36,355 nt of DNA from Minisyncoccota bacterium (GTDB taxonomy: Bacteria > Patescibacteriota > Minisyncoccia > Phycocordibacterales > UBA1006): NCBI GenBank assembly GCA_021734445.1, contig JAIPIY010000006.1:1-36355 (forward strand). The letters run 5' to 3'. Each line of letters begins with the position of its first letter. Positions within the stretch are counted from its first letter, which is position 1. Under the pieces are notes generated by a model. The model did no database searches, was not told the DNA's origin, and was given only the letters and a program-made list of their open reading frames with translations. Positions 1 to 36,355 of the stretch are shown here, piece after piece. The translations under genes were made by a program, and so were the position numbers.

Positions 1-260
1 AAATTGACACACTTTTTACAGAACTTATCGAAGCAATTTCTGTTGCAACCTTTTTGGACAAAACAGAAAAACAACCCTGGGTTCGTCTTGCAATACGAAA
101 AAATGACACCATAAAAGTCTTTCTTATGATTCTTTGGGAGACGAAGTCTCTTGATGATAAAAAATATATTGGACTTTCAGAAAAACTTGAAGAAGTTGGA
201 AAAATGCTTGGCGGTTGGAATGGACAACTAACAAAGTCTCTGGAAAAGAAATCACCGTAA
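1..260 (+). CDS. DGR accessory protein, Avd / four-helix-bundle family (5' truncated by window edge)
   Basis: The reading frame is open from base 3 to the TAA at 258-260, so only the C-terminal ~85 residues are present and the start lies outside the window. The visible part is helical and ends in a block resembling the bAvd/four-helix-bundle family: 'WETKSLDDKKYIGLSEKL' followed by 'EVGKMLGGWNGQL'. In DGRs, Avd is a basic helical-bundle protein that binds the reverse transcriptase and template RNA and is needed for mutagenic cDNA synthesis. The adjacent TR/VR pair supports that role over the related 23S rRNA intervening-sequence proteins. It is transcribed towards the TR, opposite to the TR and target gene. 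The TTG at 54 is internal, not the start. Confidence 0.8.
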   Translation, partial: IDTLFTELIEAISVATFLDKTEKQPWVRLAIRKNDTIKVFLMILWETKSLDDKKYIGLSEKLEEVGKMLGGWNGQLTKSLEKKSP

Positions 261-261
261 A

Positions 262-287
262 CAAAACTCTCCCTTAATAAGGGAGAG
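262..287 (-). terminator. Intrinsic terminator downstream of the DGR template repeat
   Basis: A near-perfect inverted repeat (267-275 with 279-287, 3-base loop) is followed on the minus strand by a T-rich run (TTTTG, 266-262). It lies just downstream of the TR in the TR reading direction, so it could end a discrete template RNA. On the plus strand no T run follows, so it is a poor terminator for the avd gene. Confidence 0.65.
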
Positions 288-299
288 AAATGAAGAGAG

Positions 300-430
300 T
301 TTCGGACAGAAAAGATGAAACGGTTGTTGGCATTCCACTTGTTGTCGGGATTACCCCAGTAGTCGTTCAGTTCCAGCCCACCGCCATCGGCACTCAGGTT
401 GAACAACCTTGGCTTGCCAGCGGTAGAATT
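300..430 (-). repeat. DGR template repeat (TR)
   Basis: This 131-base segment aligns without gaps to 759-889. All 19 mismatches fall on adenines of this copy when read on the minus strand (13 A to G, 4 A to T, 2 A to C); the other 112 positions, including 15 of its 34 adenines, are identical. Read in the VR frame it would encode a lectin-fold C-terminus with AAY/AAG-type codons at the variable positions (N, N, Y, N, D, N, K, N, N, N), but it lies in no gene here. Such adenine-rich codons allow many amino acids without creating stops. It should be transcribed as a template RNA and reverse transcribed into the target gene. Confidence 0.93.
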
Positions 431-754
431 GTGCAAGATGCCATCTGTGACACCATCCTTTCAGTGTAATATTACAAAGAAATAGATTGAATAGTATGTG
501 GTATATACAATACGCCAGTACCTCGCACCAAGTATCTTCATTTTTTATGAAGTGTCTACATACACCACGCTATATGAAATAGTAATCGCATATATTCTGA
601 ATGTATGGATACTGGATTCGGGAGCATACAACCTTGATCGTACACATATTCCCCTACTACCAACCACAGTATACAAGATTATACATTGCTGTAAAACAAA
701 CAAAGGTCAAAGTTCAAAGTGGCCAAAAAGTATTAAGTGATAAATTCCAAAGCA
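431..754. other. Gene-free spacer between TR and target gene
   Basis: I see no convincing gene here; the short open frames have no recognisable protein and odd composition. It should hold the promoter of the template RNA. Minus-strand candidates are TATAAT at 678-683 (a TTGACC at 705-710 is 21 bases away, too far) and TATACT at 668-673 with a weak -35. Either would give a template RNA leader of about 230 bases. There is a cluster of imperfect CTTTG repeats around 695-725 just past the target gene. Confidence 0.4.
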
Positions 755-2884
755 CTACTTGCGGACAGAAAAGACGAAACGGTCGTCGGCATCCCACATG
801 ATGCCGGGACTACCCCAGCAGTCGCCCAGTACCAGCCCACCGCCATCGGCACTCAGGCGGAACAACCTTGGCCCGCCAGCGGCAGAAATTGGCTTCATGT
901 GCATGATTCTCCATGAAGTATCCGTATCGGAAAGTCTTTTTGTTGGAGCAAAATCATGCGGAACAACATCAAGTCCGTATTCTTTTGCGCGGTCTTGTAT
1001 TCGTTGGTATGTTACACTATTTGGGAAACCAAGATCTGCGACTGATACGGTGACACTGGTAATTTCTGTCCCAGCAGGAGATGTTTCAAATTCAGATGAA
1101 TTAAGCATTTCTTTTGTATTGCCCCATAATTTTAGATCATTATCCGTAAGCAGGTTTGCAAGCTCGGAACCTGTTTTGCCTCCGATGGTTATTTTTTCTT
1201 TTCGGATAATGCCTTCAGGAAAACTTGTTGCAATATGTTCTAATTGTGACAGTTTGAAAATATCTTTGAAAAGTGGTCCAACATAAACTTTAGTGTTTTC
1301 ATGCACTTGCTGTGGAGTACACGCAAGTTGATCAGGTGTGCAATCAAATACCGCATATATGTCTTGTTCTGTATTTCGCTTTTCTCTGACTTCTTTAACT
1401 CGAGGATCTGGATCATAACCAAAGCTTTCGACCTTGCGATCAATTTCATACAAAAACATTAATTCATTTTTGCTTAGTTGTGGATCAAGATATGCTTTTT
1501 CTTTTGTTTCTTTGTCTACACGAAATGATTTTGCATATATTTCGGTCATGAGTCGCATATCATGATCTGCTCGTTCGTATTTTTCTGCACCAGGCAGGTC
1601 TTGGTATTGTTCTTTTGCAATATCTATCAATTCTGGTTCAAGTTCTTGACGAGTGTTTACCCCGCGGATTTCCCCGATTTTGCCATCTTCCATACGAATA
1701 GCAACCCGTGGTTCAGTATTGATACCGTCTTTGTTTTTTGTGTAATAGACATAGAAATCCCCATTTTCAATTTGTCCTTTTGCTGAACCTTCGGCGGTAC
1801 ACCAACCTGTTCCTTTTCCTTGAAGCGATTTCTCAAGGACTGTATAGTCGCTTCCTTGGTCATATTTTACCCATTCACCTTCGATAGATTCACGATTCAG
1901 CGCACCTGCGGTTTCCACTTGCGCAAAGGCATACAGTTTAGCGAAATCTGTTGTATGAAGCCTCTGCTCAAATTCTTTTTCCAGGTCTTGTTTTCGAGAT
2001 TCTTCCAACGGGTATTCATTGATGAAATTATGAGTCAATTCATTTTTATGTGTTTGCAGGTATTCACTTCGTCTTTTATTACGAAGATTTTTTAATGCAC
2101 CTTGGCGGGCAAGTTCAAAGAATTCTGGTTTTGCTTTTTCTTTTATTTTTTGTTCGGTTTCTGGGTCGAGAGTTGTGTCTTTTATAATATTATCTTCTAC
2201 ATCTTGTGGAATAGTTACGGCATCAATGTTCATTTGTAATTCCAAAGATTTTCGTACGAATCCAAGTGATTCTGAATTTAATTCCGGAAATGGAGCAATG
2301 GTATCCGTGGTTCGTGCAGAATACGAGGGACCTTTGATGATAATAGGATTACCGTCTTTGTCTATATCATTTGTTTTAACATCGTGTCGATTAAATTGCC
2401 CCATTTCTTTGAGACCACGTACGGTGTAATATTTAAACCACATAGGATAGTCATCTGACGTACGCAAATAATGTAACCATGATGACAAGGTTTGTTTTTG
2501 AATTTCGTATTTTTCTTTGATTGCGTTTTGATATTTTTCTAGAATTTCTGTATCAGAAAGGTTCATGTTTTCAACTGCTGATCCGTGACCACGCTCGATG
2601 GCAATTCTTTTTTCTGATTCATACAAATCTTTGGCAAGTTTCACGACTAATTCTTTGTCATGCATATCAAGTACAAAATCTCTCATGATCATCTTTTCTA
2701 GCAAATCCGCACCGGTTTTCCCGCCAGGTCGTTCTGTGTTCATAACACGCTCGATACGATCAAGATATGCTTGCACAGGCGAAACACCCTCTTTTGTTTC
2801 AAGAGTTTGAGCGCGAGAGACTTCTTTACTGCCTCCAAGAGTTTGATATTTATTATGAAGAAATTCTGGACCACCTATATTCAT
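755..2884 (-). CDS. DGR target (variable) protein with C-terminal C-type-lectin-like domain
   Basis: The protein has 709 residues and no signal peptide or membrane segment. Residues 1-345 are largely charged and helical. Around 359-410 there is a conserved-looking core with Trp361-Cys362 ('TGWCTAEGSAKG') and a beta-rich stretch ('GDFYVYYTKNKDG', 'PRVAIRMEDGKIGEIRG'). It faintly recalls the WC-containing core of PcfJ-like proteins, but I cannot name the family. Residues ~604-709 match the CLec fold of DGR targets: 'LGFPNSVTYQRIQDRAKEYGL', then 'RLFRLSADGGGL', then a 'RFVFSVRK' ending. The last ~44 residues are encoded by the VR. It lies 15 bases after nth on the same strand. A -10-like TATACT (2894-2899) sits 9 bases before the ATG. 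The ligand is unknown; the lack of export signals suggests a cytoplasmic target, or export by an unseen route. Confidence 0.88.
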   Translation of the reverse strand: MNIGGPEFLHNKYQTLGGSKEVSRAQTLETKEGVSPVQAYLDRIERVMNTERPGGKTGADLLEKMIMRDFVLDMHDKELVVKLAKDLYESEKRIAIERGHGSAVENMNLSDTEILEKYQNAIKEKYEIQKQTLSSWLHYLRTSDDYPMWFKYYTVRGLKEMGQFNRHDVKTNDIDKDGNPIIIKGPSYSARTTDTIAPFPELNSESLGFVRKSLELQMNIDAVTIPQDVEDNIIKDTTLDPETEQKIKEKAKPEFFELARQGALKNLRNKRRSEYLQTHKNELTHNFINEYPLEESRKQDLEKEFEQRLHTTDFAKLYAFAQVETAGALNRESIEGEWVKYDQGSDYTVLEKSLQGKGTGWCTAEGSAKGQIENGDFYVYYTKNKDGINTEPRVAIRMEDGKIGEIRGVNTRQELEPELIDIAKEQYQDLPGAEKYERADHDMRLMTEIYAKSFRVDKETKEKAYLDPQLSKNELMFLYEIDRKVESFGYDPDPRVKEVREKRNTEQDIYAVFDCTPDQLACTPQQVHENTKVYVGPLFKDIFKLSQLEHIATSFPEGIIRKEKITIGGKTGSELANLLTDNDLKLWGNTKEMLNSSEFETSPAGTEITSVTVSVADLGFPNSVTYQRIQDRAKEYGLDVVPHDFAPTKRLSDTDTSWRIMHMKPISAAGGPRLFRLSADGGGLVLGDCWGSPGIMWDADDRFVFSVRK
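759..889 (-). repeat. DGR variable repeat (VR)
   Basis: This is the mutated copy of the TR at 300-430, forming the 3' end of the target gene up to its stop codon (755-757). Thirteen amino acids differ from the TR-encoded version: K to G, N to R, E to V, N to G, Y to C, N to S, D to G, N to I, K to M, three N to D, and I to V. Conserved scaffold residues (LSADGGG, W, P, RF, FSVR) are untouched. No long GC-only homing-initiation stretch separates the last variable base from the stop. The repeat pair is clearly more G+C rich than its surroundings. Confidence 0.93.
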
Positions 2885-2899
2885 ATATTGTATAGTATA

Positions 2900-3562
2900 T
2901 CACACCCTAAAAATCTCTCCAGCGGGTGGGTATATTTTTATCAAAGGATCTTTCGATGTGTCATATTTCCGCGCTGGCGCTATTTGGCGACCATATTGAA
3001 TCATGAGATTTGAAACAAGAAACCAGTCTTTTTTATCAAATAATTGCATTAAATCTTTTTCAATTTTCTCAGGAGTTTTTTCATCAGTCAAATTATAACG
3101 AAAGGCAAAACGTTTAACATGTGTATCAACGGCAATTCCCTCTGTTTTACCAAATGCATTTCCTAATACCACATTAGCTGTTTTGCGCGCGACGCCTGGC
3201 AACGTAATTAATTCCTGCATCGTCTCTGGAATAACGCTATTAAATTCTGTGATTACTATATTTGCTGCAGCAATAATATTTTTTGTCTTTGCGCGAAAGA
3301 AATTTATTGATGCAATATCTTGTTCAAAATCTTGTTGCGATACCTGGGCGTAATCAGTAATCTTTTTATATTTTTTAAATAGCTTCTCGGTCACTATATT
3401 TACCCTCTTGTCGGTACATTGTGCAGATAAAATAACCGCAACCAACAATTCCCATGGATTTTTCCAATGGGTCAATTCCGTCAGTGCGTGTTCCTGTTTG
3501 GGAAATAGTTTTTTTAATGCACGAAAAAGATCCCGCGCACGTTTTTTGCGAACTTCATACAT
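2900..3562 (-). CDS. nth: Endonuclease III (base-excision repair DNA glycosylase/AP lyase), cluster-less form
   Basis: Nth removes oxidised pyrimidines from DNA and nicks the abasic site. The frame opens at 3583 (227 residues, 17-base overlap with rsmE); an ATG at 3562 (220 residues) avoids the overlap and is preferred. In 227-residue numbering, the helix-hairpin-helix is at 128-141 ('LPGVARKTANVVLG') with catalytic Lys134, and the catalytic Asp153 lies in 'VDTHVKR'. The N-terminal 'ILSAQCTD' is typical. The C-terminus, where most homologues carry four cysteines for a [4Fe-4S] cluster, reads 'GRQIAPARKYD' and has no cysteine, so the cluster is absent. Last gene of the trhO-nth operon. Confidence 0.93.
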   Translation of the reverse strand: MYEVRKKRARDLFRALKKLFPKQEHALTELTHWKNPWELLVAVILSAQCTDKRVNIVTEKLFKKYKKITDYAQVSQQDFEQDIASINFFRAKTKNIIAAANIVITEFNSVIPETMQELITLPGVARKTANVVLGNAFGKTEGIAVDTHVKRFAFRYNLTDEKTPEKIEKDLMQLFDKKDWFLVSNLMIQYGRQIAPARKYDTSKDPLIKIYPPAGEIFRV

Positions 3563-3566
3563 GGTA

Positions 3567-4292
3567 TTAGGTCGAGATTTCATGATTTACTGCCATAAAA
3601 GACATTACCACAGCAGCGGTTTCCGCACGCAAAACACGAGGTCCTAATGAAACCGTAGTCCAGCCCAATGTTTGGATATCTTGTAATTCCTGGTCAGACC
3701 AACCCCCTTCTGGGCCAATACAAATATATATTGATTCCGAAGAGCCTTTTTTCATCTGTGAAGATATTTTCATTTCTTCACCTGTTTCATCACACACATA
3801 TACCTGAGATTTTTTATGCACAGAAAGATTTTGAAATGCTTTGAAATCTATTGGTTCATGAATAATAGGCACAATTCCCCTACCCGATTGTTCGGAAGCT
3901 TCTTGGGCGATGATATGCAGACGATCCGTTCGCAGATTCATCTTTATCGTGTGATCGGTAATCAATGGATAAATTTCTGAAATCCCCGCTTCGGTTGCTT
4001 TTTGTACTACCATTTCAAAATTATCTTTTTTTAAAACTGCACAAGCTAATATAACTTTTTTGAATGCTTCCCGGCCTGTTTTTTGCATATGATGAATGGC
4101 AACAATAATATTGTTTTGTGTGATACCCTGAATCTCACCTATAGCTTCGTTATCTCTTCCATCACACAACACAACCCGATCACCCCGCTTATAGCGAAAT
4201 ACATTTTTCATCTGATGCACCACAGCAGTATCTTCAATACAAATTTGTTGTGCCGTAATATCAAATGGTAAGAAAAATCTATGCAATCTCAT
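3567..4292 (-). CDS. rsmE: 16S rRNA m3U1498 methyltransferase
   Basis: RsmE methylates N3 of U1498 in helix 44 of 16S rRNA, using S-adenosylmethionine bound in a knotted SPOUT fold. The N-terminal PUA-like part starts 'MRLHRFFLP' and contains 'HQMKNVFRYKRGD'. The C-terminal knot carries 'IGPEGGWSDQEL' and 'SLGPRVLRAETA', both diagnostic. The frame is open up to 4328, but the ATG at 4292 gives the family's standard N-terminus and falls 4 bases after the upstream stop. About 241 residues, normal for the family. Fifth gene of the trhO-nth operon. Confidence 0.95.
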   Translation of the reverse strand: MRLHRFFLPFDITAQQICIEDTAVVHQMKNVFRYKRGDRVVLCDGRDNEAIGEIQGITQNNIIVAIHHMQKTGREAFKKVILACAVLKKDNFEMVVQKATEAGISEIYPLITDHTIKMNLRTDRLHIIAQEASEQSGRGIVPIIHEPIDFKAFQNLSVHKKSQVYVCDETGEEMKISSQMKKGSSESIYICIGPEGGWSDQELQDIQTLGWTTVSLGPRVLRAETAAVVMSFMAVNHEIST

Positions 4293-4296
4293 ATAA

Positions 4297-5280
4297 TTAT
4301 TCTGTATCTGTTTCGTCTTGTATTTCACCGACTAATTCTTCTAAAATATTTTCCATAGTTACCAACCCCAATACATGTTCTGGTTCACCTTTTTTGGTAA
4401 CAAGCATCATATGATTTTGTGTATGTCGCATACGTTTAAAAACCCTACGAATAGAAAGGTCTTCTGGAATCCTTTCTATCTCAGTTACATATTGTGAAAC
4501 AAGAGTGTCTCGTTCGTCTGAATTTAATACTTTCATTATTGTATTTACGTGTATGTACCCAATAATATTTGATTCTTCGTTGATATACACGGGATATCTA
4601 GAATGTTCTGTGTGCGATACATAATATGCAATATTATCAACAGGAACATCACCATTAATAAACGAGATATCCTGGAATGGAGTCATAATAGAGCCCAAAA
4701 CCATATCATCAAAACGAAAGACATTTTCAATAAGCTCATGCTCATCATGATGAATTTCTCCAGATTCAGCACTCATTTTTGACATAATACGCACCTCGTT
4801 TTCAGTAACCAAAGACATCGTATTTGCCTTTGTTATTTTTTGAAGAAATTTATTCAAAGACACCAATATACTACTGATAGGATACACCAAAATAGTAAGA
4901 CCATATAATATGGGTGCCATGTATTTTGTAAATGTTTTATTATGCGAAAAAGCAAAAGATTTTGGCATAATTTCACCAAATATTAAAATTGCAATAGTAG
5001 TTAATCCTGTTGCAATACCTATCCCCATGGAACCAAAATAATTTGCAGATAATAATGTAGCATAAGAAGCAATGATAATATTCACAACATTATTACCAAT
5101 CAAAATAGTAGTAAGTAATCGATCTGGTTCATTCTTCAATTTTTGAATTAATTTTGCATTCTTGTATTTTTTCTCGACCATATCCTGTATCGTGCTTTGA
5201 TGCAGACTAAAAAAGGCTGTTTCTGCGCCAGAAAAAAATGCCGAACCCAAAAGAAGTAATGTAAAGAAAATAATTTCCAT
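4297..5280 (-). CDS. CNNM/HlyC-CorC family membrane protein (DUF21 + CBS pair)
   Basis: The protein has 327 residues. The N-terminal ~150 form a DUF21/CNNM transmembrane module ('FFSGAETAFFSL', 'ILIGNNVVNI', 'FGEIMPKSFA'). This is followed by a cytoplasmic CBS-domain pair ('IMTPFQDISFINGD', 'SRYPVYINEESNIIGYIHV', 'MMLVTKKGEPEHVLGLVTMENILEELVGEI'). Relatives are linked to Mg2+/Co2+ efflux or transport; the CBS pair usually senses nucleotides. The C-terminal CorC_HlyC domain of full-length members is missing: the protein stops just after the second CBS motif. It sits 2 bases after the upstream membrane gene. The ion specificity cannot be read from sequence. Confidence 0.88.
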   Translation of the reverse strand: MEIIFFTLLLLGSAFFSGAETAFFSLHQSTIQDMVEKKYKNAKLIQKLKNEPDRLLTTILIGNNVVNIIIASYATLLSANYFGSMGIGIATGLTTIAILIFGEIMPKSFAFSHNKTFTKYMAPILYGLTILVYPISSILVSLNKFLQKITKANTMSLVTENEVRIMSKMSAESGEIHHDEHELIENVFRFDDMVLGSIMTPFQDISFINGDVPVDNIAYYVSHTEHSRYPVYINEESNIIGYIHVNTIMKVLNSDERDTLVSQYVTEIERIPEDLSIRRVFKRMRHTQNHMMLVTKKGEPEHVLGLVTMENILEELVGEIQDETDTE

Positions 5281-5282
5281 AA

Positions 5283-5651
5283 TTAGATTTCTTCTTCAAT
5301 AACTACATCTTTTTTAATTTGTATGGTTTCACTATCTCGAGACGGCATAATAATATCTTGAAATCTTTTTAATAACTTCACAACAAAAAATATCCAAAAT
5401 CCAACACAAACAAAAATAAATGCCAGTACATAAAAAACAAAACGTGCCAACCCCGAAGGATCACCCAATACATCAGTGAATCCAAATAAAAAAACGAGAG
5501 CCAATAAACCTATTACCATAACTAAAGAAACAATACTGTAAACTACTATGGTTTTTTTAATTTCATCACGTGCAAAACCAGCAGGATTTTGTGCTATTTC
5601 TTTAGTATCTTGTATTGTTTTACGTATATTTAAAATGCGAAAAATAATCAT
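5283..5651 (-). CDS. Hypothetical two-helix membrane protein
   Basis: I do not recognise this 122-residue protein. It has a cytoplasmic-looking N-terminal ~35 residues, two hydrophobic segments (roughly 36-58 and 68-92) with a short Gly/Asp loop between, and a charged tail ending 'VIEEEI'. It lies 3 bases from both neighbours, between a small membrane gene and the CBS-domain protein. That spacing makes it a genuine operon member and hints at a shared membrane role, but nothing more can be inferred. Confidence 0.7.
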   Translation of the reverse strand: MIIFRILNIRKTIQDTKEIAQNPAGFARDEIKKTIVVYSIVSLVMVIGLLALVFLFGFTDVLGDPSGLARFVFYVLAFIFVCVGFWIFFVVKLLKRFQDIIMPSRDSETIQIKKDVVIEEEI

Positions 5652-5654
5652 ATG

Positions 5655-5870
5655 CTATATGTTCCAAAAATAATCTAACTGCAACAAGAACCCAATAGTG
5701 ACAAAAGTCATACCAATAATACACAAATAATGTTCATGTTTCATTTCTAAAAATACCTTTTCATCAACTTTGTGCTCTTTTCGAAATCGATAATTTACTT
5801 TTAATGCAGCATACGCGATTAACAGTGTTCCAATAGTTTCCATGGCTTTGCCAATAAAGATAATAGTCAT
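5655..5870 (-). CDS. Hypothetical small membrane protein
   Basis: Seventy-one residues with two hydrophobic segments (about 1-20 and 48-65) around a charged, His/Lys/Glu-rich middle ('RFRKEHKVDEKVFLEMKHEH'). No family recognised. It starts 7 bases after trhO ends and stops 3 bases before the next gene, so it is almost certainly co-transcribed. Start ATG at 5870. Confidence 0.65.
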   Translation of the reverse strand: MTIIFIGKAMETIGTLLIAYAALKVNYRFRKEHKVDEKVFLEMKHEHYLCIIGMTFVTIGFLLQLDYFWNI

Positions 5871-5877
5871 ACAATTA

Positions 5878-6813
5878 TTACGAAGAAATTGATTGAGGTG
5901 TCATTTGTAAAATCACCTTTTCACATTCAGGAGAACAACATGGGACATAATCTGTCTTTTTCAAACAAGATTCACAAGAAAGATAATGAATATGACAGGT
6001 TGGATCTGCACAGTCCACGTACATTTCAGTTGGTTCTGCACAGTGCTTGCAACGACCCATAATTTCATGTTTTCCATTATCAAAATCCATAGCTACACGA
6101 CCATCAAACGTGTATAGCGAACCCTTCCAATGACCTTTTGGATATTTTTCCATATAGGAAACAATACCTCCATCTAATTGATAGACATCTTTAAAACCCT
6201 TTTTTACTAAATATCCAGATGCCTTTTCGCAACGCACACCACCGGTACACACAGTAACAATTTTTTTATCTTTAAGATTTTCAAATTCTTTTACCAAATG
6301 AGGTAATTCACGAAATGCTTTCATAGATGGCATCACCGATTTATCAAAATGACCAATAGTGTGTTCATAGTCATTTCGCATATCAATGATCACAAAATCA
6401 TTTTGTTTTTCAAACCATTCATGAAGACCATCTGGTGTAACACGTTTACCCGTTAATTCGTTGGGATCAAAATCTTCTTCACCCAGCTTCAAAGAAACTA
6501 ATTCTGGTCGAATTTTAATAGATAATCGCGGAAAAGCATTTCCTGTACCAAAAGACATTTTCAAATGTGTATCTGCAAACCGCGGGTCAGCAGTAAATTG
6601 CGTCCAGTATTCTTCTACAGATTTTCGTGACCCTTCGATGGTTGCATTAATTCCCTCTTTTGCAATAATGATACGCCCTGTTAATTTTAATCGAGTACAT
6701 AAACCACGTTGCCAATCTGCAACTTGTTGTGTATTTTCGATGGTAACATATTTATAAAACAACAATATCCTATAGCGTTTATTGATTTGTCTATTTTCTG
6801 GCTTTACCTTCAT
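5878..6813 (-). CDS. trhO: tRNA uridine-34 5-hydroxylase, rhodanese family
   Basis: TrhO (YceA) uses oxygen to hydroxylate C5 of U34 in certain tRNA anticodons. From the ATG at 6813 it is 312 residues. The N-terminal ferredoxin-like domain includes 'AKEGINATIEGS'. The rhodanese domain has the active loop Cys189-TGGVR-Cys195 and 'QLDGGIVSYMEKYP'. A Cys-rich C-terminal tail ('CKHC', 'CADPTCHIHYLSCESCLKK', 'CCSPEC') probably binds zinc, as in the family. The frame extends to a TTG at 6879, but that lies inside the terminator of the upstream gene. An ATG at 6825 is also possible. A TATGGT at 6821-6826 sits 7 bases before the chosen ATG. First gene of a six-gene operon. Confidence 0.92.
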   Translation of the reverse strand: MKVKPENRQINKRYRILLFYKYVTIENTQQVADWQRGLCTRLKLTGRIIIAKEGINATIEGSRKSVEEYWTQFTADPRFADTHLKMSFGTGNAFPRLSIKIRPELVSLKLGEEDFDPNELTGKRVTPDGLHEWFEKQNDFVIIDMRNDYEHTIGHFDKSVMPSMKAFRELPHLVKEFENLKDKKIVTVCTGGVRCEKASGYLVKKGFKDVYQLDGGIVSYMEKYPKGHWKGSLYTFDGRVAMDFDNGKHEIMGRCKHCAEPTEMYVDCADPTCHIHYLSCESCLKKTDYVPCCSPECEKVILQMTPQSISS

Positions 6814-6854
6814 ATATAACACCATACTACCATAATTAATCGAGAAAATAAATA

Positions 6855-6887
6855 ACCCCACGTCATCCAAAAAGGACAACGCGGGGT
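6855..6887 (-). terminator. Intrinsic terminator of the lytic transglycosylase gene
   Basis: A G+C-rich hairpin (ACCCC at one end, GGGGT at the other, with a few mismatches in the stem) is followed on the minus strand by TTATTTATTTT. It starts just past the stop of the transglycosylase gene and separates it from trhO. Confidence 0.8.
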
Positions 6888-6893
6888 CAATGA

Positions 6894-7991
6894 TTACAGC
6901 TTGGCCAGTATTCCATCAATGTGTGATTGACGGTAACGAAGCAGATCTCGTTCTTTCCAGTACATACCCTTTATAATATCAAGAGTTTTTTGTCCCATGT
7001 AAACGGGACGCTCTTGATACCCTTGCAGGGCTACATCAGCCGGTGACCGGTAGATGACGCGCGGGATTCCGCCGACATTTTCCAACAACCATTGACGCAT
7101 TGCATAGAGTTTTGGAACATAGTTCCTAGTCTCTCCAAACACCTCGGGAACATAATCTAGGTACTTACTGAACTGACCCTTGGTTTGATGAAAAGTGGTT
7201 TCCACCTTGCCAGGTCCGCGATTGTACGCAGAGAAAGCAAAGTGCCACAGGTCATCATTGGTGCAAGTGTACCGTGATTTCACTGCTTCGGATTTGAATT
7301 GGTCATATAATCCACGTAGATAGCGAATGGCGGCATCTGTAGAAAGATACGGATCCAAACGTTCATCACGTGTATCATTTACCACCAATCCCATTTGCCT
7401 AGCAGTTCCTGGAATAAATTGCCAGTAACCAGCTGCATGAGCCCCATTTTCATTGTGAGGAAACCATGCAGACTCAATGAGTGCCAACACTGCTGATTCA
7501 TACGGCACATCGTGTTTTTCACACTGTGTGTACACGTAATCGAGCATTTTGGGGTCACCAGACAATCTTTCCCAAGACCTCTCGGCTGTTGTCTTGAGAT
7601 CCTTTGGATCATTGTACTGCCGTAGCCAATCTTCGCGAAGCTTCATGTGCTTTGCATCAGTTGGTGGATTGAGCTGGGTCTGGAATGCACTCTCTTTTGC
7701 AAGAGAATCTTTTTCTAGACAAAACACCATCCAAGCCGGTACAAAACCAATTACCGAATCAACCATCACTTTGTGCCACACATGCATATTGTCTGCATAT
7801 ACGGTTTTTTGAAGTATCTGGATCTGAACCCTTTGCTTCAGTTGGAATGATTTAATCAATCGAGCCGTTACATATGGCTGATCGTAAAAAACGTTAGTGG
7901 TTGTGTGTGATTCAATAAAGCAATCACACACACCACCAAAAGATTGCTGTGCCATCATGGTCAGCATCAAGGTAAGAACGAAATTTTTCAT
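6894..7991 (-). CDS. Secreted lytic transglycosylase with N-terminal SH3-like domain
   Basis: The protein has 365 residues. A signal peptide (1-19, 'MKNFVLTLMLTMMAQQSFG') is followed by an SH3b-like region (~28-92, with 'HVWHKVMVDSVIGFVPAWMV') that may bind the wall. The soluble lytic transglycosylase domain (~150-300) has catalytic Glu173 in 'ALIESAW', then 'GYWQFIPGTARQMGL' and 'SAYNRGPGKVE', as in MltD-type enzymes. It cleaves the MurNAc-GlcNAc bond of peptidoglycan with 1,6-anhydro product formation. It is a single gene with its own promoter and terminator. It is clearly more G+C rich than its surroundings (32 of 60 bases at 7201-7260, against 20 of 60 at 5461-5520). Whether it remodels the cell's own wall or acts on another cell cannot be told. 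Confidence 0.9.
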   Translation of the reverse strand: MKNFVLTLMLTMMAQQSFGGVCDCFIESHTTTNVFYDQPYVTARLIKSFQLKQRVQIQILQKTVYADNMHVWHKVMVDSVIGFVPAWMVFCLEKDSLAKESAFQTQLNPPTDAKHMKLREDWLRQYNDPKDLKTTAERSWERLSGDPKMLDYVYTQCEKHDVPYESAVLALIESAWFPHNENGAHAAGYWQFIPGTARQMGLVVNDTRDERLDPYLSTDAAIRYLRGLYDQFKSEAVKSRYTCTNDDLWHFAFSAYNRGPGKVETTFHQTKGQFSKYLDYVPEVFGETRNYVPKLYAMRQWLLENVGGIPRVIYRSPADVALQGYQERPVYMGQKTLDIIKGMYWKERDLLRYRQSHIDGILAKL

Positions 7992-8023
7992 CTGTGAAGG
8001 TGCTTTAAGGTTTATTCTATTAC

Positions 8024-8051
8024 ATTATAGCATATTTACATAAAAAGTCAA
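8024..8051 (-). promoter_or_regulatory. Sigma70-type promoter of the lytic transglycosylase gene
   Basis: On the minus strand: TTGACT (8051-8046), a 16-base spacer and TATAAT (8029-8024), with a TG one base upstream of the -10 (extended -10). The start codon is about 32 bases downstream. Confidence 0.8.
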
Positions 8052-8079
8052 TATCTTAAAACCCATATCTATTTGGCGC

Positions 8080-9384
8080 TTATTTTGTTTCTTTCCACGC
8101 GGAATCTTGGCGTGCCAATAGTTTTTCTGCGTCTTGTGGGTTTTTCATGAGTCTTTCTACCGCACGTTCCAAACGAATCCCCTGAGATGCTTTCAATAAA
8201 ATAACATCGCCTGATTCTATCCAATCATCAATAAAATCACCTGCACGTTCTGCCGTATCACAATGTTGCCATCGATCAGACGAAAATCCAGAATGACAAG
8301 CTGATTCCCCTATTGTCTTTGCACGCACACCGACTGTAACCAAAAAATCAAATCCTAAATCATGGACTAATTTCCCAATATCTTCATGTGCGGTATGTGA
8401 TTGTACTCCTAATTCCAACATGTCTCCCAACATGGCGCATTTTCTTCCCTTATTTCGAATCATTTGTAATGTTTCTAGTGCTGATACCGTAGCAATGGGT
8501 GAAGCATTATAGGTATCATCGATCAATAAGGTATCTTTGATGCCGTCAATTAATTTCATACGCCCTGGTGGTGCATCATGTTTCAAAAATGATTGTACAC
8601 ATGTATCCGCAGGAATATGCACTAATGAACCGACTGCACATGCAGCCAATGCATTATCCAGCGCATGTGCCCCCACAGTATTGTATACAGATAACATATG
8701 TTCTTCATTAGCAATCGTGTACATCGCCTGAATTCCTGTAGGTATTTGATTTTCATCACCTACATACAAAATATCTGGTGAACCGATTTTCATATCTGCT
8801 AAAGTGGAAATTCCATACGTATATCGTTTCTGATTTCCTGTTGGCATAATAGCAGATGTAGTAGGATCATCGGCATTCACTAATAATATACCCTCGGGTT
8901 TTAATGCATCAGACAAGGCTTTTTTCTCCAAAACCAGATCCTGTAGTGTTGGGAAAAATTCAATATGTACTGGAACTGTTCCGATTTTTGTAATTACTAC
9001 GATATCGGGTTTTAACCATGTTACTGTATTAGGAATTCCTCCTGGGGTTCGTGCACCCACTTCCAAAATCAACCATTCTGGATATTGTGTACGAAATAAT
9101 AACAATCCAAAACCTTTGATGACATTTTGTATCCAAATGGTTATGTCTCGCCAACCAGTAGGCAAACCTAGAATAGTTAACGGAATCCCAATATCATTAT
9201 TAAAACTCTTTTCGCTTTTTCGCACGTGCAATCGAGTTGCCAGTACGCTATAAATTGCATCCTTTGTAGACGTCTTACCTACACTACCAGTAACGGCAAT
9301 AATTTTTGGTTTATATTTTTTTAGCACTTGCTTGGCTTGCCATTGCAATATAGCAATACACCATGAACGTAATATTTTTTTCAT
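8080..9384 (-). CDS. murF: UDP-MurNAc-tripeptide-D-alanyl-D-alanine ligase
   Basis: MurF adds D-Ala-D-Ala to UDP-MurNAc-tripeptide with ATP in the cytoplasm, the last step of the soluble precursor pathway. In this 434-residue protein the P-loop 'GSVGKTST' is at 33-40. The Mur-ligase central domain shows 'LEVGARTPGGI' and 'NADDP', then 'GAHALDNALAA' and 'DDTYNASP', which is characteristic of MurF. The C-terminal domain contains 'MLGDMLELG' and 'LLKASQGIRLE'. The usual MurF N-terminal UDP-binding domain is largely absent: the P-loop comes ~33 residues in rather than ~100. The start is 8 bases after the ftsI stop, so it is the last gene of the cell-wall cluster. Confidence 0.88.
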   Translation of the reverse strand: MKKILRSWCIAILQWQAKQVLKKYKPKIIAVTGSVGKTSTKDAIYSVLATRLHVRKSEKSFNNDIGIPLTILGLPTGWRDITIWIQNVIKGFGLLLFRTQYPEWLILEVGARTPGGIPNTVTWLKPDIVVITKIGTVPVHIEFFPTLQDLVLEKKALSDALKPEGILLVNADDPTTSAIMPTGNQKRYTYGISTLADMKIGSPDILYVGDENQIPTGIQAMYTIANEEHMLSVYNTVGAHALDNALAACAVGSLVHIPADTCVQSFLKHDAPPGRMKLIDGIKDTLLIDDTYNASPIATVSALETLQMIRNKGRKCAMLGDMLELGVQSHTAHEDIGKLVHDLGFDFLVTVGVRAKTIGESACHSGFSSDRWQHCDTAERAGDFIDDWIESGDVILLKASQGIRLERAVERLMKNPQDAEKLLARQDSAWKETK

Positions 9385-9392
9385 ATGATAAA

Positions 9393-11111
9393 TTATCTAT
9401 CTGGGGGAATCTCATAATAATGTAATAAAAACTCTGCAAGATTTTTGAAACTCGGCGACAACGACAAAGATGCGAATTTAACACCCTTTGGATGTCGTGT
9501 ATATAAGTATACTATAAATTCCGGATCATATGCAGGGAAATAACCAAAAAACGAGTGGAGGTTTCTATCAGTATAATAACCACCCTGTGGGTTTGGAATC
9601 TGAGCTGTACCCGTTTTTGCAGCAATGCTATATTCAGGTAAACTCAGTGTTCCTTCAAAATACACATCATATGCATGTACTAATATTTCCGTTATTTCTT
9701 GACTGGTTTCAGATTGTATCACCTGTCGTCCCAAAGCAGGCGTTACTGATTGCATACCCAACGGAGTTCGTATTGATTGCACGACATGAGGTTGTACCAA
9801 ATATCCACCATTCCCCAATGATGATAATGCGCGCACTACAGAAATAGGAGTGAACGCAATTCCCTGACCAAATGATGCAGTCGCAAATTCAACATCTCTA
9901 TTTGTATTTAAATTGGAAACTATACTTTTTCCCTCATTAGGTAAGTCAATTTCTGTTTTTTCATAAAAACCAAAATCACGAAAATATTCTCTCATAGATT
10001 CGTGTCCAATTTTTTGACTAGCGAATACCATGCCGGTATTTAATGATTCTGCAATAATATCATTGATGGTTACCTGACCTCGACCTTTTTTATCGAAATT
10101 AGAAATAGTCTTATTTCCGACAACAATAGAGCCCGAATCGTAGTATCCGGTTTCTGCGGAAATCACATCCATATCCAAACCCATAGCAATAATCAAAGGC
10201 TTAATAATCGAACCCATCTCAAATACATGTTCTACTAATGGATTTGAAAATATGGAAACATTTTCCTCACTGAAATCATTGAGATCAAATGTGGGAGCAA
10301 CCGCCATTGCATAAATCGCACCAGTTTTAGGATTCATAATAATTCCCCCAGATGATTCTGAATTCCACGTAGTTTGTAAATTATGCAGCTCTTCTTCAAG
10401 AAGTAATTGCACCGATGGTTCTATTGTTGTAATAACATCCTGTGGACCTTCGAATGCTGTTTTCTTTTCTTCTTTTATATCACCAAAAATTTGTGCGAAA
10501 AAGTTAACTGACAAACCTTTCCCACGATCAGATAAAACAGTATCATACGTTCTTTCAACACCATAGCGACCCAAAAATTCATGATCTTGATATCCTAAAA
10601 ACCCCAACGTATGAGAAGCCAACGTCAGACCTGGATAGATTCTCCATTTTTCACGATAAAAAGAAAGTTCTGGAATATCTCGCTCTTTGATTTGTTGCAT
10701 TATTTCTTCTGATACTTTTGTTGCCAACTCTTCATACGTATCATTAGTTTTAGAAATTTGTCCTATCAGGATTTCTCGTTCACCAGGTACAAATTCTAAC
10801 AAAGTATCAATAATTATGTTTCGTCTATCTGGATGTACCTTTTCAGGATTTACGGTTATTTTATAACCAGTTTGCTGCATTGCACCCGAAACAAGATCTC
10901 CGTTTTTCTTTTGAAAATAAATAGTACCCCTCTCAGCCAATGATGGTACAGACTGCACATGCTGATTTTCAACTTCACGTGCATATTGTGCTCCAGAGAC
11001 AATTTGTAACATGAAGAGTTTCCATATCATGATACAGATAACTATACAGACACATATAGTAAGAAAAAGAACTCTCCAATCTTTTTTTTTAGAGTTCTGA
11101 CGGGTTGACAT
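9393..11111 (-). CDS. ftsI: Peptidoglycan DD-transpeptidase, class B PBP (FtsI/PBP3 type)
   Basis: It cross-links septal peptidoglycan outside the membrane. From the ATG at 11111 it is 572 residues; a TTG at 11120 would add three. One transmembrane anchor lies at ~14-37, then a dimerisation domain ('LAERGTIYFQKKNGD'). The transpeptidase motifs are S301-x-x-K304 ('GSIIKP'), S356-L-N358 and K499-T-G501 ('KTGTAQIPN'). The identity rests on these motifs and on its place between ftsL-like and murF genes. Its start overlaps the end of the ftsL-like gene by 23 bases, which suggests translational coupling. A 9-base A run follows the sixth codon, after the ftsL stop begins. Confidence 0.92.
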   Translation of the reverse strand: MSTRQNSKKKDWRVLFLTICVCIVICIMIWKLFMLQIVSGAQYAREVENQHVQSVPSLAERGTIYFQKKNGDLVSGAMQQTGYKITVNPEKVHPDRRNIIIDTLLEFVPGEREILIGQISKTNDTYEELATKVSEEIMQQIKERDIPELSFYREKWRIYPGLTLASHTLGFLGYQDHEFLGRYGVERTYDTVLSDRGKGLSVNFFAQIFGDIKEEKKTAFEGPQDVITTIEPSVQLLLEEELHNLQTTWNSESSGGIIMNPKTGAIYAMAVAPTFDLNDFSEENVSIFSNPLVEHVFEMGSIIKPLIIAMGLDMDVISAETGYYDSGSIVVGNKTISNFDKKGRGQVTINDIIAESLNTGMVFASQKIGHESMREYFRDFGFYEKTEIDLPNEGKSIVSNLNTNRDVEFATASFGQGIAFTPISVVRALSSLGNGGYLVQPHVVQSIRTPLGMQSVTPALGRQVIQSETSQEITEILVHAYDVYFEGTLSLPEYSIAAKTGTAQIPNPQGGYYTDRNLHSFFGYFPAYDPEFIVYLYTRHPKGVKFASLSLSPSFKNLAEFLLHYYEIPPDR

Positions 11112-11430
11112 TAAGAGCAAGAGTATTACGCTGAATAAAAGAAGATTTCAAAGAAGATTGATACCCCAATGAAAATGCATGAGTCAAGGTCAACGACTGA
11201 CTTTGAGAATAGTATTCTAATTCCAAAGAAGCAACTCGTGACAAAGAATGTTGTAATCTTTCATCATAGGTACGTTTTTGCGCCACCGATGATATTGCGC
11301 CATATAATGAAACCATATACCAAACACATGAGATAAGCAGTAAACCAAACAACGTCAAAGAAGCATAGACTTTTTGAATAGTCAGTGTTTGTGTTTTTTT
11401 TATATTAATTTTTGATTGTGTTTGTTTCAT
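11089..11430 (-). CDS. ftsL: FtsL-like bitopic division protein
   Basis: This is a 113-residue protein with a basic cytoplasmic N-terminus (Lys/Thr-rich, ~25 residues), one membrane segment (~27-48) and a periplasmic-side region that could form a coiled coil ('DERLQHSLSRVASLELEYYSQ'). Sequence alone is too diverged for certainty. Its size, topology and place between rsmH and ftsI are those of FtsL, which recruits and activates the septal synthase with its partner DivIC/FtsB. Its ATG overlaps the rsmH stop by 4 bases (ATGA). Confidence 0.7.
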   Translation of the reverse strand: MKQTQSKINIKKTQTLTIQKVYASLTLFGLLLISCVWYMVSLYGAISSVAQKRTYDERLQHSLSRVASLELEYYSQSQSLTLTHAFSLGYQSSLKSSFIQRNTLALNVNPSEL

Positions 11431-12326
11431 ATTTTTTGGATACTACGAAGTTTTGCACTACGAGCACGTGGATTTTGCCTTGTTTCCGAATATTCCGGTG
11501 AGATGGGTTTTTTTGTTAACAATGAAATGACACCCGTATCTACATATTCTTTGAACAAATGTTTTACAATACGATCTTCACCACTGTGAAATGTCAGTAT
11601 TGCCATATGCCCACCGGGCGAAAGTAATTGTATTGCCTGATGCAAAGAATCTTTTAATACCTGATATTCATTATTCACTGCAATACGTAATGCCTGGAAA
11701 GTTTTTGTTGCCGGGTGTCTTTTACCTCGACCAAAGCGATTCTCGATGCAATTTGCCAGCTCTAAAGTTGTTTCAAAAGGTTTTTTCTTTCGTTCTTCAA
11801 CAATATGACGAGCAATAGCGCGTGAACGATGTTCATCTGCATAGATATATAACATATCTGCAAGAGTTTCTTCGGACCAAGTATTTATCATGTCATATGC
11901 ATCAATATCACCTGGCTGTTTTTCTCGTTTCAGTAACATAGACAATGGTGCATCATGTAAAAAAGACATTCCTATTTCTGGATCGATAATTTGATCACTA
12001 CTCCACCCCAGGTCAAATAAGAAAGCATCAATCTGCTGTATACCAGCATCAGATAATAACTGACCCAGGTTTCCAAAATTACCTTGAAGATATTGTATCT
12101 GGCAAGAATATTCTTTTTCAAGGTGTTGCTCTTGTAATCGATGAATCACCATAGGATCCTGATCAATACCCACATACAGACCCTTTGGGCCCAGATGTTT
12201 CATAATTTCTTTGGCATGCCCCCCCCCACCTAATGTGCAGTCTACGACACACATATCAGGACGAAGAGAAAGAGCCTGCACGATTTCATGTAAAAGAACT
12301 GGAATGTGTTGGGTTTTTTCAGTCAT
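11427..12326 (-). CDS. rsmH: 16S rRNA m4C1402 methyltransferase
   Basis: RsmH (MraW) methylates N4 of C1402 in 16S rRNA. It has 299 residues. The N-terminus is 'HIPVLLHEIVQAL', followed by the SAM-binding 'VVDCTLGGGGHAKEIM' and 'GIDQDPMVI'. Later come 'FLFDLGWSSDQI', 'LYIYADEHRSRAIARHIVEER', 'ATKTFQALRIAVNNE', 'TFHSGEDRIVKHLF' and a C-terminal 'NPRARSAKLRSI'. All of these are family signatures. The Gly-rich SAM loop is encoded across a run of nine G (C on the plus strand, 12219-12227), and the frame through it is intact. It follows mraZ in the usual order. Confidence 0.96.
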   Translation of the reverse strand: MTEKTQHIPVLLHEIVQALSLRPDMCVVDCTLGGGGHAKEIMKHLGPKGLYVGIDQDPMVIHRLQEQHLEKEYSCQIQYLQGNFGNLGQLLSDAGIQQIDAFLFDLGWSSDQIIDPEIGMSFLHDAPLSMLLKREKQPGDIDAYDMINTWSEETLADMLYIYADEHRSRAIARHIVEERKKKPFETTLELANCIENRFGRGKRHPATKTFQALRIAVNNEYQVLKDSLHQAIQLLSPGGHMAILTFHSGEDRIVKHLFKEYVDTGVISLLTKKPISPEYSETRQNPRARSAKLRSIQKI

Positions 12327-12392
12327 AAGGTTTATTCTTCAGATCAGGATGCGTACCCCTTTTTTAAAAGAGAGACACATCAAATACGAAGA

Positions 12393-12827
12393 CTAAATCA
12401 TTCCAATGTTTCCTAATTGCTCAGCCAATACATCTGCACTTTTTTCGATTTCTGATTTATATTTCTTCCATGCGCTATCGCTCCATAATTCGGCACGATT
12501 ACCAACACCTACCACGGTTACTTTTTGTTTCAAATTTGCAAAAGATCTGAGAAAGTCAGGTAATAAAATACGTCCCGCAGAATCAATATCGACTTCTACT
12601 GCACTACCCAACAAAAATCGACTGAAACTTCGTGAATTTTTTTGCCCCATAGATAATCCACCTAATGTGGTAACGAACACTTCCCATTCTTTTGTGGTGT
12701 AGACAAATAAACAATTATCAAGTCCATGAGTAACAACAACACTTTTGCCAAAAACCTTGCGAAATTTAGCAGGTAATGAAAGACGATTTTTATCATCCAA
12801 AGTATGGTTGTGTTCTCCTATAAACAT
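12393..12827 (-). CDS. mraZ: Transcriptional regulator MraZ
   Basis: MraZ is a ring-forming SpoVT-AbrB-fold DNA-binding protein that controls its own division/cell-wall operon. The 144 residues contain the two repeats expected: 'HTLDDKNRLSLPAKFR' near the N-terminus and 'VEVDIDSAGRILLPDFLRSFA' at ~77-97. It heads the mraZ-rsmH-ftsL-ftsI-murF cluster, 66 bases ahead of rsmH. Repeated TGGGA boxes lie just upstream. The ATG at 12827 gives the family N-terminus ('MFIGEHNHTLD'). Confidence 0.95.
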   Translation of the reverse strand: MFIGEHNHTLDDKNRLSLPAKFRKVFGKSVVVTHGLDNCLFVYTTKEWEVFVTTLGGLSMGQKNSRSFSRFLLGSAVEVDIDSAGRILLPDFLRSFANLKQKVTVVGVGNRAELWSDSAWKKYKSEIEKSADVLAEQLGNIGMI

Positions 12828-12841
12828 AATATTATTTTTTA

Positions 12842-12897
12842 TTCCACTTTATCCCACTTGCTCCCACATTCAGTATACATCATCCCACGCTATCCCA
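12842..12897 (-). promoter_or_regulatory. MraZ operator with division-cluster promoter
   Basis: Read on the minus strand, TGGGA boxes occur at 12897-12893 and 12887-12883, then at 12866-12862 and 12856-12852, with a degenerate TGGAA at 12846-12842. Spacing within each group is exactly 10 bases, as in known MraZ-binding repeats (TGGGN with 5-base gaps). A -10-like TATACT at 12877-12872 lies between the two groups, so a bound MraZ ring would cover the promoter. The start codon is about 45 bases further on. Confidence 0.82.
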
Positions 12898-12921
12898 CTA
12901 TGAAAAAGTTGGGGATAACTA

Positions 12922-12945
12922 AAAACCCCACCGAAGTGGGGTTTT
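12922..12945 (-). terminator. Intrinsic terminator after lysS
   Basis: A 10-base-pair stem with a 4-base loop (12932-12935) and a T-rich end, directly downstream of lysS and before the MraZ operator. The stem is A/T-ended and symmetric, so some bidirectional activity is possible. Confidence 0.85.
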
Positions 12946-12960
12946 GTTTTAAAAAAATAT

Positions 12961-14442
12961 TTATTCTCGTGGACGCATGATGGGAAAGAAAATTGTTTCC
13001 CGAAGATTTTTTTGTTCAGTCAACAATGCAACTAATCTATCGATCCCCATTCCAAACCCTGTCATGGGGGGCATACCATATTCCATGGCCGTTAAAAATT
13101 CTTCATCCAATTCCATGGCCTCGACGTCACCCTGAGTACGGGCCTCTGATTGACGTTCTAACAACATACGTTGCAATCTAGGATCAACCAGTTCAGCATA
13201 CTGATTTGTTATTTCTGCTCCAGCAATAAGTAATTGTGCAACCTGTGCGGTACCATCTTCGTTTTGGATTGCCAACGGTTTTAAATCACCTGGATAATGC
13301 GTTACAAAAGTAGGCTGAATGATATTTTTTCGTGCTGTATGTTTATACACAAAGTCTAATAAGTTTGCTCGGCTGGTATTTTTTACATCTTCTTTGGTCA
13401 TACCTAATGACAAAGATTTTTCACGCAATATTTCATCTGTCACGGTGTGCATATCAATATTTGCAAATTCTTGCAACAAACTTGCAAAAGTTTTTCGTTC
13501 CCATGGTTCTGACATAGAAACAGAAACGGAGTTTCCATCTTTGTCATATACTGTATAAGTATCTTTACCGACGATATCTTTCATCAAATGTTTCAAGAGT
13601 TTTTCTGTTAGTATAATATTATCATCCAAAGTTTTATACGCAGCATACCATTCCATCATGGTAAATTCTTGCAAATGAGTAGGGTCAGAACCTTCATTTC
13701 TAAAGTTTTTTCCAATCTCATATACTGCAGGAAACCCCCCTACCATCAACATTTTATGTTCAATCTCCAAAGAAATACGCAACTTCATAGGAATATCAAG
13801 ATCCATATGATGTGTCTCAAAAGGTTGTGCCATAGCGCCACCTGCTCGGTGTTTTAATATGGGCGTTTCAATTTCAAGAAAATCCATGTCATCAAAAAAT
13901 CGACGAATAGCAGTGATAATTTTCGACCGCAGAACAAACCGTTCATATACGGATGTGTCAGATAGAATTTCTAAATATCGTTTTCGATATCGCTCATCGG
14001 TATCCTGAAGTCCATGCCATTTTTCTGGTAATGGCAACAAGGATTTCGAAGCCATGGACCAATCTTTTATTAGAAGACTTTGTTCACCTCTTTTGGTAAT
14101 AAAAAAGTTACCCGTTACTGAAACAAAATCACCAATATCTACTGTTTCAGAAAATAATGAAAATTTCTTTTCTTCAATTTCATCTTTTTTCAAAACAACC
14201 TGAAACGTAACTTCAGCTTCTTTTAATACAATAAATAAAATTGCACCCTGCCCACGTAATGCCATCACACGCCCAGCAAGAGAAAAAGTATCTCCTGCTT
14301 TTTCGTTGTCTTCAAAATTAAGAAGCGCTGTTTTCAAATCGATATCTTTTGCTATAAATTCAGGATAAGGAGAAAAACCCTCTTTTTCCAAAAGGGCACA
14401 TTTTTCTTCGCGAACTTTTTTAATTTCTTGTTCCGAAGCCAT
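12961..14442 (-). CDS. lysS: Lysyl-tRNA synthetase, class II
   Basis: It charges tRNA-Lys with lysine using ATP. The 493 residues have an N-terminal OB-fold anticodon-binding domain ('FSLAGRVMALRGQGAILFIVL') and a class II catalytic core. Motif 2 is 'FRNEGSDPTHLQEFTMMEWY', and 'AGAEITNQYAELVDP' and motif 3 'GFGMGIDRLVALLT' follow. Length and motif order are normal. It begins 5 bases after greA ends, so the two are co-transcribed from the greA promoter. Terminated by the hairpin at 12922-12945. Confidence 0.96.
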   Translation of the reverse strand: MASEQEIKKVREEKCALLEKEGFSPYPEFIAKDIDLKTALLNFEDNEKAGDTFSLAGRVMALRGQGAILFIVLKEAEVTFQVVLKKDEIEEKKFSLFSETVDIGDFVSVTGNFFITKRGEQSLLIKDWSMASKSLLPLPEKWHGLQDTDERYRKRYLEILSDTSVYERFVLRSKIITAIRRFFDDMDFLEIETPILKHRAGGAMAQPFETHHMDLDIPMKLRISLEIEHKMLMVGGFPAVYEIGKNFRNEGSDPTHLQEFTMMEWYAAYKTLDDNIILTEKLLKHLMKDIVGKDTYTVYDKDGNSVSVSMSEPWERKTFASLLQEFANIDMHTVTDEILREKSLSLGMTKEDVKNTSRANLLDFVYKHTARKNIIQPTFVTHYPGDLKPLAIQNEDGTAQVAQLLIAGAEITNQYAELVDPRLQRMLLERQSEARTQGDVEAMELDEEFLTAMEYGMPPMTGFGMGIDRLVALLTEQKNLRETIFFPIMRPRE

Positions 14443-14447
14443 ATAAA

Positions 14448-14909
14448 TTAAACAAGTTTTGTAATTTTATATTCGACAGATCCTTTTGGTGTTTGTACAA
14501 TTATCTTGTCACCTTTTTTGTGACCCAACAATGTCTGGCCCAAAGGAGAAGTAAAAGATATTTTTCCTACCGTCATATCAGATTCTTCTGATCCAACAAT
14601 TTCAAAAACCTTTGTTTCCCCTGTATCTTTTTTAAGATGTACAGTTACTCCAATTTCAACAGATTCTGCTGAATGATGATCAACAACTTCGGCATTTTTT
14701 AATAAATTTTCAATAAAAGAAATTTTATCTTCTGTTTTTGCCTGCTCTTCACGAGCTTCATGATATTCTGCATTTTCTGACAAGTCACCCAAGGATCGAG
14801 CAAACTGTATTTTCTCGGTAATTTCTTTTCTTTTGATATACTGAAGGTCATCTAATTCCTGTAATAGCTCGGCATGCTTTTGGCTGCTCATGTATTCTTT
14901 TTCGCTCAT
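14448..14909 (-). CDS. greA: Transcription elongation factor GreA
   Basis: GreA enters the secondary channel of RNA polymerase and stimulates cleavage of backtracked RNA. From the ATG at 14909 it is 153 residues; a TTG at 14918 would overlap the -10 box. The N-terminal coiled coil carries the acidic tip region ('GDLSENAEYHEAREEQ'), and the C-terminal FKBP-like domain has 'FTSPLGQTLLGHKKGD'. The transcript should start at or within a few bases of the ATG, so it may be leaderless. First gene of a greA-lysS operon. Confidence 0.95.
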   Translation of the reverse strand: MSEKEYMSSQKHAELLQELDDLQYIKRKEITEKIQFARSLGDLSENAEYHEAREEQAKTEDKISFIENLLKNAEVVDHHSAESVEIGVTVHLKKDTGETKVFEIVGSEESDMTVGKISFTSPLGQTLLGHKKGDKIIVQTPKGSVEYKITKLV

Positions 14910-14917
14910 ATGGGACA

Positions 14918-14946
14918 ATTATATCCGGAATCAGGGCCTACGTCAA
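14918..14946 (-). promoter_or_regulatory. Promoter of greA-lysS, close to the start codon
   Basis: On the minus strand: TTGACG (14946-14941), a 17-base spacer and TATAAT (14923-14918). Only 8 bases separate the -10 from the greA ATG, so transcription should start within 0-3 bases of it. The -35 overlaps the stop codon of the PBP2 gene. Confidence 0.85.
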
Positions 14947-16652
14947 TCAGCTTTTTCAACAGTAAAAAAGAATCTAACATCGTCTTCTTGCATTGAAAGT
15001 AACGCTTTTTGCATAGCAAATGTAGCATTAGGGACCACTCCACCACCAGGACCTTTTTCTAAAGTTACCGTAAATGCATAACGAGGATCATCAAAAGGAA
15101 AAAATCCTACCAACCACGAATTCACAAACTTTTTCTGTGTACCAACTTCGGCGGTTCCCGTTTTTGCAGTAAAAGAAGTTCCTGGTAGGTTTATTAATCT
15201 TGCGGTTCCATCGGTCACAGTCTGCCTCATTCCTTCGTGGATAACCTGATAATGACGATTATCGATAAATGGAAGGACTTCTTCTTTTGAAACTTGATTG
15301 TGCACCAATGTTGGCTCTACGAGAACACCTCGTCTTGCTAATCCTGCAACCGCGCGAACCATTTGTATGGGGGTTACCTGAAATCCATATTGACCGATTG
15401 ACGTGTGATAGGTATCTCCTAGTCTCCATGGATCCCCTGCGAATCTTTCGCTTTTCCATTGTGGATTTGGTACTGAGCCAAAAATTTCACCAGGCACCGC
15501 TATACCTGTTTTTTCCCCGATACCAAACATACGAACATATTTTTCAATACGTTCAATACCCAGACCTGGTTGATCTTTATATCCCCCACCCAATGCATAA
15601 AAATAAATGTTCGAAGAAACAGCAATTGCATCTCGTAAATCAACAGCGCCATGCGCTTTCCAATCTTTGAAAATACTTGGCTTATCAGGGAAATAGGGAT
15701 TTGGAATTTCTATAGAACCTGTGCTGACAATAACTTTTGAAGGTTCTACAATACCCTCTGCCAACGCACCCAATGCGAGAAAAGGTTTTACAATAGACCC
15801 AGGAGTATACAAACCGGAAACAACTCTATTAAGAAATGGTTTTCCAGGATCACGAAAATAGATACCTATTTTTTCTGGATCTTTACTGTTTGCAAGAACA
15901 TCTGAACTGTATTCAGGCATACTTACTAATGCAATCATTTCTCCTGTATAGATATCCATAACTGTAGCTGCACCTGCCATGTAACCGTATTCCGAAATCA
16001 TGTATTGTAATGATTCTCCAAGTGCAGATTGTACATCGGCATCAATACTGAGCGTAACATTCATACCAGACAAAGGGCTTTGAATAATTGCATCTGATTC
16101 TACACCTGAAAGTGCATTTTTTTCCACCAGCGTGTATCCATGCACTGGTTGCAATATATCATTCATCCATCTTTCAACACCATCTTTTGGTTCATAGTCT
16201 CTACGCCAATAATTTCCTGAACTATCCTTTGCTGGATAATCTACATAACCCAAGATATGAGAAAAACCTGGTTCTGCAATATATTGCCGAAGAGAGTATG
16301 GAATATCTTCATTCACTACTGAATTCCAAATAAGTTCATTACCGTTACGATCATATACAACCCCCCTATCAGCAAACAAAGGAACTCGGGATAATCGATT
16401 ATGTTCACTTTTTACAAAAAATTCTTCTCCATGACTGACTTGTAAACTAAATAATTGTACGAGAATAATACATGCAAACACCACCAACAAAAGACCTAAT
16501 AACATAAAATTAGATCTTGGGATATGTTGCTCAATAACACCCTCCATTTGATGTATATTAAATTCGGGAATATTACGTGAATCTAATAATACTTCATCTG
16601 GATGAATTTCAAGATGAGAGTATGTTTTCTTTTTTTTAAATATCCATTGCAT
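14943..16652 (-). CDS. mrdA: Penicillin-binding protein 2 (elongation DD-transpeptidase)
   Basis: A class B PBP that cross-links wall peptidoglycan during elongation. The 569 residues have a long cytoplasmic N-terminus (~50), one membrane anchor (~50-72) and a dimerisation domain ('PLFADRGVVYDRNGNELIWN', shorter than in E. coli). The transpeptidase domain has S286-x-x-K289 ('GSIVKP'), S346-S-N348 and K497-T-G499. 'GIGEKTGIAVPGE' and the ending 'VTLEKGPGGGVVPNATFAM' fit PBP2-type rather than FtsI-type sequences. It is the second class B PBP here. It follows a 90-residue membrane gene by 1 base; rodA, mreC and mreD are not in the window. Confidence 0.85.
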   Translation of the reverse strand: MQWIFKKKKTYSHLEIHPDEVLLDSRNIPEFNIHQMEGVIEQHIPRSNFMLLGLLLVVFACIILVQLFSLQVSHGEEFFVKSEHNRLSRVPLFADRGVVYDRNGNELIWNSVVNEDIPYSLRQYIAEPGFSHILGYVDYPAKDSSGNYWRRDYEPKDGVERWMNDILQPVHGYTLVEKNALSGVESDAIIQSPLSGMNVTLSIDADVQSALGESLQYMISEYGYMAGAATVMDIYTGEMIALVSMPEYSSDVLANSKDPEKIGIYFRDPGKPFLNRVVSGLYTPGSIVKPFLALGALAEGIVEPSKVIVSTGSIEIPNPYFPDKPSIFKDWKAHGAVDLRDAIAVSSNIYFYALGGGYKDQPGLGIERIEKYVRMFGIGEKTGIAVPGEIFGSVPNPQWKSERFAGDPWRLGDTYHTSIGQYGFQVTPIQMVRAVAGLARRGVLVEPTLVHNQVSKEEVLPFIDNRHYQVIHEGMRQTVTDGTARLINLPGTSFTAKTGTAEVGTQKKFVNSWLVGFFPFDDPRYAFTVTLEKGPGGGVVPNATFAMQKALLSMQEDDVRFFFTVEKAD

Positions 16653-16653
16653 A

Positions 16654-16926
16654 TTATTGAAGGGTTGTAAGATTATCAGAAGAAAAAATATATTTTTGTA
16701 TTATGGGAACAAGTATCATAACCAAAAGAACAAGGACAGTGTATGTAGGAAATAGAAACAAAGATTCGCTGTCTCGCATCATACTGTCTGACAATACCCC
16801 AACAAAAAGAAATTCATAGTGCGATATACGAAGCCAAACAAGAACAATACCCAAAAGAAATGGGATAAAGAAATATCCACCCAATATGCATAGCACTAAA
16901 CCAATAAACGCAAGAAATCTTATCAT
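16654..16926 (-). CDS. Hypothetical small membrane protein upstream of PBP2
   Basis: Ninety residues with three hydrophobic segments (about 1-20, 22-48 and 62-80) and a short polar tail. In many bacteria a membrane protein of the MreD/RodA group sits next to mrdA, but this one is too short and shows no motif I can assign. Its ATG overlaps the malic-enzyme stop by 4 bases and its stop is 1 base before mrdA, which argues for coupled translation. Confidence 0.65.
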   Translation of the reverse strand: MIRFLAFIGLVLCILGGYFFIPFLLGIVLVWLRISHYEFLFVGVLSDSMMRDSESLFLFPTYTVLVLLVMILVPIIQKYIFSSDNLTTLQ

Positions 16927-18077
16927 GTTTTTTTAGAAACTTTTTTTACGGCACGTATAATATTGGGAATTAATTTTTTATCAAACAATGATGGAATAAT
17001 ATTTTCTGGAGATGGCCGAGAAACTGTTTTTGCAATAGCCACAGCAGCAGCAATAAAATGTTCTTGTACAAAGGAAGTCAATGCAAGATCTAACGCCGAT
17101 TTAATGAGACCTGGAAAAACAATAGCATTGTTAATTTGATTTGCATAATCTGATCGGCCTGTTGCCACAATATATGCTCCGGATTTTTTTGCTACAGCTG
17201 GATCAATCTCAGGGTTGGGATTTGCCAACGCAAACACAATTGGATTTTTTGCCATTGATACAATCATATCTGCAGTAATACTATCTGGCTCTGACAATCC
17301 AATAACAATATCAGCCCTCACTAATGCATCGGCATGCTGACCCGTTATGTTTTGTGGATTTGTTATTTTTAACATTTTCGTTTTTATTGGATTCAAGTCT
17401 GTTCTTTTTTTATGAACAATTCCCTTTGAATCAACCAGAATAATATCCAGAAAACCAAATGCGTGCAACAATCTTGCTGTTGCAATACCCGAAGCTCCTG
17501 CCCCGATAATCACTACACGTACATCCTTGTGATTCTTTTTAGCTAATCGCAAAGAATTAATCAAAGCCGCCAGTATGGCAATAGCAATAGCATGTTGGTC
17601 ATCATGAATAACAGGTATGGAGAGTTTTTGTAAACGTTCTTCTATTTCAAAACATTGAGGTGCTGCAATGTCTTCTAAAATAATTGCTCCGAATGTTGGT
17701 GCAACCGCAGATACAAAATCAACAATAGCATCAGGTGTGTGTACGTCAATACACAAAGGAACAGCGTTGATTCCTGTAAAAGCAGCCAACAGTGCGCATT
17801 TACCCTCCATGACTGGTAATGCACCATAAGGACCAATATTACCCAAACCCAGTACAGCTGTACCATCAGAAACCACCGCAATAGTTGTTCCTTTCATGGT
17901 GTGCGTATAAGCACGACGACTATCTTCAGCAACAAAAGTGCTGACAGCTGCAACCCCCGGAGTATATGCAACAGACAAATCATTTCTGGTTTTCAAAGGC
18001 ACCTTGACCAGGGTCCCAATTTTTCCATTATTTTTTTTATGCAACTGCAAAGATTTTTTGTCGAATTTTGATGTCAT
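16923..18077 (-). CDS. Malic enzyme (malate dehydrogenase, decarboxylating)
   Basis: It converts malate to pyruvate and CO2 with reduction of NAD(P)+. The 384 residues match the short bacterial/archaeal form without a phosphotransacetylase extension. Motifs seen: 'AYTPGVAAVS' with the catalytic Tyr, 'GNIGPYGALPVMEGKCALL' with the catalytic Lys, metal-binding 'LEDIAAPQCFEIEERL', 'IPVIHDDQHA', the Rossmann loop 'VVIIGAGASGIATARLL' and 'FALANPNPEI'. After the Rossmann loop the acidic residue in 'IILVDSKG' suggests NAD over NADP, but this is tentative. It lies in an operon with an ATP-cone nuclease-like protein and PBP2, which have no evident metabolic link. Confidence 0.93.
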   Translation of the reverse strand: MTSKFDKKSLQLHKKNNGKIGTLVKVPLKTRNDLSVAYTPGVAAVSTFVAEDSRRAYTHTMKGTTIAVVSDGTAVLGLGNIGPYGALPVMEGKCALLAAFTGINAVPLCIDVHTPDAIVDFVSAVAPTFGAIILEDIAAPQCFEIEERLQKLSIPVIHDDQHAIAIAILAALINSLRLAKKNHKDVRVVIIGAGASGIATARLLHAFGFLDIILVDSKGIVHKKRTDLNPIKTKMLKITNPQNITGQHADALVRADIVIGLSEPDSITADMIVSMAKNPIVFALANPNPEIDPAVAKKSGAYIVATGRSDYANQINNAIVFPGLIKSALDLALTSFVQEHFIAAAVAIAKTVSRPSPENIIPSLFDKKLIPNIIRAVKKVSKKT

Positions 18078-18086
18078 ATTATAAAA

Positions 18087-18602
18087 TTATTTTCTTACTA
18101 AAATACCGTATAATTTCCCAACCAAAGCAACTGCAACAAGAATACTGATCAAATAAAACAACATCCAATATTTGAACATCATAATGATAAGAGACCACCC
18201 TGTATATTTCACCTTATAAAATATCACATCAAATGATGCTTCTGAAACAGAGTCCGCATATGAAACTGATTCTACGGATTCTTCTTCGGTTGTCATATCA
18301 TCAGAGGTCGATGGAGATTCATTTGATTCAAGATATTCTACTTCGAGAGTTGATTGTTTTACCAATGCATTTTCATATTGCTGTATACGAAATGTCTCGA
18401 GAAAAGAAACGATGCTGGTAATAGGTCCAGCGATACCTGCTGGAAATTGATCAATAATAGACTGACTGGCACCCTGAAATACGGTATCTACCGCATCAGG
18501 TTCAAGAGAGTTTTCTGATATTGCAAAAACGGGAACAATCATGATGGCAAAAAAAATGATTACGAGTGAACTAAGAGAATATACTGTGTATTTTTTTTTC
18601 AT
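18087..18602 (-). CDS. Hypothetical membrane protein with acidic extracytoplasmic region
   Basis: From the ATG at 18602 ('MKKKYTVYSLSS') it has 171 residues; the frame extends to 18629. It has an N-terminal signal anchor (~8-28, ending 'VPVFA'), a ~100-residue extracytoplasmic part and one long hydrophobic segment near the C-terminus (~135-165). The middle has a Ser/Glu/Asp-rich stretch ('SNESPSTSDDMTTEEES') that looks like a flexible linker. No family recognised. It sits between the ATP-cone gene and malic enzyme in the same operon. Confidence 0.65.
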   Translation of the reverse strand: MKKKYTVYSLSSLVIIFFAIMIVPVFAISENSLEPDAVDTVFQGASQSIIDQFPAGIAGPITSIVSFLETFRIQQYENALVKQSTLEVEYLESNESPSTSDDMTTEEESVESVSYADSVSEASFDVIFYKVKYTGWSLIIMMFKYWMLFYLISILVAVALVGKLYGILVRK

Positions 18603-18630
18603 AAAATAAATTAAATTTCGTAATACCATA

Positions 18631-19455
18631 TTATGCCAATAATTTTTGTGCCTCGGAAAGTAATAATTCTGCTTGTTGTTTTGTTATTTTCAATCCCTCA
18701 ACAAGTTCGGTAATACTATACGGCAAAATATCTTGAGCCAAAACCATTTTTTGCTCTGCAAATATAGCTAGCAGTTCCGGGGTTATCGAGGGCAATACTG
18801 TAATCGGATATAATTTCTTTTTTTCAATCATTTTTTCTAATGAATTTCCTTTTGGATAGCTCCAGCCCACCAATTTTACCCCTTTGCATTTTGCATAATA
18901 AATCGCAGAAGAGGTAAATTTTGTATTTGTTACCACCCACATCACATATTCATTGTCTTTTTTATGTTTTTGTCCATCTTTGATATCTAATAAACGTGCA
19001 TAGGCATACATAATAACATCAACATGTGTTTTAATACTTTGAGAATTTCTATATTTTGCCTCAACTAAAAAATGAAATTTTCCTTTGGTGGCATAAATAT
19101 CAACTTCATGTTTTAAACATTCACCCTGCATCCATATACCTTGTTCTGTGGTGTATCCATATGCTTGTAATAATGTTGCAATATATTGTTCAAAAACAAA
19201 TCCCGCAGGACCCAATGCTGCGATTCCTCGTCGTAAACTATAATTTGCAACAAGCTCTGGTTGCTCTACAACCAAATGACGCAATGTTTGTCGAAAAATA
19301 GCCGTTGTGGTCATTCCTGGCTCAAGGTTTGATTCAATAGCACCGCATATCTTTTTTGCCGTATCAGGTGAAGCACCTGCATTAATAATCGACGTACATA
19401 ATTTATCACTTGAAAAAGTTTCTTTTTCTCCTGTTTCTTTTATAACCTGAATCAT
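18631..19455 (-). CDS. ATP-cone domain fused to a PD-(D/E)XK nuclease-like domain
   Basis: A 274-residue protein. Residues ~1-85 form an ATP-cone, the nucleotide-binding regulatory module of ribonucleotide reductases and NrdR ('VIKETGEKETFSSDKLCTSI', 'VANYSLRRGIAALGPAG'). Residues ~86-215 look like an Mrr/restriction-type core: Glu89 in 'GFVFEQYIATLL', Asp119 in 'HEVDIYATKG', then Glu132-x-Lys134 ('LVEAKYRN'), the D-ExK pattern of active nucleases. The C-terminal ~50 residues resemble a helix-hairpin-helix ('SITELVEGLKITKQQAELLL'). It may cut or bind nucleic acid under nucleotide control; this is inference from domains. An extended -10 (TGATATACT, hexamer 19467-19462) lies 6 bases before the ATG. 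First gene of the operon that ends with mrdA. Confidence 0.78.
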   Translation of the reverse strand: MIQVIKETGEKETFSSDKLCTSIINAGASPDTAKKICGAIESNLEPGMTTTAIFRQTLRHLVVEQPELVANYSLRRGIAALGPAGFVFEQYIATLLQAYGYTTEQGIWMQGECLKHEVDIYATKGKFHFLVEAKYRNSQSIKTHVDVIMYAYARLLDIKDGQKHKKDNEYVMWVVTNTKFTSSAIYYAKCKGVKLVGWSYPKGNSLEKMIEKKKLYPITVLPSITPELLAIFAEQKMVLAQDILPYSITELVEGLKITKQQAELLLSEAQKLLA

Positions 19456-19461
19456 ACTATG

Positions 19462-19470
19462 AGTATATCA
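19462..19470 (-). promoter_or_regulatory. Extended -10 promoter of the ATP-cone gene
   Basis: TGA followed by TATACT on the minus strand, with no good -35. The hexamer ends 6 bases before the ATG, placing the transcript start at the start codon. It overlaps the T tract of the upstream terminator. Confidence 0.55.
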
Positions 19471-19508
19471 AAAAAAACCACATTCTGCGAGAGACAAAAT
19501 GCGGTTTT
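19470..19508 (-). terminator. Intrinsic terminator after the response regulator gene
   Basis: A hairpin of about 12 pairs (with G-T wobbles) with an ~8-base loop, followed on the minus strand by a run of T. It lies between the response regulator stop and the next gene start. Confidence 0.8.
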
Positions 19509-19534
19509 TCGGGTATATATATAATACAAGAAAA

Positions 19535-19939
19535 CTATTTTTTTTGTTCAGCAAGAATGTTTTCTACCTTCTCAACAACCTCCGAAGGGGTATTATTAGC
19601 CTTTACGATATAAGCAAAAGCCCCTAATGCATTTCCCCGCTCAACATCAGCTTGATCACCCATATTCGACAATACAATTTTTACCGAAGATTGACCCAAT
19701 TGTTCTTTTTGCATTGCTTCCATGAATTCAAATCCGTCCATATTTGGCATAGCAATATCCAATAAAATTGCATCTGGATTTTCACCATTTTTCAATTTTG
19801 ATAACGCAATATGTGCATCTGTTGCCGAAGAAACTTCGTATCCCTGTTGTTTAAATTTCAATGCATACATATCCAACAAGAAAATATCGTCATCAACGAT
19901 TAATATCTTTCCTTTTATTTTTTGTGTTTCTGGTTCCAT
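19535..19939 (-). CDS. Single-domain response regulator (CheY-like)
   Basis: The 134 residues form only a receiver domain: acidic pocket Asp16-18 ('LIVDDD'), phosphoacceptor Asp61 ('ILLDIAMPNMDG'), Ser91 at the usual Thr/Ser position ('IVLSNMG') and Lys113 ('YIVKAN'). There is no output domain, so it must act by protein contact or in a phosphorelay. The histidine kinase just upstream is the obvious partner. It is 72 bases after the kinase stop with its own terminator. Confidence 0.92.
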   Translation of the reverse strand: MEPETQKIKGKILIVDDDIFLLDMYALKFKQQGYEVSSATDAHIALSKLKNGENPDAILLDIAMPNMDGFEFMEAMQKEQLGQSSVKIVLSNMGDQADVERGNALGAFAYIVKANNTPSEVVEKVENILAEQKK

Positions 19940-20011
19940 AATTTTTTAATTGTTATTTAGAATAAATTAACTTTCATATTTAATATACCACCTTTACAAT
20001 AAAAGTAAACA

Positions 20012-21691
20012 CTATGATTTTATACTATTTTCATGTTTTGACAAAATAACACTAAAAGTTGTTCCCTTACCTACCCCCTCAGATTCTACGACAATCTCAC
20101 CCTTATGATCTGCGATTATCTTTTTTGCAAGATAAAGTCCCAAACCAGAACCACCAGTATTTAATCTACCGGACTGCGTTCTCCCAAATTTTTGAAAAAG
20201 CTTACTCTTATCTTCTGCGGAAATCCCAGCACCCGTATCTATAATATCAACACGAATATGATTAATATCAGCCAATACAATACGGACTAAAATGGAACCA
20301 GAGATTGTATATTTAATTGCATTATCAATAAAATTTAAAAATACTTGTCGTAATTTTTGTTCATCACCAAAGACAATCTCTGATTCGGAAAGAGTATTTT
20401 GTATTTTTAAATCTAATCCTCTTCCCTGAGCAAGAACTTCTAATTCTTTTACCATTTGAGAAAGCAGCTTTATGATATTTAACTGAACAAATTGATATTT
20501 CATCCCCCCTTGTTCAATTTTTGATACATTCAAGAAGTCCTCAATTACTTTTGCCAGGTTTTGCGTTGATTGAAAAATACGAGTTAAAGGCTCCTTTAGG
20601 GTTTCTGAAAAAGCCCCATAAGAATTATCCAAAATCATGGAAGTATACCCCTTAATAGCAGTCAACGGGCTACGCAACTGATGTGTTGCTAGCGACAAGA
20701 ATTCTGTTTTAAGCTTATCCAATTCTTTTAATTTTTCATTAGCTACATATAAATTATCATTTGATGATGCAAGATTCTTTGCAAGAAGTTCAATTTCCTG
20801 CTTCTGAGATTCTTCTTTTTTAACATTTAATAACAAAAGCATTCCAAAAATAAAAGATAACACCAATGTAAAAGAGTTGAGAATTTTATCGCTAGTCTTA
20901 TCCAAAAACAAAAATTGTGCAGCTATTAATATAATCAACATTACGGTAATCACCTGAGTACCTAAAATACGAAAATCAAATATACCAAGATTGGTAATAG
21001 AAAACACAATAATGGCAATAAATACAGGCAAAGAGAAAAGCCCATAAAGATTAATTTCATAGAAACCTGTCTGCACAGCTATATATTCAGTAATTGCAAA
21101 TATCACAAAAAATAATAAGAAACCGAAAGCAACAATAAGAACTTTCTTTCCTTTAATACTCCATTCTTTTATAAGAGAAACAACCGTAAGAACAATAATA
21201 GCTAATATAACAACAATTTCCACTATTACTTTATATAAAGATACAAAAGATCCTTCTATTGATTCACACCAGGTTTGATCAAAACCAATAACTGTTAACT
21301 CTTGAAAAATGAGATATAATGCTGGAATTTGAATTGCAAACATGACAAATTTTAACCATGTTGCAATATCTTTCTTCTTAACAATAAGCCAAAATAAATA
21401 AAAGCCGGCCAAATAAAAAACAATATTAATATAATCGAGAAGAGACCAAACAAAATGAATTAAATAATAATTCTGTGACGTCCATGCGACAACATCTAAA
21501 AGCAACCATAATGAAAAGGCTCCAACAAATAACATAAATACATGTGCAAGAATCTTTGAATCCGATTTTTTATATACAAAAAAAGCAAGGACAAGTGCCG
21601 CAATAACGGGTACGAAATGAGAATAATAAGCAATAGTGTGTAAACTATTTGTACTCTCCCAACAAGTATTTAATATCGAATTATCAATCAT
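20012..21691 (-). CDS. Membrane sensor histidine kinase
   Basis: 559 residues. About eight hydrophobic segments fill residues ~22-290, with only short loops outside, so the signal is probably sensed in or near the membrane. A coiled-coil linker (~291-330) leads to the HisKA domain with phospho-acceptor His337 ('ATHQLRSPLTAIKGYT'). The catalytic ATPase domain has the N box 'FLNFIDNAIKYT', G1 'DTGAGIS' and G2 'TGGSGLGLYLAKKI'. It starts 4 bases after the upstream unknown gene, so it is co-transcribed, and it probably phosphorylates the single-domain regulator that follows. The signal is unknown. Confidence 0.92.
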   Translation of the reverse strand: MIDNSILNTCWESTNSLHTIAYYSHFVPVIAALVLAFFVYKKSDSKILAHVFMLFVGAFSLWLLLDVVAWTSQNYYLIHFVWSLLDYINIVFYLAGFYLFWLIVKKKDIATWLKFVMFAIQIPALYLIFQELTVIGFDQTWCESIEGSFVSLYKVIVEIVVILAIIVLTVVSLIKEWSIKGKKVLIVAFGFLLFFVIFAITEYIAVQTGFYEINLYGLFSLPVFIAIIVFSITNLGIFDFRILGTQVITVMLIILIAAQFLFLDKTSDKILNSFTLVLSFIFGMLLLLNVKKEESQKQEIELLAKNLASSNDNLYVANEKLKELDKLKTEFLSLATHQLRSPLTAIKGYTSMILDNSYGAFSETLKEPLTRIFQSTQNLAKVIEDFLNVSKIEQGGMKYQFVQLNIIKLLSQMVKELEVLAQGRGLDLKIQNTLSESEIVFGDEQKLRQVFLNFIDNAIKYTISGSILVRIVLADINHIRVDIIDTGAGISAEDKSKLFQKFGRTQSGRLNTGGSGLGLYLAKKIIADHKGEIVVESEGVGKGTTFSVILSKHENSIKS

Positions 21692-21695
21692 GTTT

Positions 21696-22523
21696 TTATT
21701 TTATCATATCTTCTAGCAAAGGTGAATAACAATACCAAAAATCCTCTCCTTCTATCTCAGTAGGATTCAATGCGATAATGATTGGTTTTTCACCAAAAAA
21801 TCGAACTGCTTCTAAAAATGCAGGTAAAAAAATACCGACAGTGAAATCTTTTTCTGATTCATCTAACATAAAGTTTTCAAATAAAATAGCATGAGAAAGA
21901 AAGAGAGATAGAAATTTTGAATAATACAAAGATGCATCGTCTCCATGTTTTTTTAACCAATCAGAACTATCGAATGCAAGATTTGATGCATTAGAAATAA
22001 CCTTATCTAAAAGCTTATGGTGAAAATCTATTAATCTTTCTCCTTTATCTGTGTAAATTTCAGATATTTTTTTACCATTATATTTATTAAAATCAAAAAT
22101 TGTGTACTTCTTAACAATAGTTCTTTTATCTGCGCCGCGTCCTTTGTTTACATGCAATCTTCCTAGTGCGTGCTTTGTTTTATTATTTGAAGTAAATTTA
22201 TCCTCATGGTATTCCCAAAAAAGTGGTTGCAAACCAAATCCAATAGCAATATCATGAAAGCGTTTAATTTCATATTGAGGAGTGGTTACATGTCGAAACA
22301 AAACAGCTCGATGATCATTCTGCATAGGCTCTGGAATTTCTAGTAAAAAAGAATTTATTTTTTTATTAAGATTGTCATTAACTTTATTTTTTTCTTTTTT
22401 CTCCAAAGCCTCGCTCATGGGAGTATAGACCAAAGCATTAAAAAGTTCACGATCTATATCACCTCCTTGTAAAGCATGCTGAACAAAATTTTCTAGAGTT
22501 TGAAGATATTTCTCATGTTCCAT
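21696..22523 (-). CDS. Hypothetical cytoplasmic protein in the sensory operon
   Basis: I do not recognise this family. From the ATG at 22523 ('MEHEKYLQTLENF') it has 275 residues; the frame extends to 22568 and would overlap the previous gene. It is soluble and charged. Features are 'EPMQNDHRAVLFRHVTTPQYEIKRF', 'GFGLQPLFWEYHEDKF', a basic 'GRLHVNKGRGADKRTIVKKY' stretch that could bind nucleic acid or phosphate, and a hydrophobic helix-rich C-terminal half. It ends 4 bases before the histidine kinase, which suggests a role in the same signalling unit. Confidence 0.7.
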   Translation of the reverse strand: MEHEKYLQTLENFVQHALQGGDIDRELFNALVYTPMSEALEKKEKNKVNDNLNKKINSFLLEIPEPMQNDHRAVLFRHVTTPQYEIKRFHDIAIGFGLQPLFWEYHEDKFTSNNKTKHALGRLHVNKGRGADKRTIVKKYTIFDFNKYNGKKISEIYTDKGERLIDFHHKLLDKVISNASNLAFDSSDWLKKHGDDASLYYSKFLSLFLSHAILFENFMLDESEKDFTVGIFLPAFLEAVRFFGEKPIIIALNPTEIEGEDFWYCYSPLLEDMIK

Positions 22524-22530
22524 AATAATT

Positions 22531-22872
22531 TTATTCTTGACTACATAGAACATCTTCCCCTGGTTCACAATAAGTTATTGTACACATATCAGGGTTTTCT
22601 ACACACTCTTGCTGGCAAGAATTTTCAGCACATTTTTCAAAAAAATATGCAGGTACAGAGATTTGTTTATAAATTTCAAGATTATTAGGTGGACAATCCC
22701 CTTCTGAACAATCACGAACAAAACAATTTTCAATTAATGGATTACATGAGCCCTCTAATTCCATAATGAAATCCTTATTTTTTAATAAAGAATTATAGGA
22801 ATAAAAAGAGGCACCCAAAAATAACACAAGAGAAACAACAAATAATATTTTATTGTAGTTAATTTCTTTCAT
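22531..22872 (-). CDS. Hypothetical exported/anchored Cys-rich protein
   Basis: This 113-residue protein has one N-terminal membrane segment (~8-28) and an acidic extracytoplasmic domain with ten cysteines ('GSCNPLIENCFVRDCSEGDC', 'CAENSCQQECVENPDMCTIT', 'CEPGEDVLC'). The cysteines suggest several disulfides or metal binding. No family recognised. First gene of a unit leading into the unknown protein and histidine kinase; it could be a sensory partner, but that is speculation. AT-rich -10-like boxes (TATAGT, TATAAT) lie within 40 bases upstream. Confidence 0.65.
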   Translation of the reverse strand: MKEINYNKILFVVSLVLFLGASFYSYNSLLKNKDFIMELEGSCNPLIENCFVRDCSEGDCPPNNLEIYKQISVPAYFFEKCAENSCQQECVENPDMCTITYCEPGEDVLCSQE

Positions 22873-22928
22873 AAAAAATAATTATAGAACTATAATAAAA
22901 CTATACCACGGATATAAAAATAAAAAAA

Positions 22929-22962
22929 GCCCCCACCTGTTAAACAAATAACAGGCAGGGGC
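22929..22962 (-). terminator. Intrinsic terminator after the DMT transporter gene
   Basis: A strong hairpin (14-base arms 22929-22942 and 22949-22962, one mismatch) is followed on the minus strand by seven T. Confidence 0.9.
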
Positions 22963-22970
22963 CAGAAGCG

Positions 22971-23870
22971 TCATGCCATAACCCAGACTCCAAAAGCCAT
23001 ACAAATAAATACGATGACCTTCTTAAGGTGGTCATCTTCTTTCTTGATGTACTTTGGAATTATATATCCAGCAACAACCCCAACTAACAGAATACAAAGT
23101 GGCTGAAATGCTGTTGCTAGACTGACTAAGGCAATTGGTGTAAAGGTGGCAGCAAAAAATGTAACAATGTTCCCCACAATGGTTAGAATTTCACTAGTGA
23201 TATTAATACCAGCAATAAGTTTACCATTATTAAAAAACAAAGCAGCTGCATCTTTGCGCACTGTTTTAATACTCAACATACACAAACCAGTCAACCCGAT
23301 TACAAGATGCTCCCAGAATACGACTGTCCAAAAACTGTATTCTGAACCTGATTCGTCTCCCTCAAAAGATATCTTGAGAAGAATCAAATAAAGTGCATAA
23401 AGAAAAGAACTAACCATCATCCGAAGGAAAGGTGCATATTGCATTTTGGTGCCCTTTTTGTACATTAACAACAGAGATCCCAAAATAACAATACTGCCCC
23501 CCACAAAATACTTGGTAGACAATATTTCCCCAAGGAAAAAGTATCCAAGCAATGCACCAAAAATTGGCACCAACTGGAAAAATCCCAATATGGAAGATGC
23601 GTCTTCATCATTTAATGCCCAGAGATATGTTCCAATGGCAACAACATAGAGCACGCCCGCAATCACAATCAAGAAAAGTGATTTTGGAATTACCAGCACT
23701 TCTGGGAAAATAAGCCCAATCAGTATTGCAACCGGTATCCCCACAAGGGAGGATATAGTCAAAAGCGAAAAGATACTCTTCGCTCCAAAAGTGGTCATAA
23801 GGTACTTATCAGCCCAATTGACCATTGCCCATAACAAAGGAGCAATCAAAGCAAAGAAAAATCCTTCCAT
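22971..23870 (-). CDS. EamA/DMT-family transporter
   Basis: A 299-residue inner-membrane protein with about ten hydrophobic helices arranged as two EamA-like halves (~1-135 and ~145-299). Each half has the typical pattern ('WALNDEDASSILGFFQLVPIF' and, in the second, 'ALVSLATAFQPLCILLVGVV'). DMT carriers export or import small metabolites such as amino acids or nucleotide sugars; the substrate cannot be read from sequence. It is a single gene with its own promoter and terminator and is slightly more G+C rich than its neighbours. Confidence 0.85.
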   Translation of the reverse strand: MEGFFFALIAPLLWAMVNWADKYLMTTFGAKSIFSLLTISSLVGIPVAILIGLIFPEVLVIPKSLFLIVIAGVLYVVAIGTYLWALNDEDASSILGFFQLVPIFGALLGYFFLGEILSTKYFVGGSIVILGSLLLMYKKGTKMQYAPFLRMMVSSFLYALYLILLKISFEGDESGSEYSFWTVVFWEHLVIGLTGLCMLSIKTVRKDAAALFFNNGKLIAGINITSEILTIVGNIVTFFAATFTPIALVSLATAFQPLCILLVGVVAGYIIPKYIKKEDDHLKKVIVFICMAFGVWVMA

Positions 23871-23925
23871 TTTCTTGGTTTTAAGAGTGAATTTAACTGT
23901 AAACGAACAACTGTGTTCTTTTTAT

Positions 23926-23954
23926 ATTATACACTATTTATGTACAATAGTCAA
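23926..23954 (-). promoter_or_regulatory. Sigma70-type promoter of the DMT transporter gene
   Basis: On the minus strand: TTGACT (23954-23949), a 17-base spacer and TATAAT (23931-23926). The leader to the ATG is about 50 bases. Confidence 0.85.
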
Positions 23955-23973
23955 TATTTCGTAATTTTCCTTA

Positions 23974-24369
23974 TTAATAGATATCCCCTTCTGGGTATTT
24001 TGTTCCTCGTTTCAAGAAATTGACTTCGGTGTCCTTAAGTTCAAATCTTTCAGTGAAATATTTTATGATAAAATCAGTGTCCATTCCGTTTTTACAGGTA
24101 TATGCATCAATACTAACAAACCCTCGTTTTGGAAATGTGTGAATACTGATGTGACTTTCTGCGATAACTACAAAGCCGCTCCAACCCCCTGGATCCTTGA
24201 TATGGTTTGACTCTGCCCAGAACACCTGCGGTTCTGACAATGTCGTCATGCCCAATTTTGCAGGCAAATCTGATAACGAGCCTAATACAAGATCTTTGTT
24301 ATTTAATAATGCCTCGCTTCCTCCGTAACCATCAATGGTTACGTGCTCTCCAAAATGTGATGTATTCAT
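23974..24369 (-). CDS. SpeD-like pyruvoyl-dependent decarboxylase (AdoMet decarboxylase family)
   Basis: A 131-residue self-cleaving proenzyme. The cleavage site is Glu71-Ser72 in 'IAESHISIHTFPKRGFVS'; Ser72 becomes the pyruvoyl group. His77 and Cys92 ('DAYTCKNG') match the processing and proton-donor residues of SpeD (His68 and Cys83 in the Thermotoga enzyme). Classical SpeD makes decarboxylated AdoMet for spermidine. However, the segment before the site has an unusual 'NHIKDPGGWSGFVV', and no spermidine synthase is nearby. SpeD homologues of CPR bacteria have been reported to be pyruvoyl-dependent ornithine or arginine decarboxylases, so this may be one. Its promoter is 6 bases from the ATG. 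Confidence 0.85.
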   Translation of the reverse strand: MNTSHFGEHVTIDGYGGSEALLNNKDLVLGSLSDLPAKLGMTTLSEPQVFWAESNHIKDPGGWSGFVVIAESHISIHTFPKRGFVSIDAYTCKNGMDTDFIIKYFTERFELKDTEVNFLKRGTKYPEGDIY

Positions 24370-24375
24370 ATATAT

Positions 24376-24404
24376 AATGTAACAAAAAAATGTTTTGAAT
24401 GCAA
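24376..24404 (-). promoter_or_regulatory. Promoter of the SpeD-like gene, close to the start codon
   Basis: On the minus strand: TTGCAT (24404-24399), a 17-base spacer and TACATT (24381-24376), then 6 bases to the ATG. The transcript would be leaderless or nearly so. The -35 lies just past the terminator of the next gene upstream. Confidence 0.65.
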
Positions 24405-24410
24405 AAAAAT

Positions 24411-24445
24411 AAAGGCCAGCCCTGCGGATGCAAAGCTAGCCTTTT
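24411..24445 (-). terminator. Intrinsic terminator after the exported beta-rich protein gene
   Basis: A hairpin with AAAGGC and GCCTTT ends and an internal GC-rich stem, followed on the minus strand by A and seven T. Confidence 0.85.
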
Positions 24446-24459
24446 TGTGAAAAAATCTA

Positions 24460-25092
24460 CTACTCAACCAAAAATCCAATTCCGATCATGAATGACCCCC
24501 TGTCAGCCAGCGGATCATATTGAGGCCAAGCTTGGATATATAATCCACCCTTTTTAGTTTCTCCTGTATATCGTAGAAACACTCCAATTGATGTAGATGG
24601 TTCGTCAGGAACAATAATTTGCCACCCCACCCCCATTTCGAGATTTATCCATCTTGATAGAGGAAAAGCAAACTCAGTCCATTGATAAACCCAACGATCA
24701 GAATTTGAAAATACAACTTGGGTGAACGAAAAAATATTTATCCCACGCTCAGATTCAATATCCAATGTCAGCTGGGGTGACCAGGCCTGGTATCCATCGG
24801 GATCAAGAATTCCCCCAACAGCAGGGGTAATTGAAATTTCTGATTCTTTACCTGAAAATGAGAAGGTTTTTCCCAAGTACAGACTTATCGATTTAGATGT
24901 TTCAAAATTCCATCGAACCTCTGCGGTAACGTATTTGCTGGTCAATACATACCAGAGTATTGGAGGTGCAATTTTCTCGTCTTTTTGAAATGGAACATCC
25001 ATCCAAAACGAGGCGTCATGCCCAATTTTTGTTTGCCCATACGCTACAAAAGCGCACAGACACATAATGTGTGTAAAAAACGCTTTTTTCAT
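24460..25092 (-). CDS. Hypothetical exported beta-rich protein
   Basis: The frame opens at 25320, but the ATG at 25092 starts a clear signal peptide ('MKKAFFTHIMCLCAFVAYGQ') and lies downstream of a good promoter, so 210 residues are preferred. The mature part is made of alternating polar/aromatic strands separated by Gly/Asp/Pro turns ('SISLYLGKTFSFSG', 'WINLEMGVGWQIIV', 'GVFLRYTGETKKGGLYIQAW') and ends 'GSFMIGIGFLVE'. This is the look of a small beta-barrel or beta-sandwich. I do not recognise a family. A barrel would be surprising in a lineage thought to lack an outer membrane. Single gene with its own terminator. Confidence 0.65.
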   Translation of the reverse strand: MKKAFFTHIMCLCAFVAYGQTKIGHDASFWMDVPFQKDEKIAPPILWYVLTSKYVTAEVRWNFETSKSISLYLGKTFSFSGKESEISITPAVGGILDPDGYQAWSPQLTLDIESERGINIFSFTQVVFSNSDRWVYQWTEFAFPLSRWINLEMGVGWQIIVPDEPSTSIGVFLRYTGETKKGGLYIQAWPQYDPLADRGSFMIGIGFLVE

Positions 25093-25147
25093 GGTAGGTC
25101 TTGGTTTTATCGTGAATGTAACAAGGTGCAATTCGGTATTGATAATA

Positions 25148-25176
25148 ACTATAGCAGAAAATAGTACGTTTGTCAA
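25148..25176 (-). promoter_or_regulatory. Promoter of the exported beta-rich protein gene
   Basis: On the minus strand: TTGACA (25176-25171), a 17-base spacer and TATAGT (25153-25148). It fires about 50 bases upstream of the ATG at 25092, which supports that start over the one at 25320. Confidence 0.85.
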
Positions 25177-25230
25177 AGATTTTCTTTTGTGCCCTGTTCT
25201 ATAGCAATCCCCATATGTATATAAAAAACC

Positions 25231-25259
25231 TTGACTTGATGATATATTATTTGTATTCT
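25231..25259 (+). promoter_or_regulatory. Promoter of the antiporter/ATP-grasp operon
   Basis: TTGACT (25231-25236), a 17-base spacer and TATTCT (25254-25259), about 30 bases before the antiporter ATG. Divergent from the promoter at 25148-25176. Confidence 0.7.
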
Positions 25260-25289
25260 GTACATGCTTTATAAATAATACAGAAAACC

Positions 25290-27455
25290 ATGGAGGTAAC
25301 CACCACATCCGTTTTTGCACTTTTTACTCTACTCACCGTATCATCCGGTGTTTTTTTGTTGGCTACACGATACAAAATACCGTACACGGTTCTCTTAGTT
25401 GCAGTTGGTATTATATTGGTATTTATTGCTCAACTACCTGGATTTGGATTTCTCAGTGAATTCCCATTGACCCCAGAATTATTGTTTTATGTATTTCTTC
25501 CTATTCTTTTGTTTGAATCTTCCTATAACATCAACATTACAAAATTAATGGAAAATATAAAACTCATATCCCTGTTGGCCGTTGTTGGTTTTTTTATTAC
25601 TGCATTTGCAATTGCTGGAATATTATATGGCGGTTCTCTTTTGGTGGGATTACCTATCCCCTTTTTTATTACATTATTATTCGGAGCTCTTATTGCATCA
25701 ACAGATCCTGTTGCTGTATTAGCATTATTCAAAGAATTCGGGGCGCCACGTAAGCTTTCTTTAATTTTTGAAGGAGAAAGCCTTTTTAATGATGGTACGG
25801 CTGTGGCATTGTTTATTATCATGCTTAGTATCATACAGTCGGGCTACCATGGTACTGAAACCATCATCCAAGGTGCCAGCACTTTTGTTATCATGATTGC
25901 GGGTGGAGTATTATTTGGTCTTGGTGTAGGTATTTTATTTACCTATCTTATTGAAAAAACAAAACAATATGAATTTGCCAGCATTACGGTAACCATAGCA
26001 ATGGCACATTTAACTTTTATTGCCAGCGAATTGATCAGTCAGCATCTTTTTATATTAGAAAAACCAATAATGATATCACCTATTATTGCAACCGTGGTAG
26101 CATCTTTGTTTGTTGGGAATTATGGCCGTGTAAAATTTTCCCCAAAATCAGAAGCATTCATTGAAAAATTTTGGGCACAATCTGCATTTTTGGCAAACTC
26201 TCTGGTTTTTCTTTTGATTGGTATGCTATTGGCAAACATGCGAAATCTTTCGGTCCATCTGTGGATTCCTATGCTTATTGCTCTGGTTGCTGTTATTATA
26301 GGGAGATGTATTGCAATATATCCTCTAGTATTTTTATTCAATAAAACTGAGGACGCTGACCCTCTTGCAAAAAAACAAATACCAAAATCTTGGCAACATT
26401 TATTGGCATGGGGATCTTTACGTGGGGCTTTGGCAATTACGCTGGTTCTTTTAATACCCGAAGACATGACCATCGCTGGATGGATATACACAGATTCGAT
26501 CCGTGATGTTTTATTGGCATTAACCGGAGGAACTATTACAGTTTCTTTGTTTATCCAAGCAACAACCATTCATCCCCTTATACGACGCTGGAATATTGAC
26601 ACTATGTCTGATATTGAAAAAATTGAATATGATGAAAGCCGTGCTCTGATTCATGCCCGAGTATTAAGTCAGCTCATAAAAGCTCATGCAAAAGGATACA
26701 TCAACAATGAAACTTTTATAAAATTAAAAGAAAAACACGCAAAAGCCTTTACTCTGTGGTGTAACAAAAGAAAAGAAGATACGCGGTCTCTCTATCAGGG
26801 CGATACACTGGCCACACGAGTACTTCGCATGCATGCAATCGGTATCGAAAAATTAAGATTAAAAGAGCTTTATACATACGAAGAAGTCACAGAAAAAGTA
26901 TATAAAAGACTAGGGGCAAAATTAGATGTACAATTGCAAAGTCTTGAATTGGGAACCGTACCCCAAGATACTTCTTCGGAAAAAAATACATTAGATATTT
27001 TTGAAAAAATATCAGATTGGGTACACGCATGGATTACACCATCTTATAAAGAATCTATTCAAAATCAATATTTATATTATCGAGCTCAATCTATTATATC
27101 TCGTCGTGCAATCAAAGAATTAAAAACTCTTGCAGATACCAGTGATCTTTCTCAATCAGGAATATGTGAAACAAATATGAACATATTTGATGAACAGGCA
27201 CTAAAAAAAGTCACCGATGTATATTCTGAATTCAAGCAACAATCAATACTAAAAATGAACAAAGTGGCAGACACTCACCCTGATATTATTAATATACTCA
27301 ATGAACATCTTGCTCAAAAGGGATTATTTAAAATCGAAGAAAGAATTGTAGAAGAATTATTAAGAAAAGAAATTATCAGTCCTAAATTAGGAATTATTCT
27401 CAAGCAAGAATTGGCAAAAGAAAATAATGTAGAACACCTTACCCTGCATTCGTAA
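25290..27455 (+). CDS. Na+/H+ antiporter, CPA1 (NhaP/NHE-like) family
   Basis: 721 residues. About twelve membrane helices (1-~435) contain the CPA1 core: 'LIASTDPVAVLALFKEFG' (Asp139) and 'FEGESLFNDGTAVALF' with Asn167-Asp168, the cation-binding ND pair of electroneutral exchangers, plus 'WGSLRGALAITLVLLIP' near ~380. A ~290-residue cytoplasmic tail, charged and helical, follows; long tails in this family are regulatory. It exchanges Na+ (or K+) for H+ and controls pH and salt. A GGAGGT lies directly at the ATG (25292-25297) but cannot serve it, and no later start codon is well placed. First gene of an operon with two ATP-grasp ligases. Confidence 0.9.
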   Translation: MEVTTTSVFALFTLLTVSSGVFLLATRYKIPYTVLLVAVGIILVFIAQLPGFGFLSEFPLTPELLFYVFLPILLFESSYNINITKLMENIKLISLLAVVGFFITAFAIAGILYGGSLLVGLPIPFFITLLFGALIASTDPVAVLALFKEFGAPRKLSLIFEGESLFNDGTAVALFIIMLSIIQSGYHGTETIIQGASTFVIMIAGGVLFGLGVGILFTYLIEKTKQYEFASITVTIAMAHLTFIASELISQHLFILEKPIMISPIIATVVASLFVGNYGRVKFSPKSEAFIEKFWAQSAFLANSLVFLLIGMLLANMRNLSVHLWIPMLIALVAVIIGRCIAIYPLVFLFNKTEDADPLAKKQIPKSWQHLLAWGSLRGALAITLVLLIPEDMTIAGWIYTDSIRDVLLALTGGTITVSLFIQATTIHPLIRRWNIDTMSDIEKIEYDESRALIHARVLSQLIKAHAKGYINNETFIKLKEKHAKAFTLWCNKRKEDTRSLYQGDTLATRVLRMHAIGIEKLRLKELYTYEEVTEKVYKRLGAKLDVQLQSLELGTVPQDTSSEKNTLDIFEKISDWVHAWITPSYKESIQNQYLYYRAQSIISRRAIKELKTLADTSDLSQSGICETNMNIFDEQALKKVTDVYSEFKQQSILKMNKVADTHPDIINILNEHLAQKGLFKIEERIVEELLRKEIISPKLGIILKQELAKENNVEHLTLHS

Positions 27456-27460
27456 TTTAT

Positions 27461-28744
27461 ATGAAGAAAAAAAATACAATAATTATTGTTGGTGTTCCAA
27501 CAAAAGAAACAATCTCTAAAATGAGTGTCTTTAAAAAAGAGTATCTTAAAAAAGGTAGTCAATATAAATTTTTACTTCTTCATAATAAACCTGTAACCGA
27601 AAACCGGTTAACTGATTTGTCTTCCTTTTTTGATTTTATACATGAAGTAAATTTTGATTCTGCTCATGCTATTATTACCACCTTGTTACCCTATCAAAAT
27701 AATTTATGTGGTATTAGCTCTCTGGGGGCTGAAGCAGCTATTCCGTTGTTGCGAAAAGTAATCCCCCATGTTCCGTATTTGAAAACCCCCACAACAGAAT
27801 CTTTAGAGTGGGCAACTGACAAAATATTAATGCGAAAACGTTTTCGTTCGTATAATAAAACCATAGGTCCCAGATATCAAATTATTCAAGAAATCACACG
27901 AGATACTATTGAAAATTTAGAACAAAAAATCGGATATCCAATGATTATTAAACCTGCCAATCTTGCTTCAAGTATGCTGGTATCAATTGCATATCATCGA
28001 GAAGAATTAGAAAAGACGTTGAAAAAGGTATCTAAAAAAATTACTAAAATCTATAGAGATTCCGACCGAAAGGAGCAACCAAGAATATTAGTAGAGCAAT
28101 ACCTAGATGGTGAAGAATTTTCTGTTGATGCATACGCGAACAACGAAGGAAAAATATATTTTTGTCCTATTGTACAAATTAAAAAAGCATCCTCTATTGG
28201 TATAGATGATTTTTTTCACTATATGCGAATTACCCCATATCATTTGAATACCATAGATCTACACGCTTCGCACAAAGTTGCTTCCGAAGCTATCCATGCT
28301 TTGGGATTAAGAAATTCATCTGCACATATCGAAATGATAAAAACAGAGTCTGGATGGAAGATTGTAGAAATAGGTGCACGTCTGGGTGGATACAGAGACG
28401 CAATGTATTCTCGTGCATACAACCTTGAGCACATTCACAATGATTTACGGAATAGATTAGGGTTGAAACCTGTTATCTCAAAAAAATACAATGGCTATAC
28501 TGCAGTATTTGAAATTTTTGGTCGTAAAGAAGGTGTTATCCAAAAAATACTTGGACTTAAAAAAATAAAACTATTAGAATCATTCCACTCTTTGAATATG
28601 CGTAAAAAAGCTGGCGATAAAAACACTTTTGCTAAAAATGGAGGAAAACCTGTATTATCGGCACAGCTGTTTAATAACGACAAATCAAGATTATTGGCTG
28701 ATATTCGTCGATTAGAATCGTATCTACAGATAATCATTCATTAA
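27461..28744 (+). CDS. ATP-grasp ligase (biotin-carboxylase/L-amino-acid-ligase-like)
   Basis: 427 residues with an N-terminal Rossmann-like domain (~1-110) and an ATP-grasp core (~120-320). The core has 'DKILMRKRF', 'IGYPMIIKPANLASSMLVSI' with an ATP-binding Lys, 'ILVEQYLDGEEFSVDAYA', and the metal-binding 'IEMIKTESGWKIVEIGARLG'. The core order is that of carboxylate-amine ligases (PurK/CarB-like and dipeptide ligases such as BacD), which activate a carboxylate as acyl phosphate and join it to an amine. No specificity is visible. It starts 5 bases after the antiporter and ends 1 base before a second ATP-grasp gene, with no Shine-Dalgarno sequence. Confidence 0.85.
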   Translation: MKKKNTIIIVGVPTKETISKMSVFKKEYLKKGSQYKFLLLHNKPVTENRLTDLSSFFDFIHEVNFDSAHAIITTLLPYQNNLCGISSLGAEAAIPLLRKVIPHVPYLKTPTTESLEWATDKILMRKRFRSYNKTIGPRYQIIQEITRDTIENLEQKIGYPMIIKPANLASSMLVSIAYHREELEKTLKKVSKKITKIYRDSDRKEQPRILVEQYLDGEEFSVDAYANNEGKIYFCPIVQIKKASSIGIDDFFHYMRITPYHLNTIDLHASHKVASEAIHALGLRNSSAHIEMIKTESGWKIVEIGARLGGYRDAMYSRAYNLEHIHNDLRNRLGLKPVISKKYNGYTAVFEIFGRKEGVIQKILGLKKIKLLESFHSLNMRKKAGDKNTFAKNGGKPVLSAQLFNNDKSRLLADIRRLESYLQIIIH

Positions 28745-28745
28745 T

Positions 28746-29621
28746 ATGAAATCAAACACCTATATCATAAATCCGACACCTGCATTCAAGAAATTTCCAC
28801 AATTTTTCAATGGTGCATCTTGCCAGTCTATCCAATCTCACCAGTGTGTTATTATCGCAAAACAAGGTGATGTGCGTATGTTCCACAAAGGACAACAATT
28901 GGATTTTCAGAATTCTATGATTTTTATCAGAGGTCGAGGTGAAAAAACAAAAGATACTTTTTTCTTGTCGATACTTACTGAATTTTTCTATCAAAACAAA
29001 ATACCTACGTCGGGAATTGTAAACCGATACCACACTTATGCTTCGGAAAAATTAACTCAAATGATCAAATTTGGAATACATAATATACCTATACCAAAAT
29101 CAATTATCATAAAACCCGAAGCAATCCAAAAAAACAAACAGCTCATTTTACAAGAAATGAGTTTTCCGTGTGTTTTAAAAAGCCGAGGAGCGAATGGTAG
29201 AACTGTCTGGAAAATAGACTCATTTCATGAATTACGGGAAAAAATAAAATTTATCACAGAAGAAGTTGTTTTATTGCAAGAATATATAGAAAATGCGTTT
29301 GATATACGTACACTTGTGTTTGGGAAAAATATCATTGGTAGCATGAAAAGATCATCTGACGGATTTTTGAATAATATATCCCAGGGTGGAAAAGGAAGCC
29401 CTATCAAAATAACAAAAAAAGAATCAATCATCGCAATCAAAGCAAACACTATTGCAGAAACTGGTTTTGGTGGTGTAGATATCATTAGATCCAAACGAGG
29501 CCCTGTCATCATCGAAGTAAACAGAAAGCCAGGAATTACTGGGAAATTTGGTTTTATAAAAACAACAGGAATTAATGTTCCAGAAAAAATAGCCGAAATT
29601 ATAGCAAAGAAAAAATTTTAA
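28746..29621 (+). CDS. RimK-like ATP-grasp ligase
   Basis: 291 residues. The N-terminal domain (~1-95) is unlike its neighbour. The ATP-grasp core (~100-285) has 'EKLTQMIKFGIHNIPIPKSI', 'MSFPCVLKSRGANGRTVW', 'VLLQEYIENAFDIRTLVFG', 'GSMKRSSDGFLNNISQGGKG' and 'GGVDIIRSKRGPVIIEVNRKPGI'. This is the RimK/glutathione-synthetase type, where EVN binds Mg2+. RimK relatives add glutamate or other amino acids to proteins or small molecules. It is translated 1 base after the first ATP-grasp gene, so the two may act in sequence on one product. Its stop abuts the stop of a convergent gene (29622). Confidence 0.87.
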   Translation: MKSNTYIINPTPAFKKFPQFFNGASCQSIQSHQCVIIAKQGDVRMFHKGQQLDFQNSMIFIRGRGEKTKDTFFLSILTEFFYQNKIPTSGIVNRYHTYASEKLTQMIKFGIHNIPIPKSIIIKPEAIQKNKQLILQEMSFPCVLKSRGANGRTVWKIDSFHELREKIKFITEEVVLLQEYIENAFDIRTLVFGKNIIGSMKRSSDGFLNNISQGGKGSPIKITKKESIIAIKANTIAETGFGGVDIIRSKRGPVIIEVNRKPGITGKFGFIKTTGINVPEKIAEIIAKKKF

Positions 29622-30092
29622 TTATTTCCCTTCGTCCATGAGTCGTTCTGACTCTGCGATTTCTTCTGCGGTAAAGATATTATCCGCAAGTAATTCAAAT
29701 GTATTAGTAACGCCATTCGCAGAGACGGTATACGTACCAGCGGATAATCCATCAATATCCAAAGAAACTCTTTCCGTAAAGGGAGAAACAACCTGTGCAC
29801 ACATGACATCTTGTGGTTTTGCGGTATGCAATGAAATAGAGAATAATGATTCTATTTTGTTTACTTCGATAAGATCAATTACAGAACATGAATCTTGTAT
29901 ATCACCACGAACAACAGCAACTGCACCCACGGGAAAAGATTCTTGCATTTCGATATCCACGGTTCGAATACGTGCCAATGATCTTTCAATATCAACCCGA
30001 GGAGCTCGCAACAATGAAGTAACTAAAATGACCCCTAAAAAAACAAGAGCAATCCCCAAAAGGCCAACTAATATGTATTTACCATTTTCCAT
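29622..30092 (-). CDS. Hypothetical anchored extracytoplasmic protein
   Basis: 156 residues: one membrane anchor (~5-28) and an outside domain with Cys69 ('IQDSCSVIDLIEV') and Cys98 ('DVMCAQVVSPFTERVSLDI'), then 'GLSAGTYTVSANGVTNTFEL'. I recall this Cys-x(28)-Cys plus 'G-T-Y-T-V-x-x-N-G' layout from exported domains in several bacterial phyla, with the Cys pair probably forming a disulfide, but no function is known to me. It starts 2 bases after the polytopic membrane gene, as the last member of a three-gene unit. It is convergent with, and directly abuts, the RimK-like gene. Confidence 0.72.
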   Translation of the reverse strand: MENGKYILVGLLGIALVFLGVILVTSLLRAPRVDIERSLARIRTVDIEMQESFPVGAVAVVRGDIQDSCSVIDLIEVNKIESLFSISLHTAKPQDVMCAQVVSPFTERVSLDIDGLSAGTYTVSANGVTNTFELLADNIFTAEEIAESERLMDEGK

Positions 30093-30094
30093 AA

Positions 30095-31099
30095 TTATTT
30101 TTGCTCAAAAAATCTTTTATCATAATAATCAACAATCTTATTTATCAGTATACCACAAAAAATCAGGACGACATAACAACTCATGATTACCACATAGGGC
30201 GCCTGTAAACGAGGCACATAATCAATAAACGTAATCGTAACCCAAGAAACAATAGAAATGGAACCTGAAATCATGGCATACGTTTTCCATCTTCCTGATA
30301 AAAAATTTCCCGATCGAATTTCAGCAAGAATTTTTCTGGTCAGTGGACCAGCTAAAAACACACCATTGATAATCAATATACTGACGACAGTCTGAGCCAC
30401 AAAAAACCGTGTTGAAAATTCTAATGCTTGCCCGAATACCAAAGCTACGCTGAGAAAATCAAGACCTAATCCAATAAAAATAATTTTACTGATCGAGGGA
30501 AAAAATGGAAATAGATACAATTGTTTTACTATTGACCGGCGAGTAGACAAAACCAAAAAATCTAATGTTAATACGGTACCTACGGTAAAAATAGAATGAA
30601 ATCCGTGGAAATAGAAAAATATTTGTTCGGCACTAAATAATGAACCTGTCCATGCATACACGCTGATTAAAAATGAAACCAAAAGAAATTGAAACAAAAG
30701 AATCCAAGGTAGCATCTTTTCAAAAATATTTTTATACCAGCCATACAAAACCAAAGAAACAGCAGAAAAGAATATCCAAACAATATTCCAGGGAATAGTC
30801 ATGTAAAAAGCTTTGGCATATTCTTCACCCGTAGGAAACAAAGTAATCCCCTCGTGGGCCAAGGCAGGCCAGGTGCTCCATAATACTAACCATCCAACAC
30901 CAGCTAATACGCAGGCAATCAAAGACCCAAAAAACAAACGGTGTCCCGCCCATTCCAAAGTTTCTTTCTTTTCTCTATCGACAGTACGAAAACGTGCGAC
31001 CAACAAAAACACAAAACCCCATAATGACATTCCACCCGCTAGTGCAAGCCCAACTTGTCGGATAAAAGATGCAATTTCATATATATCAATTCCCGTCAT
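30095..31099 (-). CDS. Hypothetical polytopic membrane protein
   Basis: From the ATG at 31099 ('MTGIDIYEIASF') it has 334 residues; a TTG at 31123 would overlap the upstream gene. About nine hydrophobic helices. Several His lie within or next to helices ('GHRLFFGSLIA', 'FYFHGFHSIFTVGTVLTLDFL'), which could bind heme or copper as in cytochrome- or CopD-like proteins, but I cannot assign a family. It is sandwiched between a small two-helix protein (7 bases) and an anchored extracytoplasmic protein (2 bases), so the three probably form a membrane complex. Confidence 0.72.
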   Translation of the reverse strand: MTGIDIYEIASFIRQVGLALAGGMSLWGFVFLLVARFRTVDREKKETLEWAGHRLFFGSLIACVLAGVGWLVLWSTWPALAHEGITLFPTGEEYAKAFYMTIPWNIVWIFFSAVSLVLYGWYKNIFEKMLPWILLFQFLLVSFLISVYAWTGSLFSAEQIFFYFHGFHSIFTVGTVLTLDFLVLSTRRSIVKQLYLFPFFPSISKIIFIGLGLDFLSVALVFGQALEFSTRFFVAQTVVSILIINGVFLAGPLTRKILAEIRSGNFLSGRWKTYAMISGSISIVSWVTITFIDYVPRLQAPYVVIMSCYVVLIFCGILINKIVDYYDKRFFEQK

Positions 31100-31106
31100 A
31101 TCAATA

Positions 31107-31295
31107 TTATGCGTAACGCACAAAAGCTATTACTCCTAATCCATAAAATACTTTTGCAAAATTCCACACAGTAAAATCCTGTGTCACATACAAAACATAT
31201 ACACTGATTAACATACACAATCCCGATAGTGCAAACAAAATTTCAGTACCGTGCCAGTCATGTGATTTTTTTTCTTGTATTTTTTGTGTGCCCAT
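31107..31295 (-). CDS. Hypothetical small two-helix membrane protein
   Basis: From the ATG at 31295 ('MGTQKIQEKKSHDW') it has 62 residues; the frame opens at 31319. Two hydrophobic segments (~18-36 and ~44-58) follow a charged N-terminus. Its promoter region is divergent with the DnaQ-like gene: TATACC (31306-31301) and TATACT (31313-31308) are candidate -10 boxes 5 and 12 bases from the ATG. First gene of the membrane trio. Confidence 0.6.
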   Translation of the reverse strand: MGTQKIQEKKSHDWHGTEILFALSGLCMLISVYVLYVTQDFTVWNFAKVFYGLGVIAFVRYA

Positions 31296-31317
31296 ATGAT
31301 GGTATACAGTATATAAC

Positions 31318-31345
31318 ATGACAACAAAAAAAACTATGCTACACT
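31318..31345 (+). promoter_or_regulatory. Promoter of the DnaQ-like gene, close to the start codon
   Basis: ATGACA (31318-31323), a 16-base spacer and TACACT (31340-31345) with a TG one base upstream (extended -10). Six bases separate it from the ATG at 31352. Confidence 0.65.
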
Positions 31346-31351
31346 ATGTAT

Positions 31352-32068
31352 ATGAATATAATATTTTTTGACACCGAAACAACAGGAAACGAATCTCATG
31401 ATAGATTGTGCCAGATTGCATATAAAAATAATTCTGAGACTGTTTCAGAGCTTTTTTTACCTCCTATTCCTATTTCTATTGAATCTATGGCTGTGCATCA
31501 TATCACGCAAAAAATGGTTACAGATAAACCTCTATTTATAGAAAGCCCCCTATATACAAACATCAAAGAAACCTTTGAATCCGATACATCGATATTAGTG
31601 GCACATAACGCACAGTTTGATATTGCAATGATTGCAAAAGAAGATATTCATCCAAAACATGTTATTTGCACCTTGCGGGTTGCCCGACATTTGGATACCG
31701 AAGGCATCATACCCAGCTATCGATTACAGTATTTACGATACTATTTGGGTATCGAAATAGAAGCTATTGCACACGATGCATTAGGTGATGTGTTGGTTTT
31801 AGAACAATTATTTTCACGATTATTAAAAAAAGTACAAGAAAAATATTCGTACACGGAAGAACAGGCGCTGGAGTTTATGCAAGAAGTTTCTTCACAACCT
31901 TCGCTATTGCACACTATGCCATTTGGAAAACATAAAGATAAAAAAATAAAGGATCTTGCAATAGAAGACCCTGGATATCTCACATGGTTATTGAATCAAA
32001 AAAAAGAACAGTCTGTTGATGGGGACGAAGATTGGATTTATACTTTGGAATATTATACAAAAAAATAA
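31352..32068 (+). CDS. DnaQ/ExoX-like 3'-5' exonuclease with C-terminal DUF3820-type domain
   Basis: The ATG at 31352 gives 238 residues starting 'MNIIFFDTETTGN'; an ATG at 31346 is also open. The DEDDh exonuclease motifs are ExoI 'FFDTETTG', ExoII 'ILVAHNAQFDIAM' and ExoIII 'AHDALGDVLVLEQLF' (His and Asp). The C-terminal ~55 residues ('MPFGKHKDKKIKDLAIEDPG', then 'YLTWLL') form the small DUF3820 domain found beside such nucleases. It trims single-stranded DNA 3' ends in repair or proofreading. A polymerase epsilon role is possible, but the extra domain fits a stand-alone nuclease better. Single gene with its own promoter. Confidence 0.88.
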   Translation: MNIIFFDTETTGNESHDRLCQIAYKNNSETVSELFLPPIPISIESMAVHHITQKMVTDKPLFIESPLYTNIKETFESDTSILVAHNAQFDIAMIAKEDIHPKHVICTLRVARHLDTEGIIPSYRLQYLRYYLGIEIEAIAHDALGDVLVLEQLFSRLLKKVQEKYSYTEEQALEFMQEVSSQPSLLHTMPFGKHKDKKIKDLAIEDPGYLTWLLNQKKEQSVDGDEDWIYTLEYYTKK

Positions 32069-32100
32069 CCTTCATCCTTGCCGAAACAAGAATGAAGGTT
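32067..32100 (-). terminator. Intrinsic terminator after the small membrane protein gene
   Basis: A 14-base-arm hairpin with a 6-base loop and one mismatch, followed on the minus strand by A and seven T. It overlaps the stop codon of the convergent DnaQ-like gene. A second smaller hairpin (32102-32116) lies directly before it. Confidence 0.85.
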
Positions 32101-32119
32101 AACCCTGAAATGCAGGGAC

Positions 32120-32359
32120 TTAAACCACCTGAGATTTTTCTGTCTTGAAAAGCCAGGCAACGATTTTATCCCAGATTCTTCCTGGGATTCCCAAAATAAT
32201 AGCAATCACCCACAGGACAAGAATGGTGAATCCAATAATAACTTCAACAAAAAAGTTCACCATATTCATGGGACCCTTGAAGAAGTTGCGACCGCGTGAC
32301 GAAAAATACAACATCAGATTTCTCAACCTGATCTTAAAAAGAAAAGTTCTTTTGGACAT
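32120..32359 (-). CDS. Hypothetical small membrane protein
   Basis: 79 residues: a basic N-terminus (many Arg/Lys in 1-28), one long hydrophobic segment (~36-58) and a second amphipathic, Trp-containing stretch ('IWDKIVAWLFKTEKS'). No family recognised. A promoter (TTGCGT-17-TATAGT) ~40 bases upstream and a strong terminator downstream mark it as a real, independently transcribed gene despite its small size. Confidence 0.68.
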   Translation of the reverse strand: MSKRTFLFKIRLRNLMLYFSSRGRNFFKGPMNMVNFFVEVIIGFTILVLWVIAIILGIPGRIWDKIVAWLFKTEKSQVV

Positions 32360-32398
32360 GTGCAGTAAATTAAAGGATTAAAGATCAAAGTGAATTTT

Positions 32399-32427
32399 AC
32401 TATAACACACTGTATCCCGTAACGCAA
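32399..32427 (-). promoter_or_regulatory. Promoter of the small membrane protein gene
   Basis: On the minus strand: TTGCGT (32427-32422), a 17-base spacer and TATAGT (32404-32399), in the gap after trpS. Confidence 0.6.
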
Positions 32428-32442
32428 TCCCCTCTTGTTTTT

Positions 32443-33411
32443 TTATTCCAACCCAACTAATTTCCGTACACGAGACATTTTTTCTTGTGCAACATATCTT
32501 GCCTTTTCCCCACCCTGTTTCAGGATTTTTTCTACCAAATCAGGATTGTTTTCATAATATGCTCGGCGTTCACGCATCGGTGCAACCATTTCCAAAATAG
32601 CTTCTAACAACATTTTCTTTGCATCGCCATATCCCAGACCACCAGTCTCTAGTTGTGTTTTCATTTTATCTGATTTTTCAGGAGCCACCAATTTGTATAA
32701 TTGATAGACAATCACATCATCAGGGTTTTTCGGATCTTCTGGATTTTTACTGTCAGTTACGATACTCATTACAGCTTTTTTAATTTCTGCATCAGTACCA
32801 AATAATGGAATAATGTTTCCATATGATTTAGACATTTTTTGTCCATCCGTTCCAGGAACGATAGCTACGTCTTTGACTATTTTTTCTTCTGGCTCGATAA
32901 ACGTTTCACCATATAATCCATTAAATTTTCGTGCAATTTCCCGAGCCATCTCAACATGCTGTCGCTGGTCTTCACCCACAGGAACCACGGGCACATCATA
33001 CAGTAGAATGTCGGCAGACATGAGAATAGGATAATCAAAAAGACCAACAGATGCTTCGATTCCCTTTTCTGTTTTATCTTTAAATGCATGTGCTCGAGAA
33101 AGCCACGGCATTGTCACGAGACAATTAAAAATCCATGTTAGTTCTGTGTGTTCAAGTACGTCTGATTGTTTAAATAAAATAACTTTTTCTGGATCAAGAC
33201 CTGCACCCAAAAAATCCAAGACAACGTTTTTTGTATTGTCTTGTAATTGCTTTCCATTTACAACGGTGGTTAATGCATGATAATTCACGACCATAGCAAA
33301 AATCTCATATGATTCTTGTGAATCAACCAGTTGCTTAATCATGCCAAAATAATTCCCAATATGAGGAGCTCCCGTTGGCTGTATGCCGGATAACATGCGT
33401 TTTTTATTCAT
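32443..33411 (-). CDS. trpS: Tryptophanyl-tRNA synthetase
   Basis: A class I synthetase that charges tRNA-Trp. The frame runs back to 33612, but the ATG at 33411 ('MNKKRMLSGIQPTGAPHIGN') gives the normal N-terminus and 322 residues. The HIGH-type motif is 'PHIGNY' at 16-21 and the KMSKS motif is exact at 192-196; 'VPVGEDQRQHVEMAREIA' is typical. A TATACT at 33423-33418 lies only 6 bases before the ATG, so the mRNA is probably leaderless. Divergent from dnaB. Confidence 0.95.
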   Translation of the reverse strand: MNKKRMLSGIQPTGAPHIGNYFGMIKQLVDSQESYEIFAMVVNYHALTTVVNGKQLQDNTKNVVLDFLGAGLDPEKVILFKQSDVLEHTELTWIFNCLVTMPWLSRAHAFKDKTEKGIEASVGLFDYPILMSADILLYDVPVVPVGEDQRQHVEMAREIARKFNGLYGETFIEPEEKIVKDVAIVPGTDGQKMSKSYGNIIPLFGTDAEIKKAVMSIVTDSKNPEDPKNPDDVIVYQLYKLVAPEKSDKMKTQLETGGLGYGDAKKMLLEAILEMVAPMRERRAYYENNPDLVEKILKQGGEKARYVAQEKMSRVRKLVGLE

Positions 33412-33417
33412 AGACAC

Positions 33418-33423
33418 AGTATA
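33418..33423 (-). promoter_or_regulatory. -10 box of trpS
   Basis: TATACT on the minus strand, 6 bases from the ATG; no clear -35. Confidence 0.55.
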
Positions 33424-33522
33424 CACAAAATTTATGTATAAAAAAACCCATATATAGACATATCCACACAATACACACATGGTTATGCAAAACATCAATT
33501 TCTCCATACAGACCAAAGATGC

Positions 33523-33528
33523 TACAAT
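33523..33528 (+). promoter_or_regulatory. Extended -10 box of dnaB
   Basis: TACAAT preceded by TGC, 7 bases before the ATG at 33536; no clear -35. The 112-base trpS-dnaB gap otherwise holds nothing I can name. Confidence 0.5.
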
Positions 33529-33535
33529 GCAATAC

Positions 33536-34924
33536 ATGAAAAAATCAATGGAATCACTACGTGTACCGCCACACAGCCTGGAAGCCGAACAAGCATTGTT
33601 GGGCAGTCTCATGATGCGCCCTCAATCATTACACGAAGTGGTTGATTTCGTTTCAGCTGACTTTTTTTATGCTGACAAACACCGTGTATTATTTAAAACA
33701 ATTGTTGAATTACACTCAAAAGGAGAACCTATTGATTTGGTTTCTGTAACAACAAAATTAAAAGAACGAAAAGAAACTGACCGCGCTGGTGGTATGCCGT
33801 ATATTACAGAAATTGTTCGCGCAGTACCATCTACCACCAATGTGCAATATTATGCTGAAATTGTTGCAGAAAAAGCAACCTTGCGAGGATTGATCGAAGC
33901 CGGTGATTCTATTGCAGAAATGGGATATCGTGAATCCAGCGAATTAGAAGAAGTTCTGGACGAAGCAGAAAAAGCAGTCCATGCTGTAACATCATCACCT
34001 AAAAAACAAAAATTCGTTGGTATCAAAGAAATCCTACCCGATGTATGGAACACAATTGAGAACCTGCATGAATCTGGTCATGAATTGCGTGGTGTACCAA
34101 CAGGGTTTACTGCATTGGATAACAAACTGGCAGGTCTTCAAAATTCTGATCTTATTATTTTGGCTGCGCGACCATCTATGGGAAAGACTTCCTTGGCTTT
34201 GGATATTGCACGTCAGACTGCAATAAAACACAATATTCCTGTTGGGATTTTCTCATTGGAAATGAGTTCACAACAATTGGTTGATCGTATGGTTGCATCA
34301 GATTCACGTGTCGATGCGTGGAAATTGCGTACCGGTAAAAAATTAACCGAAGATGAATTTGTAAAAATCCGTGATTCCATGGATAGGTTATCCAAAGCCC
34401 CTATTTATATTGATGATCAACCAGGACAAACTATTTTGAAAATGCGATCAACGGCACGACGATTGAAAAGCGAATATGGTCTGGGATTATTAATTGTCGA
34501 CTACCTTCAGTTGATTACTACAACAAAAAATTATGACTCTATGGTAAACCAGGTTACAGAAATTTCTCGATCTTTGAAATCTATTGCCCGAGAATTAAAG
34601 GTTCCGGTATTAGCATTGTCACAGCTGTCGCGTGCAGTTGAAGCTCGTGGAGGTAAACCCCGACTATCCGACCTACGTGATTCAGGATCTATCGAACAGG
34701 ATGCCGACGTGGTTATGTTCATTCACCGAGAAGACAAATACAAAGAAAATTCTGACCGACCAAACATTGCAGAAATTCTTATTGAAAAACATCGAAATGG
34801 TCCAACCGGTTTGGCTGAATTGTATTTCGATGCAGAAAAGATTACCTTTATGAATATCGAAAAAAGCGATTTTTCTGCATTTGAAGATGCATCCCAAGCC
34901 CCATCGTCTGATCCATTTTTCTAG
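33536..34924 (+). CDS. dnaB: Replicative DNA helicase DnaB
   Basis: A hexameric 5'-3' helicase that unwinds DNA at the replication fork and loads primase. The ATG at 33536 ('MKKSMESLRVPPHSLEAEQ') gives 462 residues; the open frame begins at 33479. The N-terminal helical domain includes 'PPHSLEAEQALLGSLMM'. The RecA-like domain has Walker A 'ARPSMGKT' at 211-218, 'GIFSLEMSSQQLVDRM', Walker B 'LLIVDYLQLI' and 'ALSQLSRAVE', then 'LSDLRDSGSIEQDADVVMF' and the arginine-finger region 'KHRNGPTG'. No intein. RecR follows after 3 bases. Confidence 0.96.
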   Translation: MKKSMESLRVPPHSLEAEQALLGSLMMRPQSLHEVVDFVSADFFYADKHRVLFKTIVELHSKGEPIDLVSVTTKLKERKETDRAGGMPYITEIVRAVPSTTNVQYYAEIVAEKATLRGLIEAGDSIAEMGYRESSELEEVLDEAEKAVHAVTSSPKKQKFVGIKEILPDVWNTIENLHESGHELRGVPTGFTALDNKLAGLQNSDLIILAARPSMGKTSLALDIARQTAIKHNIPVGIFSLEMSSQQLVDRMVASDSRVDAWKLRTGKKLTEDEFVKIRDSMDRLSKAPIYIDDQPGQTILKMRSTARRLKSEYGLGLLIVDYLQLITTTKNYDSMVNQVTEISRSLKSIARELKVPVLALSQLSRAVEARGGKPRLSDLRDSGSIEQDADVVMFIHREDKYKENSDRPNIAEILIEKHRNGPTGLAELYFDAEKITFMNIEKSDFSAFEDASQAPSSDPFF

Positions 34925-34927
34925 CCT

Positions 34928-35542
34928 ATGCAAGACCCCCTTGAAAAATTAACAAATCTTTTTTTGCAATTTCCCGGTATTGGCAAACGCCAAGCCCGCC
35001 GTTTTGTGCATCACCTATTAATTCAGGGACCTGAAAAAACAAAAGTCCTGGCAGATACATTGCAAACCATCCATCAACATACCATACAATGCACCATGTG
35101 TTACAAATACACCACCGAACATACCAACAGATTATGCATGCTGTGCAATCTGGTAAAAAATCCAGAACAATTAATGATTGTAGAAAAAGATGTCGATATC
35201 GATTCTTTTGCGCGTAGCAGTGTCTACAAAGGATACTATTTTGTGTTTGGTGGATTGGTTCCTATTTTGGATGCAAAATATGCCGAACGAGTTCGATTCG
35301 AAGAACTAAAAAAACGCATCCTATCTCAATCAGATACATTAAAAGAAATTATTTTTGCATTTTCTATTAACAATGAAGGCGAACATACGGCACATATTAT
35401 CAAAGAAAAAATGCAATCATACCTGCCAGAACATATTACCCTAACCACATTGGGGCGTGGGCTATCAACAGGAAGCGAAATGGAATATGCTGACCCCGAT
35501 ACATTGGCGCACGCATTGGATAGCAGAAATCCCATACAATAA
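34928..35542 (+). CDS. recR: Recombination mediator RecR
   Basis: With RecO (and RecF) it loads RecA on gapped DNA. 204 residues: N-terminal HhH 'LFLQFPGIGKRQARRF', a zinc finger with Cys55, Cys58, Cys70 and Cys73, a Toprim domain beginning at 'LMIVEKDVDIDSF' (Glu86), and the C-terminal 'TTLGRGLSTGSEMEYADPDT' signature. The usual 'G-x-Y-H-V-L-x-G' stretch appears as 'GYYFVFGGLVPILD'. Second gene of a dnaB-recR operon, ending at a shared terminator. Confidence 0.95.
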   Translation: MQDPLEKLTNLFLQFPGIGKRQARRFVHHLLIQGPEKTKVLADTLQTIHQHTIQCTMCYKYTTEHTNRLCMLCNLVKNPEQLMIVEKDVDIDSFARSSVYKGYYFVFGGLVPILDAKYAERVRFEELKKRILSQSDTLKEIIFAFSINNEGEHTAHIIKEKMQSYLPEHITLTTLGRGLSTGSEMEYADPDTLAHALDSRNPIQ

Positions 35543-35550
35543 ACAAGAAT

Positions 35551-35584
35551 AAAAAACCCGTCGTTCGCGAACGACGGGTTTTTT
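35551..35584. terminator. Bidirectional intrinsic terminator between recR and rplU
   Basis: A perfect 34-base palindrome with a G+C-rich core and six A at one end, six T at the other. It can end transcripts from both recR (+) and rplU (-), which converge here. Confidence 0.93.
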
Positions 35585-35594
35585 ATTTTTGAAA

Positions 35595-35984
35595 TTAAAC
35601 TTTTTTGATAGACACTTCGGTAAAAGGTTGTCGGTGTCCGTTTTTCTTGTGGTATCGGCTTTTCGCTTTGTATCGAACAACAAGAATTTTTTTAGCTCGT
35701 CCAGCGCCAGTAGTTACAGAAGCTTCTACTTTTGCACCATCGATGTACGGAGTACCCAATGTAGTTTTCTTTCCATCATGAACCAAAAGAACTTTGTCAA
35801 AAGTAATAGTATCATTATCTGAAACTACCATTTTTTCGATTCGCAATGCAGATCCTTCGGTAATTAAATATTGTTTTCCACCTGTTTCAATAACTGCAAA
35901 AGAGTCTCCTGAAGAAACTACTTTTTTCTTTGTTGCAACCTTTTTTGGTGCAACTTTTGTTGTTGTTTTCTTTGCTGTTGCCAT
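35595..35984 (-). CDS. rplU: Ribosomal protein bL21 with basic N-terminal extension
   Basis: bL21 binds 23S rRNA domain I in the large subunit. The ATG at 35984 ('MATAKKTTTKVAPKKVATKK') gives 129 residues. An extension of ~30 Ala/Lys/Thr residues precedes the conserved start 'FAVIETGGKQYLITEG'. Further family signatures are 'VLLVHDGKKTTLGTPYIDGA' and the C-terminal 'KAKSRYHKKNGHRQPFTEV'. ATGs further up (35993) and a longer open frame (to 36059) are less likely. The extension is low-complexity and histone-tail-like. rpmA, the usual partner, does not follow; the gene ends at the bidirectional terminator. Confidence 0.93.
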   Translation of the reverse strand: MATAKKTTTKVAPKKVATKKKVVSSGDSFAVIETGGKQYLITEGSALRIEKMVVSDNDTITFDKVLLVHDGKKTTLGTPYIDGAKVEASVTTGAGRAKKILVVRYKAKSRYHKKNGHRQPFTEVSIKKV

Positions 35985-35993
35985 AATGGGCAT

Positions 35994-36022
35994 ATAATAT
36001 ACTGAATTCAATAAAAAAGCAA
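35994..36022 (-). promoter_or_regulatory. Promoter of rplU
   Basis: On the minus strand: TTGCTT (36022-36017), a 17-base spacer and TATTAT (35999-35994), 9 bases before the ATG. A second possible promoter further up (TTACCA, 17 bases, TATAAT at about 36049-36054) would give a leader containing the short GCGTG/CACGC hairpin near 36027-36044. Confidence 0.5.
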
Positions 36023-36089
36023 GGGGGCGTGCCAGTCGACACGCTATTATAGTGGACAATAATCAATCTGGTAATACTATGTCATTATC

Positions 36090-36355
36090 TCATATTTTCT
36101 CTATATTTTTGAGAAACCCCCGCACTTTCTTTGATAACTCATAAGCGTTCCCATGACTTAACATCCCCAAATACGATTGCACGGTTTCATCTTTTTCAGC
36201 CGAGTTTACTTTTTTTATCATTCTCCTCTTTGTGCTTATCCGTAATACCCGATGAGACGAAAAATGTACCCAACCGAGGAAATCCACACCCGAAGAATAT
36301 GTTTTGATAAAAACTTTGTCGGGATGTAATTCTAATCGCAATTTTTCTTTTAGGA
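36090..36355 (-). CDS. Reverse transcriptase, C-terminal part (truncated by window edge)
   Basis: The frame is open to the window end, so only the last ~88 residues are seen. They carry the thumb-side part of a retron/DGR-type RT: 'LRLELHPDKVFIKTYSSGVD', 'FLGWVHFSSHRVLRISTKRR' and 'ETVQSYLGMLSHGNAYELSK'. The catalytic YxDD region lies outside. This style occurs in DGR RTs and related chromosomal RTs of CPR bacteria. It stops 30 bases before the upstream region of rplU, with no hairpin of note after it. It may belong to a second retroelement, or supply the enzyme for the DGR at the left end, 35 kb away. Confidence 0.82.
   Translation of the reverse strand, partial: LKEKLRLELHPDKVFIKTYSSGVDFLGWVHFSSHRVLRISTKRRMIKKVNSAEKDETVQSYLGMLSHGNAYELSKKVRGFLKNIEKI

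Follow-up and report, generated by a model that had tools for sequence, protein, structure and literature searches.

A diversity-generating retroelement of a Minisyncoccota bacterium with a predicted free-standing template RNA and a structured 5' leader

The window analyzed here is the entire contig C1 (36,355 nt; JAIPIY010000006.1, assembly GCA_021734445.1) of a Minisyncoccota bacterium. Its left end carries what is, judged by its sequence, a diversity-generating retroelement (DGR) of the Patescibacteria type, with a template repeat (TR), a variable repeat (VR) that forms the 3' end of a target gene, a partial Avd gene and, between the two repeats, a stretch that encodes a structured leader RNA. 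A fragment of a reverse transcriptase (RT) gene lies at the right end. The features are as follows.

1-260, plus: 3' part of the Avd gene, truncated at the start of the contig and on the strand opposite to TR and RT (PF22296 E 2.5e-5, NF033474 E 4.1e-7)
267-287, minus: intrinsic terminator, a 9-bp stem followed by TTTTGTTT, directly 3' of the TR; predicted 3' end of the template RNA
288-296, minus: a2 segment TCTTCATTT, just 3' of the TR; predicted to pair with a1 around the template
300-430, minus: TR, from its repeat alignment with the VR
428-535, minus: 3' domain of the leader (model R1), from covariation and a covariance model
517-528 paired with 431-442, minus: 12-bp helix of the leader, from covariation
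532-660, minus: 5' domain of the leader, with two hairpins that carry GRYYACGGYTT-like loops, from covariation
535-543, minus: leader segment a1, AAATGAAGA, immediately 5' of the 12-bp helix, from its complementarity to a2
668-695, minus: promoter-like site TTTACA-16-TATACT, 7-8 nt ahead of the predicted start of the RNA (~660)
690-758, minus: 3' flank of the VR with CYTDG pentamers, from a pentamer count
755-2884, minus: DGR target gene, 709 aa, from the open reading frame and a family search
758-1204, minus: C-type-lectin-like domain of the target (residues 561-709), from predicted structure and a structure search
759-889, minus: VR, 3' end of the target gene, from alignment with the TR and the target reading frame
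36090-36355, minus: last 87 codons of a second DGR-type RT gene, which continues beyond the contig; the encoded C-terminus is 59% identical to residues 245-322 of the RT on contig C6

The two repeats align over 131 bases without a gap, and identity drops to background on either side of each. Read on the minus strand, all 19 mismatches fall at adenines of the TR, which has 34 of them (13 A to G, 4 A to T and 2 A to C), and none falls at the 97 non-adenine positions. This confinement to adenines (hypergeometric p = 5e-14) rules out chance or ordinary divergence of the repeats. A preliminary description of this DNA had reported the same two copies and the same adenine-only counts, and realignment reproduced them exactly; the 459 bases that it placed between the copies are correct as their start-to-start spacing but not as the gap between them. 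In the target frame the TR adenines occupy codon positions 1, 2 and 3 in the numbers 15, 16 and 3, and 18 of the 19 changes affect one of the first two positions. The VR extends into the final codons of the target gene. A genome-wide sequence search found no further copy of this TR except its own VR, and no second VR for it elsewhere in the genome.

The flank of the VR has a feature of its own. CYTDG pentamers number on average 3.9 in the 80 nt 3' of the VR, counted over the window and 67 other loci, versus 0.6 in shuffled sequence; the 80 nt 3' of the TR hold 0.4 in the same comparison. The CYTDG-rich flank may be a target-site feature.

The target belongs to a family of proteins of ~600-700 aa, present in 40 of the 247 genomes of the order, and no known domain was matched in the 709-aa protein by searches of Pfam, NCBIfam, PHROGs or PDB sequences. 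The C-terminal domain is predicted with a pLDDT of about 91, and a structure search with it returned C-type lectin domains at nearly all ranks, with weak scores (Foldseek E 0.035, Z ~4.5-6). The lectin-like fold suggested earlier for this gene agrees with the predicted structure for the last ~150 residues, at the weak scores just given. Roux et al. 2021 (PMC8144416) describe CPR DGR targets of clade 2 as typically lacking other recognised domains, and a lectin-like end without a recognised domain in the window target agrees with that account. Residues 333-432 (1589-1888), which include the conserved GTGWCTA motif of the family, have a predicted fold resembling GNAT acetyltransferases (Z up to 6.8); that assignment was dropped as too weak.

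The host genome, from the Patescibacteria, comprises 672 kb in 11 contigs and is about 90% complete. It carries three DGRs, and the one on contig C6 is complete, with an RT, its own Avd, a TR and a VR. The C6 RT, with the DGR-type motifs LGNLTSQ and YADD, is the only RT that a family search of the genome returned, and the complete Avd of this cassette exceeds the Pfam cut-off. In named genomes, relatives of the RT come from Nomurabacteria, Zambryskibacteria and other Patescibacteria. The RT and avd genes of the C6 cassette stand head to head with overlapping starts (L001:2309-2316), so that the RT would have to be expressed from inside the antisense avd or by read-through. At the window, the Avd-type neighbour gene noticed earlier is confirmed on the contig-edge fragment by the family matches listed above. 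The preliminary description had also proposed looking left of base 1 for an RT gene; the RTs that the genome does show are the complete DGR-type RT on C6 and the RT C-terminus at 36090-36355. Its assignment of the element to the DGRs is therefore borne out by the TR/VR pattern, the Avd neighbour, the lectin-like target end and the DGR-type RT in the genome. The RT fragment in the window, the two further DGRs of the genome and the structured RNA between VR and TR lay outside that description.

The RT of the window cassette itself is absent from the assembly, save perhaps for the C-terminal fragment at the opposite end of the contig. Contig C4 starts with the same Avd fragment as C1, and the first 139 bases of the two contigs are identical; beyond these bases, each runs into its own TR, VR and target. 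Identity between the two is 95% in Avd, 64% in the leader RNA and 57% in the TR. Because the contig starts share these 139 bases, the missing RT looks like an assembly effect: two near-identical RT-Avd stretches were probably collapsed in the assembly, and the short contig that they share was left unbinned. The RT fragment at the right end of C1 may continue into the start of C4 or back into the start of C1. The absence of the RT could also be taken to mean that the window DGR is decayed and inactive and that its TR/VR differences are the trace of past homing, and a decayed DGR with this kind of leader RNA does exist in a genome without an RT (locus L149). We regard decay of the window DGR as unlikely, however, since the target frame and the remaining avd frame are open, the frame of the RT C-terminus is open through to its stop, all non-adenine positions of TR and VR are still identical, and the shared contig starts make the gap resemble an assembly effect.

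The order of the locus is constant in about 40 relatives: target with VR, about 330 nt, TR, antisense avd and RT. In most of the Patescibacteria DGRs examined, the interval between VR and TR encodes a structured RNA of ~230 nt on the RT strand, behind a promoter-like site, and the last helix of this leader ends 0-6 nt from the template. In the window, the 12-bp helix closes with a pair at 431, right against the edge of the TR at 430; smaller helices make up the rest of the 3' domain. Alignment of this domain from 35 loci gave 94.4% of cells paired and a covariation of 0.863, versus 0.311+-0.018 in shuffled alignments, with none of 500 shuffles as high and at most 0.24 when the structure was slid by 1-3 columns. 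Cells with both sides changed numbered 231 versus 73. The 5' domain, aligned from 22 loci, had a covariation of 0.700 versus 0.285+-0.017 shuffled, with double changes in 24 of its 29 pairs.

A further pairing would join the leader to the far side of the template. Own a1/a2 partners had a duplex energy of -6.35 kcal/mol, versus -4.82+-0.25 kcal/mol for swapped partners, and 0 of 10,000 swaps reached the value of the own partners; this test ignores the relatedness of the loci. In the fixed register 72% of positions were paired, versus 44-60% for slides and 64+-1.5% for shuffled sequence. Both stretches are A/T-rich, and the gain in stability over swapped partners is modest; a helix of a1 and a2 closing around the template is supported but not proven. 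The ends of the RNA can also be predicted. A TANNNT element lies at the matching distance 5' of the predicted RNA start in many relatives, and nearly all of them carry an intrinsic terminator ~15 nt beyond the TR; the stretch past the terminator encodes Avd on the opposite strand. The template RNA is accordingly predicted to be a minus-strand transcript of about 400 nt.

The covariance model R1, built on the 3' domain of the leader, gave strong matches in its own genome at the leaders of the three TRs and no other strong match. It matched in 93 of 286 genomes of the class and in 72 of 380 genomes of the phylum. Thirty-eight loci were checked, the best 30 of the class search and eight further ones from the phylum search; 37 proved to be DGRs and one a DGR remnant. 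In 25 of the best 30 class loci a TR, found independently as one half of an adenine-specific TR/VR pair, begins 0-6 nt past the last paired base of the model, and an RT and/or Avd adjoins in 28, the remaining two running to a contig edge. Of the five among these 30 that failed the strict TR/VR filter, three show the repeat when simply aligned, one is interrupted by the end of its contig, and the fifth is L108. The latter locus (1501-3097) has the RNA, a TR-like stretch, Avd and RT with no VR nearby, and its template possibly acts on a distant target. Among the eight phylum loci were seven DGRs and the remnant, L149 (745-1620), which consists of a target, a VR, the leader RNA and a TR reduced to about its first 15 nt.

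Loci chosen by their RT protein gave a similar picture, with the RNA at 16 of 17 from Patescibacteria, although most of the 17 also entered the model building and are not independent of it. One of the two archaeal loci chosen in the same way has a weak R1 match just 5' of its TR; this is a Nanoarchaeota DGR (L046:5791-5883), and the match hints at CPR-DPANN exchange or an old origin. BPP-1 and five other viral DGR loci gave no R1 match.

The window element is very probably a Patescibacteria-type DGR with a free-standing template RNA, whose two-domain 5' leader would hold RT-Avd at the template and set the end of the cDNA. The leader would fold into its two domains and keep RT and Avd at the template, and the a1/a2 helix, by joining both template ends, would lead cDNA synthesis to begin at the 3' end of the TR. 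The RT would copy the TR, erring at adenines, and would halt at the 12-bp helix of the leader, which adjoins the 5' edge of the TR. The cDNA would finally replace the VR, rewriting the ligand-binding face of the target. Binding, priming and homing are steps that we infer. We also lean, with less assurance, towards a broader proposal: that Patescibacteria DGRs, possibly with some DPANN archaeal ones, have an undescribed, self-contained template RNA in which the ~230-nt 5' domain, in place of the 3' spacer, acts as scaffold for RT-Avd and fixes where the cDNA ends, and in which the helix of leader and TR flank makes a retron-like loop.

A different arrangement can be drawn from phage BPP-1, where the spacer between TR and RT recruits bRT-Avd (PMC12875486) and measures 144 bases. 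By this precedent the RT-recruiting spacer of the window DGR would be canonical, lying 3' of the TR, antisense to avd and transcribed through the terminator, while the leader would serve another purpose, such as control of the level of the RT or of the template RNA. Such an arrangement seems quite improbable, because nearly all loci have an intrinsic terminator ~15 nt past the TR, avd occupies the opposite strand of the sequence that follows, the strong RNA covariation sits 5' of the TR, and a general regulator would have no need of a helix ending 0-6 nt from the TR. That the RNA is a riboswitch, a small RNA or a 3' UTR element of the target gene, directly downstream of which it lies, and merely adjoins the TR, is scarcely credible given the promoter-like site that precedes it in the window and many relatives, the hairpins and T-runs that close the target unit in many loci, the 37 DGRs and one DGR remnant among the 38 checked model matches, and the beginning of the TR at the RNA 3' edge across differing target genes.

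The structured leader RNA of Patescibacteria DGRs looks new. Rfam 15 gave no match to it, either for the window at E up to 5 or for five relatives at the gathering score, and no earlier description of such a 5' template RNA was found in the literature searched, although Paul 2017 and Wu 2018 may mention one. The DGR itself is of a known kind; what appears new is the architecture of the template RNA, with a possible earlier mention in CPR-DGR papers or a large DGR survey. To our knowledge, template recognition by DGR RTs is known mainly from one phage system, and a covarying RNA that borders the template across the phylum presents a testable second solution to that problem. R1 lets DGRs be found through RNA rather than protein, and such compact template RNAs are candidates for trials of targeted mutagenesis in laboratory strains. 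Furthermore, the presence of three DGRs in a genome of 0.67 Mb suggests that it is important for these reduced, probably host-dependent cells to diversify their lectin-like proteins.

The DGR of Bordetella phage BPP-1 shares with the window element an adenine-specific TR/VR pair, an RT, an Avd and a VR at the 3' end of the target (PMC12875486). In BPP-1, the spacer 3' of the TR both brings in RT-Avd and primes the cDNA, whose synthesis is ended by a motif lying within avd, 5' of the TR (PMC12875486). A BPP-1-like architecture, with an RT-binding spacer 3' of the TR and avd 5' of it, was not found at the window DGR: avd in BPP-1 is on the same strand as the TR, whereas here it is antisense and between TR and RT, and in place of the structured spacer of BPP-1 there is a structured leader 5' of the TR and a terminator directly 3' of it. 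The Patescibacteria DGRs of "clade 2" (Roux et al. 2021, PMC8144416), to which the window element is likened by host phylum, are likewise cellular and have targets without recognised domains; a structured RNA 5' of the TR, present here, is not described in the accessible part of that paper. Unlike in retrons, the RT here goes with Avd and a TR/VR pair, and the likeness to them is architectural only. By analogy with the msr-msd RNA of retrons, the RNA of the DGR would stand alone as a transcript, with its template preceded by a structured domain and enclosed by segments that pair with each other.
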